Made by a program: the position numbers and the translations under genes
The notes under the pieces: model-generated
Seen by the model: only the letters and a program-made list of their open reading frames with translations
Database searches by the model: none
Told to the model about the DNA's origin: nothing
Shown: positions 1 through 64,000 of the stretch, piece after piece
Layout of the letters: every line of letters begins with the position of its first letter
Numbering within the stretch: the stretch's first letter is position 1
NCBI GenBank assembly: GCA_025056215.1
Contig: JANWWC010000002.1
Location: forward strand, 62,001 to 126,000
Length of the DNA stretch: 64,000 bases
Reading direction: 5' to 3'
From: Cytophagales bacterium
Lineage (GTDB): Bacteria > Bacteroidota > Bacteroidia > Cytophagales > Flammeovirgaceae

Positions 1-1
1 T

Positions 2-2104
2 AAGCACAAATGTCTGATTTGCGTGCATACTCATAGCGTCGTAGAAGCTATGCGCGCAAATATCGTAGCAGTAAAATATAAGCCTTACGCTTCCGAACTG
101 ATCGATAGCTTTATTTTAGAGTGTAGCAAAGTGAATAAAGAACAAGCTCAAAACAGATTTTTCTTACAAGGAGAACCGGGTGCTGTGTTAGTAGTAGAAA
201 TTGCGTGTGAAACGGAAGAAGAACGCAATCAACGCCGAGATGCTCTCATCGCAGAACTGCAAGAACTTCATTTAGGATATGCTTATCCTGTTTTGTATGG
301 AGAAGATATGAATAAAGTATGGAGTTTGCGAAAAGCGGGATTAGGGCTGCTCGGCAACCTTCCAGGCGACGCTAAGCCAACGGAATTGTGCGAAGATACT
401 TGCGTAGATGTGCAAGATCTTCCACAATATATTGAAGAATTTCAAGCAATGCTCGATAAATACCATTTACAATCGGTGTATTATGCGCACGCTGGAACGG
501 GCGAAATTCATATTAAACCTATCATTAATCTCAAAACTTCAGAAGGACAACGTTTATTTAGAAAAGTAGCCGAAGAAACTGCTAAATTGGTCAAAAAATA
601 CAACGGTTCTCTTTCTGGAGAACACGGCGACGGGCGTTTACGCGGAGAATTTATCCCTTACATGCTCGGAGAGCACAATTACCAATTACTCAAAGCTCTC
701 AAAAAAACTTTCGACCCTTATGGCATCATGAATCCAGGCAAAATTGTCGATACGCCTCCTATGGATAAATTCTTGCGGCACCAACCAGAGCACCGTGTAC
801 CAGAACCCACTACTATTTTTCACTATCCAGAAGGCGGAGGAGTATTGTATTTAGCTGAAAAATGCACAGGCTCAGCGGATTGCCGAAAAACAGAAATTAC
901 AGGTGGTACCATGTGTCCGAGTTACATGGCAACGCGCAACGAACGAGAAACTACTCGCGCTCGCGCCAACATTTTGCGAGAAATTTTGACTACATCCACT
1001 AAAATAAATCGGTTCGATAGCCAAGAAATTTATCAAGTCATGGACTTATGCTTAAGTTGTAAAGGCTGTAAAGCAGAGTGTCCCAGCAATGTAGACATAG
1101 CAAAAGCTAAAGCAGAATTTTTACAAGGCTATTACGATGCTAATGGTGTTCCTTTGAGAACTCAATTAATCGCTAATTTTTCCCTGCTCAACAAACTTGC
1201 TTCTTTTACTCCTCAATTATACAACTTTATTGTAACAAACTCTTTCACATCAAGTATTTTTAAATCAATCACAGGCTTTGCTGAACAGCGCAGCCTTCCT
1301 ACAATGTACAAAACAACTCTCAAAAATTGGTACAAAAAAAGAAAATCAAACATTTACACTACTACTAAAGGCAAGGTGTATTTATTTGCCGACGAATTTA
1401 CAAACTACAACGACACCGAAATAGGTATCAAAGCAGTAGAATTGTTAGAAAAATTAGGTTACCAAGTAATCATTCCTCATACTTTAGAAAGTGGAAGAAC
1501 ATACCTTTCTAAAGGCTTGCTTCGGAAAGCGCAATCTATTGCTATCAGAAATGTAGAACTTATGCACGGTGTTATCGATGAAAAAACGCCTCTTATTGGG
1601 GTAGAACCCTCCGCAATTCTTACTTGGCGCGATGAATATATCGACCTTATGCCCAACGAGGAAATGCGCCGAAAAGCCAAAGCGATTGCTCAAAATGTAT
1701 TTTTATTTGAAGAGTTTATCGCTCAAGAAGCTGATAAGGGCAACATCACTAAAGAATCTTTTAAAGCTCGAAAACAAATTATCAAACTACACGGTCATTG
1801 TCATCAGAAAGCGTTAGCGAGTTTAGTTCCTACTAAAAAAGCACTTCAACTCCCCGAGGGCTATGAAGTGCATTTAATCCGCTCTGGCTGTTGTGGCATG
1901 GCAGGAAGTTTTGGTTATGAAGCAGAACATTATGAAATTTCTATGAAAATAGGAGAACTTGTTCTCTTTCCAGAAATAAGAAAACTAAACGGAAGTACCA
2001 TTATTGCCGCCTCTGGCACTTCATGCCGACATCAAATTAAAGATGGCACACATACACGCGCTTTTCACCCTATTGAAATTCTTTGGGATGCTCTTAAAAA
2101 TTAA
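2..2104 (+). CDS. FAD-linked oxidase / Fe-S dehydrogenase (D-lactate/glycolate type), 5' end outside window
   Basis: The reading frame is open from base 2, so the gene starts upstream; a GTG at 23 is not the true start. What remains is the FAD-oxidase C-terminal domain (about residues 1-250 counted from 23), then a two-cluster ferredoxin region and a GlpC/CCG-type C-terminus. Visible motifs: CTGSADC...MCPSY near 280-300, the classic CLSCKGCKAECP near 342-353, HGHCHQ near 590 and GCCG near 622. These are redox and cofactor ligands of the fused GlcD-GlpC family, which oxidises D-2-hydroxyacids such as D-lactate or glycolate and passes electrons to quinone. Whole family members run to about 970 residues, so the missing part would be the N-terminal FAD-binding domain. 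Substrate cannot be told from sequence. Confidence 0.85.
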   Translation, partial: KHKCLICVHTHSVVEAMRANIVAVKYKPYASELIDSFILECSKVNKEQAQNRFFLQGEPGAVLVVEIACETEEERNQRRDALIAELQELHLGYAYPVLYGEDMNKVWSLRKAGLGLLGNLPGDAKPTELCEDTCVDVQDLPQYIEEFQAMLDKYHLQSVYYAHAGTGEIHIKPIINLKTSEGQRLFRKVAEETAKLVKKYNGSLSGEHGDGRLRGEFIPYMLGEHNYQLLKALKKTFDPYGIMNPGKIVDTPPMDKFLRHQPEHRVPEPTTIFHYPEGGGVLYLAEKCTGSADCRKTEITGGTMCPSYMATRNERETTRARANILREILTTSTKINRFDSQEIYQVMDLCLSCKGCKAECPSNVDIAKAKAEFLQGYYDANGVPLRTQLIANFSLLNKLASFTPQLYNFIVTNSFTSSIFKSITGFAEQRSLPTMYKTTLKNWYKKRKSNIYTTTKGKVYLFADEFTNYNDTEIGIKAVELLEKLGYQVIIPHTLESGRTYLSKGLLRKAQSIAIRNVELMHGVIDEKTPLIGVEPSAILTWRDEYIDLMPNEEMRRKAKAIAQNVFLFEEFIAQEADKGNITKESFKARKQIIKLHGHCHQKALASLVPTKKALQLPEGYEVHLIRSGCCGMAGSFGYEAEHYEISMKIGELVLFPEIRKLNGSTIIAASGTSCRHQIKDGTHTRAFHPIEILWDALKN

Positions 2105-2182
2105 CGAACAAAAATTATGAGATTATAGCATCTTATTTATATTCGCAACACAACAAAGTTTAACCATAAAATCAACTACAAA

Positions 2183-3124
2183 ATGTCAAAAGTTACAGTG
2201 ATAGGCGCAGGAAATGTAGGAGCCACGTGTGCCGATGTATTAGCATATCGCGAAGTTGCTAACGAAATTGTACTACTAGATATCAAAGAAGGAATCGCTG
2301 AGGGAAAGGCGCTCGATATTTTTGAAAAATCTCCAATAGATTGCTATGATAGCAGAACTTACGGTGTTACAAATGATTACACAAGAACTGCAAATTCTGA
2401 TGTAGTGGTAATTACTTCAGGATTACCTCGCAAACCAGGTATGTCGCGCGATGACCTCATTTCAGTAAATGCTGGCATCGTAAAGTCTGTTACTGAAAAC
2501 GTTATCAAATATTCCCCAAATGCTATTATTATTGTAGTGTCTAATCCACTTGACGTGATGACTTATCAAGCTCATCTCACCTCAGGGTTACCTCGCCATA
2601 GAGTAATTGGCATGGCTGGCATCTTGGACACGGCGCGCTACAGAGCTTTTATTGCAGAGGAACTCAATTGCTCTGTAAAAGATGTTCAAGCGATGCTACT
2701 CGGAGGACACGGCGATACGATGGTGCCTCTTGTTCGCTATACAACCGTAGGAGGTATCCCTGTCACTGAACTTATCGAAATGGAAAAACTTGAGTTCATC
2801 GTAGAACGCACCAAACGCGGGGGCGGAGAATGTGTGAAACTTATAGGCACTTCTGCTTGGTACGCACCGGGCTCTGCTGCTGCTCAAATGGTAGAATCCA
2901 TTTTGAAAGACCAAAAAAGAGTCGTGCCTGTTTGCATGCAACTCAAAGGAGAATACGGATTAACTGATGTCTATCAAGGTGTTCCTGTTGTGCTTGGTAA
3001 AAATGGAGTAGAGCGCCTTATCGAACTCAAACTTACTCCAGATGAACAAGCACTAATGGATAAATCCGCAAAAGCCGTTAAAGAAGTAATGAACGTATTA
3101 GATAAATTAAATTCACAATCGTAA
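2183..3124 (+). CDS. mdh: malate dehydrogenase (NAD-dependent, LDH-like type)
   Basis: 313 residues, the usual size for LDH-type malate dehydrogenase of the TCA cycle (malate to oxaloacetate with NAD+). The N-terminus shows the Rossmann motif VIGAGNVGATCA (residues 5-16) with the acidic NAD-binding position in VLLDIKEG. The substrate loop PRKPGMSRDDL and the catalytic histidine in GGHGDTMVPL (around residue 175) are present. It lies 78 bp after the FAD/Fe-S dehydrogenase and 19 bp before a small unknown ORF, and the pair ends in a strong terminator, so mdh and the small ORF are probably cotranscribed. Lactate dehydrogenase is the main alternative, but PRKPGM in the substrate loop favours malate. 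Confidence 0.95.
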   Translation: MSKVTVIGAGNVGATCADVLAYREVANEIVLLDIKEGIAEGKALDIFEKSPIDCYDSRTYGVTNDYTRTANSDVVVITSGLPRKPGMSRDDLISVNAGIVKSVTENVIKYSPNAIIIVVSNPLDVMTYQAHLTSGLPRHRVIGMAGILDTARYRAFIAEELNCSVKDVQAMLLGGHGDTMVPLVRYTTVGGIPVTELIEMEKLEFIVERTKRGGGECVKLIGTSAWYAPGSAAAQMVESILKDQKRVVPVCMQLKGEYGLTDVYQGVPVVLGKNGVERLIELKLTPDEQALMDKSAKAVKEVMNVLDKLNSQS

Positions 3125-3143
3125 TATTAAATAATCTCAAATT

Positions 3144-3329
3144 ATGGAAGGAAATTTTGGAATTGGGCAAATCAGTCCTTTTATTAGCAACACAGCTCTT
3201 TTCGACGGAAAGGAAGAAGTAGCCAAAGCTTATGCAGAAAAAATTAAGGCAAACAAGTTTGACAATATTACAGGAGTAGACAAAGCTAACTACAAAGCCA
3301 AAATGGCAAGAATTATCAAATTTGAGTAA
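3144..3329 (+). CDS. small conserved-looking protein of unknown function after mdh
   Basis: A 61-residue ORF starts 19 bp after the mdh stop and ends just before a clear terminator, which makes it likely to be translated from the mdh transcript. It has no signal peptide or membrane segment. It begins MEGNFGIGQISPF and the second half is lysine-rich with a probable helix (AKAYAEKIKANK). I do not recognise a family. Its codon use looks like that of its neighbours. Position and terminator support it; no motif gives a function. Confidence 0.55.
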   Translation: MEGNFGIGQISPFISNTALFDGKEEVAKAYAEKIKANKFDNITGVDKANYKAKMARIIKFE

Positions 3330-3365
3330 AACCATCGTTGGAACTTTTTGTTTTATTATCGTAAC

Positions 3366-3399
3366 TCCTTTCAGGATTTTTCTTGAAAGGATTTTTTTT
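3366..3399 (+). terminator. rho-independent terminator of the mdh unit
   Basis: An 8-bp perfect stem (TCCTTTCA with TGAAAGGA, 3366-3373 and 3384-3391) with a 10-nt loop is followed by a run of eight T at 3392-3399. It sits 36 bp after the small ORF and ahead of porD, so it separates the two units. Confidence 0.85.
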
Positions 3400-3484
3400 A
3401 TTCTTAAGCTCTGCCAGATAAAATTTGCCTTCACTCAAAATTTTGGTTATATTAAAGCCATGAAGAAATGTTACACTTTATAGA

Positions 3485-4390
3485 ATGAAAAAAAAAATTG
3501 CGATACTACTGTATTGGATAGCTTTTCAATCGCACGCTCAAGAACTTAACTGCACAGTAACGATCAATTCTCAAAGAATTCAGACGCAAGAAAGGCAAAT
3601 CTTGCAGGAGATGCAATCTGCTATTCAAAATTTTATGAACACCACCGCTTGGACGCGCGATAACTTTCAGCAAGAAGAAAAAATTAAGGTAGATATCCAA
3701 TTTATATTGCTTTCAGGAACATTCGGTTCAGAAAATACTTTTACTGCAAATATTCAAATCAACTCGTACCGCCCCGTTTACGGAACAGACTATGAAACTC
3801 CTCTTCTTCAATATTTTGACAGAGAAGCTACCTTTACTTACAATCCAAGCCAACAGCTTATCTTCGTCGAAAACGCATTTTCTACTTCTCTAACCTCACT
3901 TTTGGCTTATTATGCTTATATCATTCTAGCATACGACTACGACAGCTTTTCTCCTAAAGGCGGGCAACTTTGGGCTGAACGCGCTCTCAATATTGCAAAC
4001 ATTGCAGAACAAAACGGAGGAGGAAAAGGCTGGGGCTCTTTTTCAGACACAAGAGACCGCTATTGGCTACAAGAAAATTTGCTTAATCCGCAATTAGCAG
4101 ATTTCAGAACCGTATTATACGATTATCACCGCAAAGCACTCGATATCTTTGAAAAAGATAATCAAAGCGCCAAAAAAGTCATTTTAGAATGTCTAAGAAA
4201 AATACGAAAAATGAAAGAATTAGTGCCCATGGCGTTGGTTATTAACAACTTTTTTGATACAAAAGCAACAGAACTCATTAATATCTTTGCGAGAGCTGAA
4301 CCCGCTATGCGCGCTGAGTTTGTTGAAATTGCAACTTTTGTAGACCCTAAAAATGCAAACGAATATAGGAAGCTCATAAGAGCTAACTAA
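3485..4390 (+). CDS. porD: type IX secretion system protein PorD (DUF4835)
   Basis: 301 residues with a short signal peptide (cleavage after QSHAQ, giving ELNCTVTIN...). The start of the mature protein, the RPVYGTDYETPLL segment, and the hydrophobic block AYYAYIILAYDYDSFSPKGG are the hallmarks of the DUF4835/PorD family, found only in Bacteroidota with a T9SS. In Porphyromonas PorD is needed for export of T9SS cargo; its exact place in the machine is unclear. No membrane helix follows the signal peptide, so it is probably periplasmic or outer-membrane associated. The stop codon lies inside the 3' end of the convergent smpB (8-bp overlap). A PorE-like gene is next but one, which fits the T9SS assignment. 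Confidence 0.88.
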   Translation: MKKKIAILLYWIAFQSHAQELNCTVTINSQRIQTQERQILQEMQSAIQNFMNTTAWTRDNFQQEEKIKVDIQFILLSGTFGSENTFTANIQINSYRPVYGTDYETPLLQYFDREATFTYNPSQQLIFVENAFSTSLTSLLAYYAYIILAYDYDSFSPKGGQLWAERALNIANIAEQNGGGKGWGSFSDTRDRYWLQENLLNPQLADFRTVLYDYHRKALDIFEKDNQSAKKVILECLRKIRKMKELVPMALVINNFFDTKATELINIFARAEPAMRAEFVEIATFVDPKNANEYRKLIRAN

Positions 4391-4844
4391 GACGCTTCAT
4401 CTCACGCTCTATGTCTCTTTTTTTGATATCCTCGCGTTTGTCGTACATTTTTTTACCTTTTGCTAATACAATATCTAATTTTACAAATCCTCTTTCGTTA
4501 ATATAAAGCCTAATAGGAATGATAGTCAACCCAATATCTTTAAGTTTATTATGAAGCTTGCGGAGTTCTTTTTTAGTAAGTAAAAGCTTTCTATCAGCTT
4601 TTTCGTCGTGGTTCTGAAACGATGATTTTTCATAAGGCGTGATATGTAAATTTCTTACAAATAGCTCGTTACCAATAAACAAACAAAAAGCGTCGTTCAA
4701 ATTGGCTTTCCCCATTCTTATTGATTTCACTTCTGTTCCTTTCAATACAATTCCCGCGCGATACTTTTCTAAAAATACGTACTCGTGGCTTGCTTTGCGG
4801 TTATGAATTTCTACTTGTTTTTTAATCTCTAACTTGTTGCCCAT
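4383..4844 (-). CDS. smpB: SsrA-binding protein SmpB
   Basis: 153 residues. It shows the SmpB core: IHNRKASHEYVF at the N-terminus, then AGIVLKGTEVKSIR, LNDAF, and the basic C-terminal tail (KGKKMYDKREDIKKRD) that enters the ribosomal A site. SmpB binds tmRNA and brings it to stalled ribosomes for trans-translation. No tmRNA gene is visible in the window. The last 8 bp overlap porD convergently, so no terminator fits between them. The PorE-like gene lies downstream of another promoter region on the same strand; smpB follows it after 48 bp and could share its transcript. Confidence 0.97.
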   Translation of the reverse strand: MGNKLEIKKQVEIHNRKASHEYVFLEKYRAGIVLKGTEVKSIRMGKANLNDAFCLFIGNELFVRNLHITPYEKSSFQNHDEKADRKLLLTKKELRKLHNKLKDIGLTIIPIRLYINERGFVKLDIVLAKGKKMYDKREDIKKRDIEREMKRLS

Positions 4845-4892
4845 GAAAATGCTAATTTTAAAGCAAAATATCTTTTAAAAAAGTAATTTTTC

Positions 4893-6863
4893 TCATTTTA
4901 TCAAAGCAACGGTTGTGCGGCGATTGAGTTGATGCTCTTCTTCAGTTTGTGCATTAGGAATGAGAAGTTTTGTTTCTCCGTACCCTTTTGCTACAATACG
5001 CTCAATTGAAATTCCTTTACTAACGATGTATTCTACAGCTGCTTTAGCTCTCAAGGTAGAAAGACGTAAGTTATAAGCATCACTTCCCCGCGCATCAGTA
5101 TGAGAACCCAACTCTACCTTAATAGAAGGGTTTGCTTGCATAAAAGCCACTAGTTTATCTAATTCTGCTGCCGCATCAGGGCGAATTTTATAATCATCAA
5201 AGTCGTAATAAATATTCTCTAAAACGATTTCACCTGTAAGAAGAAGTTCTTCAAATACATTTTTAGAAAGCACTAATTGCGGTTCATCGAGTACTACTTC
5301 TGTGAAGGCCTCTGTAAGATAGGTTGTATCGATTTGTTTTCCTGATGTATTGTAAAAATAAGTAGCTGAAGAATAACCATTTTTCTCAGCCAGAATCTGA
5401 AACGTATTTCCAATCGCAATTTGCGTTTTGAATCGAAATGTTCCGTCGTTCAGACTAAAGGTTTTTTCAAGAGTATCTCCTTTGTGATCAATAAGAAATA
5501 CATTCACACTATCTAAAGGCTTTCTTCCACCTCGAAAATCAGTAAGTGTGGTTCCTCCAACATAATAAGCCACTACTTTTTGGATTGGAACTTCAAGAGT
5601 ATCGAGTGGAACAATCAAAAACTGATAGATATCATCATCTCCCTGAGCGTCGTCAGCTTTTCGGTTAGAAACAAAGAAACCTCTTTCAGGATTTATAAAT
5701 ACAAGTCCGAAATCGTCATACGGAGTATTGAAAGGAGCACCTACATTCACAACTGCTACAGAATCACCTAATCGAGTCGCTTCGAAAATATCTAATCCAC
5801 CATAACCCGGATGACCATCAGAAGCAAAATAAAGCTTTCTGTTATGCGAGATGTAAGGAAACAATTCATTTCCAGGTGTATTGATGTGTTTTCCCATGTT
5901 CACGGGCTTCGACCAATTGCCATTTGCATCGAGAGTTGCGCGGTATAAGTCTATTCCTCCATATCCTCCTGGTCGGTTAGAAGCAAAAATAAGAGTCTTA
6001 CCATCTGGAGAAAGGAAAGGAGACGAGTCCCAAAAGCGAGCGTGATTAACAGGTAAAAATTCGGGTTCTGTCCACTCGCCATCTACCAAATAAGAAGCGA
6101 ATAAGTTTACTTCTTCTAAAGAATCTCTTCTTTTTCCAGAGGTACTTCTTGCAAAGATAAGTGTTTTTCCGTCAGCGCTAAGCGTAGGACAAGCATCATG
6201 AATTCCCGGCAAACTAATAGGTGAAGGCAACATTTGAATTTCACTTTCCGATTTAGCAAAATCGAATTCATAAATATCTGCGAAGCCATCGCCAGTAGCT
6301 TGATAAATTTTTTCTTTTCTTCGCGTACTTGAAAAATAAATTTTATCTCTCCAAAGAGCAATTCCATAATCGGCGCTCAGCGTATTAAGAGCGCTGAAGT
6401 TCTCAATGCGAACTGAATCGAACAAAGGTTTTATTTGATGATTCTTCAAATACAAAATATTTTTAAGTTCGAGTTGCGCTCTTGCAGCTTTTTCTTTATT
6501 TGCAATTTGTTTAACAGCCTGCTGAAATTGCTGTTCTGCTTGTGTATACTGTCCTGAAGTTTTAAGAGCATATCCATAATGAAGAGGCAGATCTTCTACC
6601 CAAAAATTTGCTTGAATAGCTTTCTGATAATAAGGAATTGCTTCTTGTGGTCGGTTAGAGAGCCTATAACATTCTGCTATCCAATAAGAAGCTTTTCCTT
6701 GCAATTTTCCACTTCTATCTTTTGCGATACTCTTTTCTAAATAAGCAATAGCTCGATGATATTCTCCGTTTTTAAAAACTTCTCTGGCTTTTTCATAAGA
6801 TGATTTGCAGGCAACCATGCTATACAACATCAACCCAAGCAAGCAAAAAAAACTGATTCTCAT
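4893..6863 (-). CDS. porE: PorE-like lipoprotein (TPR, beta-propeller, CRD and OmpA domains)
   Basis: 656 residues with a lipoprotein signal ending SMVAC (lipid Cys19). Domain order: TPR repeats (about 20-150), a PD40/WD40-like propeller with repeated LSADGKTLIFAR, LSPDGKTLIFASNRPGGYGG and SDGHPGYGGLDIFE units (about 160-400), a carboxypeptidase-regulatory-like beta sandwich (about 440-510), and a C-terminal OmpA peptidoglycan-binding domain (YYDFDDYKIRP to the end, with SHTDARGSDAYN). This exact order is that of PorE, the periplasmic T9SS component that ties the machine to peptidoglycan. Other Bacteroidota OmpA/PD40 proteins share parts of this layout, so a paralogue cannot be excluded. Closeness to porD supports PorE. 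Confidence 0.75.
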   Translation of the reverse strand: MRISFFCLLGLMLYSMVACKSSYEKAREVFKNGEYHRAIAYLEKSIAKDRSGKLQGKASYWIAECYRLSNRPQEAIPYYQKAIQANFWVEDLPLHYGYALKTSGQYTQAEQQFQQAVKQIANKEKAARAQLELKNILYLKNHQIKPLFDSVRIENFSALNTLSADYGIALWRDKIYFSSTRRKEKIYQATGDGFADIYEFDFAKSESEIQMLPSPISLPGIHDACPTLSADGKTLIFARSTSGKRRDSLEEVNLFASYLVDGEWTEPEFLPVNHARFWDSSPFLSPDGKTLIFASNRPGGYGGIDLYRATLDANGNWSKPVNMGKHINTPGNELFPYISHNRKLYFASDGHPGYGGLDIFEATRLGDSVAVVNVGAPFNTPYDDFGLVFINPERGFFVSNRKADDAQGDDDIYQFLIVPLDTLEVPIQKVVAYYVGGTTLTDFRGGRKPLDSVNVFLIDHKGDTLEKTFSLNDGTFRFKTQIAIGNTFQILAEKNGYSSATYFYNTSGKQIDTTYLTEAFTEVVLDEPQLVLSKNVFEELLLTGEIVLENIYYDFDDYKIRPDAAAELDKLVAFMQANPSIKVELGSHTDARGSDAYNLRLSTLRAKAAVEYIVSKGISIERIVAKGYGETKLLIPNAQTEEEHQLNRRTTVALIK

Positions 6864-6911
6864 TGATTATGAAGTTTGCTAACGCGAAAATAAAACGAAA
6901 AACATAGTTTA

Positions 6912-6930
6912 AAGAGGTTGAAAACCTCTT
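6912..6930 (-). terminator. hairpin between glycogen synthase and porE, possible terminator
   Basis: An 8-bp perfect inverted repeat (AAGAGGTT/AACCTCTT) with a 3-nt loop lies 125 bp after the glycogen synthase stop, on the same strand. On the minus strand it is followed only by TTTAAAC, not a long T run, so termination would be weak. It could instead be a structure in the porE leader. Confidence 0.35.
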
Positions 6931-7054
6931 CAAAGCAATTAAAAAGCATAATTTTCGAACTATGCTCTAAAAAAGTTATGAACGGCTTTCAAAATGCGCT
7001 AATCTTTTTGGGTACAAACCTTATTTTTATGAACTGTGTTTCATGATTTTAAGC

Positions 7055-8872
7055 TTAGCGAGAAAGAGCCAAAGTATAAGCTTGTTCATAGCGATAGATA
7101 AGATTTGACCAATCGAAATGAACAGAAGCTGCTTCTGTATTGTTTCGGAGCGCAATTCGTTCACGGCGATTAAGTTTTACGAAATTAAAAAGAATTTGAG
7201 TAAGTTCTTCGGCTGCATCGTGAAACATTTTATGGTGGCGATTGATGACGTAAAGTCCATTCTTCTCGCAATCAGGCAAATTTTTAAGAGCATAGTCTCC
7301 AAATCCTGATAAATCGCTCGTTACAGCAGGAATACCTCTTGCCATGCATTCTAAAGGCGTATAACCCCAAGGTTCATAATAACTCGGGAAAACGCCTAAA
7401 TGGCAACCTCTCACAAATTGACCATAATCCATTCCAAAAAGCGGATTTGTTGCAGAAATAAAATCGGGGTGATATACTACTTTTACACGGTCGTGCTGAT
7501 GATTGATAAGATTAGCACTCCGCAAAAAATTCAAAATACCATCATCTTCATACAAATGGTGCGTAACGATAGGGGGAAGATTATGCGATTTCCACGACTG
7601 AATCGTCCTTCTTAACCGAAGTTTAAGGGTATCATCGACAAAATTATTTAAATCGGGCATTCGATATTCATTGCTTGCTGCTGATGCATAAAAAAGTCGA
7701 TCTCCCACTTGCTTTTGTATTTCTTCGCATATTTCTCGAATTTCTTCCATAATAGCGCGCGACTCTAATACGCTAGGCAAGATATTTTGATAAGGGCGTT
7801 TGGTAATAAAGAAAAATACTACCGTAGTATCCATGTTGGCTTGCTTCATGCGATAGTTTAAGCGCGCAAGTGCTTCTATACACAAATCGTAACCTTTGTT
7901 GTGGTATTCATAACGCCCTGAAGTAAAGAAATACACCGTCTTATCCAAATCAAAAGAATAACTCCGAAAGAAATGCCCCATTACAAATTGGTGAATCTTT
8001 TCTTTGTACTTTTGATGAAGATTCTGGAATTCGTGTAAAGCCACAAATCGTTCAATATTAAGACCATTGGGAAGAATTACTTCAGGGTCTCTTCCAAGGA
8101 GATGTTTACACTCAAGAGCAGTTACTTCGCTAACAGTTGTCATGACATGAGCGCCATGAGTAGCAGCACGCTCGATATCTACTTGTGCTCTGATATTGAA
8201 GTGATTAGCTTCATGTTCCCAGTTATAAAAAGGGAGATACTCATAGAAAAGTGGGTCGTGCATAGCTAAATATCTCCCTAAAAGAGTAGCATGAGTAGTA
8301 AAAACGGTCCTTATATGAGGAAGGTACTTTCGCAAATCGGGAAGAGCCGTGCCCGCCATCCACTCATGAAAATGTGCAATCACTTCTCTTTCATATTCTT
8401 TGTGTTCATTTAAAAGAAAGAAAAATTCTTTTATCAAAAATCCAAATGCAACTACTTGGTTTATAAGATCTTCATCAGGAGTACTAATGTTGTGATCTGC
8501 ATAAAGCTGATACTTAATTTCTCCTAATCGATGGTATACTTGGAAAGGATTGAGCAACAATACTTTAGGTCTTCCTGTTACAAGCCATATTCCATAATGT
8601 ACTTCATATCCTTTCAGGCGCATTGCTATCACTGTTTTGCCAAAAGGGTCAGAATCTTGAGGTTCAACAGGATCGAACATCGAAGCAGCCTGGTGATGAA
8701 AATATGGTCCGATCAAACAATAATTTTCTTTCCATTTTTCTTTAACTATCGGAATTTTCGAGCGAATCACAGTATAAATACCTCCTACTTGATTGCAAAC
8801 TTCCCACGCTGCTTCTATAAGAAGTGCTTGAGTATTTCTACGATGATCGATTGTCAAGTTGGATAATGCCAT
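7055..8872 (-). CDS. glycogen synthase, GT3 family (eukaryote-like)
   Basis: 605 residues. The N-terminal EVCNQVGGIYTVIRSK block is the signature of GT3 glycogen synthases (the yeast/animal type) rather than of bacterial GT5 GlgA. The C-terminal Rossmann domain carries the retaining GT-B motif with two glutamates, EPWGYTPLECMARGIPAVTS (about 496-515). Expected activity is transfer of glucose from a nucleotide sugar to the growing alpha-1,4-glucan in the cytoplasm. GT3 enzymes occur in many Bacteroidota. No branching enzyme, debranching enzyme or phosphorylase lies nearby, and the gene stands alone between the porE unit and the divergent arginine-leader region. Sugar-nucleotide preference cannot be read from sequence. 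Confidence 0.88.
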   Translation of the reverse strand: MALSNLTIDHRRNTQALLIEAAWEVCNQVGGIYTVIRSKIPIVKEKWKENYCLIGPYFHHQAASMFDPVEPQDSDPFGKTVIAMRLKGYEVHYGIWLVTGRPKVLLLNPFQVYHRLGEIKYQLYADHNISTPDEDLINQVVAFGFLIKEFFFLLNEHKEYEREVIAHFHEWMAGTALPDLRKYLPHIRTVFTTHATLLGRYLAMHDPLFYEYLPFYNWEHEANHFNIRAQVDIERAATHGAHVMTTVSEVTALECKHLLGRDPEVILPNGLNIERFVALHEFQNLHQKYKEKIHQFVMGHFFRSYSFDLDKTVYFFTSGRYEYHNKGYDLCIEALARLNYRMKQANMDTTVVFFFITKRPYQNILPSVLESRAIMEEIREICEEIQKQVGDRLFYASAASNEYRMPDLNNFVDDTLKLRLRRTIQSWKSHNLPPIVTHHLYEDDGILNFLRSANLINHQHDRVKVVYHPDFISATNPLFGMDYGQFVRGCHLGVFPSYYEPWGYTPLECMARGIPAVTSDLSGFGDYALKNLPDCEKNGLYVINRHHKMFHDAAEELTQILFNFVKLNRRERIALRNNTEAASVHFDWSNLIYRYEQAYTLALSR

Positions 8873-8992
8873 AAAACAACATCTGTTTAAACTTCAAATT
8901 CACATCCTAAAAAACGTATCCAAATAAGGATTTTTTCAAAAGTTTCGAAAACGTCTAAAAAAGTTTTTTGTAAAAAAAATCGATGAACAATA

Positions 8993-9023
8993 TTGCATCA
9001 AACTCATAAAATCTCTATTTTTG
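8993..9023 (+). promoter_or_regulatory. Bacteroidota-type promoter P1 for the arginine-rich leader
   Basis: TTG at 8993-8995 and TATTTTTG at 9016-9023 (consensus TAnnTTTG) are separated by 20 nt, within the range seen for the Bacteroidota primary sigma factor. Transcription would start near 9030, about 12 nt before the leader ORF. Confidence 0.7.
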
Positions 9024-9041
9024 TTGAGAACATGAAATCTT

Positions 9042-9152
9042 ATGAGAATGCGCATACCAATTTATAAAAAGCTCTTCTTAAGAAGCACCTCCCAAGGTGT
9101 GCGCTTCGTTTCTTCCTTTTTCAGACGACGACCTCGACGCCCCCGCGCTTAA
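9042..9152 (+). CDS. arginine/proline-rich leader peptide (candidate attenuator ORF)
   Basis: A 36-codon ORF with ten arginines, six of them in the last nine residues (RRRPRRPRA, then TAA). A consensus promoter ends 19 bp before the ATG. The stop codon abuts a small hairpin, and the next gene is a GNAT protein of the type linked to arginine synthesis in Bacteroidota. Clusters of codons for a pathway's end product at the end of a short leader ORF are the hallmark of ribosome-mediated attenuation. The alternative is a chance ORF: an overlapping ATG at 9032 opens only an 11-codon frame without arginine. No database family is known to me. Confidence 0.55.
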   Translation: MRMRIPIYKKLFLRSTSQGVRFVSSFFRRRPRRPRA

Positions 9153-9239
9153 AGCTATCTTGAGCTTTTAAAATTTTACTGCGGATTCTCTTTTGGCGTG
9201 TTCAATTTTCCACTTTCTAATGTTCGTAAAAGTTTTTTT
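9151..9239 (+). promoter_or_regulatory. leader RNA region after the Arg codons, candidate attenuator
   Basis: Directly after the leader stop, AAAGCT (9151-9156) can pair with AGCTTT (9163-9168) across a 6-nt loop, followed by TAAAATTTT. Further on, ACTTT pairs with AAAGT just before a run of seven T near 9232-9238. Either could act as a terminator whose folding depends on where the ribosome stalls. Both stems are short and AT-rich, and I could not define a convincing mutually exclusive antiterminator by eye. Confidence 0.35.
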
Positions 9240-9265
9240 AGTCTATGAATTCATTTATTAATCCG

Positions 9266-9298
9266 TTGAATCGTCTTTTATCAACACAACTAATTTTG
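9266..9298 (+). promoter_or_regulatory. Bacteroidota-type promoter P2 directly upstream of the GNAT gene
   Basis: TTG at 9266-9268 and TAATTTTG at 9291-9298 with a 22-nt spacer match the phylum consensus. The start would be near 9305, 36 nt before the ATG at 9341. It lies downstream of the leader ORF and hairpins, so it would bypass attenuation. It also shows that an upstream in-frame ATG at 9245 is unlikely to be the start. Confidence 0.6.
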
Positions 9299-9340
9299 AT
9301 ATGGTATTTAAAACATGAAAAAGTAGAACACACAACAACT

Positions 9341-10081
9341 ATGAGTAATACATCTAAAATCGAGTATTTAGTAGCCAACGAATCGCATACGAAGTATGCT
9401 TCGGAAGTTTCGCGCATGATGGAGGTTGCAGCGCGCCAAAGAGGCACAGGAATTTCTAAGCGCCCTCCCGAAGTAATTGCCCAAAAAATGAGAGACGGAA
9501 AAGCTATCATTGCGCTAGATGGCGATAAAATTGTAGGGTTTTGTTATGTGGAAGCATGGGAACAGCGCAAATTCGTTTCTCACTCAGGTTTAATTGTTCA
9601 TCCAGATTATCGCGGAGGTGGAATTGCTAAAAAGATTAAAACAATGGCTTTTGAACTTGCAAGGCAAAAATACCCTGAAGCCAAAATTTTTGGTATTACT
9701 ACTAGTCCTGCTGTTCTTAAAATCAACTCAGATTTAGGTTATAGGCCAGTAGCTTTTTCGGAACTTACGAAAGACGAAGCTTTTTGGGAGGGTTGTGAAA
9801 GCTGTGTAAATCACGATATCCTTACAAGAACTGAGCGAAAAATGTGTTTATGCACAGGTATGCTATACGACCCTCAACAAAAAGAAAAACCTAAATCTCT
9901 CTTTTTAGGGCTCTTAGAACGTTTTCAACGCTTTAAAACGAGTGTACTTTTCAAAAAATTTGGTGTAAAACCTGATGACGGCAAATCAGAAGAAGAATTT
10001 AAACTTTCTGAACTACCAGAAATCAAAGAACAACAAGCGCGCAAAAAAGAAAGAGAAGAATTATCAAAAATTTATTTTTAA
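9341..10081 (+). CDS. GNAT N-acetyltransferase, probable N-acetylglutamate synthase type
   Basis: 246 residues from ATG 9341 (MSNTSKIEY...); the longer frame from 9245 adds 32 residues that overlap promoter P2. The GNAT acetyl-CoA loop is visible as HPDYRGGGIAKKI (about residues 87-99), preceded by KAIIALDGDKIVGFCYVEAW. The N-terminal VANESHTKYASEV...RGTGISKRPPE resembles the Bacteroidota GNAT family usually encoded next to argininosuccinate synthase and proposed to acetylate glutamate for arginine synthesis. Here it is not followed by arg genes. The arginine-rich leader upstream independently hints at the arginine pathway. A long basic C-terminal tail (about 190-246) lies outside the core fold. 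Substrate is inferred only. Confidence 0.7.
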   Translation: MSNTSKIEYLVANESHTKYASEVSRMMEVAARQRGTGISKRPPEVIAQKMRDGKAIIALDGDKIVGFCYVEAWEQRKFVSHSGLIVHPDYRGGGIAKKIKTMAFELARQKYPEAKIFGITTSPAVLKINSDLGYRPVAFSELTKDEAFWEGCESCVNHDILTRTERKMCLCTGMLYDPQQKEKPKSLFLGLLERFQRFKTSVLFKKFGVKPDDGKSEEEFKLSELPEIKEQQARKKEREELSKIYF

Positions 10082-10122
10082 TGTAAAGGTTCTTTTCGTA
10101 GTCTTGCAAGCAAAAAATTCCT

Positions 10123-11118
10123 ATGAAATGGATAACACTGCTCTACGGGAGTTTGCTTGCGAGTATTATTCTTTTAGAAAGCTGCCAACGCGAAACAAAA
10201 GAACAAACTACTCAGGAAATATCTACTTACCATAATCCTCCTGAGTTTTGCGCTGATAGTGCTTTTTATTATGTTCAAAAACAACTAACATTCGGACCTC
10301 GCTACTTAGGAAGTCACGGACATCAACAATGTGGCGATTTCTTAGTAAAAGAATTAGAGCGCTTCAAATTTCATGTCATACAACAAAACTTCGACGCTAC
10401 CTTGTACAACGGAAAGATTTTAAAAGCGCGTAACATCATTGGTAGCTACCAACCCACAGCCACTAAACGAATTATTCTGGCCGCTCACTGGGATACGCGT
10501 CCGTTTGCAGACCAAGATACCATTCGCAAAAATGACCCTATTCTCGGTGCAAATGATGGAGCTAGCGGCGTAGCAGTTCTATTAGAAATAGCGCGCGTGC
10601 TTCATAACGATACTATCCCTCTCAAAATAGGAATAGATATAATATTTTTTGATGCAGAAGATTACGGAGAACCTACGTGGATAGAAGAAAAAAATTATTC
10701 TCAAACTTATTACTGTTTAGGCTCTCAATACTGGGCAAAAAATAAACACATTCCGAACTATCGCGCTTATTATGGAATTCTTCTTGACATGGTAGGTGCT
10801 CGAAATGCTACTTTCACTATGGAAGGAAATTCTATGGAATACGCTCCTAAAATTGTAAAAAAGGTTTGGGACACTGCTGAAAGAATCGGCTACTCGCAAT
10901 ATTTCGTCAAACAAGAAACTCCCTCTGTTATAGACGACCATTATTTTGTAAATAGGTACGGCGGTATTCCAATGATAGATATCATTCACTATAACGACGA
11001 TAATAATGAGCCGTTTTTTTCAGATTGGCACAAACATTCTGATAATCTCGAGCAAATCGACAAAAACGTTTTAAAAGCTGTAGGACAAACTCTTCTTCAC
11101 GTTCTATACAATGAATAA
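10123..11118 (+). CDS. glutaminyl-peptide cyclotransferase (M28 family lipoprotein)
   Basis: 331 residues with a lipoprotein signal (lipobox LESC, lipid Cys21). The M28 zinc site is visible: AAHWDTRP, then GANDGASG (about 142-149), the acidic FFDAEDYG (about 174-181) and WHKHSDN (about 302-308). The QLTFGPRYLGSHG opening is typical of bacterial glutaminyl cyclases of animal type, which convert N-terminal glutamine to pyroglutamate. In Porphyromonas such an enzyme acts on proteins after signal peptide removal, and many T9SS substrates have Gln at the mature N-terminus. That would fit the T9SS genes in this window. An M28 aminopeptidase is the alternative. It starts 41 bp after the GNAT gene. 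Confidence 0.85.
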   Translation: MKWITLLYGSLLASIILLESCQRETKEQTTQEISTYHNPPEFCADSAFYYVQKQLTFGPRYLGSHGHQQCGDFLVKELERFKFHVIQQNFDATLYNGKILKARNIIGSYQPTATKRIILAAHWDTRPFADQDTIRKNDPILGANDGASGVAVLLEIARVLHNDTIPLKIGIDIIFFDAEDYGEPTWIEEKNYSQTYYCLGSQYWAKNKHIPNYRAYYGILLDMVGARNATFTMEGNSMEYAPKIVKKVWDTAERIGYSQYFVKQETPSVIDDHYFVNRYGGIPMIDIIHYNDDNNEPFFSDWHKHSDNLEQIDKNVLKAVGQTLLHVLYNE

Positions 11119-11218
11119 CCTTGATTTAATACTTTCTATCTTGTTAAGCTCAGTTGATAGAGAAATTCTTCAACGTTACATGGATAGCAAATACCGGCGT
11201 TATTATTTAAAAAAGTAG
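11111..11218 (+). CDS. possible 35-aa protein overlapping the end of the cyclotransferase gene
   Basis: An ATG at 11111 overlaps the cyclotransferase stop (11116-11118) by 8 nt, a typical translational-coupling layout. It opens 35 codons ending in YRRYYLKK. The peptide would be an amphipathic helix (LDLILSILLSSVDREILQRYM) with a basic tail. There is no family match I know and no independent promoter. It may be a chance frame. Confidence 0.25.
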   Translation: MNNLDLILSILLSSVDREILQRYMDSKYRRYYLKK

Positions 11219-11523
11219 ATACTCAAAAGATGTAAGTCTCACATTGTGGCAACAAATGGCAAGGTATTGTTGTCAATTTAACTGAAAATTGATGTAGGTG
11301 CATTAAAGGTTGGATGTTGGATATATTAACAAAAACGATAGAAAAATGAAAATACTGATAGTACAACTTAACGAAAACGTCCCATTTACGCCAATGCGCA
11401 AGAACAGTCAAAGCCATAATTCGCTCATTGTTTTGAGTAGAAAGAGGCTCAAAAATCGCTGTAAACACAGAACACAAACATTTGTTAAAAAAGTCGTAAC
11501 TCTACGCGTTATTAAGAACACTA

Positions 11524-11559
11524 AAAAAATCATGGAAGTTTTGAATACTATGATTTTTT
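11524..11559 (+). terminator. 10-bp inverted repeat, terminator-like
   Basis: AAAAAATCAT (11524-11533) pairs perfectly with ATGATTTTTT (11550-11559) around a 16-nt loop, so the T run forms the 3' arm of the stem, followed by GTTTTAC. It could end a transcript coming from the cyclotransferase side or from an unrecognised RNA in this gap. Confidence 0.4.
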
Positions 11560-11587
11560 GTTTTACGAACATTAATCCTCAATGTTT

Positions 11588-11605
11588 CTTCTAATTTTTT
11601 AGAAG
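11588..11605. repeat. 7-bp inverted repeat with TTTT loop
   Basis: CTTCTAA and TTAGAAG pair perfectly around TTTT, 28 bp after the larger hairpin, and TAGTTTTT follows. It is symmetrical enough to act on either strand, for instance as a barrier to transcription from the convergent DoxX gene. Confidence 0.35.
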
Positions 11606-11743
11606 TAGTTTTTAACCTTAGCCAAATGGCACTTTTATAGGTATAGACTTTGTTTTTTAATATCCTAAAAAACGATTATTCCTATAACTCCGCTAAAAAA
11701 GATAGATTCCCGCTTACTTTTGTATTTGTTTTAGCCAAAATAC

Positions 11744-12136
11744 TTATTCTCGATGCCACCATGCCCATAGCATCAATAAAAATTGGAGAGGAATGCGAGC
11801 TATCAGCATCCACATAGGAGTATCAGGCTGAACAGGCAAATATCCAATTTGTACGTGGTAGATATGTACGCTCAAAAAGGCTACAAGCAAAAATATAGCA
11901 AAATAAGTAGCATATTTTCGAGTAGGTTTGTACAACCAGCCTGCTACTACTACCAGCTCGGCAATACCCGCGAGTATATTCAGCAAATACGGCTCGGGCA
12001 AATATTGAGGCATCATTTTTACAAATTTTTCAGGAGAAGCAAAATGACTCAATCCTGCCGTTGTCCAAAAAGCAATCAACAACAAAAAACTGAATCGATG
12101 TAATGTAAATATTGCGTGCTTTTTATCGATAGTCAT
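11744..12136 (-). CDS. DoxX-like membrane protein
   Basis: 130 residues with four predicted membrane helices (about 10-30, 50-67, 75-93 and 108-127). The AGLSHFASPEKFVKMMP segment after the first helix and LLNILAGIAELVVVAGW are typical of the small DoxX/DoxD family found widely in Bacteroidota. Family members are integral membrane proteins of mostly unknown role; some are tied to thiol or sulfur redox. The gene stands alone on the minus strand, 93 bp downstream of holA, and faces the gene-poor stretch. Function here is not known. Confidence 0.75.
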   Translation of the reverse strand: MTIDKKHAIFTLHRFSFLLLIAFWTTAGLSHFASPEKFVKMMPQYLPEPYLLNILAGIAELVVVAGWLYKPTRKYATYFAIFLLVAFLSVHIYHVQIGYLPVQPDTPMWMLIARIPLQFLLMLWAWWHRE

Positions 12137-12229
12137 ATAAGAATAATTTATAAGAGTTGCACTATTTAAAACGATACAATCGAAAAAACGTTTTATCAGC
12201 TTTAAAACTTAAAAAATATTAACAAAAAA

Positions 12230-13258
12230 TCATACATGCAGTATTTTGTAGAGAAGTTCTTTCATTACTTGGGTTTCATCGACAACGCTATCAATTCCTT
12301 TCACCTGCAAATCAGCTTGTTGTATCCAAGAAATCACTTGGAGGGTTTTATCTAAAGAATAATTTTGGCTAGCCATTTGATACTCAGAAACAAAAAAAGG
12401 ACTTACTTTAAGGATTTTTGCTAATTCATCTTTAGTCTTTTTAGAATTTTGATGTACTAACAAAACTTTTACAAAATACTGAAACAAACTAGAAAGAACT
12501 ACAACGATAGGATTTGCTTTAGGATTAGCCGAAAAATAATGAATAATCTGATTTGCTTTTAATATATCTCGAACGGCAATCGCAGTTTGTAATTCAAACA
12601 CGTTGTATTCTTTACTAATTCCTACATGCTGCATGATAATTTCATCAGTAATCTCAATTCCTTTTGGGTAATTGATGCAAACTTTTTCAATTTCATTAGC
12701 GATGCGGCTCAAATCATTTCCGATATATTCTGCCAAGATGCGCACAGCACTTTCTTGAATAGGAATTTTTTTTTGCTTGCAATAATCTCGTATCCACGTG
12801 GGAAGCTGGCTATCATACAAAGGCTTGGTTTCTACTACGATGGCGCATTTGTCTAAAGTTTTTGCTAGTTCTGTTCTTGCTTCTAACTTTTTTTTATATG
12901 CAAACACCAAGATAGTAGAAGGAACAGGTTTTTGGGCATATTGAAGAAGTTTTTCTTGTCCTTCTTTTTTATTGAGTTCGGCTATATCTTGAGCTTCTTT
13001 AATGATAATAAGCTGGTATTGCGACATCATCGGAAAACGCCGCGCCATTTCTAACACATAGCTTAAAACAACTTCTTTACCATAAAGGATTGTTTGATTA
13101 AAACTTCGCTCACTTTCAGATAAAACATGCTTTTCAAGCCAGTTCGTAATTTGATCTATAGGAAATGGTTCTTCTCCGTGTAAAAAGTATAAAGGAGCAA
13201 ATTTTCGAGCTTCTAATTCTTGAAGAACATTTTCAACGCTTACAGGCATAACACTCAA
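12230..13258 (-). CDS. holA: DNA polymerase III subunit delta
   Basis: 342 residues, the usual size for HolA, the clamp-loader subunit that opens the beta clamp. The N-terminus has FAPLYFLHGEEPFPIDQI, the degenerate P-loop region typical of delta, followed by LLQYAQKPVPSTILVFAYKKKLEARTELAK across strands without line breaks in the frame. The middle shows the lid segment ILAEYIGNDLSRIANEIEK and the C-terminal collar domain. It is divergent from a DciA-like gene, so two replication genes share a short intergenic region (83 bp). Confidence 0.92.
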   Translation of the reverse strand: MSVMPVSVENVLQELEARKFAPLYFLHGEEPFPIDQITNWLEKHVLSESERSFNQTILYGKEVVLSYVLEMARRFPMMSQYQLIIIKEAQDIAELNKKEGQEKLLQYAQKPVPSTILVFAYKKKLEARTELAKTLDKCAIVVETKPLYDSQLPTWIRDYCKQKKIPIQESAVRILAEYIGNDLSRIANEIEKVCINYPKGIEITDEIIMQHVGISKEYNVFELQTAIAVRDILKANQIIHYFSANPKANPIVVVLSSLFQYFVKVLLVHQNSKKTKDELAKILKVSPFFVSEYQMASQNYSLDKTLQVISWIQQADLQVKGIDSVVDETQVMKELLYKILHV

Positions 13259-13293
13259 TCAAAAGCTACAGTGCACAATTTTAAAAAAATTTC

Positions 13294-13301
13294 TACTTTT
13301 G
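13294..13301 (+). promoter_or_regulatory. -7 box for the DciA-like gene
   Basis: TACTTTTG matches TAnnTTTG, 40 bp before the ATG at 13342. No TTG is found at the expected -33 spacing, so only half of the promoter is supported. Confidence 0.45.
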
Positions 13302-13341
13302 TGGGGTCTACATTTTTCGACTTCTTTTAAATTTAATATGC

Positions 13342-13653
13342 ATGACTCATAATGAAAATCAACGTTCATCTCGCGGCCCTGTACCAATTAGTCAAGTTTT
13401 TGAAGAATTTCTAAAAGAAATCAACTGCCAAAAAACATTTCAACAAAAAAGACTCAAAGCTGAATGGGCCCAAATTGTAGGACATGGCATTGCGCAAAAA
13501 ACCACAGAGCTTTATTTTCGGGGTAATCGCTTGTATATTAAAATTGCAAGTGCTCCTCTGCGAAACGAATTAAATATGTCAAAATCTGAGTTATTAAAAG
13601 CAATCTATTCTCACTTTCAAGAAATTATTGTAGATGAAATCATAATTCTATGA
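13342..13653 (+). CDS. DciA-like protein (DUF721)
   Basis: 103 residues of the DUF721 family: FEEFLKEINCQKTFQQKRLKAEWAQIVG at the start, then the conserved core GHGIAQKT...FRGNRLYIKIASAPLRNELNMSK, read here with the NEL and basic residues of the family. DUF721 proteins related to DciA help load the replicative helicase DnaB in bacteria that lack DnaC. The short Bacteroidota form has the core domain only. The neighbour holA across the divergent promoter supports a replication role. Its stop overlaps the start of the next gene (ATGA), so the two are probably translated together. Confidence 0.82.
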   Translation: MTHNENQRSSRGPVPISQVFEEFLKEINCQKTFQQKRLKAEWAQIVGHGIAQKTTELYFRGNRLYIKIASAPLRNELNMSKSELLKAIYSHFQEIIVDEIIIL

Positions 13654-14504
13654 TATTGGTGCGAGCATTTTCTTTGTTGCCCTTATGGATACTCTATAGA
13701 TTTTCTGATTTGTTGTACATTCTGATGGAATACGTTATCAAATATCGCCGCAAGGTAATAGACGAAAATTTAAAGCGGAGTTTTCCCAACAAATCACAAC
13801 AAGAGCGCTGCATCATTCGCAAAGAATTTTACCGAAACTTGGCTGATATATTAGTAGAAACTCTCAAAGCATTTACTATTTCAGAAAAAGAACTCACAAA
13901 ACGCGTGGTATTTCTGAATATCGAAGAACTTATGTTCCACAATCACCAAAAAGAAAGTGTAATAGGCATTTGTGGACATAATGGAAACTGGGAATGGTTG
14001 TTGTTAGCTTCTTCAATTGTTTGCCGTCCTTATACTATTAAAGGGCTGTACAAAAAAATACAAAATCCGTTTTTTGAAAAACTCATGTATGCCATTCGCA
14101 GCAGATTTGGAGCGCAACCCGTAGAATTAGACCAAGTAAGAGAAATATTACGAAACCGTCATGAGCCTATGCTCATCGCTATGGTGGCAGATCAAATTCC
14201 AGGTGCGAATGAACTCCACTATTGGACTTCCTTCTTAGGACAAGATACAGCTTTCTACGAAGGCGTTGCACGCGTAGCTAAATTGCGAAAAGCACAAGTT
14301 TTTTTTCTGGGAATGAAACGTCTTAAAAGAGGATATTACCGAGTAAAAGTAGAAAAAATCGTCTCACCAGAAAATATTCAAAACTCTGGTTCTGTAATAG
14401 AACTTTATAGAGATAAACTAGAAGCACTTATTCACGAACAACCTTCTAATTGGCTTTGGTCTCACCGCCGATGGAAACATCAACGCATTGCTGTCGGGAA
14501 ATAG
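13650..14504 (+). CDS. lipid A biosynthesis acyltransferase (LpxL/HtrB family)
   Basis: 284 residues. The LpxL/LpxM family motif H-x4-E is visible as GHNGNWEW (His at about 110), with an N-terminal hydrophobic anchor (LPLWILYRFSDLLYILMEYV). Further family marks are the FGAQPVEL and MVADQIPG segments and a terminal SHRRWKH. It adds a secondary acyl chain to lipid A precursors at the inner membrane. It overlaps the DciA-like gene by 4 bp and is followed after 41 bp by an exported membrane protein, suggesting one transcript. Many Bacteroidota have one such gene annotated simply as lysophospholipid acyltransferase; exact position specificity is unknown. Confidence 0.85.
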   Translation: MILVRAFSLLPLWILYRFSDLLYILMEYVIKYRRKVIDENLKRSFPNKSQQERCIIRKEFYRNLADILVETLKAFTISEKELTKRVVFLNIEELMFHNHQKESVIGICGHNGNWEWLLLASSIVCRPYTIKGLYKKIQNPFFEKLMYAIRSRFGAQPVELDQVREILRNRHEPMLIAMVADQIPGANELHYWTSFLGQDTAFYEGVARVAKLRKAQVFFLGMKRLKRGYYRVKVEKIVSPENIQNSGSVIELYRDKLEALIHEQPSNWLWSHRRWKHQRIAVGK

Positions 14505-14545
14505 CTTTTATAAGAAAATCTTCTTCTAAATTTGGAAAAAAAACT

Positions 14546-15403
14546 ATGCGCGTATTATTCGGATTCTTATTGCTCTTTACAACCTTCGACGGAAAAACTC
14601 AAAATGTAATAGGAAAATTTTCTAAAAACTCTCTCAAAATAGGCGATACAATTCAATATACGCTTATTTGCCAACATGCTCCTGAAATAGACATTCTATT
14701 TCCTGATTCTTCTTACGATTTCTCGCCTTTTGAATACATCTCTCATACCTATTTTCCCACTATTACCCAAGAAGGCGTAAGCACAGATAAGGTAATTTAT
14801 ACGCTTACTACCTTCGAAACAGATTCTGCATTAAAAATAGGTTTACCTGTTTTTATCCTAAAAAAAGGAAAAAGAGACTCTATTTTTGCAGAACCAGAAA
14901 TCATTTCTTTAGAAAGCGTACTTATAGAAGGAGATAATCAGCTCAAAATCAATACAGATTGGGTAAAAGTCCATTTAAAGTTCGATTACTACTTTTGGGG
15001 AATATTCTCAGCAATTCTGATTGGGGCTTGTGGAATTTTTTTAGCCTTATTCGGGAAAAGAATCTGGAGAGCATGGAAACGCCGTCAATTACAAAAAGCT
15101 CATCTCAAATTTATACTCGAATTAGACAAATATTTTGAAAACTACAACAATACGGAGCAGTTAGAACACGGATTAGCGCTATGGAAATCTTACCTTGCAA
15201 AATTGACAGAAAAGCCTATTAGTTCACTCACTTCGAAAGAAATCACACAAGTGTTTGCTGAAAAAGCAAACTTAAACGCGTCGCTTAAAACCATCGACAA
15301 AAAGTTGTACGGCGGAATTGATGACGTTACCTTAAAAGATGCCTTGCATTATCTTAAAGAAGTAGCTATTGAGGAATATGAAAAAGAATATGCCAAACTT
15401 TAA
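14546..15403 (+). CDS. membrane protein, BatD-like layout, unknown function
   Basis: 285 residues from ATG 14546; a longer frame from 14450 overlaps the acyltransferase and lacks a signal, so I reject it. There is a signal peptide (MRVLFGFLLLFTTFDGKTQ), an outer domain of beta-strand character (about 20-145), one membrane helix (FWGIFSAILIGACGIFLALF, about 150-172) and a basic, helical cytoplasmic tail ending at AKL. This layout recalls the BatD/oxygen-tolerance family in reduced form (beta domain, one helix, short cytosolic part), but no bat or MoxR genes are near. The gene ends at a bidirectional terminator shared with xylA. Confidence 0.6.
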   Translation: MRVLFGFLLLFTTFDGKTQNVIGKFSKNSLKIGDTIQYTLICQHAPEIDILFPDSSYDFSPFEYISHTYFPTITQEGVSTDKVIYTLTTFETDSALKIGLPVFILKKGKRDSIFAEPEIISLESVLIEGDNQLKINTDWVKVHLKFDYYFWGIFSAILIGACGIFLALFGKRIWRAWKRRQLQKAHLKFILELDKYFENYNNTEQLEHGLALWKSYLAKLTEKPISSLTSKEITQVFAEKANLNASLKTIDKKLYGGIDDVTLKDALHYLKEVAIEEYEKEYAKL

Positions 15404-15430
15404 TAAAACCCCCATTAAGGGGATTTTATT
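15402..15430. terminator. bidirectional terminator between the BatD-like gene and xylA
   Basis: AATAAAACCCC pairs with GGGG-ATTTTATT around a short loop, with a C-rich core and A/T arms on both sides, so a U tract forms whichever strand is read. It overlaps the stop codons of both convergent genes. Confidence 0.75.
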
Positions 15431-16769
15431 ATCCTTTAAAAATATATTCCGTAATAATTTGCTCGTATCGCTCTTGCTTGCCACTGATGTGTTCTGGTTC
15501 TCCGCACTCATGTGCATAAGCCACCAAATCAGCAAGAGAGAGCCTTCCTTCTTCAAACTCTTTTCCTTTTCCTGAATCGAAAGATGCGTAGCGTTCTTTC
15601 TTCATTTTCAAATAAGGCGATTGCGTCAAAATTTTATCAGCAATTATAGCACATTTTGCAAGAGTATCCATAGCGGCGATATGAGCAATAAAAATATCCT
15701 CTAAATCTACGGAATTTCTGCGCGTTTTGGCATCAAAATTAAAGCCTCCGCCTTGCAAACCGCCAGCCTGCAAAATGATCATCATAGATTCCACAAGTTC
15801 ATTAACATTATAAGGAAATTGGTCTGTATCCCAGCCATTTTGTTCATCGCCTCTATTTGCATCGATGCTTCCGAGCATACCTGCATCAGCAGCTACTTGA
15901 AGTTCATGTTGGAAAGAATGCCCCGCTAACGTTGCATGATTTACTTCAATGTTGAGCTTAAAATCTTTATCTAATCCATAATATCTTAAAAATCCTATAA
16001 CAGTCTCGCAATCAAAGTCATATTGATGTTTAGAAGGTTCTGCAGGTTTGGGCTCAATAAAAAAGTTTCCTTTAAAACCTTGCTGTCGCGCATAATCTCG
16101 AGCCGCTATCAAAAATTTTGCGAAATGTTCTTTTTCTCGCTTCATATCGGTGTTGAGTAAGCTCATATATCCTTCTCTTCCGCCCCAGAACACATAATTT
16201 TCGCCGTTTAGAGCTATAGTAGCATCAATTGCATTTTTGACCTGCGCAGCAGCATAAGCAAGTACCTTAAAATCAGGATTAGTAGCTGCCCCGTTCATAT
16301 ATCGTTTATGTGAAAACAAGTTAGCAGTTCCCCACAATACTTTAACTCCTGATTCTTTTTGTTTTTCTTGAGCATACTCTACAAGTTTTCGTAAACGACT
16401 TTCTGTTTCTGTAAGTGTATTTCCCTCCGCTACCAAGTCTACATCATGAAAACAATAGTATTCTACACCAAGCTTAGTAAAAAACTCAAAGGCTGCATCC
16501 ATTTTGTCCTTAGCTGCATCAATAGGGTTGCTGCTTGTATCCCAAGGGAACTTTTTGGTGCCAGGTCCAAAGGGATCTGAGCCTGTCCCGCAAAAGGTAT
16601 GCCAATAACAAACTGCAAACTTGAAAAGGTCTTTCATTTTTCTTCCTGCCACTACTTGCTCAGGGTTGTAATACTTGAAAGCCAGAGGGTTATCCGATTC
16701 AGGCCCTTCGTATTGAATTTGCTTTACTGTAGGAAAGAATTCCTGTCTTCCTGTTACTACTTTTGCCAT
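15429..16769 (-). CDS. xylA: xylose isomerase
   Basis: 446 residues, typical of class II xylose isomerase, which converts D-xylose to D-xylulose (and glucose to fructose) in the cytoplasm with two metal ions. The metal and substrate residues lie in recognisable blocks: [82 protein letters not shown] and GSIDANRGD. No xylulokinase is adjacent. A GH42-like glycosidase ends upstream on the same strand 49 bp away, so both may be transcribed together for use of plant-derived sugars. Confidence 0.97.
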
Positions 16770-16818
16770 TTGAACTAAATGTTTTAGAATTAAAGATATT
16801 TAAAAAAATCTATAAAAA

Positions 16819-19020
16819 TTATTTTTCAAAACGCAACCAACGCGCAGAGTGCGCTTCTAAACGAATAGGTTCACCGATTGCAATCTTTTCGCCGCTTATC
16901 GCATCTATTGCAATTTTATATGAATAAGCAGGTGTTTGTAATTTTACATCTTTAGATTCCCCATCGTTGATAAAAAAATAGTAGTCTACTTTCGGAGAGG
17001 CTAAACGATACACAATAGCTCCCTCACATTCGTAGGGAGATGTGTAGTTCCCTAAAGTATATTTCAAAAGCATTTCTTCCATCAATTGATTAGGTTTATG
17101 ACAAGCCAAAGAGGCTTCATAGCCTAATAATACTGAAGTTCCTCTTCCAAGTTTGTTTTCAATAATAGCAGGTTTATTAGGGTTGTAATTGTATGTTGCT
17201 AAAGTTTTAGCAGTTGTAATCGTTAAATCCACCATAAAACCCTTGATTTCTATTGCTCCTATGCTAAATGTTCGATTATTACCCGAATATTGAAAATTAT
17301 TGAGAGTGGCACCAAAAGTTTTTTCAAAAGTAGAACCTTTTCCGGTTCTAATAAGTCTCGCGTATTCATCAAACCATAGCGAAGGCATATCGCAAACGAG
17401 CCTTCCTCCCTGCTCTACATATTTGCTCAGCAGTTCGAACACATCATTACTTAAAGCAAGCATAGCGGGCAAATAAATAATTTTATAGCGCGCTGCCAAT
17501 CCATTTCTAATATCTTGCGCTGTTACGTATTCAAAAGGAATGTTTGCGTTTTGAAGCGCCCTACTCACACCAATACGAGCATAGATAGGTTTCATAAGGT
17601 TTTCTCGCGGTGCGTTTGTAGAAAGGGCTGCCCACATAGCATCGTTTTCCCATTCCCATAAGATGCCGACAAGAGGCTCTTTGCGCATTTGCCAAATTTC
17701 ATCTCTGTATTTTTGCATCGCTTGTGCAAGCTTACCGATTGTAATAGCGCGGTCGGTGAGATTTCCATTTCTATCTAAAAGACTGTATTCGCCTGCTTCC
17801 CCACCTGCAATACGAGCGTTCCAGCACCAAATTCCAAAGCCTCGAAAGCCTGCCGCCATTTGACTAAGATAAAATTGCAACAATGTTCCACCATCTACGT
17901 AGTAACCATTGTTAATAGCTTGAGGCTCTCCTGAAATTTGTTGCGGTCCTCCTGAAGATTCCCAACCTCCTACCCAACCTCCTTTAAAAAAATCGTGCAT
18001 GAGAGAGGCTTGTTGATAAAAGGGAAGTACAATTTCATGGTCAGTTTGCTCATAATGCCAAGCAAAATGTTGAGAAGGATAAAAAGAGCCATAGTCTTTA
18101 ATAACTTCTGCAATTGCCTCCATGTCTACTCCCATATAAGCAGCAGGGAGATATAAACTCATTTCTCCACCCCCTCTATATGGAGCTTCTTTATCTACAT
18201 TTTTAACAAAATGCTCTGCACTTTCTTTAATTCTAGCTACGCCATGATCTGCTTTGAATCGCATCAAATCGCGAATATGACGGTATTCGCGCCCACTGAG
18301 CTTTTTCCAATTATTTTTAAAATCTTCCCAGTCTTTGAAGCCTCCAAAAGGAGTAATCGATAAGTCTGGGATATGCTGATTATACGCTTTGTTTAAGTTT
18401 TCAATGGTTCCATATGTTTTTTTGCACCACTCTATAAAAAGTTCTTCGCCCTTAGGAGTCAGCTCAGTGCCTCGATTGCCCACTTCTGGATCGTATGAAA
18501 CACTAGTAGAACGAATCTGTTTTCCTCCGTTATTTTTAGCATATTCTTCCATCTTATCAATTCTTCTCAAAAGCACTTGCTTTTGATACTCTAGCATCTT
18601 AGGATTTTTGCGGACTTCTTCTATAGGCGTATTTTTAGGGATTCCAAGTTTAGAGAGGAGCTCATCTGTAATTTCTTCCCAGCCTCCTTCTCCGTACCAG
18701 AAGGGAATAATCCCTTCTTCGAGAGCTATTTTAGCGATCTGTCCTTCTGTCCAGCCAGGAGATGCTAAAATTTGCTTAAGCGCATTAAAACCCAACTGCC
18801 GCATAAGCCTAAAGTGTTGGCGCATTTCTTTTTCGCTCTCAGTAGGTTCTTGGATATATACAACTCCAGCGGGCATAGGAGCTATTTTGCGATATTTCCG
18901 TTGAGCAGGAGTTTCATGCTGTTTGTCGTAAAGCTCTCTCAAAAATTCATCTTTGTTTTGTGAAAATACTGAGTAGCTCAACAAAAAGATAAACACTTGC
19001 AGCAATTTTTTCATCATCAT
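16819..19020 (-). CDS. exported GH42-like glycoside hydrolase (beta-galactosidase-like)
   Basis: 733 residues from the first ATG of MMMKKLLQVF (19020); a further-upstream ATG at 19059 would bury the signal peptide. The signal is cleaved after SVFSQ. The body follows the GH42 TIM-barrel: RLMRQLGFNALKQ, the helix-rich GWEEITDELLSKLGIP, a probable acid/base in SVSYDPEVGNRG, and a probable nucleophile in GGWESSGGPQQISG. A trimerisation-like domain (VGILWEWENDAMWAAL ... RLVCDMPSLWF) follows. GH42 enzymes release beta-linked galactose or arabinose from oligosaccharides. There is no T9SS sorting tail, so it probably acts in the periplasm. The assignment of catalytic residues is by analogy. Confidence 0.75.
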   Translation of the reverse strand: MMMKKLLQVFIFLLSYSVFSQNKDEFLRELYDKQHETPAQRKYRKIAPMPAGVVYIQEPTESEKEMRQHFRLMRQLGFNALKQILASPGWTEGQIAKIALEEGIIPFWYGEGGWEEITDELLSKLGIPKNTPIEEVRKNPKMLEYQKQVLLRRIDKMEEYAKNNGGKQIRSTSVSYDPEVGNRGTELTPKGEELFIEWCKKTYGTIENLNKAYNQHIPDLSITPFGGFKDWEDFKNNWKKLSGREYRHIRDLMRFKADHGVARIKESAEHFVKNVDKEAPYRGGGEMSLYLPAAYMGVDMEAIAEVIKDYGSFYPSQHFAWHYEQTDHEIVLPFYQQASLMHDFFKGGWVGGWESSGGPQQISGEPQAINNGYYVDGGTLLQFYLSQMAAGFRGFGIWCWNARIAGGEAGEYSLLDRNGNLTDRAITIGKLAQAMQKYRDEIWQMRKEPLVGILWEWENDAMWAALSTNAPRENLMKPIYARIGVSRALQNANIPFEYVTAQDIRNGLAARYKIIYLPAMLALSNDVFELLSKYVEQGGRLVCDMPSLWFDEYARLIRTGKGSTFEKTFGATLNNFQYSGNNRTFSIGAIEIKGFMVDLTITTAKTLATYNYNPNKPAIIENKLGRGTSVLLGYEASLACHKPNQLMEEMLLKYTLGNYTSPYECEGAIVYRLASPKVDYYFFINDGESKDVKLQTPAYSYKIAIDAISGEKIAIGEPIRLEAHSARWLRFEK

Positions 19021-19157
19021 ACCTTTTCTTGGTTTTAAAAAGCGAAACACAACTAACAAAAATACATTTTCATTTCATTGCTCTGCTCTTACTCAAAATT
19101 CTCTCATCGAAACATGAAACAAAAAATTCGATTGTTAATCCATCACAAGAAAAAAAA

Positions 19158-20552
19158 TCATAACATTGTGCGGACATCAGTAATCACTCCCGTTATAGCG
19201 GCGGCGGCAGCAGTAAGAGGACTAGCTAAAATCGTTCTTGCGTTAGGGCCTTGCCTTCCCTCAAAGTTTCGATTTGAGGTAGAAACACAATATTTTCCAG
19301 GAGGTACCTTATCTTCATTCATTCCTAAACAGGCAGAGCATCCAGGCTCTCGCAATTCAAAACCTGCTTCTTCAAAAATTTTATCGAGTCCTTCTTGTCT
19401 GGCTTGCGCTTCTACCCGTTTAGAACCTGGAATAATCCACACATTCACATGAGGCGCTTTCTTTTTACCTTTTACAAAATGAGCTACCATTCTCAAATCT
19501 TCGATTCTAGCATTAGTACAACTTCCAATAAACACATAGTCAATAGGCTTCCCGAGCAACTTTTCACCTTTCTGAAAGCCCATATAACGCAAAGCTTTAT
19601 CGAAAGATTCTTGAGAAGTAGGGACGACCTCGTTTTCTGGAATCGCTTGCGAGATTCCCATTCCCATACCTGGATTAGTTCCGTAAGTAATCATAGGTTC
19701 TATCTCTTCAGCCCGAAACGTTAAAACTTTATCCCATTGTGCATCGGGGTCAGAACGTAGCTGTCTCCATTCATCTACAGCTTTTTCCCATGCATCTCCT
19801 TTGGGTGCAAAGTCTCTACCTTTCAGATACTCGAAAGTTTTTTCATCGGGAGCTATTAAACCTCCTCTAGCGCCCATTTCAATACTCATGTTGCATATAG
19901 TCATACGCGCCTCCATAGAAAGGGAATGAATGGTAGAGCCTGTGTATTCTACAAAATATCCTGTAGCGCCTCCTGCACTGATTTGTGAAATAATGTAAAG
20001 AATAACATCTTTTGAAGTAACACCTTTTTGAAGTGAACCATTGATTTCGATTTTCATGCGCTTAGGGCGATAAACCAACATAGTTTGAGTAGCAAGTACT
20101 TGTTCTACCTGACTTGTTCCGATGCCAAAAGCAATAGCTCCTAGCGCACCATGAGTAGATGTATGGCTATCTCCACAAACAATTGTGGTTCCTGGCTGCG
20201 TAATGCCGAGTTCAGGTCCGATTACATGAACAATACCTTGATTAGGATGCCCTAATCCATAAAGCTGAATTCCAAAGTCCTTGCAGTTCTGAATAAGTGT
20301 TTCAACTTGATGACGCGAAAGAGCTTCTTTAATAGGCAAATGTTGGTTTTTGGTAGGAACATTATGATCGGCAGTAGCGAAAGTCCGATGAGGACGAAAT
20401 ACAGGAATGCCGCGCTTACGAAGGCCTGCAAAAGCTTGCGGACTCGTTACTTCATGAATAAAGTGAGTATCTATATAAAGTACATCGGGATATCCTTCTT
20501 GAGAACGTACTACATGCTTATCCCATATCTTATCAATAATTGTTTTTCCCAT
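19158..20552 (-). CDS. leuC: 3-isopropylmalate dehydratase large subunit
   Basis: 464 residues. The aconitase-family iron-sulfur ligands lie in GSCTNAR (about residue 345) and GCSACLGMN (about 405-408), with the substrate region [20 protein letters not shown]. LeuC works with LeuD to isomerise 2-isopropylmalate to 3-isopropylmalate in leucine synthesis. Normally leuD follows directly; here the next gene downstream is the GH42-like enzyme, and no LeuD-like frame exists in the window. It is separated from an unknown membrane protein by a 119-bp divergent region. No leucine-rich leader was found in that region. Confidence 0.95.
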
Positions 20553-20671
20553 CCTTTTGGTTTAAAATTTTTGCAAAGCAACAAAATCTGTTATTCAATC
20601 CAAAATAAGATTATAATATGCTCTAATTATGAATCTTATTTCCGATATTTGCAAAAACTTCTTAAAAGTTT

Positions 20672-21178
20672 ATGTGGCTTCATCAATTGTTTCGATTAGT
20701 TAAGTGGCTTTGGGCATTTTCGTTTCTTATTTTTTTTATCGTATTTTTTTGGACATACGCTTCTTTAGGAGAAACTCTTCGCATCCCGTTGGATAATAAA
20801 GGAAACGTTTTATTTCTTCAACGCGATTACTATTATTATTATATCTCTGCTCTTTTTCTGATGTCTAATATTTTTGTGATAATTATTGGGAACCTTATTG
20901 CCTTTTTCCCCGATAGTCTGCTGCCTGTTCCAAATCGAAGTTATTGGATTTCTACTAAACAATTACGTGAAGAAATTAATTGGCGAATTAAACGGGTATT
21001 TTCGGGTATTGGGCTTTTTATGAACCTCTTCTTAACATGGATTTGTTGGTGGATATTTCATGTTAATTCCCAAAACCCTAGTAATTTTACTGGAACTACC
21101 GCCGCAACTTTTGTAACTATAGCAAGTGGGTTTATTTTTATTTGTGACTATCGGAAAACAGTAAAATCTGCATTTTAG
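20672..21178 (+). CDS. four-helix membrane protein upstream of heme O synthase, unknown function
   Basis: 168 residues with four hydrophobic segments (about 11-31, 54-78, 107-130, 139-160), and a run of five tyrosines before the second. I do not recognise a family. It ends 12 bp before the heme O synthase gene and precedes cytochrome oxidase subunit III, so it is probably cotranscribed and may assist oxidase assembly or simply sit at the head of the unit. The start at 20672 gives a natural N-terminus before the first helix. Confidence 0.65.
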   Translation: MWLHQLFRLVKWLWAFSFLIFFIVFFWTYASLGETLRIPLDNKGNVLFLQRDYYYYYISALFLMSNIFVIIIGNLIAFFPDSLLPVPNRSYWISTKQLREEINWRIKRVFSGIGLFMNLFLTWICWWIFHVNSQNPSNFTGTTAATFVTIASGFIFICDYRKTVKSAF

Positions 21179-21190
21179 TTTTTTAATAAC

Positions 21191-22096
21191 ATGGCAATTG
21201 CTTCCTCTGAGTCTGTTGCTACCAGATTTTCGAACAAAAGTTTTTGGCTAAAAATTAAGCCCTTTATTGCTTTACTTAAGTTGCGATTAAGCATTTTAGT
21301 AGTTTTTTCAGGCTTATTCGGATATTTATTAGCTATCAAAGAACTAAATATATTTAAACTAATAGTTCTGGGAATTGGTAGTTTTTGCGTTACAGGAGCT
21401 GCTAACATTCTCAATCAAATTTATGAAAAAGAATTCGATAAACTGATGAGAAGAACTTGCCAACGACCCCTTCCAACGGGAACTATTACCGAACGACAAG
21501 CATTTATTTACGCATCTATATTAGGAATCGTAGGAATTTACCTATTGGCTTTTCATATTAACTTTCTTACAGGAGGCTTGTCTCTGTTATCCTTAGCGTT
21601 ATATAGTTTTATTTATACTCCTTTGAAGCAAATCACCCCTTTTTCTGTGTTTATAGGCGCTTTCCCTGGCGCTCTACCTCCATTAATTGGGTGGGTTGCT
21701 GCTGTAGAAGAAATTTCAGCAGGTGCGCTCATTATTTTTGGAATACAATTTTTCTGGCAATTTCCACATTTTTGGGCTATTGCTTGGATTGGACATCAAG
21801 ACTACCAAAGAGCTGGATTTCGAATGCTTCCCTTAGGAGAACAAAAAAATAGAAGAATTCCAGTTCTGATGGCCACCTATGCAAGCATACTTATTCCTTT
21901 AGGAATTTTGCCTTCTATGTATGGGATTACAGGAACAATTTCTGCCATTATTGCCGTTTTAGCAGGTACGCTCTTTTTAATTTCTACTTTTCAACTCATC
22001 GAAACAGGTGATGATATATCAGCGAAAAAGGTGTTGTGGGCTTCATTTTTATATTTGCCTACTGTCCAAATCGCTTATCTACTCGACAAAACTTAA
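21191..22096 (+). CDS. ctaB: protoheme IX farnesyltransferase (heme O synthase)
   Basis: 301 residues, polytopic UbiA-family prenyltransferase. The first acidic motif reads NILNQIYEKEFDKLMRRT followed by the CQRPLPTG signature of heme O synthase; the second helical half has GWVAAVEEISAGALI and FFWQFPHFWAIAWIGHQDYQ. It attaches a farnesyl chain to heme b to make heme O, the precursor of heme A. Neighbours support this: oxidase subunit III follows 54 bp on, and heme A synthase lies elsewhere in the window (31147-32226). Confidence 0.96.
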   Translation: MAIASSESVATRFSNKSFWLKIKPFIALLKLRLSILVVFSGLFGYLLAIKELNIFKLIVLGIGSFCVTGAANILNQIYEKEFDKLMRRTCQRPLPTGTITERQAFIYASILGIVGIYLLAFHINFLTGGLSLLSLALYSFIYTPLKQITPFSVFIGAFPGALPPLIGWVAAVEEISAGALIIFGIQFFWQFPHFWAIAWIGHQDYQRAGFRMLPLGEQKNRRIPVLMATYASILIPLGILPSMYGITGTISAIIAVLAGTLFLISTFQLIETGDDISAKKVLWASFLYLPTVQIAYLLDKT

Positions 22097-22150
22097 TTTA
22101 CCAAACATTTGATTTAAACAAAACTATGATACTATTAAATCTGTAAAAAT

Positions 22151-22732
22151 ATGAAAAACACCGAGAACACTTCCTCTGTTGTAGAACCTACTTTGCGAAT
22201 GCATCCTAAAAAATTTGCGCTATGGCTCTTTTTAGTAAGCGTGATTATGATATTCGCTTCTATGACAAGCGCCTATATTGTAAGAATGTCAGAAGGAAAT
22301 TGGCTCTACTTCGAATTACCTACTATGTTCTACTACAGTACTTGCATAGTGATTTTGAGTAGTGTTGCGATGCACTGGGCATATGTGGCAGCTAAAAAAG
22401 ACAATTTCTTCCATATCAAAGGAGGACTTATTGCTACAGCAGTCTTAGGAATTACTTTTCTTTATTTGCAGATAAAAGGTTGGGAGCAAATGGTAGCAAT
22501 GTCGGTATATCTTGTAGGAAATCCTTCTGGCTCGTTTGTTTACGTCATCACAGGACTTCACGGATTGCATATCGTCAGTGCAATTATTGTGGTATTATTT
22601 ACACTTGTATCAGCCTTTCGCATGAAAATTCACGCAAAAAATATGCTGCAAATCAGTATGTGCGCCACTTATTGGCACTTTTTAGGCATCTTATGGATTT
22701 ATTTGTTCGTATTTATGCTTATCTACAGATAA
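22151..22732 (+). CDS. ctaE: cytochrome c oxidase subunit III
   Basis: 193 residues with five membrane helices, the short form of subunit III found in Bacteroidota. Diagnostic pieces are KFALWLFLVSVIMIFASMTSAY, the glutamine/glycine-rich helix 3 and the HGLHIVSAIIVVLF ... TYWHFLGILWIYLF ending. It supports the catalytic core of heme-copper oxidase in aerobic respiration. Subunits I and II are not in the window, so the oxidase genes are split or continue elsewhere; ctaB lies directly upstream. The stop is immediately adjacent (no gap) to the stop of the convergent M23 peptidase. Confidence 0.93.
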   Translation: MKNTENTSSVVEPTLRMHPKKFALWLFLVSVIMIFASMTSAYIVRMSEGNWLYFELPTMFYYSTCIVILSSVAMHWAYVAAKKDNFFHIKGGLIATAVLGITFLYLQIKGWEQMVAMSVYLVGNPSGSFVYVITGLHGLHIVSAIIVVLFTLVSAFRMKIHAKNMLQISMCATYWHFLGILWIYLFVFMLIYR

Positions 22733-24607
22733 TCATAACTTCAGCTCATAAAACACTTCGTTTCCAGCCTTATCCACGAGATATAACAAAAACTTTCCAT
22801 GAAAAACATGATGAGGGCGCTTTACAGTCCACACAAGTTGGCTCTTAGCGTCGTAGCGCATCAATACATATTCGCCATTTAAATATCCTTTGTAAGCATG
22901 AATACCCGAAAGGTTATCTGAAATTCTAAAAGTAAGTTGAGATAAAGTCCGACGAACAAGAGATGCTTTAGGAGGCTCTATATCGTTCTGAAGGACGAAC
23001 TTTCCTAATTCTAATGTATTAGCTATTAACCAATCTCCATCATAACGGGTCTCTAACCATTTAATTCCTTTGTTGGAAAGGCGGCAGATTCCCGTTTTTT
23101 TTCCAAGTTCCCCTAAAGAAAACAAAGGTCGGAAACGAATTTCCAAAGAAGAAAGCAACGGAATTTCATCAGTATTAATTTGAAAACTTTCTGAATGTTC
23201 TTGAACTTGTAAATAAAGCGTATCGAATAGTGTATTTTCCTGAAAATGAAGTTGAAGTCTATTTCCTAAATATTGATATGGTTGCGCACTAGGAACAAAA
23301 TCAGAAAACTTTAGTACTGTAGTTTCAAAAGAGGTAGTTATAGAATCGGGCAATCCTTGTCTCAAATCCCATAAAAAAGTACAAGTATGAGAAAGTACAT
23401 AAGCAGCGGGAAGCCTAAAAACACTATCTTTTACATGAATCAAACAAGTATCTCCTTGCAGAGTTTTCCAAGAAGTTATCTTAAGCCAGTTCTCTTCTAC
23501 TTGCCAGCGCGTAGCTTCTTTTTGAGGAAATGAAGAAGAAGGAACATAGTCAGCGTTTCCTAAAATATCAAACTCCACGAACGTAGCATTAGCGCGGCTA
23601 TCTTGAAAAACTAACTTTATTGTATAAAACTTTCGATGTTCTATATAGAGAATACCATTTTGAGAGTTGTAAAAAGGAAGCGCGTTTCCATCTTGTACAT
23701 AGGCACGTGCAAATTTCTGATGCGTGTGTTTCCAGATAGGATAATTAATGTAATAGTTAATAGCTTTAGTTAAATGAAAAGGGAAATGAGTAATTTTTTG
23801 TTGAAAAACTTCAGTTTGATTTTGAAAGATAGTTACGTAATTAACCCCATAACGATTAATTGTTTGATTAGCAATATCATAACCTTTGTACTCTATTCCA
23901 ATATTTCCATAAGCATAAACAGTTTCTTTGGGTTTATAAGTATTTCCATACTTGTACAAAAAAAGCTCTTTTCTTGTATGCTCTCCGTTAATGCGCGCCT
24001 GAGGGCTTAAACATACAAGTGCAATTTTCTCAAGAACGGGAGGAAGATTATCTATGACTTCTCGAAACCCAAATAGAAGAGGATCCAACGGGATATCGCC
24101 TTCTGAACGAATCTCAAAATGGAGGTGAGGTCCTGCTGATGCACCAGTATTTCCAGAATATCCTATTATATCTCCTTTTTTGAAAGTAAACAAATGAGGT
24201 GGAAGGCTATCAATATCGATCTCCATCGTTTGAAGAGCGTATTGTTGTTCGAGAAGATAAGATTCAATAACGGGATGAAAAGACTCTAAGTGCCCATACA
24301 GAGTAACTTTTCCGTTCGAATGCTTAAGATATAAAGCGTTTCCATATCCTGTTGCCGAGGTTTTAAGGCGCACCACATATCCATCCGCCGCTGCATGAAC
24401 AGGTATCCCCGTTCGCCCGTCCGTTTTGATGTCAATTCCTGCATGAAAATGATTAGTGCGCAACTCGGCAAATCCCCCTGAAAGAAAAGAAGTTTGTCCT
24501 GGGCGAATAGGAAAAATAAAGAAGTTTTTTTCGAACTGAATGGTTTGACAGTACACTCCAGAAAAAGCGAATACTAAGGCAACCCAGTTCCACTTTTTTA
24601 AAATCAT
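22733..24607 (-). CDS. exported M23 peptidase (LytM-type)
   Basis: 624 residues with a signal peptide (cleavage near SGVYC-QTI). The LytM zinc site is intact: HFHAGID (His55-x3-Asp59) and GPHLHFEIRSEG (about 157-168). This is a lysostaphin-like metallopeptidase domain cutting peptide cross-links of peptidoglycan. A long C-terminal region (about 190-624) is of beta-strand type and not recognised; it ends in a domain with ISDNLSGIHAYKGYLNGEYV, common in Bacteroidota M23 proteins. The gene starts 3 bp after the FtsL-like gene, so both probably form one cell-wall/division unit. Confidence 0.85.
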   Translation of the reverse strand: MILKKWNWVALVFAFSGVYCQTIQFEKNFFIFPIRPGQTSFLSGGFAELRTNHFHAGIDIKTDGRTGIPVHAAADGYVVRLKTSATGYGNALYLKHSNGKVTLYGHLESFHPVIESYLLEQQYALQTMEIDIDSLPPHLFTFKKGDIIGYSGNTGASAGPHLHFEIRSEGDIPLDPLLFGFREVIDNLPPVLEKIALVCLSPQARINGEHTRKELFLYKYGNTYKPKETVYAYGNIGIEYKGYDIANQTINRYGVNYVTIFQNQTEVFQQKITHFPFHLTKAINYYINYPIWKHTHQKFARAYVQDGNALPFYNSQNGILYIEHRKFYTIKLVFQDSRANATFVEFDILGNADYVPSSSFPQKEATRWQVEENWLKITSWKTLQGDTCLIHVKDSVFRLPAAYVLSHTCTFLWDLRQGLPDSITTSFETTVLKFSDFVPSAQPYQYLGNRLQLHFQENTLFDTLYLQVQEHSESFQINTDEIPLLSSLEIRFRPLFSLGELGKKTGICRLSNKGIKWLETRYDGDWLIANTLELGKFVLQNDIEPPKASLVRRTLSQLTFRISDNLSGIHAYKGYLNGEYVLMRYDAKSQLVWTVKRPHHVFHGKFLLYLVDKAGNEVFYELKL

Positions 24608-24610
24608 TTT

Positions 24611-24970
24611 TTACTCTACCTTTTCTTCCAAGGAAATAATAGGTTTATCATTTTCTACTAATCCGAGCTTAGAAACGCGCTTTGCCAATTCTGATGGTTT
24701 AGCCGCATTGATATATTCGTATTTTAGAGAACTATAATCAACGCGTATTACTTCTAAATTGCGTTTGGCTTCTGTATACTTTCGAATCAATTTTTCTGAA
24801 TAATGCACATTCGCAATATACAATACCCCAAGGAACGTCAAATAAAAAATCCTAGGAAGATACTTTAAGGCAATATCATTATCTATTTTGATATCGTGTA
24901 TTCTCACGCGCCCTATGAAGGCTTTTGGGGTTTCTTCAGAAGAAGACTGCTTGAACTGATTAGCTTTCAT
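24611..24970 (-). CDS. ftsL: FtsL-like cell division protein
   Basis: 119 residues with a charged N-terminal tail, one membrane helix (YLPRIFYLTFLGVLYIANV, about 38-56) and a coiled-coil periplasmic part (KLIRKYTEAKRNLEVIRVDYSSLKYEY) ending in KRVSKLGLVEND. This matches the FtsL-like family of Bacteroidota, a bitopic divisome protein acting with FtsB and FtsQ. It normally sits in the dcw cluster between rsmH and ftsI. Here it stands between atpH and an M23 peptidase, which is unusual. A related DivIC-like protein is the alternative. Confidence 0.72.
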   Translation of the reverse strand: MKANQFKQSSSEETPKAFIGRVRIHDIKIDNDIALKYLPRIFYLTFLGVLYIANVHYSEKLIRKYTEAKRNLEVIRVDYSSLKYEYINAAKPSELAKRVSKLGLVENDKPIISLEEKVE

Positions 24971-24992
24971 ACAAAGAAATAGTTTTCAAAAT

Positions 24993-25020
24993 AAAAAACT
25001 CTCCTCTTACGAGGGGAGCC
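24993..25020 (-). terminator. rho-independent terminator after atpH
   Basis: On the minus strand CTCCCCTC pairs with GAGGAGAG (seven of eight positions) around a GTAA loop, followed by six T. It lies 24 bp beyond the atpH stop and separates the ATP synthase genes from the FtsL-like gene. Confidence 0.8.
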
Positions 25021-25043
25021 TATTTTTAGAGCAATCATAAATC

Positions 25044-25592
25044 TTATCCGTTACCGCCATCGGCAAAAACAGCATTTAACTTTTGTAGCTTAGACTTTAT
25101 GGAAGCATCTATCATTCTATCATCGATTTTTAAAATAAATCCTCCAATTACTGAAACATCAATTTTTTCAGACAAAACAACCTTTTTAGAAGGGAAAGCC
25201 TTCTCTATTATTGAAATAATTTTATTTCGCAACGAATTAGATAGTGCAAGAGCTGTAATGACTTCTACTGTTAAAATTCCCTTTCTATTTTTATAAATTT
25301 CAACAAAACTTTTCGATATGTCTTCCAATTCGTGAAAGCGATTTTTTTTTGCGATAAGACTTAAGAAAGATAAAGTCAAACTATTCAATTTTCCCTTAAA
25401 AACATTCTCTATAATCTGCTTCTTTTTAAAAGGGTTAATAATCGGATTTTTAAGAAGCCTTCTAAATTCAAATGATATTTTGCAAGTCTGTGCGATGAGT
25501 TCCATATCGTTCTTGCAGTCATCCAATATGTTCTTTGCTTCAGCCAATTGAAACAAAGGCTTGGCATATCTTATTGCTACTCGAGCATTCAT
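25044..25592 (-). CDS. atpH: F-type ATP synthase subunit delta
   Basis: 182 residues of the OSCP/delta family. N-terminal ARVAIRYAKPLFQLAEAKN and the FRRLLKNPIINPFKKKQII segment, together with the C-terminal VIGGFILKIDDRMIDASIKSKL motif, are diagnostic. It links F1 to the b-subunit stalk. It follows atpF by 9 bp and is the last gene of the block, ending in a terminator; atpA and atpG, which normally follow, are absent. Confidence 0.96.
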   Translation of the reverse strand: MNARVAIRYAKPLFQLAEAKNILDDCKNDMELIAQTCKISFEFRRLLKNPIINPFKKKQIIENVFKGKLNSLTLSFLSLIAKKNRFHELEDISKSFVEIYKNRKGILTVEVITALALSNSLRNKIISIIEKAFPSKKVVLSEKIDVSVIGGFILKIDDRMIDASIKSKLQKLNAVFADGGNG

Positions 25593-25601
25593 ATAAATTT
25601 C

Positions 25602-26096
25602 TTAATTTAATTTAACATCTTTCAAATAAGCTTCAATCAAACTCTCATGCGCTCCTGCCTTTTCAAGTTCCTTTCTAAGAATCTTTTCAGCAATCTCCAA
25701 CGAGAGCGAAGCTACCTGGCGACGTACTTCTGCAAGCGCTGCTTTTTTCTCGTTTTGAATAGCTTCTTGTGCTGACGCAATAATCTTGGAGCTTTCTATT
25801 TTGGCTTTTTGCTCAGCATCTTCTATAATTTTAGCTGCAGCTTTTTTAGCATCAGCAATGATTTTTTCTTTTTCTGCCCGTCCTTCCGCTATCAATCTTT
25901 CGTTTTCTTTGGTAAGTTCTTGCATTTTTTCCTTTGCTCTTTTAGCCGCATCGAGTTGTTCTTGTATTGTTTGTTCGCGCTCTTTAATTGCATTCATAAT
26001 TGGCTTAAAAGCAAACTGACCCAACAAAACTAATACAATTAAAAAAAGGAAAGATGTCCAAAATAATAAACCAACATTAGGAGTTACAATATCCAT
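25602..26096 (-). CDS. atpF: F-type ATP synthase subunit b
   Basis: 164 residues with one N-terminal membrane helix (LLFWTSFLFLIVLVLLGQFAF) and a long charged coiled coil of alanine, lysine and glutamate that forms the peripheral stalk. The GLLFWT and FKPIMNAIKERE segments are conserved in subunit b. It lies between atpE and atpH in the usual order, 9 bp before atpH. Confidence 0.96.
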   Translation of the reverse strand: MDIVTPNVGLLFWTSFLFLIVLVLLGQFAFKPIMNAIKEREQTIQEQLDAAKRAKEKMQELTKENERLIAEGRAEKEKIIADAKKAAAKIIEDAEQKAKIESSKIIASAQEAIQNEKKAALAEVRRQVASLSLEIAEKILRKELEKAGAHESLIEAYLKDVKLN

Positions 26097-26175
26097 AGGC
26101 GATTAGCATTTTAAATTGTTTCTAGAAGACAGTCTGCATGGCTATTCCATGCAGACAATTTTGAAGAATGGAGAT

Positions 26176-26421
26176 TTACTTGATGAGCAAGCAAACAACC
26201 ACTGCAAAGAGAGCAACTCCTTCGATGAGCGCTGCAGAAATCAACATTGCTAACTGAAGTTTTCCAGCAATTTCAGGCTGACGCGCCATAGACTCTACTG
26301 CACTTCCTCCGATGCGTCCGATTCCTAAGCCTGCGCCAATTACTGCCAAACCTGCACCAATACCAGCTCCCATTGGTCCTAACGACCCTGTTAGCTCTAA
26401 TAAAATACTTAATAATGACAT
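26176..26421 (-). CDS. atpE: F-type ATP synthase subunit c
   Basis: 81 residues from ATG 26421 (MSLLSILLEL); a longer frame upstream adds an improbable basic leader that overlaps the promoter. Two helices form a hairpin: a glycine-rich GAGIGAGLAVIGAGLGIG and a second helix with the ion-binding glutamate in LISAALIEGVALFAVVV, joined by the polar loop ARQPE. It forms the proton-translocating c-ring. The polar neighbours do not suggest sodium use, but this is not certain. atpB is not upstream. Confidence 0.96.
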   Translation of the reverse strand: MSLLSILLELTGSLGPMGAGIGAGLAVIGAGLGIGRIGGSAVESMARQPEIAGKLQLAMLISAALIEGVALFAVVVCLLIK

Positions 26422-26475
26422 TTTTTTAAAGTTTAAAGTTTTTACTACTCTCGAAGAAACTAACTTTCTTCGCCC

Positions 26476-26507
26476 CAAACTTAAAAACAATCTTTCTTAA
26501 TCTCCAA
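26476..26507 (-). promoter_or_regulatory. promoter of the atpEFH block
   Basis: Read on the minus strand: TTG (26507-26505), a 21-nt spacer, then TAAGTTTG (26483-26476), a full match to TTG-N-TAnnTTTG. The start would be near 26469, about 48 nt before atpE. It shows that the block begins at atpE. Confidence 0.7.
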
Positions 26508-26540
26508 AAAATTTGATACTAAGTTTGTAGAATTCTTAAA

Positions 26541-28814
26541 TTAGAACACAACTATTTTTGAAAGATAGGTTTCTCCTATAGAATTGCTTATTTTCAACAA
26601 ATATACCGACGGTTTTAAATCTCGTAGAATAATAAGCTTACCTTCTTGAGTGCTCGTGTACTTTCCTATGGATTTTCCATCTATACTAAGCAATTCAGCA
26701 AAAAACGGCGTAAAATCCCATTCTATAAACACTTCTCCTTGAGAAGGATTAGGATATATAGCAATTGTAGGATTCTCGTTTACTTTTAGTAAACCACTCG
26801 TAATTCTCGGTTTTACTACTACATTAATAGCATAAGTATTTTCACCATTAGCATTTCTGGCGGTAAGTGCCACGGAGTATACCTTTGCTGAATCCACTCG
26901 TACAACTGGAGTAAAATCGGAATATGTTCTTCCATTTATAGTCCAAGTATAGGAAGTCGCATGATGAGAAGCATTCCAAAGCTTGAGCGTATCGCCTACG
27001 CGAAGGTTGGCTGTATCTAACACCGCAAAATACGCGCAAGGCATAAGCAAAGAAGGCTGAAACGGATTTAATGAAATAGATTGAGTATTTAAGACCATCA
27101 TTTTCATGTTTTCAAATCCTAAGCCGCTTCTAGGCTGCGGTGTTTGATTTTCTTTCTTTTGAGAAATCTTTTCTACTTTCCCTCCGTCATTAATATACAA
27201 AAAGACCGAACGCCCAAAAGCTTGGCAAATCGTTTGCCCTTGATTCGGATAAATTCTTAAAAAGCTATTCGTAGGCAAGTACCAACCAAATCGCAAAGAA
27301 TCCCATCCTATCAATAATGGAATAGCAGCTTGATTGTTCTCCCAGAATTGATAACTCCCTGTACCCGAAGCGGTATTGCTAAACGCTCTTGAAACAATAG
27401 CAGAAGTTTTTAGCAAACCAAGTCCGTTAATAGAAGCAAGATTACCGTCATAGGCCAATGTAGTAGAGGTATAAAAATTAGCAGGAACAGATTTTTTCCC
27501 GACGTAATGAGCGTCTTCTCCTACGAAAGCCACAATTTTATGGCTCATAGTCATCAGTTTTTTAACTGAATCTCCTACAATAGAATTAAAAAAAGCTTGA
27601 AGGTTTGTAGAATTATTATTTACAAAAATGTATTTCTTCGATACTCGAGCACGATTTAATAGCGCACTTGTATCGGCGGCAGATGATAAAATGGTTCTGC
27701 CTAATAATACATTCGTCAAGTTCCGAGTTATCAATTGCGTTCTCACCTGGGCAGCAACACTTGTGGCAGATGTATCTGAAGATAAAATCAAAACTGTATC
27801 GGTAAGATTACCTGACAAAGTACTTTGGGCTAAAGAGTCGAAAAGTGCTGCATTCTCATTTACCTCATTGCTTCCTGTCAAATAAAGTTGGTAAGATATT
27901 GTTTCCTCTAAAATAGGAGGTACCACATTTCGCTTATTAGCAGGATTTCCCTTTACCGAAAGATTTGTAAAATCGAGTGTATCGCCATTTACAAGTTGCT
28001 GAACCAAAATAGTTCCTGCAGAAAGCCTACCTGAAGTCGTGCTAAAAGTAGAAGGCGTATAGACACTCACTGTAGCTGTTCCGTAAGCATATGCTTTTTT
28101 TTCTTTAAAGTCTATGCAAAGCGCCATCATATCATCTACTCCTATTCCTCTCAAAGGATACTTTCCTTGGGTTTGCATCCAATTAGCCAAAAAGCCTACT
28201 AAACGAGGCATTCTTCCGCGCTCCATAAAATGCGTATCAAAATAATATCCTGGGAAAACGTTAATAAAATCATCTCGCAAAGTGATAGATGAATGATTGA
28301 CATTCTCAATAATGTGATAACTTTGCATTGTAGTTCCTTCTGCTGTATACACTACGCTTGAAAGAATAGCACAACCTGCAGAAGTTCCCATCAAAACTCC
28401 TCCTTGCATGAACTTATCGCGCGCCGCTCGCTCCAAGGTGGTTCCTTTCCAACGAGAATAATAATCAAATTGGTCTCCTCCTCGAAAGAAAAATACATCA
28501 TAACTCATCAACTCATTGTAAGTCTGAGCGTTAGGAGTTCGAATGCTAAATTCTTTGGCTTCTACTGCACCCAAACTTCTAAAATAATCTACCATGAAGG
28601 TGCTTATAGAATTTACATCTGCCACTGTACTGATAATAGCAACGCGCTTATTCCGCGATTTATCTACTGCCCAACGATAAGGAGCATCGCTCCAACTTCC
28701 CGCTTTATTGGATTCTGGTCCTCCTCCCACAATTACCATGTATCCTTGCGCCCAAATTAAATGAGGCAATAACCCAATTATAAATAGCAACAAAGAGAAA
28801 GCTAAGTTTTTCAT
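26541..28814 (-). CDS. cyanophycinase-like (S51) protein exported by the T9SS
   Basis: 757 residues. Signal peptide (to IWAQ), then a peptidase S51 domain (about 25-290) with the nucleophile elbow GTSAGCAI (Ser145), the GGGPESN opening and FFRGGDQFDYY. S51 members include cyanophycinase, which cuts the Asp-Arg polymer cyanophycin, and dipeptidase E. A PKD-like beta domain (TSYTWTINGRTYSD, about 625-680) precedes a T9SS type A sorting domain, IAIYPNPSQGEVFIEWDF to the end. It is thus a secreted or surface-bound enzyme. Substrate is not proven; the family also contains inactive secreted homologues. It follows rsmE by 34 bp. Confidence 0.85.
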   Translation of the reverse strand: MKNLAFSLLLFIIGLLPHLIWAQGYMVIVGGGPESNKAGSWSDAPYRWAVDKSRNKRVAIISTVADVNSISTFMVDYFRSLGAVEAKEFSIRTPNAQTYNELMSYDVFFFRGGDQFDYYSRWKGTTLERAARDKFMQGGVLMGTSAGCAILSSVVYTAEGTTMQSYHIIENVNHSSITLRDDFINVFPGYYFDTHFMERGRMPRLVGFLANWMQTQGKYPLRGIGVDDMMALCIDFKEKKAYAYGTATVSVYTPSTFSTTSGRLSAGTILVQQLVNGDTLDFTNLSVKGNPANKRNVVPPILEETISYQLYLTGSNEVNENAALFDSLAQSTLSGNLTDTVLILSSDTSATSVAAQVRTQLITRNLTNVLLGRTILSSAADTSALLNRARVSKKYIFVNNNSTNLQAFFNSIVGDSVKKLMTMSHKIVAFVGEDAHYVGKKSVPANFYTSTTLAYDGNLASINGLGLLKTSAIVSRAFSNTASGTGSYQFWENNQAAIPLLIGWDSLRFGWYLPTNSFLRIYPNQGQTICQAFGRSVFLYINDGGKVEKISQKKENQTPQPRSGLGFENMKMMVLNTQSISLNPFQPSLLMPCAYFAVLDTANLRVGDTLKLWNASHHATSYTWTINGRTYSDFTPVVRVDSAKVYSVALTARNANGENTYAINVVVKPRITSGLLKVNENPTIAIYPNPSQGEVFIEWDFTPFFAELLSIDGKSIGKYTSTQEGKLIILRDLKPSVYLLKISNSIGETYLSKIVVF

Positions 28815-28848
28815 GTTAGCAAAACTTTAATTTAATAGCTAAAATACA

Positions 28849-29607
28849 TTAATTTACTGGAATCCCAAGCTTTGAACGAGATAAATTAGCACAGTGCGCT
28901 AAGGCATTTATAGCGTTCACTACATAAAGAGCAGCGGTTTCTGTTCTCAAGCGAGAAGAAGTTAAACTCACTAATCTAAATCCATGTTGTTGAGCGTGAG
29001 AAAGTTCTTGTTTACTAAAACCGCCTTCGGGTCCTATAGCTACACAAATAGGATTTTGAACATTCGCTGCATCACAAAGCATCTCAACAGGTTGCTCACA
29101 CAATTCGCAGATAAATTTTTGTACCTTGGAATCTTGTTGCGAAACAAACTCTGAAAAAGGCGTTATACCCTTAATCACAGGAATGTGATATTGTTGAGAC
29201 TGTTTCATAGCAGCTACTGCAATACGTTCTAATCGGTCTATGGGAACATCTTTTCTTAAAGAATGTTCTGTTTTAAGAAAAGTAATTTGATTAATACCGA
29301 TTTCTGTTGCTTTTTCGAGAAACCATTCGATTCTATCAATATTTTTAGTAGGAGCTACACCAATGTGTAAATAATAAAAAAGGCGTAGACTTTCATGGCG
29401 CGTTTCTGTTAGATGCACTACAGCTTGTTTTTTATGCTGATGACTAAATATGGCTTTTCTCACTAATCCTTTTCCGTTGGTGATTTCTATTAGTTCGCCC
29501 TTACACGCCCGCAATACTTTAACAAGATGATAGCTTTCTTCTTCTGGTAAATTCCATTCTTGTGCTATAGAATCCAAGTGTTTATCGTAAAAAATAGGTA
29601 AAGACAT
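28849..29607 (-). CDS. rsmE: 16S rRNA (uracil-1498-N3)-methyltransferase
   Basis: 252 residues of the RsmE family, which methylates U1498 of 16S rRNA. The SPOUT-fold knot is visible in CVAIGPEGGFSKQELSHAQQHG and SSRLRTETAALYVVNAI, and the N-terminal PUA-like part in EESYHLVKVLRACKGE. It starts 3 bp downstream of the WG-repeat gene stop, so both are cotranscribed. Confidence 0.95.
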   Translation of the reverse strand: MSLPIFYDKHLDSIAQEWNLPEEESYHLVKVLRACKGELIEITNGKGLVRKAIFSHQHKKQAVVHLTETRHESLRLFYYLHIGVAPTKNIDRIEWFLEKATEIGINQITFLKTEHSLRKDVPIDRLERIAVAAMKQSQQYHIPVIKGITPFSEFVSQQDSKVQKFICELCEQPVEMLCDAANVQNPICVAIGPEGGFSKQELSHAQQHGFRLVSLTSSRLRTETAALYVVNAINALAHCANLSRSKLGIPVN

Positions 29608-29610
29608 GAA

Positions 29611-31116
29611 CTAATTACAAAGGTTTACACATTTGCCTTCTTTATCGATATAAAAACTTTTATTTTCTTTTTTTACGTAAGCCGTTCCATTGATAAACTC
29701 TTCTACTTCATCGTACTGAAAGGGAATTACAATTTCTCCGTCTGTATTTACAAAACCCCACTTACCATATTTGTAAACTGCCGCCAGTCCTTCTGAAAAG
29801 CCATAAGGCGTAATTTTATCATATTCAGGCTTTATTTTTTCTTCGCCTGCTTTGTTAATATAACCCCACTTATTGTTTTTCCTCACAGCAGCAAATCCAT
29901 TTCTAAAATTAGAAACTTGTTCGTACTGATTTTTTAGCAAAAGTTCTTTTCCTTCGTTATTAATAAACAAAAATTGTTCGCCAATTTTAGCTTTCGCCAT
30001 ACCGTCGGAAAAATCATCAATTTTATCGTATTTGCATTCAGTAAGAAGTCTTCCTGTTTCGTCCATAATGCCGAATTTTCCGTTTTTTTTCACATGCACG
30101 AATCCATCGGAAACAAAATCATCAGCTTCATCGAACATCAAAGGCTCTTCGTTATTGTATTTGTTGATAAATCCTTGCTTTTTATCGTGTGTATACACTT
30201 TAAAGAGCTCATGAGAGAAATTCTTTATTTTTTTATATACTGCTGGAATCACCAGTTTCCCAGAAAGAGAAATTACGCCGTAGTTTCCTTTTTCAAAATC
30301 AATTTTTTGGCAGCCTTTGCATACAAAAGCAAAACCTTCATGAAAATCGCTAATCAAATCGTACTCTGCAGGCAAAATTTCCTTTCCTTTATTATTAATT
30401 AACCCAAATTTATTTTCTCGCTTTACTTTTGCAATTCCTCCTACTACGCTCTCGCCCCAATCATACTGATTGCTTACTATGAGTCCTTCTTTACTCAAGT
30501 ACATAAATTTATTATTTTTCCGAACAAGGGCTAATCCTTCCGAAAAAGGAAGAGCTTCTTCGTACTGAAAAGGGATTACTTCTTCGTCAGCAGTGTTGAT
30601 ATAACCGCGATTTCCGCTATGCCGAATAACTCCAAAATGCCCTACATCGTCTTCTTTTTTAACAATTTCTACATAACAACCTATACAAACAGATGCCAAG
30701 CCCTCTGAAAATCCTTGGGCATCGTCGTATTTGAGTGGAATTACTAAACTTCCATACTGATTGATAAATCCCCATTTTCCACCGTGAAACTGATGATTCG
30801 CTAAATCTGCTATGCAACCATTACAAACAGCTGCATAACCTTCTTTGAAATCAGTAGCACCATCGTAGACAGCTCCTACAATTTCACGTCCGCGCTGATT
30901 CACATAGCCCCATTTCCCGTTCGGAAACTGCACCGCGGCAAATCCTCCCTGGAAAGGAGCGGCAAACCTATATTTTGGGGAAACTATCACTTCACCTGTT
31001 GTTGCATTCTCATATCCGTAGAGTCCTTCTTTGCTCTGAAAAACAACGAGAGAATATGGAACTTGAGCTCTCAACCCAAGACTCACAAAAATGAAAAGAA
31101 AACACGTTGTTTTCAT
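29611..31116 (-). CDS. exported WG-repeat protein
   Basis: 501 residues, signal peptide (to LRAQ), then about ten WG (KWG) beta-repeats of 25-50 residues, for example GKWGYVNQRGREIV, GKWGFINQYGSLVIP, NKFGLINNKGKEIL and NKWGYINKAGEE. Cysteine pairs (CNGC, CIGC, CKGC) recur in loops between the repeats at about 97, 142 and 265, possibly for disulfides. WG-repeat proteins are common in Bacteroidota and other bacteria; their function is not established, and binding to other molecules at the cell surface is assumed. It lies between ctaA and rsmE on one strand with short gaps (30 and 3 bp), so expression is probably shared. Confidence 0.8.
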   Translation of the reverse strand: MKTTCFLFIFVSLGLRAQVPYSLVVFQSKEGLYGYENATTGEVIVSPKYRFAAPFQGGFAAVQFPNGKWGYVNQRGREIVGAVYDGATDFKEGYAAVCNGCIADLANHQFHGGKWGFINQYGSLVIPLKYDDAQGFSEGLASVCIGCYVEIVKKEDDVGHFGVIRHSGNRGYINTADEEVIPFQYEEALPFSEGLALVRKNNKFMYLSKEGLIVSNQYDWGESVVGGIAKVKRENKFGLINNKGKEILPAEYDLISDFHEGFAFVCKGCQKIDFEKGNYGVISLSGKLVIPAVYKKIKNFSHELFKVYTHDKKQGFINKYNNEEPLMFDEADDFVSDGFVHVKKNGKFGIMDETGRLLTECKYDKIDDFSDGMAKAKIGEQFLFINNEGKELLLKNQYEQVSNFRNGFAAVRKNNKWGYINKAGEEKIKPEYDKITPYGFSEGLAAVYKYGKWGFVNTDGEIVIPFQYDEVEEFINGTAYVKKENKSFYIDKEGKCVNLCN

Positions 31117-31146
31117 GAAATTAGAATTACAAAATTTGATTAACCA

Positions 31147-32226
31147 TCAAGCATTTTTACGCAAATTGTGTTGAATAGTTTGTTTCAAAAAGAAGTTTTC
31201 ATAATTGGTAATCATCAGTATGACAAACTGAACTCCGAACATAATGTTTGCTAACCATAAATGAAGCGGCTGCATAAAAGCAGGAATTGCAAAATAAGCC
31301 ATAATGGCTCCACTTACGATTTCAATCACAATAATTACACCCAAAGCACTACTCCATTTTAACAAAACAGTATTTTGTCGGCTGTTCTTCAAAAGCTCAT
31401 AAACAAGATAACCGTTTAATATCAACACAAGAAGAGAAAAACTTCTATGGATATAAAACACCATTCCAACGCTTTCAACCCATTTATTTCGAGAAATTGC
31501 TAAGTTAGCCACCACATCAATTTTTTCGCGCACTTGTGTGCCTAGCACGATTTGAATTACAGAAAATATTAAGCAAATGACAAACAAACCATTAATTCTT
31601 TTTACGTTTTGCACATCAATGGGAGAAAACACTCCTTGATACGAACGCATCAGAGTATATAAAAGCAATGAGACCAATAACAATGCTAAAATCATGTGCA
31701 AAGTAACCATCCACCCTATTAGATTTGTAGAAACAACAAAAGCTCCAATCCACGCTTGAAACAACACTAAGAAAACCGAACACCAGGCTAACACAGGAAT
31801 TGTAACGTCTGTTTTCCAATAAGCTAACGACCCAAATGCTGTAATCAGAATAAAAATGCCAATAAGAGCACCGATAAGTCGATTAATGTATTCAATCCAC
31901 GTCTTAAGAGGATGAAAATCTTGTTCTATTAGAATAGTAGGATCATGAAGAATTTTTTCTGCTTTTTCTCGATAGCCAAGTCTTTGTAAGAAAGAAGCTA
32001 ATTGCACATTTTTTTGTCTGCGCTTTTCAGCAAAGATTTCTTTATAATTCTCTGGAAGTTGGCTTACGTGCGTTGGTGGAATGTACTGTCCAAAACACTT
32101 TGGCCAATCTGGGCAACCCATGCCTGAGCCCGTACTTCGTACAATTCCTCCTACTAATATTAGCATGTAAACCGCTATGACCGTAATAACCCCAAAACGA
32201 CGAAATAGCTGCTGTCCTCGACTCAT
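31147..32226 (-). CDS. ctaA: heme A synthase
   Basis: 359 residues, polytopic COX15/CtaA family. The first helix and loop read LVGGIVRSTGSGMGCPDWPKC, the diagnostic block with the conserved cysteine; heme-ligating histidines lie in FHPLKTWIEYINRLIGALIG, VVTLHMILA-like MVTLHMILALLLV, FYIHRSFSLLV and MQPLHLWLAN. It converts heme O to heme A for cytochrome oxidase. The partner genes ctaB and ctaE are in the same window but in another unit. rimM lies 33 bp upstream. Confidence 0.96.
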   Translation of the reverse strand: MSRGQQLFRRFGVITVIAVYMLILVGGIVRSTGSGMGCPDWPKCFGQYIPPTHVSQLPENYKEIFAEKRRQKNVQLASFLQRLGYREKAEKILHDPTILIEQDFHPLKTWIEYINRLIGALIGIFILITAFGSLAYWKTDVTIPVLAWCSVFLVLFQAWIGAFVVSTNLIGWMVTLHMILALLLVSLLLYTLMRSYQGVFSPIDVQNVKRINGLFVICLIFSVIQIVLGTQVREKIDVVANLAISRNKWVESVGMVFYIHRSFSLLVLILNGYLVYELLKNSRQNTVLLKWSSALGVIIVIEIVSGAIMAYFAIPAFMQPLHLWLANIMFGVQFVILMITNYENFFLKQTIQHNLRKNA

Positions 32227-32259
32227 CTTTTTTCCGAATAATTAGACTTCAAAATAAAC

Positions 32260-32817
32260 TCATCGCTCTCTCTTTGTAGAATCTTGCAAGTAAACTTCTA
32301 TAAGTCCTTCAGGAAGATTAAAAAAAATCTGCTGACAAGCATTATCAATTTTATCAATAAAAGATTTTACTAAAGGAATGAGCACTTCTTTGCCCTCCAT
32401 CGTGGTTTGCGCTAAAAATTGCGCAGGCATTTCTACAATGCTCTCCACTTTGCCGATTGTCTGATTTGTACGATTGTCAATTATTTCGAATCCTAAGATT
32501 TCATGATAATAAAAGTAATCTTCATCAAGTACAGGAAGTTCGCTTAAGGGCAAATAAAGTTTACGGCCTCTTAAAGCACGCGCCTTTTCAACAGTATCGA
32601 TTTCCTCTAAATGCAAAATAACATCTTTGCCTTTCAGACGAATCTCTTTAACAAAATAAGGAACAAGTTCATGCTCTAACTCAATAAAAACTGACTCTAT
32701 GTCTAAGTATTCTTCTAGGTAATCTACATCAAAATGAGCGGTGAGCCCCCCCTTCAGGCCATGAGTTTGGCGAATCATTCCTAATTCAAAGCAATCTTCT
32801 TTTTCAGGTATCATCAT
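32260..32817 (-). CDS. rimM: ribosome maturation factor RimM
   Basis: 185 residues from ATG 32817 (MMIPEKEDC); the longer frame from 32847 is unlikely because the -7 box (32836-32843) lies inside it. RimM N-domain: ELGMIRQTHGLKGGLTAHFD; linker EKARALRGRKLYLPLSELP; PRC-barrel C-domain DYFYYHEILGFEIID...KEVLIPLVKSFID. It binds protein S19 during 30S assembly. rpsP, trmD and rplS, its frequent neighbours, are absent; instead it heads a unit with ctaA. Confidence 0.95.
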   Translation of the reverse strand: MMIPEKEDCFELGMIRQTHGLKGGLTAHFDVDYLEEYLDIESVFIELEHELVPYFVKEIRLKGKDVILHLEEIDTVEKARALRGRKLYLPLSELPVLDEDYFYYHEILGFEIIDNRTNQTIGKVESIVEMPAQFLAQTTMEGKEVLIPLVKSFIDKIDNACQQIFFNLPEGLIEVYLQDSTKRER

Positions 32818-32835
32818 AAAGCGAGGAGTTTTTAA

Positions 32836-32843
32836 CAAAAATA
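32836..32843 (-). promoter_or_regulatory. -7 box for the rimM-ctaA unit
   Basis: TATTTTTG on the minus strand matches TAnnTTTG, 19 bp before the ATG at 32817. No TTG is found at -33, so support is partial. The position fixes the rimM start. Confidence 0.45.
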
Positions 32844-32989
32844 TCAAAATCTACAAAATTGCGAAGAAACTTTAAATTAGATGTGTTTAACATTTTCACA
32901 AAAAATACATTCTAAATTAGAAATCATTAAAACAACACTTAAAAAAGATTTTTTCATTGTCCGATAATATTCGCATAATATCACACACA

Positions 32990-32997
32990 TAACTTTG
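32990..32997 (+). promoter_or_regulatory. -7 box for the exported endonuclease gene
   Basis: TAACTTTG matches TAnnTTTG and ends 19 bp before the ATG at 33017. The nearest upstream TTG is 30 nt away, beyond the normal spacing. Confidence 0.45.
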
Positions 32998-33016
32998 AAT
33001 AAAAGTTTTTTACATC

Positions 33017-35182
33017 ATGAAATATATCTTATTCACGTTTGTTTTCGCAAGTAGTCTATTAGGAAACGCTCAAATTCCTGCTAACTACTACAACAATGCA
33101 GCCGGCAAGAGTGGCGCACAACTTAAAACAGCTTTATGGAACATTATCAAAAACCCCGCAGCACCCAGTTATTCTTCACTCTATACCCACTATCAGAAAA
33201 CAGACAAAAAACCTAATGGAAAAGTATGGTGTATGTACTCTGATGTACCAGGTGGAACCCCACCTTACGAATATTCTTTTTCCCAAAACTGTGGTACTTA
33301 TACCAAAGAAGGGGATTGTTTTAACCGCGAACACTCTTTTCCTCAAAGTTGGTTTAATAGCCGTATGCCTATGCAATCCGATTTATTTCATGTTTATCCT
33401 ACTGATGGGTGGGTAAATAGCTTGCGAAGCAATTGGCCTTACGGATACGTAACTACTATTACACACACCACAATGAATGGTTCTAAGCTTGGGAAAGACA
33501 ACGGAGCTCGCAACTACGGCTATACAGGAACCGTTTTTGAAGTAATAGATGCTTACAAAGGAGACTTTGCACGCACCCAACTCTATATGGCAATTTGCTA
33601 CGAAGATAAATTAAGTTCTTGGGTATCGAATAGCAATGCAGGTTCTGTTCTAAATGGAACTGCTTTTCCAGGCTTTCATAGCTGGTATTTAAACACGCTC
33701 CTGGAATGGCATATCAAAGACCCAGTAAGCCAAAAAGAAATTGACCGAAACAACGAAGTATTTAAAATTCAAGGTAATCGCAACCCTTTAATCGATAGTC
33801 CGCAATTTGTGCAGCGCATTTGGTTTGCTTCGCAACCTCCTATTGTACAATTTACAGCTGGCTCAGGAATTATCTCAGAGGGAAATACAGGTATAAAAAC
33901 TTATACAGCTACCATTAGCGTTCCTGCCAAACTTTCCTATCCTACTACTATCACCCTCTCAGCAGCTCCCTCTTCTACTGCTACTTTAGGAGTAGACTAT
34001 GTTTTTTCTCCTTCTACTTTTACATTTCAGCCCTCTATGAATGCACAAACGCAAAATATCACTATTACTATCATGGGAGACACTATTACAGAACCAGACG
34101 AAACTGCCATTATTCAAATCCAAAGTACTACATTAGGAGCACCTATCGGAACGATCCATTCTCACGCGCTCACTATTCTTAACGATGACGGCTCTTCTAC
34201 TACTCCGCTGCCACCCGTTATTGAATTTGAAACAATGGCTTCTTCTGTAACAGAAGGAAATATAGGCGCGAAAATTTTTAAAATTCCTGTCAAGGTCCAC
34301 CCTGCTCCATCGTCTTCTGTTTCAGCAACGGTGAGTGTAGAGTCAGTTGGTACTACTGCTACTTCTTCTCATTTCAATTTGCTAACCAACAGTGTAAGTT
34401 TTTCTTCTACAAAGCTCACTGATTCGATAGAGGTAGCTATCATAGGCGATACTATTAACAATTCTAACCGCACTGCAGTATTTCGATTAAGCAATCCTGC
34501 TGGTGGCGCTACTATTGGGAATCAGCTTTTTACGCTTACTATACAAGATGACGATACAACTATTACAAGTCCAGGGCAAAACACTTCGATTCAATTTGAA
34601 ACTGATGAAACAGTACTTTGGGAAGGAAATGAAACGCGCATCATCTACTTGCCTGTTAGCGCTTACCCTGCTCCTACTACCCCTGTTACAGCACAAGTTG
34701 CAATCGACTTCCGATTTACTTCAGCTACTACTAACGATTTTGAATTGCTAACCCACCAGGTGTCTTTTTCGCCTACTCAATCAACTGACCAAGTAGCTGT
34801 AAAATTATTGGGCAACTTGATTAGAGAAAACGACCGATTTGTAGCCTTTAAACTTTCTAATGTTGTAGGAAACGCACAAATAGGAGAGTATGGAACCATC
34901 CGCATTACAATTCAAGATGACGATTCTGCCCCTCTTTCGCATAGCAACGTCGAAAAAGTATTTTTGGTGTATCCTAATCCCACTTCTGATAAATTGTATT
35001 TAGATGGAGACATACAAGAAGTGAAAAAAATCACACTTTATAACTTATTAGGAAATACGGTTTTTGAACTCACTCAAATAAATGACGCTACATTAGACGT
35101 TTATAGTTTGCCCTCTGGCGCGTATTTGTTAGAGATTCTCACTTATTCGCAACTGCATCGCTTCAAAATATTGAAAAAATAG
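33017..35182 (+). CDS. T9SS-exported endonuclease I with Calx-beta repeats
   Basis: 721 residues. Signal peptide (to GNAQ), then an endonuclease I domain (about 20-270) with the His-Me finger core CFNREHSFPQSWF (His106) and DLFHVYPTDGWVNSLRSNWP. Three Calx-beta domains follow (starting near 280, 410 and 530; each begins with an IxFE/VQF...S-EGN strand and ends LTIQDDD or similar). The C-terminus is a T9SS type A sorting domain, FLVYPNPTSDKLYLDGDI to the end. The enzyme would degrade DNA non-specifically outside the cell, for phosphate or nucleoside scavenging or for degrading extracellular matrix DNA. It is transcribed divergently from rimM. Confidence 0.88.
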   Translation: MKYILFTFVFASSLLGNAQIPANYYNNAAGKSGAQLKTALWNIIKNPAAPSYSSLYTHYQKTDKKPNGKVWCMYSDVPGGTPPYEYSFSQNCGTYTKEGDCFNREHSFPQSWFNSRMPMQSDLFHVYPTDGWVNSLRSNWPYGYVTTITHTTMNGSKLGKDNGARNYGYTGTVFEVIDAYKGDFARTQLYMAICYEDKLSSWVSNSNAGSVLNGTAFPGFHSWYLNTLLEWHIKDPVSQKEIDRNNEVFKIQGNRNPLIDSPQFVQRIWFASQPPIVQFTAGSGIISEGNTGIKTYTATISVPAKLSYPTTITLSAAPSSTATLGVDYVFSPSTFTFQPSMNAQTQNITITIMGDTITEPDETAIIQIQSTTLGAPIGTIHSHALTILNDDGSSTTPLPPVIEFETMASSVTEGNIGAKIFKIPVKVHPAPSSSVSATVSVESVGTTATSSHFNLLTNSVSFSSTKLTDSIEVAIIGDTINNSNRTAVFRLSNPAGGATIGNQLFTLTIQDDDTTITSPGQNTSIQFETDETVLWEGNETRIIYLPVSAYPAPTTPVTAQVAIDFRFTSATTNDFELLTHQVSFSPTQSTDQVAVKLLGNLIRENDRFVAFKLSNVVGNAQIGEYGTIRITIQDDDSAPLSHSNVEKVFLVYPNPTSDKLYLDGDIQEVKKITLYNLLGNTVFELTQINDATLDVYSLPSGAYLLEILTYSQLHRFKILKK

Positions 35183-35288
35183 CAATTCTAAATCTAATTT
35201 CCTAAACCACGTCAGAAAGCCACATTTTGTTTTCGTATTTGCGGGATATTCTTTTAATTTGTAAAAGATGAACTGTTGCCAATAAAAT

Positions 35289-36188
35289 ATGTCATTAACA
35301 GCGCGAGAAAAAGCCGCACAAAAGGGTATCAATGCAATATTATCAGGCGTTCTTTTGAATATTTTGTTAGGTGCAATCAAAGCATTTACAGGAATAATAG
35401 GCAATTCTTACGCTTTAGTAGCTGATGCTATTGAAAGTACTTCGGATGTTTTCAGCTCGCTTATTGTATGGTGGGGGCTTCGCACGGCTTCTAAAGCTCC
35501 CGACGAATCTTACCCTTATGGTTACGGAAAAGCTGAGCCCATCGCTGCCATTGCAGTTTCTGGCTTACTTTTTATTTCTGTAGTGGTAATAGCGTATCAG
35601 AGCATTATGCAAATCATCACCCCTCACCAAACACCAGAACCTTATACGGCTATTGTATTAGTGATTGTAATCTTTGTAAAAGAAATTCTCTTTCAATTCA
35701 ACCGAGAAACTGCTATTGAAATAGAAAGTTTTGCCGTAAAAGGAGATGCTTGGCATCATCGGAGCGATGCGATTTCTTCATTAACTGCTCTTCTTGGAAT
35801 CGTAGTAGCTCTTTGGGCAGGAGAAGGTTATGAAAGTGCTGATGATTGGGCTGCTTTAGTAGGTTCTGGTCTGATTGCTCGGAATGCCTGGTTAATTTTT
35901 CGACCATCTCTTGCGGAAATTATGGATAGCGCTCCTCCTAAAGAAATCACTGAGGAAATTCGCCAAATCGCTAAAACTGTGCCGCGCGTTTGGGATATTG
36001 AAAAATGCTTCGTTCGCAAAACAGGATTAGAATATTATGTAGAAATTCATATTGTAGTAGATGGAAATATGACTGTGCGAGAAGGACATGAAATCGCTCA
36101 TTTGGTAAAAGATAAAATTAAAGAATTCAAACCTAACGTACACAACGTACACACTCATGTAGAGCCTGCAAACCCAGAATTTTCTTAA
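35289..36188 (+). CDS. cation diffusion facilitator (divalent metal efflux)
   Basis: 299 residues, CDF family. Six predicted helices; metal site A residues in DAIESTSDVF (helix 2, about 46-55) and HHRSDA (helix 5, about 155-160). The C-terminal cytoplasmic domain carries the histidine-containing segments YVEIHIVVDGNMTVREGHEIAH and HNVHTHVEP. It exports Zn2+, Fe2+ or similar ions in exchange for protons. Exact metal is not evident; E-x3-D in helix 2 instead of the H-x3-D or D-x3-D of well-studied members is notable. ruvC follows 4 bp downstream. Confidence 0.9.
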   Translation: MSLTAREKAAQKGINAILSGVLLNILLGAIKAFTGIIGNSYALVADAIESTSDVFSSLIVWWGLRTASKAPDESYPYGYGKAEPIAAIAVSGLLFISVVVIAYQSIMQIITPHQTPEPYTAIVLVIVIFVKEILFQFNRETAIEIESFAVKGDAWHHRSDAISSLTALLGIVVALWAGEGYESADDWAALVGSGLIARNAWLIFRPSLAEIMDSAPPKEITEEIRQIAKTVPRVWDIEKCFVRKTGLEYYVEIHIVVDGNMTVREGHEIAHLVKDKIKEFKPNVHNVHTHVEPANPEFS

Positions 36189-36192
36189 AAAC

Positions 36193-36750
36193 ATGAAGAA
36201 TAATACTGTAGAAAAAATAATTCTCGGAATAGACCCTGGCACACGCATCACCGGATACGGAATTATTCGCATCTCTCAACAAAAACCTGAACTCTTACAA
36301 TACGGTGTTATCCACTTAGAAAAATATACAAATTATCTTATTAGACTTCAAAAATTACTTGAGCGCATTCTACAAATTATCACTGATTACCAACCTCATG
36401 AAATGGCAATAGAGTCTCCTTTTTATGGAGAAAACGTACAATCGATGTTAAAACTTGGAAGAGCACAAGGAGTAGTGATGTCAGTCGCTTTCATGCAAAA
36501 TATTCCTATTGTAGAATATGCTCCTAAAAAAATAAAGCAAACCATCACAGGCAACGGAAACGCGTCTAAAGAGCAAGTTTCAAAAATGATTACGCAAGCG
36601 TTTCAATTTCAAATAGAAAAAAACACATTGTTGGATGCCACTGATGCCTTAGCCGTAGCTCTTTGCCATTTTTATGCTAAAGGAATCTCTAAACGTCAAA
36701 GCAAGTCTTGGGAAAATTTTGTATCTGAAAATCCCGATAGAATTTTGTAA
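36193..36750 (+). CDS. ruvC: Holliday junction endonuclease RuvC
   Basis: 185 residues. The catalytic acid tetrad is visible: Asp14 in LGIDPGTRITGYG, a glutamate in MAIESPFYGEN (about 74), and two acids in LLDATDALAVALCH (about 149-152). RuvC cuts four-way DNA junctions in recombination, with RuvAB. The gene starts 4 bp after the CDF transporter stop, so they are translated from one RNA. ruvA and ruvB are not in the window. Confidence 0.96.
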   Translation: MKNNTVEKIILGIDPGTRITGYGIIRISQQKPELLQYGVIHLEKYTNYLIRLQKLLERILQIITDYQPHEMAIESPFYGENVQSMLKLGRAQGVVMSVAFMQNIPIVEYAPKKIKQTITGNGNASKEQVSKMITQAFQFQIEKNTLLDATDALAVALCHFYAKGISKRQSKSWENFVSENPDRIL

Positions 36751-36794
36751 ACCTTTTTCCGAACGACTTGTTACTTTTTTAAAGTTTATTTGAT

Positions 36795-37259
36795 ATGAAA
36801 TGGAAAGTCCTTTTTTTCGCATTGATAAGTTTCAATATTTACGCTCAAAATCATCAAAAAAAAATGGAAAAAATTCAAAAATCTGATGCTGAATGGAAAA
36901 AAGAGCTTTCTGAGATGCAGTATTGCATCCTTCGCCAAAAAGGAACAGAACGAGCCTTTACAGGATTGTATTGGAACAACCACAAAAAAGGGACTTATTA
37001 TTGCGCAGGCTGTCAGCTACCTTTGTTTCATTCTTCTCATAAGTTCGATTCAGGAACAGGATGGCCGAGTTTTTTCCAACCTATTGCGCCTAACGTAGTG
37101 GAAACTGAAACGGATTATTCCTACGGAATGATTCGAACAGAGGTACACTGCGCCCGATGCAACGGACATCTGGGGCACGTCTTCGATGACGGACCCCAAC
37201 CTACAGGCTTGCGCTACTGCATCAATTCCGTCTCTCTTATTTTTAAAGAAGAAAAATGA
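36795..37259 (+). CDS. msrB: peptide-methionine (R)-S-oxide reductase, exported
   Basis: 154 residues. A signal peptide (to NIYAQ) puts this MsrB in the periplasm. The zinc site is two CxxC pairs (CAGCQLP and [10 protein letters not shown]), and the catalytic cysteine is in RYCINSVSL near the C-terminus, preceded by [10 protein letters not shown]. It reduces methionine-R-sulfoxide in exported proteins. No MsrA domain is fused and no msrA lies near. DsbD (45036-47189) could supply reducing power across the membrane. Confidence 0.95.
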
Positions 37260-37270
37260 AAATTAATTAT

Positions 37271-37951
37271 TTATTTCCAGGCTCTGAGCATTTCTCTTTT
37301 GCCACCAGGAGGGCCTGGCAGCTTTTCTATTTTAAAACCTGCTTGCAATAAGGCTCTTCTAAAGCTACCACAGACACAATAAGAAACCAAAACTCCCCCA
37401 ACAGACATAAGCGAATAAAGTTGCTCAAATCGTTCGGGAATCCAAAGAGAAGGTTGCTTTTTAGGTGCAAAAGCATCAAAAAACACCACATCAAACTGAT
37501 TTACAGAGTAATAATTTTCTAAGGGAGAAGTATTTTTTTCTATTATAAACTGAGAATTAATTGCAATAGGGATGTTCCAGGGGGCTTGATGAAGATCGTA
37601 GAAAGTATTCCAAAGCAAAGAAGGTAAGACATTTTCATAACGAAGTTGTTTTATTATAGAGATATCGAGAGGAAAAGGCTCTAAACCGACGTAAAAAATT
37701 TTTTTATTGAGTTCTTGAGAAGTTTGGTAAGCTAATATGGTGTTTAAACCTGTTCCAAAACCTACTTCCAGCACTCGGCATTCTGCATGGCTTTCTAAAA
37801 AAAATCGCAAACCATTCTGAATAAACACATGGACAGACTCTGTATACGCACCTTTAGAGGAATGATAAGTTTCATTCAACTCATTAGAATATAAAGTAGC
37901 AGAACCATCGGCCGTATTTAAGATAGTGAGATGTTTTGTAAAGTCTTCCAT
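37271..37951 (-). CDS. mnmD: tRNA (mnm5s2U34) methyltransferase, MnmD/MnmC N-domain type
   Basis: 226 residues. A class I methyltransferase with SAM motif ECRVLEVGFGTGLNTILAY (about 57-75), the N-terminal DETYHSS-like ELNETYHSSKGAYTES segment of MnmD, and the DVVFFDAFAPKKQPSLWIPE motif IV. It performs the methyl step of 5-methylaminomethyl-2-thiouridine formation at tRNA position 34; the oxidoreductase half of bifunctional MnmC is absent, as usual in this phylum. The start overlaps the 3' end of cysQ by 34 bp, so the two are translationally coupled. Confidence 0.88.
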   Translation of the reverse strand: MEDFTKHLTILNTADGSATLYSNELNETYHSSKGAYTESVHVFIQNGLRFFLESHAECRVLEVGFGTGLNTILAYQTSQELNKKIFYVGLEPFPLDISIIKQLRYENVLPSLLWNTFYDLHQAPWNIPIAINSQFIIEKNTSPLENYYSVNQFDVVFFDAFAPKKQPSLWIPERFEQLYSLMSVGGVLVSYCVCGSFRRALLQAGFKIEKLPGPPGGKREMLRAWK

Positions 37952-38730
37952 CCAATTCCGTCGTTTTGTTGATAACCAATTGCAAAAAGTTTTTCAAACA
38001 TCATAGTTTCTGTATTATAAGAAAGTCGGTTTCCTTGAGCATCGTAGACACGTCCACCACTCGTTTCTAAAATAGCTTGTCCGGCTGCAGCGTCCCACTC
38101 CATTAAGGGTTTATTGCGAACATAATAATCCGCCTTATTTTCTGCTAATAAACAAAACTTGAGTGAACTCCCTATTTTAGTATGCGTTTTAACTTCTAAG
38201 GCTTTTTTAATTAAAATTTCAGTTGATTGAGATTCATTCTCAGATGAGACGCTTCTTAGACTATAATAATTCGGATAATGTGGAACCACAAGTTTGAAAG
38301 GCAACTCTCCATCGAGTTGTTTATAGGCGCCTTTTTCATCAGCAAAATAGAGTGTTTGCAACGCAGGCGCGTATACTACGCCTAAAACAGGATATTTATA
38401 ACGAATTAATGCGATATTTACCGTAAATTGATGATTGCGTTTAACAAATTCCTTTGTTCCATCTAAAGGGTCGATGAGCCAAAATTCTTTCCAACGCTCC
38501 CGAACTTTAAAAGGAATTTGCAAGCCTTCTTCTGAAATGATAGGAATTTGAGGATATAAATTCGACAGCCCCTCCACAATAATTCGATGAGATTGTTTAT
38601 CAGCTCTCGTAAGCGGAGAACTATCGCTTTTTAGAGTAGTCTGAAAATCACCTGATTCGTACACTTCCATAATAGCTTTGCCTGCTCGAAGCGCTAAAGC
38701 AATAATATTTTGTAGATTAATTGATTGCAT
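37918..38730 (-). CDS. cysQ: 3'(2'),5'-bisphosphate nucleotidase (CysQ)
   Basis: 270 residues of the inositol-monophosphatase fold. Metal-binding motifs: SDSSPLTRADKQSH, IPIISEEG (Glu), WLIDPLDGTKEFVKRN (the DPLDGT box) and WDAAAGQAILETSGG. CysQ removes phosphate from 3'-phosphoadenosine-5'-phosphate left over from sulfate assimilation. It is divergent from the PopT-like gene (43-bp gap) and overlaps mnmD. Confidence 0.92.
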   Translation of the reverse strand: MQSINLQNIIALALRAGKAIMEVYESGDFQTTLKSDSSPLTRADKQSHRIIVEGLSNLYPQIPIISEEGLQIPFKVRERWKEFWLIDPLDGTKEFVKRNHQFTVNIALIRYKYPVLGVVYAPALQTLYFADEKGAYKQLDGELPFKLVVPHYPNYYSLRSVSSENESQSTEILIKKALEVKTHTKIGSSLKFCLLAENKADYYVRNKPLMEWDAAAGQAILETSGGRVYDAQGNRLSYNTETMMFEKLFAIGYQQNDGIGWKTLQNISLS

Positions 38731-38773
38731 AAAAGAAAAATTCTAATCTTGAATCTGACAAAAATAATGAATC

Positions 38774-39706
38774 ATGAAAGAAAAACTCATCTTATACCTA
38801 AAAGGTGTGGCTATGGGAGCTGCCGACGTAGTGCCAGGAGTTTCAGGCGGAACAATTGCTTTTATCTCAGGAATTTATGAAACTTTGCTAAGCTCTATAC
38901 AAGCATTTGATAAACAAGCAATTAAGATGCTTCTTCAATTAGAAATCAAAAATTTTTGGCAAAAAATCAATGGAAACTTTTTATTAACACTCTTAGCAGG
39001 AATTGGAACATCAATTATTTCACTTGCGAAATTGGTTACGTGGCTATTAGAGCACCAACCTGTATTGATTTGGTCTTTCTTCTTTGGGCTTGTAGTAGCC
39101 TCAGCTATTACTGTAGCTAAAAAAATTCAAAAATGGGATGCTACACTCGCAATTCTTGGCTTATCAGGCGCTATAATAGCTTATTGGATTACAGTGGCTA
39201 CCCCCGCTGAAACGCCTGATGCTCTTTGGTTTGTATTCTTTTCGGGCGCTATTGCAATTTGTGCTATGATTCTACCAGGAATTTCAGGAAGTTTTATTTT
39301 ACTTTTGCTCAAAAAATATCACTACATTCTCAGCGCTCTGACTTCTTTTAAAATAGACGTTATTATTACTTTTATAGTAGGTGCAATTTTTGGATTGCTT
39401 TCATTTTCGAGAGTTTTAAAATACCTTCTTCATCGATTTCACGATGCTACTATTGTAGTACTTACGGGTTTTATGGTAGGTTCTTTAAATGCCGTTTATC
39501 CGTGGAAAATTGTCGTCCAAACGTATACCGATAGACATGGGATCGAAAAACCACTGATTCGTCAAAATGTGAGTCCTTTTGAATATGAGTCTCTCACTCA
39601 TCAGCCCGCTTATATAGGCTGGGCAATCTTACTAGCAATTTTAGGAGTTTTTTTAGTATTTTTTTTAGAACACTATTCTGAAAAATTTTCTACCCGTGCA
39701 AAATAA
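38774..39706 (+). CDS. DUF368 membrane protein, PopT-like undecaprenyl phosphate translocase
   Basis: 310 residues, about eight helices. The N-terminus KGVAMGAADVVPGVSGGTIAFISGIYE and the repeat-related AICAMILPGISGSFILLLL in the second half are the two conserved loops of DUF368. Members of this family (PopT) have been shown to recycle undecaprenyl phosphate across the inner membrane in cell-wall synthesis. Role here is by family. It precedes metK, which has its own promoter. Confidence 0.88.
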   Translation: MKEKLILYLKGVAMGAADVVPGVSGGTIAFISGIYETLLSSIQAFDKQAIKMLLQLEIKNFWQKINGNFLLTLLAGIGTSIISLAKLVTWLLEHQPVLIWSFFFGLVVASAITVAKKIQKWDATLAILGLSGAIIAYWITVATPAETPDALWFVFFSGAIAICAMILPGISGSFILLLLKKYHYILSALTSFKIDVIITFIVGAIFGLLSFSRVLKYLLHRFHDATIVVLTGFMVGSLNAVYPWKIVVQTYTDRHGIEKPLIRQNVSPFEYESLTHQPAYIGWAILLAILGVFLVFFLEHYSEKFSTRAK

Positions 39707-39717
39707 AGTTTTGCTTG

Positions 39718-39749
39718 TTGATTGTGTTAAAAATGTTTTTATAGCTTTG
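39718..39749 (+). promoter_or_regulatory. metK promoter
   Basis: TAGCTTTG (39742-39749) matches TAnnTTTG. Two TTG triplets fit the -33 position, at 39718-39720 (21-nt spacer) and 39722-39724 (17-nt spacer). The leader would be under 25 nt, too short for a SAM riboswitch. Confidence 0.7.
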
Positions 39750-39774
39750 TGAGAGTTAAATAAAATAAAAAATT

Positions 39775-41049
39775 ATGTACCTATTCACTTCAGAATCTGT
39801 TTCAGAAGGACACCCTGATAAAGTAGCAGACCAAATTTCAGATGCAATACTCGATGCGATGTTAGCGCAAGATCCTCACTCTCGTGTAGCGTGCGAAACC
39901 CTTGTCACTACTGGTTTAGTAGTCGTAGCAGGTGAAATTACTACCAAAGCTTCTGTAGCTATTGATGAGATTGTAAGAGAAACTATCAAAAAAATTGGCT
40001 ATACAAAAGCAGAATATAAATTTGAAGCTGAATCCTGTGGAGTAATTGTAGCTATTCATAGCCAATCACCAGATATTGCGCGTGGAGTAGATGAAGGAAA
40101 AGGAATCGATAAAGAACAAGGCGCAGGCGATCAAGGAATGATGTTCGGATATGCCACCAATGAGACGCCGGAATATATGCCTATGGCATTGGCTTTCTCC
40201 CATAGAATTGTAAAAGAACTATCTAAAATACGCAAAACAGAGCTTCATTTGATGCCTTATTTGCGCCCTGATGCTAAATCGCAAGTAACTATCGAATATG
40301 GAGATGACAACAAACCTAAGCGAGTTCATACGATTGTCGTTTCTACTCAACACGACGAATTCGATACAGATGAAAACATGTTGGCGCGCATCACAGAAGA
40401 TATTAAAAAAATTGTAATTCCTCGCGTGATACCTTCTAATATGTTGGATGCAAATACGATTTATCACATCAATCCTACTGGAAAATTTGTCATTGGAGGG
40501 CCTCACGGCGACACAGGGCTTACAGGTAGAAAAATCGTCGTAGACACTTATGGTGGAAAAGGAGCCCATGGCGGAGGAGCCTTTTCTGGAAAAGATCCTT
40601 CTAAAGTAGATAGAAGCGCAGCTTATGCAGCGCGCCACATTGCTAAAAACTTAGTAGCAGCGGGCATTGCAGACGAATGCTTGGTTCAGGTAGCTTATGC
40701 TATTGGAATAGCAAAACCTGTCTCTATTAATGTAAACACCTACGGAACTGCTAAAGTAAAATTCTCTGATGCTGAAATTGCTGCAAAAGTTGCCCAGTTA
40801 TTCGATATGCGTCCTAAGGCAATTATCGAGCGCCTAAAGCTTAAAAACCCAATTTATTCTGAAACAGCAGCTTACGGACACATGGGGCGAGAACCTTTTA
40901 CAAAAGAAATTACTTTCAAATCAGTAGAAATCGTCGAAGAAGGTAACGTCAAAAAAGTTCTTACTCATACCTACGCTAAACCTGTGGAATTTTTTACTTG
41001 GGAAAAACTTGATTATGTAGAAATGATCCGAAAAGAATTCAAAATCTAA
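39775..41049 (+). CDS. metK: S-adenosylmethionine synthetase
   Basis: 424 residues, slightly longer than the E. coli enzyme as is common in Bacteroidota. Motifs: [15 protein letters not shown] (His13, Asp15), [12 protein letters not shown], and the P-loop-like [20 protein letters not shown], then [19 protein letters not shown]. It makes SAM from methionine and ATP. Monocistronic, with its own promoter and a terminator after it. Confidence 0.98.
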
Positions 41050-41057
41050 ATTTTAGA

Positions 41058-41089
41058 GGCTCGAAAAGCCTTATCGAGCCTTGTGTTTT
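41058..41089 (+). terminator. terminator after metK, overlapping the convergent GT4 stop
   Basis: GGCTCGA (41058-41064) and TCGAGCC (41074-41080) form a 7-bp GC-rich stem around a 9-nt loop, followed by TTGTGTTTT. The stop codon of the convergent glycosyltransferase lies in the loop, so the same hairpin can serve both genes. Confidence 0.7.
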
Positions 41090-42291
41090 AGCACAATATT
41101 TGATAAAAAATGAAAAAGCTGTGGTAAAAGTTTTTTTCTATCGTAGTAGAGCTCAGCGCTCAAGCGTCCGTTTTTTCCCATTTTTTCTCTTTCTTTTTCT
41201 GAGAGCGCACTAAGTTCTAAAATATTTTTTCGAAGCTGCTGATAATCAGTTGATTTAGCACAGAATCCTGCTTCATGCTGAGTTACTAATTTTTCTCCTT
41301 CTCCTTCTCCTACAAATAAAATGGGCAAGCCTGCTGCAAATGCTTCATATAATTTGGCAGGAACAGTTCCTAAAAGATAAGTTTTTTGAGAAATCAACGC
41401 TGCATCATACTGAACTAAAAGGCTTGGAATCTGATGAGGTTGTACATCGTTCCACAAAAATATCCCTTTAAAAGGTTCTGTTTTGAGAATTTCTTCAATA
41501 CGAGAACGATCAGCACCATTTCCGTACAAATGCAGTTCTGCACCTATATCAGAAAAATTCATATTTTTGCATAGATCTGCCAATCCGTGTGCGATTCCTA
41601 GCACTCCTGCATACACAATCCGCAACGGACTACAAATTTTGTAGTCTTTTTTAGGAATGAACTTTTCCGTTTGAACACCTGTCCGATGTAATAAAATAGG
41701 TGCTTTCTTACTTATTCGTTCATCTAACCATTTTTGAATTTCTTCTGATTGAACAACAAAAGCGTCAGCCTGCCTTAAAAAAAAGGTTTCCCACTTTCTT
41801 AAGATAAAAACTCCACGCGAAACATTTAAAGAAGGAAATGCTTCTGACCAAAGGTCAGAAATATTCATAATCAGTGGAATGCCTTTCAACTTCGCTATAC
41901 AAAAAGCATGAAACAAGAATAAAGGAGGAGGCGATTGCACAAAAACAACATCTGTTTTATATTTCCACAAATAAAAAGGCAAAAAAATTATCATACTTAT
42001 TCCTAACGAAAGCATCGTAAGCAGTCTCATTCTTAGCCTGTGGCTATGCGATGGATAAACAGGCAACCGAAAAATCTGTAAATTTTTTTGTGGCTCTTCT
42101 TTCGAAAACTTCCAACTTTTAGATTGAAAGGGCTCTAAAACGTAATTTCGAGGATAAAAAGGATAACCCGTAATCACATCGGTTTTTATCTCTTGAGAAG
42201 CCAAAAAATAAGCCAAATCTCCTAATCGAAGAGGTGCAGCTCCATATTCAGGAATAAATGTTGAAGTAATAATTGTGATGCGCTTAAGCAT
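41071..42291 (-). CDS. glycosyltransferase, GT4 family (WcaI-like)
   Basis: 406 residues, GT-B fold. N-domain opening ITIITSTFIPEYGAAPLRLGDLAYFLA and VITGYPFYPRNYVLEPF resemble WcaI-type enzymes of capsule and exopolysaccharide synthesis. The C-domain has GTVPAKLYEAFAAGLPILFVGEGEGE with the conserved glutamate. Hydrophobic segments at about 92-112 suggest membrane association. It stands alone; no polysaccharide cluster is around it, so the acceptor is unknown. Confidence 0.85.
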   Translation of the reverse strand: MLKRITIITSTFIPEYGAAPLRLGDLAYFLASQEIKTDVITGYPFYPRNYVLEPFQSKSWKFSKEEPQKNLQIFRLPVYPSHSHRLRMRLLTMLSLGISMIIFLPFYLWKYKTDVVFVQSPPPLFLFHAFCIAKLKGIPLIMNISDLWSEAFPSLNVSRGVFILRKWETFFLRQADAFVVQSEEIQKWLDERISKKAPILLHRTGVQTEKFIPKKDYKICSPLRIVYAGVLGIAHGLADLCKNMNFSDIGAELHLYGNGADRSRIEEILKTEPFKGIFLWNDVQPHQIPSLLVQYDAALISQKTYLLGTVPAKLYEAFAAGLPILFVGEGEGEKLVTQHEAGFCAKSTDYQQLRKNILELSALSEKEREKMGKNGRLSAELYYDRKKLLPQLFHFLSNIVLKHKAR

Positions 42292-42394
42292 AAAAAATTA
42301 TCAAAATCATTTTTTTTCGACAATATATATGAAAGAAGAATTTGTGGAAACGCCAAAACTTCTTCAACTTTGAAATAATTTTAATTGTCCCAAA

Positions 42395-43201
42395 ATGAAA
42401 CTTCATCTTAAAAATCCACTCGCCTTTTTTGATTTAGAAACGACAGGTGTCAATGTAATTACAGATCGCATTGTAGAGATTGCTATTATAAAAGTGATGC
42501 CTAATAATGAACGCATCACTTATCATCAACTTATTAACCCTACAATTCCTATTCCTCCAGAAGCTACCCTCATCCATGGAATTAGAGACCAGGATGTTGC
42601 CGATAAGCCCACTTTTCGAGAAGTAGCCAAAACCATCTACCAATTCTTAGAGGGGTGCGACTTAGCAGGATATAATATGATAAAGTTCGATATTCCTCTT
42701 TTGGTAGAAGAGTTTTTGCGTTGTAATATTAACTTCAATATTAGCAAACGCAAACTTATTGATGCGCAAAAAATCTTTCATCTTATGGAACCTCGAACCC
42801 TTGAAGCCGCATATAAATTTTATTGTAATAAAGAACTTACTAAGGCGCACAGCGCTGAAGCAGATTGTTTAGCTACTCTTGAAGTATTAGAAGCTCAACT
42901 TGAAAGATATGCAAACGTAAGCATCAAAGATAAAGACGGCAACTTGATTGTACCAATTGTAAACGACATGGAAAAACTCCATGAACTATTTTCTCAAAAC
43001 ATGGTGGATCTGCAAGGTAGAATGATTTATAACGAAAAAAACGAAATAATTTTCAATTTTGGCAAACACAAAGGGAAGCCTGTTTTGCAAGTGCTCAAAC
43101 AAGAGCCCACTTATTACGATTGGATTATGAAAGGAGAGTTTGCCTTAGATACCAAGCACAAACTTACAGAAATTGTATTAAGTCAGCTCAACCAAAAATA
43201 A
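42395..43201 (+). CDS. DnaQ-like 3'-5' exonuclease
   Basis: 268 residues. DEDDh exonuclease motifs: ExoI FFDLETTG (Asp13, Glu15), ExoII GYNMIKFDIPLLVEE, ExoIII KAHSAEADCLATLEVL (His and Asp). The C-terminal part (about 195-268) holds FNFGKHKGKPVLQVL, an appendix common to this exonuclease family in Bacteroidota. It may proofread DNA or process RNA; PolC-like polymerase III alpha subunits are separate here. It is divergent from the GT4 gene. Confidence 0.88.
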   Translation: MKLHLKNPLAFFDLETTGVNVITDRIVEIAIIKVMPNNERITYHQLINPTIPIPPEATLIHGIRDQDVADKPTFREVAKTIYQFLEGCDLAGYNMIKFDIPLLVEEFLRCNINFNISKRKLIDAQKIFHLMEPRTLEAAYKFYCNKELTKAHSAEADCLATLEVLEAQLERYANVSIKDKDGNLIVPIVNDMEKLHELFSQNMVDLQGRMIYNEKNEIIFNFGKHKGKPVLQVLKQEPTYYDWIMKGEFALDTKHKLTEIVLSQLNQK

Positions 43202-43204
43202 GGG

Positions 43205-43876
43205 TTAATCTTCTATCTGAAGAAGCTCTACTTCAAAATAAAGTGTAGAATTAGCAGGAATAGGTCCTACGGGACGATTTCCGTAGCCTATGTGAGGAGG
43301 AATTCTGAGCATAGCCTTCGTTCCTACTTTTAGTTTGGCAATTCCTTCGTCCCAACCGCGAATTACATATCCTTGACCTAAAGGGAAACGAAAAGGCTCG
43401 CCTCTCTCTATAGAGCTATCAAACTTCGTTCCATCTTCTAATGTACCTGTGTAATGTACTACTACTATTTTACCAGGAACAGGTAAAGCGCCGTCGCCCT
43501 CTTTTAAAATCTTGATACCTAAACCGGACTCATATTCTGTATATCCCAATTTTTTCTCTTCTACTTTCCAAACCTGAAGAGCTTGTTGAATAAACAAAAC
43601 ATCAGCAGTAGAGAGCTTTAATTGTTTGTTATTCGCCAATGAAAGCAAGTATTTTGTATCGACAGGAAATAAAAAACTGATTTTAAAAGGAGCTTTTTTT
43701 CCATTTAAATAAAAATAATTCTGACCTTGAATGAACTGCGCACATTGACCAGGAAATAACAAAGTATCTTGAAAACAATAGTCCACCTTCTCAGGAACCT
43801 TCTGACATTTTTTATCACACTGCGCAGACACACTAATGTTCGAAATACACAAAATAACAAAAAAGTAGTTCTTCAT
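43205..43876 (-). CDS. exported FKBP-type peptidyl-prolyl isomerase
   Basis: 223 residues with signal peptide (to SVSAQ) followed by CDKKCQKV. The C-terminal FKBP domain (about 125-223) is complete: [63 protein letters not shown] (broken here for length). It would help proline isomerisation of exported proteins. The N-terminal part (25-120) is unlike known domains. It overlaps bioB by 4 bp, so the two are coupled. Confidence 0.9.
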
Positions 43877-44871
43877 AAACTTTCAATAAAGTTAGGAGTT
43901 TGCTCTTTAAAAGCTTTTCTTGGTTTTAGGTTCAAAAGTTGAAAGAGCTTCGTATCTTGTTCTGCTTCAGGGTTAGGAGTAGTAAGAAGTTTATCGCCCG
44001 AAAAAATAGAATTAGCTCCTGCTAAAAAACAGAGCGCTTGTTCTTCCACGGTCATTTCAAGCCGTCCCGCTGAAAGTCGAATCATGGCTTTGGGCATTAA
44101 AATGCGAGCAGTCGCTATCATGCGAACCATATCCCAAACAGATACGCGTGGAGCATTTTCCAAAGGGGTTCCCTCGATAGGCACTAATGCATTAATAGGA
44201 ACAGATTCCGGATGCATGGGCAATGTAGCTAGCGTATGAAGCATATTGATTCGATCTTGAGTAGTTTCACCTAACCCTATTATTCCTCCACAGCAAACAG
44301 AAATGTTTGCTTTTTGTACATTTTTTAGTGTATTTAAGCGGTCTTCATAGGTGCGAGTAGAAATAATCTCTCCATAAAATTTTTCGCTAGTATCTAAATT
44401 ATGATTGTAAGCGTACAAGCCAGCTTCCTTAAGTTTAAGCGCTTGCTCGTGGGTGAGCATTCCTAAAGTACAACACACTTCTAATCCCAAGTTGCTCACT
44501 TCTTTTACCATTTCTAAGACGCGCTCAAAATCTCGATTTTCGCGCACTTCGCGCCATGCTGCTCCCATGCAAAACCTCGTACTTCCCGCTGCTTTTGCTT
44601 CTTTAGCTTTTTCTACCACCTCTTCTACAGAAAGAAGTTTATGAGCTTTTACGTTTGTATGGTAGCGCGCCGACTGAGAACAATAAGCACAATCTTCAGG
44701 ACAACCTCCTGTTTTGATAGATAAAAGCGTACATACTTGTACTTCTTGCGGATCATGAAAAGCGCGGTGTACTGTGGCAGCTCGATAAATAAGTTCTAAA
44801 ACAGGAAGATGATAAATGTCAGATACTTCTCCTATTGTCCAATTATTGCGAACAGTAATAGTGTGTTGCAT
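43873..44871 (-). CDS. bioB: biotin synthase
   Basis: 332 residues, radical SAM enzyme. The CxxxCxxC cluster reads [13 protein letters not shown] (Cys57, Cys61, Cys64). Other BioB marks are [16 protein letters not shown], the [2Fe-2S] region around EVCCTLGML and GGIIGLGE, and RLSAGRLEM. It inserts sulfur into dethiobiotin. Other bio genes are absent from the window, and the partner is an FKBP gene, an unusual coupling. Confidence 0.97.
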
Positions 44872-45035
44872 ACTTCTTTATTTGTTAGGCAAATCTGAAC
44901 AATCTTTTCTAAAAATACAATTTAACTTTCTGATTTAGCTATTTCTTGGCTATTTCAGAAGAATTTCTATGTTAGAGAAAATGCGTTTTGGAAAAACTTT
45001 CAATATTACATAACTTTCGGTCAAACTTTGAAAAT

Positions 45036-47189
45036 ATGATCTTGAGAGCACTCGGAATTGTTTTTCTTGAAATCTTTTTAGAAAGTTATGCTTTCGGACA
45101 GTTTACAAAATCTAAAATTTTGAATCCTGTAAAATGGGAAAAACCTTCTGCCAATAAATCAACCGCCTACATCGGAGAAACAATAGAAATAATATTTACA
45201 GCTCTTATTGATGAAGGATGGTACATGTATTCCTCAGAAGGATTAGATGAAAGCGTAATGGCAATTCCTACTACCTTTACTTTTGAACCATCAGAAAGTT
45301 ACGAACTTATTGGTAAAATAACGCCTGTTCAACCTAAAAAAAAATTTGACCCTACCTGGAACGGAAACATCATGTATTTCGAAAAAAAAGCTGTTTTCAA
45401 ACAAAAGATTAAAATTAAAAGCGAGAACCTTCAACTAAAAGCTACTGCAGAGTACCAAGTATGTAACGAAGAAAGCTGCTTGCCACCTACCACTGTAGAA
45501 TTAGTTTTTTCTGATATTGCGATTTTATCTGCAAATGAAAAAATAAAACCTCTTGCCAATAACCCAATAAAAAGCTCTCAATCCCCTCTTCCTGCTCTCG
45601 AAAATAGTTCGATGAGCTCTCCTGCTCAAGATAGCAGTTCACAAGATACGCAAAAAGCAAACAACCTTTTAGAAGAATCTTCAACTTTTCAAGATACCAT
45701 CACACAAAATGCTCAAAACCTTAAAGCCAATTTGCCTGTATCGCAGCCTTCTTCCAATAACAACTTAGCAGGATTTATGCTCTACGCTTTTTTGTTTGGA
45801 ATCGCTGCTATTTTTACGCCGTGCGTATTTCCTATGATTCCGATTACGATTTCTTATTTTACTGAACAACAAAAAAAATGGCATGCTATTGTCTATGGGC
45901 TTTCTATCGTATTGATTTATACTCTTTTTGGCGCTCTTGTCGCACCTTTATTTGGACCTGCCTTTGGAAATTGGCTCAGCACCCATTGGCTGCCGAATCT
46001 CATATTTTTTGTAATTTTTGTAGCATTTGGTTTATCTTTTTTAGGAATGTTCGAAATTACTCTTCCTTCTTGGATTGTAAATAAAGCAGATGCAGAATCT
46101 GAAAAAGGAGGAATTATAGGCGTTTTTTTTATGGCTTTTACACTTGTATTAGTGTCATTTAGTTGTACAGGTCCTATCGTAGGAACTATTATGGTACAAT
46201 CTGCGGGAGGCGATTTTCTCCAACCAATTGCAGGCATGTTTGCTTTCGGTACTGCTTTCGGATTACCATTCGGAATACTAGCTTTTTTTCCTTCTCTTTT
46301 GCAAAAACTTCCTAAGGCAGGCGGGTGGCTCAATTCGGTCAAAGTCACATTAGGATTTATCGAGTTAGCGCTTTCTTTCAAGTTTTTAAGTATGATTGAC
46401 CAAGTATATCATCTAGGAATTTTAGATAGACATATCAACATCGCTATTTGGATAGCTATTGCTTTTTGCATGGGTTTGTATTATTTAGGCAAATTTCGTC
46501 TTCATCACGAAAGTGCAGTAGAAAGCATTTCCGTTTTACGCCTTTTGCTTGCGATGATTTGCTTTACATTCGTAGCATACTTAATTCCTGGCATGTTTGG
46601 TGCACCTTTAGAATCATTATCAGGGCTACTTCCTCCTTCTTCTACACACAATTTTGACATAAGAAACATCATTCGAAACCAAATTCGACTACAACAAACC
46701 TCTTATCACGAAAAAACTCCTTCTTTGTCTGCGCGGCGCTACGCCGATAAATTCAAAATGCCTCACAATATTAAGGGATACTTTGATTTTCGAGAAGCAC
46801 AAGCTGTAGCAATTGCTCAAAACAAACCTTTATTGATCGATTTTACAGGACATGGCTGTGTGAATTGCCGCAAAATGGAAGACATTGTATGGGCAGATAC
46901 ACGAGTGCAAGAAATACTTAATCACAAACTCGTTTTAGTTTCTTTATATGTAGACGATAGAACGGAAATTCCTGAAAACGAATGGATTGTATCAAAATTC
47001 AGTGGGAAAACGCTCAAAACCATCGGAAGTATTAATGCAGAATTTCAGATGCAGCGCTTTGGCACAAATGCTCAGCCTTATTATGTGCTGCTCAGTCCAA
47101 AAGGAGAACTTCTTGCAGAGCCTATTGGCTATGAGCCCGACGTAGAAAAATTTTTATCTTTTCTATCAAAAGCCTTGAAAGAATCTTAA
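45036..47189 (+). CDS. dsbD: thiol:disulfide interchange protein DsbD
   Basis: 717 residues from ATG 45036; a TTG start 16 codons upstream is less likely because it separates the signal peptide from the N-terminus. N-terminal DsbC-like beta domain (about 20-185) with the cysteine pair in YQVCNEESCLPPTTVEL; a Ser/Gln-rich linker; eight helices with the CcdA-type repeats GIAAIFTPCVFPMIPI and VSFSCTGPIVGTIM; and a thioredoxin-like C-domain with GHGCVNC (Cys608, Cys611). It moves electrons from cytoplasmic thioredoxin to the periplasm. Confidence 0.93.
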   Translation: MILRALGIVFLEIFLESYAFGQFTKSKILNPVKWEKPSANKSTAYIGETIEIIFTALIDEGWYMYSSEGLDESVMAIPTTFTFEPSESYELIGKITPVQPKKKFDPTWNGNIMYFEKKAVFKQKIKIKSENLQLKATAEYQVCNEESCLPPTTVELVFSDIAILSANEKIKPLANNPIKSSQSPLPALENSSMSSPAQDSSSQDTQKANNLLEESSTFQDTITQNAQNLKANLPVSQPSSNNNLAGFMLYAFLFGIAAIFTPCVFPMIPITISYFTEQQKKWHAIVYGLSIVLIYTLFGALVAPLFGPAFGNWLSTHWLPNLIFFVIFVAFGLSFLGMFEITLPSWIVNKADAESEKGGIIGVFFMAFTLVLVSFSCTGPIVGTIMVQSAGGDFLQPIAGMFAFGTAFGLPFGILAFFPSLLQKLPKAGGWLNSVKVTLGFIELALSFKFLSMIDQVYHLGILDRHINIAIWIAIAFCMGLYYLGKFRLHHESAVESISVLRLLLAMICFTFVAYLIPGMFGAPLESLSGLLPPSSTHNFDIRNIIRNQIRLQQTSYHEKTPSLSARRYADKFKMPHNIKGYFDFREAQAVAIAQNKPLLIDFTGHGCVNCRKMEDIVWADTRVQEILNHKLVLVSLYVDDRTEIPENEWIVSKFSGKTLKTIGSINAEFQMQRFGTNAQPYYVLLSPKGELLAEPIGYEPDVEKFLSFLSKALKES

Positions 47190-47660
47190 CTATTCTTCCA
47201 AAATTTCCCATGTATGATCTGCTAATAATTTCACTTTTGCAATAAAAACAGGGAAACCTTTGCTCCGCCCCCACTCGTTCGGCGCTATCATAGACAACAC
47301 TTCAGTGCCATCTTCTTTCTGATAAAGATAATACACATGATTAATAAGAGGTTCAAAAGGAATATGAGCACGATAGATTTTCTCCGAAATAGAAACTCGA
47401 TGTTTAATAGTGTCAGCTTGTTGTTTTAGCAATTGCATCTGTTCCATGAGCTGTTGCATTTGTATCTTAGTTTGCTCATGCATAGCAGAAACGGCTTTTC
47501 CTTTTATTTTTCCCAAATCTTCAGGCTTTACAACAGCACTTCCCACTTGATGAGCATAAGGCAAAATTCCAGGAGTATCTGTTGTTTTTTCAGCTAATTT
47601 TTCTAAGTCTATTTTTTCCACATCAATTTCTTTTCCAATATTTTGAGAATCTGATTGCAT
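47190..47660 (-). CDS. DUF2452 protein
   Basis: 156 residues from the internal ATG at 47660 (MQSDSQN); a start three codons earlier is equally possible. The family, nearly limited to Bacteroidota, has a central coiled coil (QMQQLMEQMQLLKQQADTI), then ISEKIYRAHIPFEPLINHVYYLY and a C-terminal WGRSKGFPVFIAKVKLLADHTW. Function unknown; no signal peptide, so cytoplasmic. It converges on dsbD without a gap. Confidence 0.8.
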   Translation of the reverse strand: MQSDSQNIGKEIDVEKIDLEKLAEKTTDTPGILPYAHQVGSAVVKPEDLGKIKGKAVSAMHEQTKIQMQQLMEQMQLLKQQADTIKHRVSISEKIYRAHIPFEPLINHVYYLYQKEDGTEVLSMIAPNEWGRSKGFPVFIAKVKLLADHTWEILEE

Positions 47661-47798
47661 ACAAAGCAAGATTTGTGAACTGTTAAAAACGTAAGAGTCA
47701 GCACTTATTTAAAAGAACAATTTGAATGCAAAGATTTGTTTGATAATCTGAGCATAAAAAACCAATTTGCTTTAAAGTTAAATAAAAGCATCCAACTT

Positions 47799-48902
47799 AT
47801 GACAACTTTCAAAGAAATTATTGAATTCTTAGAAAATCAAGCTCCTGTTCTTTATCAAGAGAAATACGATAATAGCGGTTTTTTGGTAGGAAACCTAGAA
47901 AATAAAGTCACAAATGTCCTTCTTTCGCTTGATGTAACGGAGGAAATCATTCAAGAGGCTATTCAAAAAAAATGCAACTTCATTATTTCGCATCATCCGA
48001 TTATTTTTGGAGGAATTAAGCATCTTACTGGCAAAACTTACGTAGAAAGGTGCGTCATGCAAGCTATTCGATTTGATATAGGCTTGTATGCTATCCACAC
48101 AAATTTGGATAACCTTCACAAAGGCGTAAATGCTGAAATTGCTCGACGCTTAGATCTTATCAATACCAGAATTTTAGCTCCTAAAACGCAACTTTTGCGC
48201 AAACTTACTGTATTTGTTCCCCATAGTCATCGAGAAAGCTTGCTTACTGCTTTAAGTCGAGCAGGAGCCGGACAAATTGGCAACTACACAGATTGCAGTT
48301 TTCAAGTAGAAGGAATCGGGACTTTCCGCCCTAACGAACAAGCTCATCCGCATATTGGAGAACGCGGAAAATTAGAAACTGTTCAAGAAGTTCGCTTAGA
48401 AGTCATTTTCCCATTACATGCTGAAAAACAAGTACTAAAATCCATGCGCGAACATCACCCGTATGAAGAGATTGCTTACTACTTGCATAGTTTAGAAAAC
48501 GAGTGGCAAGACATGGGCAGCGGTCTTGTCGGAGAACTCCGAGAACCTATGGAAGAAATAAAATTTTTAACTTTTTTAGCAGAAAAAATGAACCTTCGCA
48601 TTTTCAAACATACAGCTCTAAGAAATCGACCTATCCAAAAAGTAGCTTTATGTGGTGGGAGTGGTAGCTTCTTACTTAAAAACGCAATTTCACAAGGTGC
48701 TGATGTATTCATAAGCGCCGATTTTAAATACCACGACTATTTTGACGCTGAGTCCAAAATTCTTATTGCCGACATAGGCCACTATGAAAGTGAAATATTC
48801 ACGATAGAACTTTTGTCTCGATGGTTAGCAGAGCGTTTTCCGCAACTAACTATCTATCAAACCTCCGCAAATACAAATCCTATCAGATGGTTTGTAAAGT
48901 AA
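47799..48902 (+). CDS. Nif3-like dinuclear metal center protein
   Basis: 367 residues from ATG 47799 (MTTFKEII). Metal-binding residues lie in FIISHHPIIFGGIKHLTG and YAIHTNLDNLHKG, and near the C-terminus in IADIGHYESEIFTIE. An inserted domain (about 130-235, LRKLTVFVPHSHRESLLTAL) is of the PII-like type found in longer Nif3 proteins. Often annotated as GTP cyclohydrolase I type 2, but the true reaction is unclear. tyrS follows 88 bp later. Confidence 0.9.
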   Translation: MTTFKEIIEFLENQAPVLYQEKYDNSGFLVGNLENKVTNVLLSLDVTEEIIQEAIQKKCNFIISHHPIIFGGIKHLTGKTYVERCVMQAIRFDIGLYAIHTNLDNLHKGVNAEIARRLDLINTRILAPKTQLLRKLTVFVPHSHRESLLTALSRAGAGQIGNYTDCSFQVEGIGTFRPNEQAHPHIGERGKLETVQEVRLEVIFPLHAEKQVLKSMREHHPYEEIAYYLHSLENEWQDMGSGLVGELREPMEEIKFLTFLAEKMNLRIFKHTALRNRPIQKVALCGGSGSFLLKNAISQGADVFISADFKYHDYFDAESKILIADIGHYESEIFTIELLSRWLAERFPQLTIYQTSANTNPIRWFVK

Positions 48903-48956
48903 TGTTCAACCCCAATGAGATTTCACATTTTTAGCCCTGCTTCACAATTTGATTGT

Positions 48957-48964
48957 TATATTTG
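48957..48964 (+). promoter_or_regulatory. -7 box for tyrS
   Basis: TATATTTG matches TAnnTTTG, 26 bp before the ATG at 48991. There is no TTG at the expected -33 distance. It supports the shorter TyrS start. Confidence 0.5.
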
Positions 48965-48990
48965 TACACTTTAATATTAAAATTTTTGCA

Positions 48991-50280
48991 ATGAAAAATT
49001 TTATTGAAGAACTGCGCCAAAGAGGCATGATTCAAGACCATACTCCTGAAGTAGAGCAGCAACTTAATTCCCAAATGACAGTCGGTTATATAGGTTTCGA
49101 CCCTACTGCAGCTTCGCTCCATATCGGAAATTTAGCAACCATCATGTTGTTAGTGCACTTCCAACGTTGCGGACATAAACCTATCGCACTTATAGGAGGC
49201 GCTACCGGAATGATTGGAGATCCTTCTGGAAAATCATCAGAACGCAACTTGCTTAGCTATGAAACAATCTTACATAACCAAGCTCGTATTCGAAAACAAT
49301 TAGAACATTTTTTAGATTTTGATTGTGGCGCAAACTCAGCAGAAATCGTTAATAATTATGACTGGATGAAAAACTTTTCTTTCTTAGAATTCCTTCGAGA
49401 TGTAGGAAAGCATCTGACAGTCAATTATATGCTTGCAAAAGATTCTGTACAAAAACGCTTAGAAAGTGGAATTTCCTACACAGAATTTTCTTATCAACTC
49501 TTGCAAGCCTATGATTTTTATTATTTATACACAAATAAAAACGTAAAGCTCCAAATGGGCGGCTCTGACCAATGGGGCAATATCACTTCAGGCATAGAAC
49601 TCATCAGACGCATAAGCGGAAAAACTGCTTATGCTCTCACTACACCTTTAGTTACCAAATCTGATGGAACAAAATTCGGAAAATCAGAAAGTGGCAACGT
49701 ATGGCTCGATGCAGAAATGACTTCTCCTTATCAGTTCTATCAGTTTTGGCTTAACGTTTCTGATGAAGATACTCATAAACTCATTCGCGTTTTTACACTT
49801 TTTTCTATAGAAGAAATCCAGTCACTTGAGCAACAGCATGCGCAAGCTCCTCATCAACGTATTTTGCAAAAAGCGATTGCAGAACAAGTAACGGAACGCG
49901 TGCATGGAAAAGCAGAACTTCAAAAAGCAAAAACAGCCTCTGAAATTTTATTTGGAAAAGGCGTAACAGATGCTCTCAAAAGCCTTGACGAAAAAACATT
50001 TTTACAAGCATTAGAGGGAGTTCCTCAAACTCATATTTCTGCATCGGAATTTTATAATTGTCATAACCTTGCCGAACTGCTTTGTACCGCTACAAGAAAT
50101 GAAATCTTTCCTTCGAAATCAGAGGTAAGAAAAATGGTGCAAAACGGAGGTATAAGCATCAATAAACAAAAAGTGGAAAGCACTGAAATCAAACCTACGG
50201 CTTTCGATTTGATTCACAATCGATACTTATTAGTACAAAAAGGCAAAAAAAATTATCATTTAGTAGTTGTAAAAGACTAA
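48991..50280 (+). CDS. tyrS: tyrosyl-tRNA synthetase
   Basis: 429 residues from ATG 48991 (MKNFIEEL); the longer frame from 48949 overlaps the -7 box. Class I signatures: TAASLHIGNLATIM (HIGH-like) and KSDGTKFGKSESGNVWLD (KMSKS-like KFGKS). Tyrosine-specific positions YTEFSYQLLQAYDF and GGSDQWGNI are present. A C-terminal S4 RNA-binding domain (SKSEVRKMVQNGGISINKQ) completes the enzyme. Confidence 0.98.
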   Translation: MKNFIEELRQRGMIQDHTPEVEQQLNSQMTVGYIGFDPTAASLHIGNLATIMLLVHFQRCGHKPIALIGGATGMIGDPSGKSSERNLLSYETILHNQARIRKQLEHFLDFDCGANSAEIVNNYDWMKNFSFLEFLRDVGKHLTVNYMLAKDSVQKRLESGISYTEFSYQLLQAYDFYYLYTNKNVKLQMGGSDQWGNITSGIELIRRISGKTAYALTTPLVTKSDGTKFGKSESGNVWLDAEMTSPYQFYQFWLNVSDEDTHKLIRVFTLFSIEEIQSLEQQHAQAPHQRILQKAIAEQVTERVHGKAELQKAKTASEILFGKGVTDALKSLDEKTFLQALEGVPQTHISASEFYNCHNLAELLCTATRNEIFPSKSEVRKMVQNGGISINKQKVESTEIKPTAFDLIHNRYLLVQKGKKNYHLVVVKD

Positions 50281-50307
50281 AATGAAATCTCATTTAAAAG
50301 AGAGAAC

Positions 50308-51549
50308 TCAAAATGCGTCCTCAGAAGTCTTATCACTCTCGATGTCCTGTGCTTCTTTACTATCGAGCTTAAATAGCAAGGTAAATCGAAGAGTATCTTC
50401 AAGAGGATGCTGTCGTTGTGTAGCTATCAAGTAAGCTACATCAATCCCAAATTTAGAATAACGAAGTCCCAATCCAAGCGTAAAGTATTGACGGTTTCCT
50501 TTGTATCGACTTTCGTGATAAAATCCTCCTCGGAGGGCGAACAGATTGTTATACCAGTATTCTCCAGCTGCAGTCCAGATAAATTCTCGCATTTCTTCTT
50601 TAAAGCCGTTAGGAGCATCTGTAAAAGAACCAAACATCCCAGAAAGCAAAGAACGATTGGGGTCTTTGCCTTTTAAAATAAAGCGCTTACCCGTTGCTGT
50701 ATCGATTCCATAAATAGGTGGCGTAGGCACAAGCAATTTGTTAATATCAAAGGCGAATGTAATTTTATTAAAGGGATCGAGCTCGGTAGTAAGTGCAGTT
50801 CCTAATCGCAGATTTGTAGGCAAAAAATCTTGCTGCGCCGCGTTTGAATAGGAAATTTTAGCACCGATATTTGAAATAGAACCTCCTAAACTCAAGGTAG
50901 TAGGTCTCCCTCCTAAAGATAAATCGGGATTAGTCCAGTAAGCAGAAATGTCGGCAGCAGCACTTTGCCCAGGACGCAAGTCAGCGCCAGGAACGCTGAT
51001 TCCTCCTGTTAAATTAGAATAGATGTATCTTGCAGAAACCCCCATACTAAATTTTTTAGAAAGTTTCATAGCATAAGAAGCATCGAAAGCATATTCTCTA
51101 GGGAAAGCAGGAGGCGCTGTAATATTTTTGTTTGCATCGATAAATTGCATTTCTCCTAAATCAAAATACCGAAAGCCGATGCCAAGAGTTTGTTGATTAT
51201 TAAGACGATAGTAGCCGCTTCCGTAAAAAATCCACATATCTTGTACGATTTTTTGAAGCCAAGGAGTATACGAGGCAGCTACTCCAATTCTTCCTTCTAC
51301 AAAAGCTAATTTAGAAGGGTTCCAAAAAGTGGCATTAGCATCGGGAGAGGTAGCAACTCCCGCTTCTCCCATTCCTGCAGCTCTCGCATCTGGAGTGATC
51401 GTAAGAAAAGGAACAGCGGTTACTACGGGTCTGCTATCTTCCGCTTGTCCTATGAGTTCTTGTCCTACCTGGCGTTGTTGCGCCCATACAGCGCAAGCGT
51501 GCATATAAAATATTCCCCAAAAAAATGCTGAAAAACGACAAATGTTCAT
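50308..51549 (-). CDS. porV: type IX secretion outer membrane protein PorV
   Basis: 413 residues with a signal peptide ending AVWAQ. A FadL-like outer membrane barrel: TAVPFLTITPDARAAGMGEAG and NATFWNPSKLAF are the PorV/LptO opening, and the last strand ends in LRFTLLFKL. PorV shuttles T9SS substrates from the translocon to the surface attachment complex. It follows porU on the same strand by 58 bp, the standard porU-porV order. Confidence 0.94.
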   Translation of the reverse strand: MNICRFSAFFWGIFYMHACAVWAQQRQVGQELIGQAEDSRPVVTAVPFLTITPDARAAGMGEAGVATSPDANATFWNPSKLAFVEGRIGVAASYTPWLQKIVQDMWIFYGSGYYRLNNQQTLGIGFRYFDLGEMQFIDANKNITAPPAFPREYAFDASYAMKLSKKFSMGVSARYIYSNLTGGISVPGADLRPGQSAAADISAYWTNPDLSLGGRPTTLSLGGSISNIGAKISYSNAAQQDFLPTNLRLGTALTTELDPFNKITFAFDINKLLVPTPPIYGIDTATGKRFILKGKDPNRSLLSGMFGSFTDAPNGFKEEMREFIWTAAGEYWYNNLFALRGGFYHESRYKGNRQYFTLGLGLRYSKFGIDVAYLIATQRQHPLEDTLRFTLLFKLDSKEAQDIESDKTSEDAF

Positions 51550-51607
51550 CGAAATTGAGTGTTAAACCTGTTAGGTAAAAATTGGCAATAGGCTACATTG
51601 TTTAAGG

Positions 51608-54600
51608 TTAATGAACTATTAATAGTTTTCCCGTTGAAGTTGCTTCTGCATTTCCAACAGCAGATAATACCCTGATGCGATAGAAATATATACCATTTCG
51701 CAAAGGCATTCCAGAAAACGACGTACCTTCCCACGGGATTTCTACGATTTCGCTGCTCAACGGCACAAAATAGTGAATTCTTCGAACAATTTCACCAAGT
51801 GAAGAAAAAATTTCAACTTCTACGTTCAAATCTTCACCTATATTGTTATGTAAAAATCTAAATACACCTTCTCCATTCGCAGGATTCGGATAAAACACAA
51901 CGTCGTAAAGCGAAAGAGGACTTACAACAAAATCGATTGTAGCTTCTGAAGGGTTGTTATGAGTATCCCACGCAATTACCTTGATGCGATGTTTCCCAAT
52001 AGAAAGTCCTTGATAAAAAGTTCGAATGGTTCCACTCTTGTAAGTATCTAAATCTGCTATATAATTCTCGTTGAGTATGCGTGCATTAGCTTCATCATCA
52101 TCGAGAATGGCAACGATATTCTGCCCTACTCCTGCTTGCGAGATATTGATTCCATTTTCATCAAAAAGTTTGATAATCAATTCAGTATTGCGCCCTACAG
52201 CAGAACCATTTACAAAATTTTCATTTTCCATAAAAAGTTGAATTCGAGGCGGAGTGACATCAATTTCAGCGCTGTTATCACTTCCTCCTACAAGCAAACC
52301 CGTATAAGCACCGTTTGCATCGAGAGAATGCAATGTATCATAGGCGTAAAGCTGTATTTTTCCTGAGTCGATTTGAAAAATATTTTTAGGTACTACGAAA
52401 CTGAAGGAAAACTTTCCATTCCGCACAGAGGTTTTTCCGCTAAACAATTTATTTTCTCGTTGGCGGTATGCAAAAGGTCCGAAGCGCGCATTTTCAAACA
52501 AAGCCAGTGTTTGCTTGGAGGTAGGCTTATCGAAAACAACGATGTCTACTACTCCTTGAAAATCAAAAGGTTGCCCATTATAAAGAATCTCGCCTGTCAT
52601 TGTTACTTTCTGAAGTGCTTTAAGAGTATCATTTCCAATACTCTTGCCATTGAAAGTGAGCAATCGAATTTCTCCTTTAGGATAGGCCAAGCGCATAGAA
52701 GGATCGCCTAATAAAGTAAAATTTCTGTTGATGACTCCTCCGTCGCTTTTTCCGCCAGTGCCTAAAGCGCTGATGTTCTTTGTACGCATCAAAATATCTC
52801 CTAATCGAGGCATTTCTCCGCGGACGGGTTCGAATACTACTGAATAAAAAGCATCGCTCAAAATTTCATTGCTACTCGAATATACGGGGCGCGTGGTAGT
52901 CAATAAAGCTATAGCCCCTCCTCTACCGTTGAGTATTGCTTCTTCTGCTCCTGAACGAATTCCAGGATTGTCAAATCTTCCAAACTCGCATGTAGCTGTT
53001 AAAAACAGCGGCATATTGTTCAGATTAGTCCATCTTGGAATTTGATTTCTTTCTAAAATTCTTTCAGAACACCATGCATCTTCTGAACCATGTCCGTTAA
53101 AGTTGATGATGAGCGCCCCTTTGAGAATTTGTTCTTCCAGTTTCTCCCGTACAAGGGGTGAAGTTCGGTTATTGGCTTGCGAAACTCTTGGATAAGCATC
53201 TACAAACAATCTTTTAGTATGATATTGAGGAGCTACTGATTCTATAAATCGCGCAAACTTATCTCCTTGGAACTGATGCAAATTCGCATCGCCGTCATCT
53301 GCTACAAATAGAATTTCGTTGCGCCACTTTCCGAAAGTAGCTTTAGTTTCATAATGAATAAGCTTATTGACAACGTGTCGGGCTTCTTCTAAAGAGCTCA
53401 CTGGTAGCCGACCAATACCCGCATCGAGAGACTGCCGCGCATTGACTATATCGCTTTCTTTTTCCGACCAATTTCCTTCATGAGGTTCTAACAAAACGTA
53501 ATAATCATCAGAATTGAAAGAGAATATAGGAGATAAAGATTCGTGCGATTGATAGGTCGGTACAAGATGAGGAGAGTAAGCAGAAGGTAAATTGCCTTTG
53601 TAATCAAAAGAGGCGTCTCCAAATAAGAGCACATAACGCAAACTATCCTTTCCTGAAGAACGCACATAAAGAGAACGCAAAAAATTTCGAATTGCACAAA
53701 CATCTTGTTTACCGCCTGAAAATTCATTATAAATTTGTTGAGGAGTTACTACAGCCACTTGCAATCCATCGTTCTGACGCCGAAAATTTGCTAATCGATG
53801 CGCCTCAGAAAGCCATGGCTCTCCCGAAATAATTACTAGTTCTGGTACTTTTAAGCCATGCAAGTTTTGATTGGGTACTCTTCCAACAGGAGTAGGCGTT
53901 GGAAATCGATTTCCTTTGAAAGCTATCAAATAACGAAATCCTTCTAAGGCTGAAAAATGGGGAGCTTGATTAGTAACATTCCAAGGATTAGCACGGTTTG
54001 TGATATCCCATACGATGGTTTCATTGTCAATAGGAAAATACACACCTGTTCCACTCCAAATTCCGAAATGAACTTGATTTTCGTATAATTGAAGATTCCT
54101 TTGAAAACGAACGCTTAAAAAATCCAAGCTTCCTGTGGCTCCTCTATCTGCTGGGTGAATAAGGCGCACACCGAATGTCAGATTACTTCCACTTACGTAT
54201 TCCGAAGTATTTACAACAAAGTTACGTTCTCCTAAACTTCCTTTAGGCGCGTAAATATCACTTAAAATAGTTCCTAAAGGAAGAGTTCCCACTTCTTTAC
54301 CATTTAAAGAAAGCAAAAATCCACTTCCTGGCACTACACTTCGGCTCATCGCTACTATTCGAATCCGAAGGAAACCATTCGAATAGATCCCTGTAGCATC
54401 GAAATTGATGCGTTCTTCTGTTCCTACTGTTTGCAAATTTCCGAACCATCGCCTTCCGCCTCGAACGTCTTTGTTTCGCTCTATTTCGTAATGAAACGCA
54501 TGCAAATAAGTAGTATTAGTAAAGTTCCAGGAGCCTCCAGCAGGCGCTACAGGAATAGATTTTGCCTCTGCTCCGTCTATGTTGATAAAATAGTAATTCA

Positions 54601-55018
54601 GATTTGAGTATAAATGCAATTGAGTAGTAATGTCTTGCAAGGAATCATTAAACTGCCAGGCATGTGGAGACTCTCCAAAAAACAGTATATAATCAGTTTC
54701 ATCGAATTTTCCGTCTTCTAATCCGACGCGATGAGTAGGCAATTCTATCAAATCATCTATAAAAGGTGCGCTGTTGTGTTCTGGCAACATGCCTACTGCT
54801 CCTCCAAATACTTTAATTCGCCGCGCATCCACTACAGATAAATTAATTCCTAAGTTTCTAAGAAGCGATGCTGTAATTTTGTACATACCTGTTTCTTGAA
54901 CAGATACTTTATAAAAAGTACCTTCAGCCAAAACAGAATGACCCTTAAACTGCGCCTGTACATTAAAAATAAAAAACAAAAACCCTATACTTAGCCACCA
55001 CGCTTTTTTCATTCGCAA
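51608..55018 (-). CDS. porU: type IX secretion sortase PorU
   Basis: 1136 residues, signal peptide to NVQAQ. A long N-terminal beta region precedes a gingipain-like C25 peptidase fold with catalytic His643 in NFNGHGSEDAWC and Cys677 in TATCEFGRFDN. The C-terminus has a T9SS-type sorting domain, VVFYPNPANGEGVFRF to the end, as in PorU of other species, which is not removed. PorU cuts the sorting domain from cargo and attaches the cargo to the surface lipopolysaccharide. Located upstream of porV. Confidence 0.94.
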   Translation of the reverse strand: MRMKKAWWLSIGFLFFIFNVQAQFKGHSVLAEGTFYKVSVQETGMYKITASLLRNLGINLSVVDARRIKVFGGAVGMLPEHNSAPFIDDLIELPTHRVGLEDGKFDETDYILFFGESPHAWQFNDSLQDITTQLHLYSNLNYYFINIDGAEAKSIPVAPAGGSWNFTNTTYLHAFHYEIERNKDVRGGRRWFGNLQTVGTEERINFDATGIYSNGFLRIRIVAMSRSVVPGSGFLLSLNGKEVGTLPLGTILSDIYAPKGSLGERNFVVNTSEYVSGSNLTFGVRLIHPADRGATGSLDFLSVRFQRNLQLYENQVHFGIWSGTGVYFPIDNETIVWDITNRANPWNVTNQAPHFSALEGFRYLIAFKGNRFPTPTPVGRVPNQNLHGLKVPELVIISGEPWLSEAHRLANFRRQNDGLQVAVVTPQQIYNEFSGGKQDVCAIRNFLRSLYVRSSGKDSLRYVLLFGDASFDYKGNLPSAYSPHLVPTYQSHESLSPIFSFNSDDYYVLLEPHEGNWSEKESDIVNARQSLDAGIGRLPVSSLEEARHVVNKLIHYETKATFGKWRNEILFVADDGDANLHQFQGDKFARFIESVAPQYHTKRLFVDAYPRVSQANNRTSPLVREKLEEQILKGALIINFNGHGSEDAWCSERILERNQIPRWTNLNNMPLFLTATCEFGRFDNPGIRSGAEEAILNGRGGAIALLTTTRPVYSSSNEILSDAFYSVVFEPVRGEMPRLGDILMRTKNISALGTGGKSDGGVINRNFTLLGDPSMRLAYPKGEIRLLTFNGKSIGNDTLKALQKVTMTGEILYNGQPFDFQGVVDIVVFDKPTSKQTLALFENARFGPFAYRQRENKLFSGKTSVRNGKFSFSFVVPKNIFQIDSGKIQLYAYDTLHSLDANGAYTGLLVGGSDNSAEIDVTPPRIQLFMENENFVNGSAVGRNTELIIKLFDENGINISQAGVGQNIVAILDDDEANARILNENYIADLDTYKSGTIRTFYQGLSIGKHRIKVIAWDTHNNPSEATIDFVVSPLSLYDVVFYPNPANGEGVFRFLHNNIGEDLNVEVEIFSSLGEIVRRIHYFVPLSSEIVEIPWEGTSFSGMPLRNGIYFYRIRVLSAVGNAEATSTGKLLIVH

Positions 55019-55185
55019 AAAACCTTTGTTGTAAAATTAGCGCATCAAGGTCAGATTTGTTTTAAAGTAATACTTTTTAACCTCCAAAAAGTAACTCGCC
55101 TCGAATGAAATCCAAAAAAACTGAAGTTCAAATTTTTTTAAAAAATAAAAAAACATTGATTTGTATAACAACGAACATTTTTCCC

Positions 55186-56055
55186 ATGACTTACTCTTTG
55201 CTTTCACCTACCGAGTGGCAAGACTATGAACTTATCGATTGCGGGAATTTCGAAAAACTCGAACGTTTTGGTCCATATGTTTTGATTCGACCAGAGCCTC
55301 AAGCCATTTGGCAAAGAAAACTTTCTTATTCTGTTTGGCAACAAAAAGCAAACGCTCGCTTTGTGCGTGGCAACTCTCCAGAGGAAGGCTGGACTGTATA
55401 CAACATGCCTCACCATTGGAAAATACGTTATCAAATCCCAAAATTTGGCTTTACCATGAAACTTTCGTTTACTTCTTTTGGACATATCGGAATATTTCCA
55501 GAACAAGCCGAAAACTGGAAATACATTTTTGAACAAGTACGTCGAATTGGCGAAGGGGCTCGCGTTCTCAACTTGTTTGCATACACAGGAGGCGCTACCT
55601 TAGCAGCAAAAACAGCAGGCGCCTCCGTAGTACATGTAGATGCTGTTAAACAAGTAGTAAATTGGGCAAAGGAAAATGCTGCTCTTAACAATACAGAGCA
55701 ATGCAGTTGGTTAGTAGAGGATGCTCTTAAATTTATCCGTAGAGAAGCCAAGCGCGGGCATCAGTATCAAGGCATTATTCTCGACCCACCCGCCTACGGA
55801 CGCGGACCTAACGGAGAAAAGTGGATTTTAGAAGAAAACCTCGACGAGCTTATAAACTTTTGCCATCAAATACTAGCTCCTCAACAATCCTTTTTTGTTT
55901 TGAATATGTACTCCATGGGTCTTTCTGCGCTCGTGGCTGAAAATCTCGTTAAAAGCTATTTCGGAAATATACCCACCGAAATTGGAGAGTGTTTTCTTTC
56001 TTCTACTACGGGCTTTCGTTTACCTTTAGGAACTTTTCTGCGCTTTCAGCTATGA
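55186..56055 (+). CDS. class I methyltransferase, RlmI/RlmK-like
   Basis: 289 residues from ATG 55186 (MTYSLLSPTEW); the longer frame adds a lysine-rich leader. SAM motif: RVLNLFAYTGGATLAAKTAGA (about 120-140), then VHVDAVKQVVNWAKENAALN and the catalytic IILDPPAYGRGP motif typical of RNA base methyltransferases of the RlmI type. No PUA domain precedes it. The stop overlaps the start of the SpoU-type gene (ATGA), so the two RNA methyltransferase genes are coupled. Confidence 0.8.
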   Translation: MTYSLLSPTEWQDYELIDCGNFEKLERFGPYVLIRPEPQAIWQRKLSYSVWQQKANARFVRGNSPEEGWTVYNMPHHWKIRYQIPKFGFTMKLSFTSFGHIGIFPEQAENWKYIFEQVRRIGEGARVLNLFAYTGGATLAAKTAGASVVHVDAVKQVVNWAKENAALNNTEQCSWLVEDALKFIRREAKRGHQYQGIILDPPAYGRGPNGEKWILEENLDELINFCHQILAPQQSFFVLNMYSMGLSALVAENLVKSYFGNIPTEIGECFLSSTTGFRLPLGTFLRFQL

Positions 56056-56861
56056 ACTCTATGATTTCCATTATCAAAAGTGCTCATAATCCTAAAATTA
56101 AACACATCGAAACTTTGCTTCAAAAAGCGAGAGAACGCAAAAAAACGCAACAAATCGTAATTGAAGGCGAAAAAGAAATTTTGCAAGCCCATCGCGCGAA
56201 CGTAAAAGTACAAACTCTCTTGCTCTCTTGCGACCATTTTAACGAGATAGAAAAATGGAAAACTCTTTTCCCAACAACCGAACTCATCGGTGTTGCAGAA
56301 GAAGCTTACAAAAAAATTGCATATAGAGAAGGAACTGTTCCCGTAGTAGCCCTTGCACAAATGCCTTCTTTTTCTATTCATCGGTATTTATTTCCTGAGA
56401 ATCCAATTATTCTCATCATCGAGGCAGTAGAAAAGCCTGGAAATTTAGGCGCTATCCTTCGGACCGCCGACGCTGCAGGTATTGATTTGGTTTGTCTTTG
56501 CGATACACAAACTGACTTATACAACCCCAACGTAATTCGCGCTTCGATTGGTTGTGTTTTTACGCTCCCTATTTGGATATGTAGCTCAGAAGAAGCCTAT
56601 TCTTTGCTCAAAGAAAAAAACGTAAATTTTTGGGTTACAGCACTTTCTGAAAATTCTATTTCTTATACAAAGGTAGATTTCTGCCAACCTTCAGCCATTG
56701 TGGTAGGAACTGAATCGAAAGGAGTAAGCAATTTTTGGAAAAACAAAGCTACTGCTAACATTATAATTCCTATGCGAGGAACTATCGATTCCATGAATGT
56801 ATCCGTAGCGACTGCAGTTGTTGTTTTCGAAGCAATTCGACAAAGAAGCCTAAGAAACTAA
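56052..56861 (+). CDS. SpoU/TrmH-family RNA methyltransferase
   Basis: 269 residues from ATG 56052; a second ATG at 56061 is possible. N-domain KSAHNPKIKHIETLLQKARERK and QQIVIEGEKEI are typical of the substrate-binding part; SPOUT motifs are EAVEKPGNLGAILRTADAAG, IVVGTESKGVS and IPMRGTIDSMNVSVATAVV. It probably 2'-O-methylates rRNA or tRNA; target unknown. Confidence 0.85.
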   Translation: MNSMISIIKSAHNPKIKHIETLLQKARERKKTQQIVIEGEKEILQAHRANVKVQTLLLSCDHFNEIEKWKTLFPTTELIGVAEEAYKKIAYREGTVPVVALAQMPSFSIHRYLFPENPIILIIEAVEKPGNLGAILRTADAAGIDLVCLCDTQTDLYNPNVIRASIGCVFTLPIWICSSEEAYSLLKEKNVNFWVTALSENSISYTKVDFCQPSAIVVGTESKGVSNFWKNKATANIIIPMRGTIDSMNVSVATAVVVFEAIRQRSLRN

Positions 56862-56868
56862 CTACTTT

Positions 56869-57567
56869 TTACTCAAAATTAAAAATCAGCGCTACTTTAT
56901 GAGTAAAAATTTGTTCGCTGGCTTGAGTAAAGTAGCTTTTTTCAAATTGTTTGTCTAATACATTTGTTAAACCATGAGAGATCCGAATTTCAGGGGCAAA
57001 CTTAAACATCTGAAAATAAAAATCGAAACCGAAACCATAAACTATCTCTGCGTTATCTCGAATTAGTGCGAGAGTTTTAAGCTCATCGGCTCCTTTTCCC
57101 CCTCCTACTTGAAAACTGTAAGAAGTGCCTCCAACCATGTACATTCTAAAATTATGCCGACGCAAAGAGCGATATTTTATTAAAAGAGGCATTTCAATAT
57201 AAGTGCTCTGAACGGTAATGCTTTCATGAAATTTAGAATTCTTGAATTCTATATGTGCTTTATATTCGTAAAAAGAAACACTCGGCACAAAACGCAGGCT
57301 CCACAGTTCATCTTTTAAGCGCCTATTCAACAAAAAACCTATTAAAAAACCGGCGTTGCTATTGCCTGCAACATAACTCACTGTGTCTTCTGGCAACAAA
57401 ATATGTGCTTTAGGATACAAATTCAAAGTGCTATTAAACAATCCTAATTGAAATCCATAATGATATCTTCGATTGTCATAATTAGGAAGATTGAGAATTT
57501 TTTGTGCCCAAGCGTTTTTATATAAAGCAATTGCACAAAAAGTAAAACAAAAAAGAAAAAAACGCAT
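56869..57567 (-). CDS. porT: type IX secretion protein PorT
   Basis: 232 residues from ATG 57567 (MRFFLFCF); the ATG at 57597 lies in the -7 box and is rejected. Signal peptide to AWAQ. An eight-strand outer membrane barrel of PorT/SprT type: NYDNRRYHYGFQLGLF, LRFVPSVSFYEYK, STYIEMPLLIKYRS, and GFGFDFYFQMFKFAPEIR. PorT is needed for T9SS function in Porphyromonas and Flavobacterium (SprT). The divergent neighbour is an exported helical-repeat protein. Confidence 0.85.
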   Translation of the reverse strand: MRFFLFCFTFCAIALYKNAWAQKILNLPNYDNRRYHYGFQLGLFNSTLNLYPKAHILLPEDTVSYVAGNSNAGFLIGFLLNRRLKDELWSLRFVPSVSFYEYKAHIEFKNSKFHESITVQSTYIEMPLLIKYRSLRRHNFRMYMVGGTSYSFQVGGGKGADELKTLALIRDNAEIVYGFGFDFYFQMFKFAPEIRISHGLTNVLDKQFEKSYFTQASEQIFTHKVALIFNFE

Positions 57568-57596
57568 TCGAGAAAATTCTTTAATAGATGAAAGCA

Positions 57597-57604
57597 CAAA
57601 AATA
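57597..57604 (-). promoter_or_regulatory. -7 box for porT
   Basis: TATTTTTG on the minus strand matches TAnnTTTG. A TTG exists but with a 25-nt spacer, slightly too long. The transcript would start near 57590, which supports the porT start at 57567. Confidence 0.45.
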
Positions 57605-57664
57605 AAGAAAAATCTGTTTTTTGGAGATTCAAATTTTGAATGTAAGACAACTTTGAAAAGTTCT

Positions 57665-59128
57665 GTGGCAAATACTTTCGATAAGTTTCTGAGAAAATAC
57701 CTTTTTTTTGTACTGCTCTTTCATTATCAGGCGATTGCGCAATATCATTACACTGAAAACATTTCTCAAACTTATCTTTCTATTTTAAATCTGGAAGAAA
57801 AAAAAGCAAGACAGGAATTAGAGCAGTATCCTTCAGAATCAAGAGCGTGGAAAATCTTGTTAGAAAATTATTTAGACGTATTACCTATCTTGCTTACCGA
57901 CAATCTGAAAGACTTAGAAAAAAAACAAGAACGTCAAGCCGAAAGACTGAGCCAATTAGAAAATTTTCCACAAAATTCTCCATATTATTTATTTTTTCAG
58001 GCAGAAATACGCGCTCATTGGGCGATGGTTTATTTAAAAATAGGTCAGCCTTGGTCTGCTTTTTACGAATTTAGCAAAGCTTATTATTCTTTAACTCGAA
58101 ATCAGAGACTATATCCTCATTTTATACCTACTCAAAAAACATTAGGATTTTTTCAAATACTACTCGGTTGCGTTCCAGAAAAATACAAATGGATTGCTAC
58201 GACCATCGGTCTCAAAGGTACCATTTACGAAGGCAAGAAAATGCTTCGAGATGCTATCCAACAGAATGAATGGTACAGTAAAGAGGCGCAACTGTTATTA
58301 GTACTTTCAGAAATGTATTTGCTCAATATTTCGCCAGAAAACTTTATAAAGTGCGATGCCTCTTGCACAGTTCTTGAAAAAATTTGCAATGCAATGATTG
58401 CCTCTAAAAAGCAGCGAGCTTTTGAAGTAAAAAAACTTCTCAACAATCTGCCTTTTTACTTATTCTTTCAAGTTCCTTACGTAGCTTACATGAGAGCCGA
58501 TGCCTTTTTGCAAACAGGAGAATATGACTCTGCTATCAGATGGTTTGAATATTATTTAAACCATACCCAAACTACTAATTACATTAAAGCGTCTTATTTT
58601 AAATTGTTTTTATGCAGTTGGTTTTTGAACCGACCGGATACCACCCGCTACAAAATCGGAGCTCTACAACAAGGCTCCCTTCGCAATGAAGCAGACAAAT
58701 ATGCCTTTGAATTTTTTCAAACAGGAAGACTTCCTAACAAAAATATTACCCAAGCGCGTTTTTTTACCGATGGAGGTGAATACGAAAAAGCGCTCAACGC
58801 TCTCTCTTTTGTAGAGCCTCAAAAACTCTCTCTGTACGACCTTGCAGAGTATTATTATCGATATGCGCGCATTTATCACGCCCAAAAACAATATGATAAA
58901 GCTTTCGAGATGTACCAAAAGGCCATAAAACACGGAAAACATTTATCTACTTATTTTGCCGCAAATTCTGACTTGCAATTAGGTATTCTATGCATGGAAA
59001 TTAAAAAGGATACGCTTTGTGCTATTCAACATCTTAAACAGACACTCTCTTACAAAAAACACGAATACAAGACAAGTCTCGATGCTAAGGCTCAAAACCT
59101 TTTGCAAAAAATTCAACATCGCGAATAA
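57665..59128 (+). CDS. exported helical-repeat (TPR-like) protein, unknown function
   Basis: 487 residues if started at GTG 57665; no ATG lies nearby in frame, and the frame from 57491 would overlap porT and bury the signal. The N-terminus is then basic, followed by LRKYLFFVLLFHYQAIAQ, a good signal peptide. The rest is almost wholly helical with TPR-like units (MRADAFLQTGEYDSAIRWFEYYL, YYRYARIYHAQKQYDKAFEMYQKAI split here for length). It resembles secreted TPR proteins of Bacteroidota without a named function. Divergent from porT. Confidence 0.7.
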   Translation: MANTFDKFLRKYLFFVLLFHYQAIAQYHYTENISQTYLSILNLEEKKARQELEQYPSESRAWKILLENYLDVLPILLTDNLKDLEKKQERQAERLSQLENFPQNSPYYLFFQAEIRAHWAMVYLKIGQPWSAFYEFSKAYYSLTRNQRLYPHFIPTQKTLGFFQILLGCVPEKYKWIATTIGLKGTIYEGKKMLRDAIQQNEWYSKEAQLLLVLSEMYLLNISPENFIKCDASCTVLEKICNAMIASKKQRAFEVKKLLNNLPFYLFFQVPYVAYMRADAFLQTGEYDSAIRWFEYYLNHTQTTNYIKASYFKLFLCSWFLNRPDTTRYKIGALQQGSLRNEADKYAFEFFQTGRLPNKNITQARFFTDGGEYEKALNALSFVEPQKLSLYDLAEYYYRYARIYHAQKQYDKAFEMYQKAIKHGKHLSTYFAANSDLQLGILCMEIKKDTLCAIQHLKQTLSYKKHEYKTSLDAKAQNLLQKIQHRE

Positions 59129-59142
59129 GATTTAGAAAAATC

Positions 59143-59150
59143 ATAACTTT
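59143..59150 (+). promoter_or_regulatory. -7 box for the SF1 helicase gene
   Basis: TAACTTTG matches TAnnTTTG and lies 23 bp before the TTG start at 59174. There is no TTG at -33. Its position supports a transcription start just ahead of the unusual TTG codon. Confidence 0.45.
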
Positions 59151-59173
59151 GAGCAAAACAATTCACCTCAAAA

Positions 59174-62100
59174 TTGGTATCCGATATTTTAAAAACGTTT
59201 CAAAGAAGGCTTACAAATCTTACAGCTAAAAATAAATCGCTGTATCTTTCGGGCATTATTAAATCGCAGTTTTTAGATATTCAAGAGTTAGACTTTTTAG
59301 AAAACAAACCTGCCTTTTTTGTAATCGAACAAATCCTCAACAAAAGAAAAAAAATTGCGCTTTGCAATGTTATCGATAGTACCTACACTCCTAACAATCC
59401 CACAAGTAAACAACTTCTTCAAATTGTGCGCACACACAAAAGCATTTTAGAAGAATGTGGCGCTGACGATTTGCGCCTTGGCTATCCATTCGTACAAGGA
59501 AAGACTCTACAAGATACTCCAATAAGATGCCCTTTGTTGTTTTTTCCTGTATCGCTCCAAATAGAAAACGGAAAATGGTATCTTTTTGTAAAAGAAAACT
59601 CTGAAATCAGCTGGAACAAAACCTTTTTTTTGGCTTACGCCCACGACAATCCTATAAAATATCAAGAAGATAGTTGGAACGAACTTTTAGAGCACATTCC
59701 TCGCCAAGTAGACGATTTTTTGATTTGGCTCTATCAAGTTCTAAAAGAAGGAGAATTAGAAATACATTTTAATCCTCAACTGTTTGAAAAGCGGCTTTAT
59801 CCTTTTCAGAAGTATACGCAAAAAGAATTTGCTGAAACATTTCAAACAGGAAAATTACAACTCTTTCCATCTGCAGTATTAGGCATTTTCCCACAAACAG
59901 ATTCTTATTTAAGCCCTGACTACCAAACGCTCATTCAACAAACTCAATACCTTTCTGACAACGACCTTGAATTTTTATTTGTAAAACATCCCTATCCAAC
60001 CAATTCTAAAAAAGAAATAAAAGAAAAAGATTTGCTCGCACCTTTGCATCTCGATGCTTGGCAAGAAGAAGCGATGAAACGCATTAAATCAGGGGAGTCG
60101 CTTTTGATTCAAGGTCCTCCTGGAAGCGGAAAATCTGAACTTATTTGTAACATTATAGCTGATGCTATCGCAAATAACAAAAATGTTTTGGTGGTTTGCC
60201 AAAAAAAAGCGGCTCTCGACATTGTGAAAGAAAGACTCCACCAAATAAGTATAGAAAAATTTGTAGCTCTTTTGCACGATATTCAGTTAGATCGTTCTCG
60301 CATTTTTGAGCAAATTCTTCATCAAATCTCTTCTTTATCACTTTATCAACAACAAAATATTAGCTTAGATGCAATTCGCATAGAAAGAGAGTTCGACAAA
60401 ATATGTCAATCTATCGACGAAATTGTACAAGAACTCAATCGCTTTAAAACAGCCCTGTACGACACTTCTATCTGTGGAATTTCTATCAAAGAACTCTATT
60501 TACAAACCACCCCTACTCCTGCCTTGCCTTATTACCTTTCTTTCCGATTTGATAGTGAAACGTATTTTCATACAAAATCTCGATTGCTTGCCCATTTTTC
60601 TTATCGTTTTCGTTTTTGCGAACAACATCAATGGCGAAACAGACAAGACTTTAGTCAATTCACCTCTTCTGATTTGTTGAATATTCAAAATTTATTGCAT
60701 CGTCTTTCTGATGATTTTCTATATTTTAAACGTTCGTTTGAAAACATTTTTCATCAAGATATCGACTTTTCCACTTTAGTAGAAATAGCCGAAAATTATC
60801 CTGTTATACAAGCTGTTTTTTCTTCAGAAATCCCTACTTGGAAATTAGAATACGCGCAAAAATTATTTTTCAAACCTCTTGATTGCACATTTGAGATAAT
60901 CACCTCAGAAATCTTGCAAATACTTCAAAATCAGTCGTTTGCTCCTTTGCATATTCCAGAACAAATCGAAGATTTTTTACAAAAAATACAAAAAGGACTT
61001 CGTTTGTGCCAATACAAAATAAGTGCGTGGTGGTGGAGACGATATTCTACTGATTATCAGGAAATAGAACCTTATCTTACGAACAAAAAAAATCTGAAAG
61101 AAGCTTTGAAACATCTACTTTTTCAAATTGAAAATCATTTAAAAGTTCAGATTGGGCTTCAGACTCTCGCAGAGCAAACTGATATTGATTTTTTCCCTGC
61201 TCTGCAACCTGGAATCAATTTTTTTGCTTGGAAAATCACTTTTCAAAAATGGTGCGAACATATCAAACAAGCCGATGCATTCCGCAGTTTGATAAGCAAA
61301 TTCCCTTTTGTCTTGCAAAAAAGATTACTTAACGACTCTTTCAAAGAATTTCAAAAATGGAGTCTCTCTTTTTTAGAATTAGCAACCGAATGGCAAAAAT
61401 ACTTTGCTAAAGTTCACAGCTACATCACTTTAGAACAATGGAAAACGTGGATAGAAAATCCTTCGTCTTTAGCTCAAGCCCAACACGAACTTCAGCGCGA
61501 CTTTGATGCGCTTTGTCAGGCTGATGCTATTTATCAACAATTTTCTTCTGTAGAGCATTCTGTAATAGAATACCTCGAAAAGCAATCTTTTGAAACACCT
61601 CAAGCAGCAGTTGAACATTTTGAGAATGCTCTCAAAAGTGCTTGGATTGAGCACATCGAAAGACAATTCCCTGAGTTGAGAATTGTTTCGTCGGGAAGAA
61701 TCGAATTTTTGGAGCAGCAACTCATTGAACTTGTTCAAGCCAAACAACAATTAGCCCAAAAAATCATACTCATGAAAGCTCGGCAACGAACCTTTCAAAA
61801 CCTCGCCCTCAACCGACTACATCATCGCATCACTTATCGAGAATTAGAACATCAAGTTCGCAAAAAGCGCGCCGTATGGACTATCAGAAAGCTCATTCAC
61901 CAATTTTACGACGAAATTTTTCGACTCATTCCATGCTGGTTAGCCTCCCCTGAAACGGTTTCTGCCGTGTTTCCTCTCTGTTCTTTATTCGATATTGTAG
62001 TATTTGATGAAGCGTCTCAGTGCTTTGCCGAAAAAGGAATTCTAGCGCTTTGGCGTGCAAAACAAATCGTCATTTGCGGCGATAGACAACAACTTCCGCC

Positions 62101-63121
62101 CTTCGACCTTTACAAACCTAGATGGGAGGATGATACACAAGAAAACATCGTTCTAGAATCTGAATCTTTACTGGATTTGGCTGAAAAATACTTACCTCAG
62201 ATTATGCTGCGCGGGCATTATAGAAGTCAATCTTTAGAACTTATCGACTTTTCAAATCGCCATTTTTATCAACAAAAGCTCACAATGGTGCCCCACTACG
62301 AAAACATACTTAAAACCGACGAACCCGCTATTCATTACATAAAAGTAGAAGGTTTCTGGGAAAACGGAGCCAATCTCATAGAAGCTCAAAAAGTCTTACA
62401 ACTCGTCGAAAATCTCCTAAGAGAAAGAAGAAACAACATTGGAATTATTACTTTTAATTACAAACAACAAAACCTAATTGAAGACTTGTTAGAACAACAT
62501 CTCTACTCAAAGCCTGAAGAGCTTTTTATCAAAAACATCGAAAACGTACAAGGGGACGAAAGAGATTACATCATTTTTTCTGTAGGATATGCGCCGAGTC
62601 CTTCAGGAAAATTTTCTATGAACTTCGGGCTTCTTAACCAACTCAAAGGGGAAAATCGTTTGAATGTAGCAATTACACGCGCGCGAAAAAAAATTTGGGT
62701 CGTTACAAGCATTTTCCCGAGCGCTCTTCGCGCTGATGAAACAACTCATGACGGCGTAAAACTCCTGCAAAAATATTTGCAATATGCTTATGAAGTATCA
62801 AACGGAAATTATACTCCTTCGCTTCCTTCGCCTTCTTTTGAACCTACTTGGTATTTAAAGCAAAAACTTACAACGATATTTTCACAGCTCAAAATTTATT
62901 ATCCTTTTGCAGACCTTACGGAATTTTCACGACAACAACCCATTGCTCTATGGCTCACCGATGACGACACGTATGCAGAACGCTGCTCAAAAGATGCTCA
63001 CGCATATCAACTTATTCATTTTCAAGAAAAAAAGTGGAATTATAAAAGAGTATTCAGCCGCAATTATTTCATAGGTAAGATAGATAAAGTTTTTTGTTCA
63101 AATTATTATGAAAATAAGTAA
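59174..63121 (+). CDS. large SF1 (Upf1-like) helicase with DUF4011-like N-terminus
   Basis: 1315 residues, starting at TTG 59174 since no ATG occurs in the first 290 codons. The N-terminus (LKTFQRRLTNLTAKNKSLYL) resembles DUF4011. The helicase core is split: Walker A QGPPGSGKSEL (about 314-322), then a 600-residue helical insert, Walker B VVFDEASQCF (about 943-951), GDRQQLPPF (about 968), RGHYRS, VQGDERDYIIFSVG (about 1126) and NVAITRARKKIWVV. The C-terminal 90 residues (CSKDAHAYQLIHFQEKKW near 1268-1286) resemble a Vsr/MTES_1575-type nuclease, with the usual catalytic acids apparently changed. DUF4011 helicases are often linked to phage defence or DNA processing; role here unknown. Confidence 0.8.
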   Translation: MVSDILKTFQRRLTNLTAKNKSLYLSGIIKSQFLDIQELDFLENKPAFFVIEQILNKRKKIALCNVIDSTYTPNNPTSKQLLQIVRTHKSILEECGADDLRLGYPFVQGKTLQDTPIRCPLLFFPVSLQIENGKWYLFVKENSEISWNKTFFLAYAHDNPIKYQEDSWNELLEHIPRQVDDFLIWLYQVLKEGELEIHFNPQLFEKRLYPFQKYTQKEFAETFQTGKLQLFPSAVLGIFPQTDSYLSPDYQTLIQQTQYLSDNDLEFLFVKHPYPTNSKKEIKEKDLLAPLHLDAWQEEAMKRIKSGESLLIQGPPGSGKSELICNIIADAIANNKNVLVVCQKKAALDIVKERLHQISIEKFVALLHDIQLDRSRIFEQILHQISSLSLYQQQNISLDAIRIEREFDKICQSIDEIVQELNRFKTALYDTSICGISIKELYLQTTPTPALPYYLSFRFDSETYFHTKSRLLAHFSYRFRFCEQHQWRNRQDFSQFTSSDLLNIQNLLHRLSDDFLYFKRSFENIFHQDIDFSTLVEIAENYPVIQAVFSSEIPTWKLEYAQKLFFKPLDCTFEIITSEILQILQNQSFAPLHIPEQIEDFLQKIQKGLRLCQYKISAWWWRRYSTDYQEIEPYLTNKKNLKEALKHLLFQIENHLKVQIGLQTLAEQTDIDFFPALQPGINFFAWKITFQKWCEHIKQADAFRSLISKFPFVLQKRLLNDSFKEFQKWSLSFLELATEWQKYFAKVHSYITLEQWKTWIENPSSLAQAQHELQRDFDALCQADAIYQQFSSVEHSVIEYLEKQSFETPQAAVEHFENALKSAWIEHIERQFPELRIVSSGRIEFLEQQLIELVQAKQQLAQKIILMKARQRTFQNLALNRLHHRITYRELEHQVRKKRAVWTIRKLIHQFYDEIFRLIPCWLASPETVSAVFPLCSLFDIVVFDEASQCFAEKGILALWRAKQIVICGDRQQLPPFDLYKPRWEDDTQENIVLESESLLDLAEKYLPQIMLRGHYRSQSLELIDFSNRHFYQQKLTMVPHYENILKTDEPAIHYIKVEGFWENGANLIEAQKVLQLVENLLRERRNNIGIITFNYKQQNLIEDLLEQHLYSKPEELFIKNIENVQGDERDYIIFSVGYAPSPSGKFSMNFGLLNQLKGENRLNVAITRARKKIWVVTSIFPSALRADETTHDGVKLLQKYLQYAYEVSNGNYTPSLPSPSFEPTWYLKQKLTTIFSQLKIYYPFADLTEFSRQQPIALWLTDDDTYAERCSKDAHAYQLIHFQEKKWNYKRVFSRNYFIGKIDKVFCSNYYENK

Positions 63122-63133
63122 GTTTTGTTCATA

Positions 63134-63154
63134 TTACTCAAAATTCCTGAGTAA
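63134..63154 (+). terminator. small hairpin before the response regulator, weak terminator
   Basis: TTACTCA and TGAGTAA form a 7-bp stem around a 7-nt loop, 13 bp after the helicase stop and 5 bp before the regulator's ATG, followed by GTTTTA. It could end helicase transcription or cover the ribosome site of the next gene. Confidence 0.35.
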
Positions 63155-63159
63155 GTTTT

Positions 63160-63579
63160 ATGATGACTTTTTCACCAATCCTTTATAGAATTTATGTGTT
63201 AGAGGACAATCGCGCTGAAACATTAGTGCTGAAACTCGCATTTTCGAAAATGGAAAATGTGATTATTGAGTATTTTAATAGCGCAACTTCTTTTTTACAG
63301 CGCTTGGAGCAAGAAATTCCTGATATTGTTCTAATGGATTATCTTCTGCCTGACGCCGATGGTATAGAAGTGATAAGAAAAATCAAAAGCAAATCTGACG
63401 ACATTCGAATCGTAGTGGTTTCTTCTCAAGAGCAAGTGAGTGTAATTGCAGAAGCTCAAAGCGAAGAAATTGACAACTTTATTGTAAAAAGTCCGAGTTG
63501 CATACGCTACTTGCGAAAAGTGATGAACGACCTAATCATATTAGTAAACTATTATAAATCAATAAAAGGCACATGGTAA
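63160..63579 (+). CDS. receiver-only response regulator
   Basis: 139 residues (a second ATG one codon later is possible). Receiver fold: VLEDNRAE acidic pair, phospho-acceptor Asp60 in VLMDYLLPDADG, conserved VVVSSQ (Ser) and Lys110 in FIVKSPS. No output domain follows, so it probably acts through protein contacts. The sensor kinase is not in the window. Its stop overlaps the hemF start by 7 bp, tying it to heme synthesis. Confidence 0.88.
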   Translation: MMTFSPILYRIYVLEDNRAETLVLKLAFSKMENVIIEYFNSATSFLQRLEQEIPDIVLMDYLLPDADGIEVIRKIKSKSDDIRIVVVSSQEQVSVIAEAQSEEIDNFIVKSPSCIRYLRKVMNDLIILVNYYKSIKGTW

Positions 63580-64000
63580 ACCTTCAAGAAAGAAAAATTT
63601 TCATCAGCAATTGGTTTGAAAGCTTACAAGCAAATATTTGTCATGCATTAGAACAAGCCGATGGAGGTGCCTCTTTTCAGGAAGATATTTGGCAAAGAGC
63701 AGAAGGCGGAGGTGGAAAAACGCGCGTAATTCAAAATGGCAATATTCTCGAAAAAGGAGGAGTTCTATTTTCAGCCGTGTTTGGAAAAGCACCTCAACAA
63801 ATTTTATCTCGTTTTCAGTTGGAGAATGCTAATTTTTTCGCTACTGGTGTCTCAATTGTGCTTCACCCTAAAAACCCAATGGTGCCTATTATTCATATGA
63901 ACGTGCGATACTTTGAGTTGAGCGACGGACAGTGGTGGTTGGGCGGAGGAATTGACTTAACTCCACATTACGTGTTCTTAGAAGATGCCATCTTCTTTCA
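63573..64000 (+). CDS. hemF: coproporphyrinogen III oxidase, aerobic (3' end outside window)
   Basis: The first 142 codons are inside the window. HemF marks: the opening helix ending ALEQADGGASFQEDIWQR, then AEGGGGKTRVIQNGNILEKGGV, FFATGVSIVLHPKNPMVPI, HMNVRYFEL and WWLGGGIDLTPHY. It converts coproporphyrinogen III to protoporphyrinogen IX with oxygen as acceptor, which implies growth with oxygen. The ATG lies inside the regulator's last codons, so translation is coupled. Confidence 0.95.
   Translation, partial: MVNLQERKIFISNWFESLQANICHALEQADGGASFQEDIWQRAEGGGGKTRVIQNGNILEKGGVLFSAVFGKAPQQILSRFQLENANFFATGVSIVLHPKNPMVPIIHMNVRYFELSDGQWWLGGGIDLTPHYVFLEDAIFF

Follow-up and report, generated by a model that had tools for sequence, protein, structure and literature searches.

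The window analysed here (the whole stretch of 64,000 nucleotides, G000:C10:62001-126000, from a genome of 2.83 Mb) contains a gene for a GNAT acetyltransferase preceded by a compact leader region (Table 1). Every element listed in the initial annotation is present: a promoter, a 36-codon open reading frame (ORF), a tail holding six Arg and two Pro, a hairpin abutting the stop codon, a weak stem with a T run and, downstream, the GNAT gene. TAnnTTTG is the promoter box of the Bacteroidota, and 43 of 71 leader loci have a TA(2-3)TTTG box close to where the leader starts, compared with 17% of mononucleotide shuffles. The last nine residues of the leader ORF, RRRPRRPRA, comprise six Arg, two Pro and one Ala. 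When all short ORFs of the window (12-70 codons, six frames, 1215 in total) were surveyed, only the leader ORF proved to have six Arg among its final 10 codons; five Arg occurred in three ORFs and a three-Arg tail in 38. The hairpin at the stop codon, H1, has a folding energy of −4.5 kcal/mol, a stability equalled in 1.25% of mononucleotide shuffles.

Table 1. Features of the leader region and the GNAT gene (positions within the window).
Feature	Position	Strand	Remarks
Promoter-like site P1	8993..9023	+	TTG 8993-8995, TATTTTTG 9016-9023; Bacteroidota -33/-7 type by sequence match
Leader ORF	9042..9152	+	36 codons, MRMRIPIYKKLFLRSTSQGVRFVSSFFRRRPRRPRA then stop; ends FFRRRPRRPRA-stop
Strand 1	9044..9074	+	early leader codons; predicted partner of strand 4 (predicted pairs)
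Control codons	9123..9149	+	AGA CGA CGA CCT CGA CGC CCC CGC GCT; abut the stop codon
H1 hairpin	9151..9168	+	AAAGCU(AUCUUG)AGCUUU; begins within the stop codon; shares bases with strand 4; proposed antiterminator
Strand 4	9162..9190	+	post-stop partner of strand 1, predicted terminator-like 3' arm; followed by UUUU 9191-9194
AAAAG and T7 run	9228..9239	+	T7 at 9233-9239, weak stem before it; probably no terminator
Internal promoter-like site	9266..9298	+	TTG 9266-9268, TAATTTTG 9291-9298; would bypass the leader
GNAT acetyltransferase CDS	9341..10081	+	Pfam Acetyltransf_7/1/10

The GNAT gene is the single match of its kind in the source genome. Similarity to homologues starts near residues 1-16 of the protein read from ATG 9341, which is modest evidence that the in-frame ATG at 9245 is an unlikely start. 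Related GNAT genes had been said to sit with argG in Bacteroidota, and this holds for most of the relatives: of the 40 genomes in the relatives set that have GNAT, 32 have their argG match within about 2 kb of the GNAT match (counted from coordinates), and in Muricauda (L041) GNAT heads an operon continuing with argG, argC, proC, argD and proA. The source genome departs from this arrangement, as its GNAT gene stands before a peptidase gene, argG is on contig C11, and argC and two OTC-family genes are also away from GNAT. No Arg leader was found at argG, argC or the two OTC-family genes of the source genome, which were the genes covered by this check.

GNAT loci from other genomes were drawn from three sources: a relatives set (58 genomes, 40 with GNAT, 30 loci taken), named loci from a genome collection (the best 80 of 594) and an even draw across the phylum (148 genomes of completeness ≥90%, 61 with GNAT including our own genome). 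Same-contig duplicates (L043, L069 and L044) were excluded from the sample of 107 loci, as was L128, from our own genome, from the 60 phylum-draw loci; the two samples share at least L133/L134, whose leader peptides are those of L031/L032. A tail was counted where an ORF of 12-70 codons, no more than 350 nt upstream of GNAT, had three or more Arg among its final ten codons. Such tails occurred on the forward strand at 71 of the 107 loci, compared with 11 on the reverse strand and 7.5 (sd 2.5, maximum 15) in dinucleotide shuffles; with at least four Arg, the counts were 45 forward, 2 reverse and 1.0 in shuffles. The phylum draw gave 41/60 forward and 10/60 reverse at the lower threshold, and 31 forward and 1 reverse at the higher. 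Among the named loci, tails with at least three and at least four Arg were present upstream of GNAT in 59/77 and 42/77 cases, but at other promoters of these loci in only 13/96 and 1/96. As the loci are related, the counts cannot be treated as independent. Apart from Arg, Pro (23 vs 5.1 loci) and Lys (22 vs 9.3) were the only ones of the 20 amino acids to be raised in the tails of the 107 loci, and the Lys excess was not repeated in the phylum draw (2 forward, 12 reverse). The recurrence of an Arg-ended ORF at orthologous GNAT genes, far above shuffles, the reverse strand and other promoters, bears out the proposed class of arginine attenuator.

Tails vary by family (VRPFAPRRRP, RIPRRR, RFRLPHPRN, RRRRYFFRV, RRPYMPRA and RRTFVRV, each followed by stop), with Arg the main common residue. 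The RRPxxPRA-stop of the window is matched by RRPYMPRA-stop (L139, L140) and RRPILPRA-stop (L153), loci of other families with which it was aligned codon by codon, by eye. The counted tail is absent from 36 of the 107 loci and 19 of the 60, including relatives of the same family that fall below the threshold: the ORFs of L003 and L005 end in KPLRR-stop, with two Arg, and that of L007 in KPLRQSSFPGF-stop, with one. In Flavobacterium L096 and L102, an ORF with HRVFRRVF has an end that is not Arg-rich. Conversely, some counted tails are probably chance matches, for example those of L082, where the ORF lies inside the ArgR gene of the locus, and L053, which has 68% G+C.

The Arg codons themselves change from locus to locus while the residue is retained. 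We estimated dN/dS from ungapped, 3'-anchored comparisons of leaders from relatives, in 14 pairs that were chosen by hand and overlap in part; it was below 1 in 11 pairs (0.25-0.87) and above 1 in three, namely L029/L030, L031/L032 and L071/L085, the last spoiled by an unaligned indel. The initial annotation had named, as grounds for refuting the attenuator, orthologous loci without an Arg-rich ORF and a lack of coding constraint; once both had been looked at, the attenuator still stood. Codon choice in the tails is also distinctive. Arg is written CGC in 46%, CGT in 28%, AGG in 11%, CGA in 7%, CGG in 5% and AGA in 3% of leader-tail Arg codons, whereas long frames lying downstream at these loci (open for 200 codons or more, and not curated genes) use AGA for 29%, CGT for 19%, CGA for 16% and CGC for 15%. 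Far (A-type) leaders show CGC 46%, CGT 17% and AGA 5%; in near (B-type) leaders the CGC/CGT bias persists outside the last three codons, and it is also seen in leaders that lack the P1 hairpin described below. Because CGC and CGT are favoured over AGA, the tails point to sensing via the tRNA that reads CGN. The window leader has one AGA, three CGA and two CGC.

ArgR was absent from all 58 genomes of the relatives set, G000 included, in a search that, as a control, detected ArgR in 8 of 14 named genomes. At eight of eight named loci, picked for an ORF of about 160 codons just upstream of GNAT, that position is taken by ArgR, with both Pfam domains present. Seven of these eight, all but L082, belong to the 18 named loci that lack a counted tail. 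We searched 50 of the 77 named genomes in full for ArgR, comprising all 18 without a counted tail, that of L082 and 31 with a tail, and found ArgR in exactly those eight genomes, in none of the 11 other tail-less genomes and in none of the 31 tail-bearing ones; the leader and ArgR are therefore mutually exclusive in the named set. Neither ArgR nor a counted tail was found for L036, L037, L039, L045, L059, L077, L081, L084, L093, L096 and L102, and L037 has an Arg-ended ORF further upstream. In the phylum draw, GNAT was detected in 61 genomes (E up to 1e-20) and ArgR in 54, with both in G140 only, and we did not accept G140 as a genome with both, its ArgR match being marginal (25 bits over 45 positions, with an internal stop). 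Since the ArgR genomes of the draw, G140 apart, lack GNAT at E 1e-20, the draw is no test of leader versus ArgR. The window gene lies in a genome without ArgR and is not placed under ArgR control.

We consider that the ORF is an Arg-sensing regulatory leader peptide upstream of GNAT, with a probability of roughly 80% when the output step is left aside. Ribosome-mediated attenuation at Arg codons is the best reading of the sequence, which at this level has what is expected of a leader-peptide attenuator: a promoter with a short ORF, a codon cluster specific for Arg, and a residue kept as its codons change. The reading draws on the promoter-like site, the ORF, the Arg tail found across the clade, the arg-operon context in relatives and the exclusion of ArgR in the named set; from these we infer that the ORF is translated, the sign of the response and an action on transcription. 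A ribosome on the leader, just behind RNA polymerase, would gauge arginyl-tRNA at the Arg cluster before the stop codon. When arginine is low it would stall on the Arg codons and GNAT, for arginine synthesis, would be expressed; when arginine is ample it would complete the leader, the RNA downstream would refold and expression would drop.

How such a signal might be passed on in the window can be modelled from predicted folds. The initial annotation had seen two hairpins, of which H1 is present, whereas the second stem with its T run makes no credible terminator: terminator scans revealed no canonical intrinsic terminator in the window leader region, and the T7 run was rejected as one as no stable hairpin ends there. 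A duplex between 9042-9113 and 9153-9200 is predicted at −29.4 kcal/mol, compared with −19.2 (sd 3.4; 0/500 as low) when the 3' side is dinucleotide-shuffled and −19.4 (sd 3.4; 3/500) when the 5' side is, odds that are flattering because the region was selected after inspecting the fold. Its main pairs join strand 1 to strand 4, part of which is taken by H1; the fold of 9030-9200 overall has a z of −1.56, and the U run after strand 4 is UUUU only. In the off state, with the leader free of ribosomes, strand 1 would pair with strand 4; in the on state, follower ribosomes would cover strand 1 behind a ribosome that has stalled at the first Arg codons, so that H1 can form and strand 4 is kept from pairing with strand 1. 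Given the size of the ribosome footprint, a stall at the first Arg codons should leave H1 free, and a ribosome at the stop codon should cover its 5' arm, so that the response would take the sign that attenuation calls for. We offer this wiring as a tentative proposal, somewhat more likely to be wrong than right. It replaces a model in which the Arg-codon strand 9136-9146 paired with 9181-9200, dropped because its sign was wrong (a stall would free the terminator). A hairpin UUGG-CGUGU-UCAA near 9193-9206 was set aside as too weak, by eye. No Rfam 15 family matched the window at the gathering threshold or six relatives' loci at E up to 0.5, and the window leader is not assigned to the T-boxes or to any known riboswitch or RNA family. 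As no G+C-rich hairpin with a U run was found, neither do we file the window under attenuators of the his/trp type with an intrinsic terminator.

The lack of a canonical terminator in the window leaves room for an Arg-sensing leader that is real but whose output is Rho-dependent termination or GNAT translation rather than intrinsic termination, an outcome compatible with the sensing step that we regard as unlikely, if by no great distance. Summed over the 71 leader loci, the 40 nt just ahead of GNAT are rich in C and poor in G (C 613, G 246, as raw counts), although the window itself has C 30 and G 24 at 9153-9340, and most of the listed sequences of the P1-P2 element described below have no U run after it. 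Against it, T runs and terminator-like arms accompany the A-type leaders of relatives. In A-type leaders, the window's included, early leader codons are predicted to pair with the region after the stop codon, with a mean z of −1.43 for the 23 ORFs whose ends are over 150 nt away from GNAT and −0.2 for 56 nearer ones. When strands were swapped among A-type leaders, cognate pairs averaged −13.1 and non-cognate pairs −8.8 (sd 3.4), but the cognate pair ranked first in only 4 of 14 cases, with L063 ninth. Strong terminator-like hairpins occur at the Arg codons of the first leader in the relatives L057 and L070, and a terminator scan across loci found no uniform terminator, both results being without shuffle controls.

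Two Arg-ended ORFs in series were present at 10 of the 107 loci (L057, L060, L063, L070, L073, L079, L088, L091, L097 and L099), whose ends lie 207-224 nt and 63-76 nt upstream of the position that aligns with GNAT residue 1. In Flavobacteriaceae, the near leader carries a P1 hairpin, CGCCC-GUAA-GGGUG, whose loop holds the stop codon (in L057 the hairpin is CGCAC-GUUU-GUGCG), and a P2 hairpin, consisting of a stem, a bulged A and GG-UGNGU-CC (GA-UGAGU-UC in L098, L106 and L109). Among 14 of the 45 P1-P2 sequences, selected for one bulge type (set A3; set A1 was 8 of 30 loci), four of eight P2 pairs had changes on both sides, and 94.4% of P2 cells could pair, against 19-61% when the alignment was slid; P1 showed no double change in this set, and RNAalifold, run on all 45 sequences regardless of bulge, gave only two pairs. 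In ten flavobacterial genomes, an RNA model of the element (R2) had a single match with E <1e-7 in eight, which the coordinates place at the GNAT leader in every case, and one at E 0.012 at the GNAT leader in the genome of L106; a match in the genome of L096 (0.125) and a second in that of L098 (0.276) were located elsewhere. These matches are a lower bound, as scoring covered 150 of the 846-1941 candidates in each genome. The covariation that the initial annotation had proposed to look for in hairpins is found for P2 in Flavobacteriaceae, but the P1-P2 element was not found in the window when R2 was searched against 55 sources including it; the only match there (minus strand, 24973-25026, E 0.1) was taken as chance. 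Outside the P1-P2 type, 7 of 64 leader loci have a UACGU loop on unrelated stems at the hairpin position, where 0.1 would be expected, for a loop pattern (URNGU/UACGU) that was defined after being seen in the data.

The position of the Arg codons immediately before the stop codon also suits nascent-chain arrest, in which the tail (R-P-x-x-P-R-A-stop here, RRRP-stop in Flavobacteriaceae) would arrest the ribosome at termination once free arginine or a related metabolite has bound, so that high arginine represses. The fungal arginine attenuator peptide, TnaC and SpeFL, which are likewise short regulatory ORFs, sense a free ligand through the nascent chain, and TnaC ends in Arg-Pro-stop; the Pro excess in tails and the RRPxxPRA-stop shared by the window with loci of other families fit such a scheme. 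The tails are, however, diverse (RIPRRR, KPLRR, RFRLPHPRN and RRTFVRV before the stop share mainly Arg), the P1 hairpin accounts in part for the Pro codons, and the strong preference for CGC and CGT points to codons rather than residues alone. Because the tails are varied and the codons biased, we favour tRNA sensing over nascent-chain sensing of a ligand, and think arrest improbable.

Equally improbable, in our judgement, is that the window leader is a relic, of little effect since GNAT left the arg operon, with the gene driven instead by the internal promoter at 9291. GNAT does lie apart from argG and argC in the source genome. The initial annotation had expected an internal promoter that partly bypasses the leader, and the site is indeed there and fits the promoter box. 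It is not a conserved feature, and its rarity speaks for the relic: just 4 of the 71 leader loci, one of them the window, have TAnnTTTG in the stretch that separates leader from gene. Yet the window leader keeps its six-Arg tail, an intact ORF and a promoter-like site, and its strand 1:strand 4 pairing goes beyond shuffles. Finally, a chance, untranslated ORF over a GC-rich patch is very hard to credit, for although short ORFs are common and three-Arg tails arise among those of the window, the conservation counts and their controls contradict it and the six-Arg tail is found in the leader ORF only.

Attenuation by leader peptides is textbook knowledge for the his, trp, leu, thr and phe operons. 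The arginine leader proposed here resembles these attenuators in having its own promoter, a short ORF, end-product codons by the stop codon, a biosynthetic gene downstream and predicted competing hairpins. It differs in that arginine is sensed, in its occurrence in Bacteroidota and Balneolaceae, in the window's lack of a canonical terminator, in a predicted terminator-like 5' arm lying within the early leader codons and, in some Flavobacteriaceae, in tandem leaders and a separate P1-P2 element. Within the same phylum, Flavobacterium psychrophilum has structured 5' elements with clues to leader-peptide attenuation before amino-acid operons, pheA and hisG among the conserved ones, with arg not named in the part of the main text consulted, supplement aside (PMC9723704). 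In Bacteroides thetaiotaomicron, short ORFs in long 5' UTRs, such as that of BT_4401, are reminiscent of attenuation leader peptides, and the portion of that paper used here mentions no arginine leader (PMC7366714). The carA 5' leader of Pseudomonas aeruginosa similarly encodes a leader peptide before an arginine/pyrimidine gene, but belongs to the Proteobacteria, concerns carA and, in the relevant part of the account, ties attenuation to pyrimidines while arginine acts transcriptionally (PMC4997734). Sensing systems can switch for one gene, in a work whose main text lacks the terms arginine, Bacteroid and Flavobacter (PMC2965389), and leader-type motifs are described for other genes in a further study (PMC8632094). 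Searches of the open-access literature brought up no arginine leader from Bacteroidota, although the supplement of PMC9723704 may hold an arg entry.

In its widest form, which we hold at even odds, our proposal is that Bacteroidota and Balneolaceae without ArgR govern arginine synthesis through Arg-codon leader peptides, at times two in series. The early leader would have its own first codons as a terminator arm; the late one would be fused to an arg-specific RNA element, with P1 overlapping the Arg codons, its stop codon often in the loop, and the URNGU pentaloop of P2 preserved from family to family although the stems beneath it are unrelated. In evolution, leader and ArgR would have been swapped, and P2 may dock a factor that signals to polymerase or ribosome. 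If true, this would explain how arginine synthesis could be regulated in many Bacteroidota that lack the textbook repressor, would add both arginine and this phylum to the range of end-product leader peptides, and would provide an example from nature in which a protein repressor and an RNA/ribosome device take up one and the same position, with P1-P2 as an RNA element open to direct test.

Two Arg-ended ORFs lie in series upstream of the acetyltransferase (GNAT) gene in two relatives, L057 and L070, and in each a predicted terminator-like hairpin overlaps the far (first) leader at its Arg codons, with a T run immediately 3′ of the hairpin. A different order was observed in loci L025–L028, where a hairpin and T run precede the final two Arg codons of the leader ORF (..FFRR*), the opposite of the usual arrangement. 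In seven loci (L015, L020, L068, L072, L078, L101 and L136) a hairpin sits a short way 3′ of the leader stop; the stems of these hairpins are unrelated, and the loop is UACGU in every one.

The GNAT gene of the window has a possible 32-codon in-frame 5′ extension, which falls outside the part aligned with homologues.

Hairpin features upstream of GNAT and the possible GNAT extension
Feature	Locus	Position	Predicted energy (kcal/mol)
In-frame extension, starting ATG 9245	Window	9245-9340	
Terminator-like hairpin	L057	~200-245 nt 5′ of GNAT	-19.2
Terminator-like hairpin	L070	~200-245 nt 5′ of GNAT	-14.0
Hairpin and T run	L025-L028	~170-210 nt 5′ of GNAT	
Successive hairpins	L045, L059	45-400 nt 5′ of GNAT	

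Bacteroidota-type GNAT loci were also present in two records (L043 and L069) titled Thalassovita and Thalassobius, genera of Alphaproteobacteria; putative counterpart contigs occur in G011 and G007, genomes of the window's own family, and both records are probably misnamed bins.

Neither Labilibaculum locus (L045, L059) has a counted Arg leader 5′ of GNAT (12–70 codons, ≤350 nt upstream, at least three Arg in the last ten codons), and genome searches found no ArgR in either case. Both carry several successive hairpins with T runs after them, a series that possibly represents another control system.
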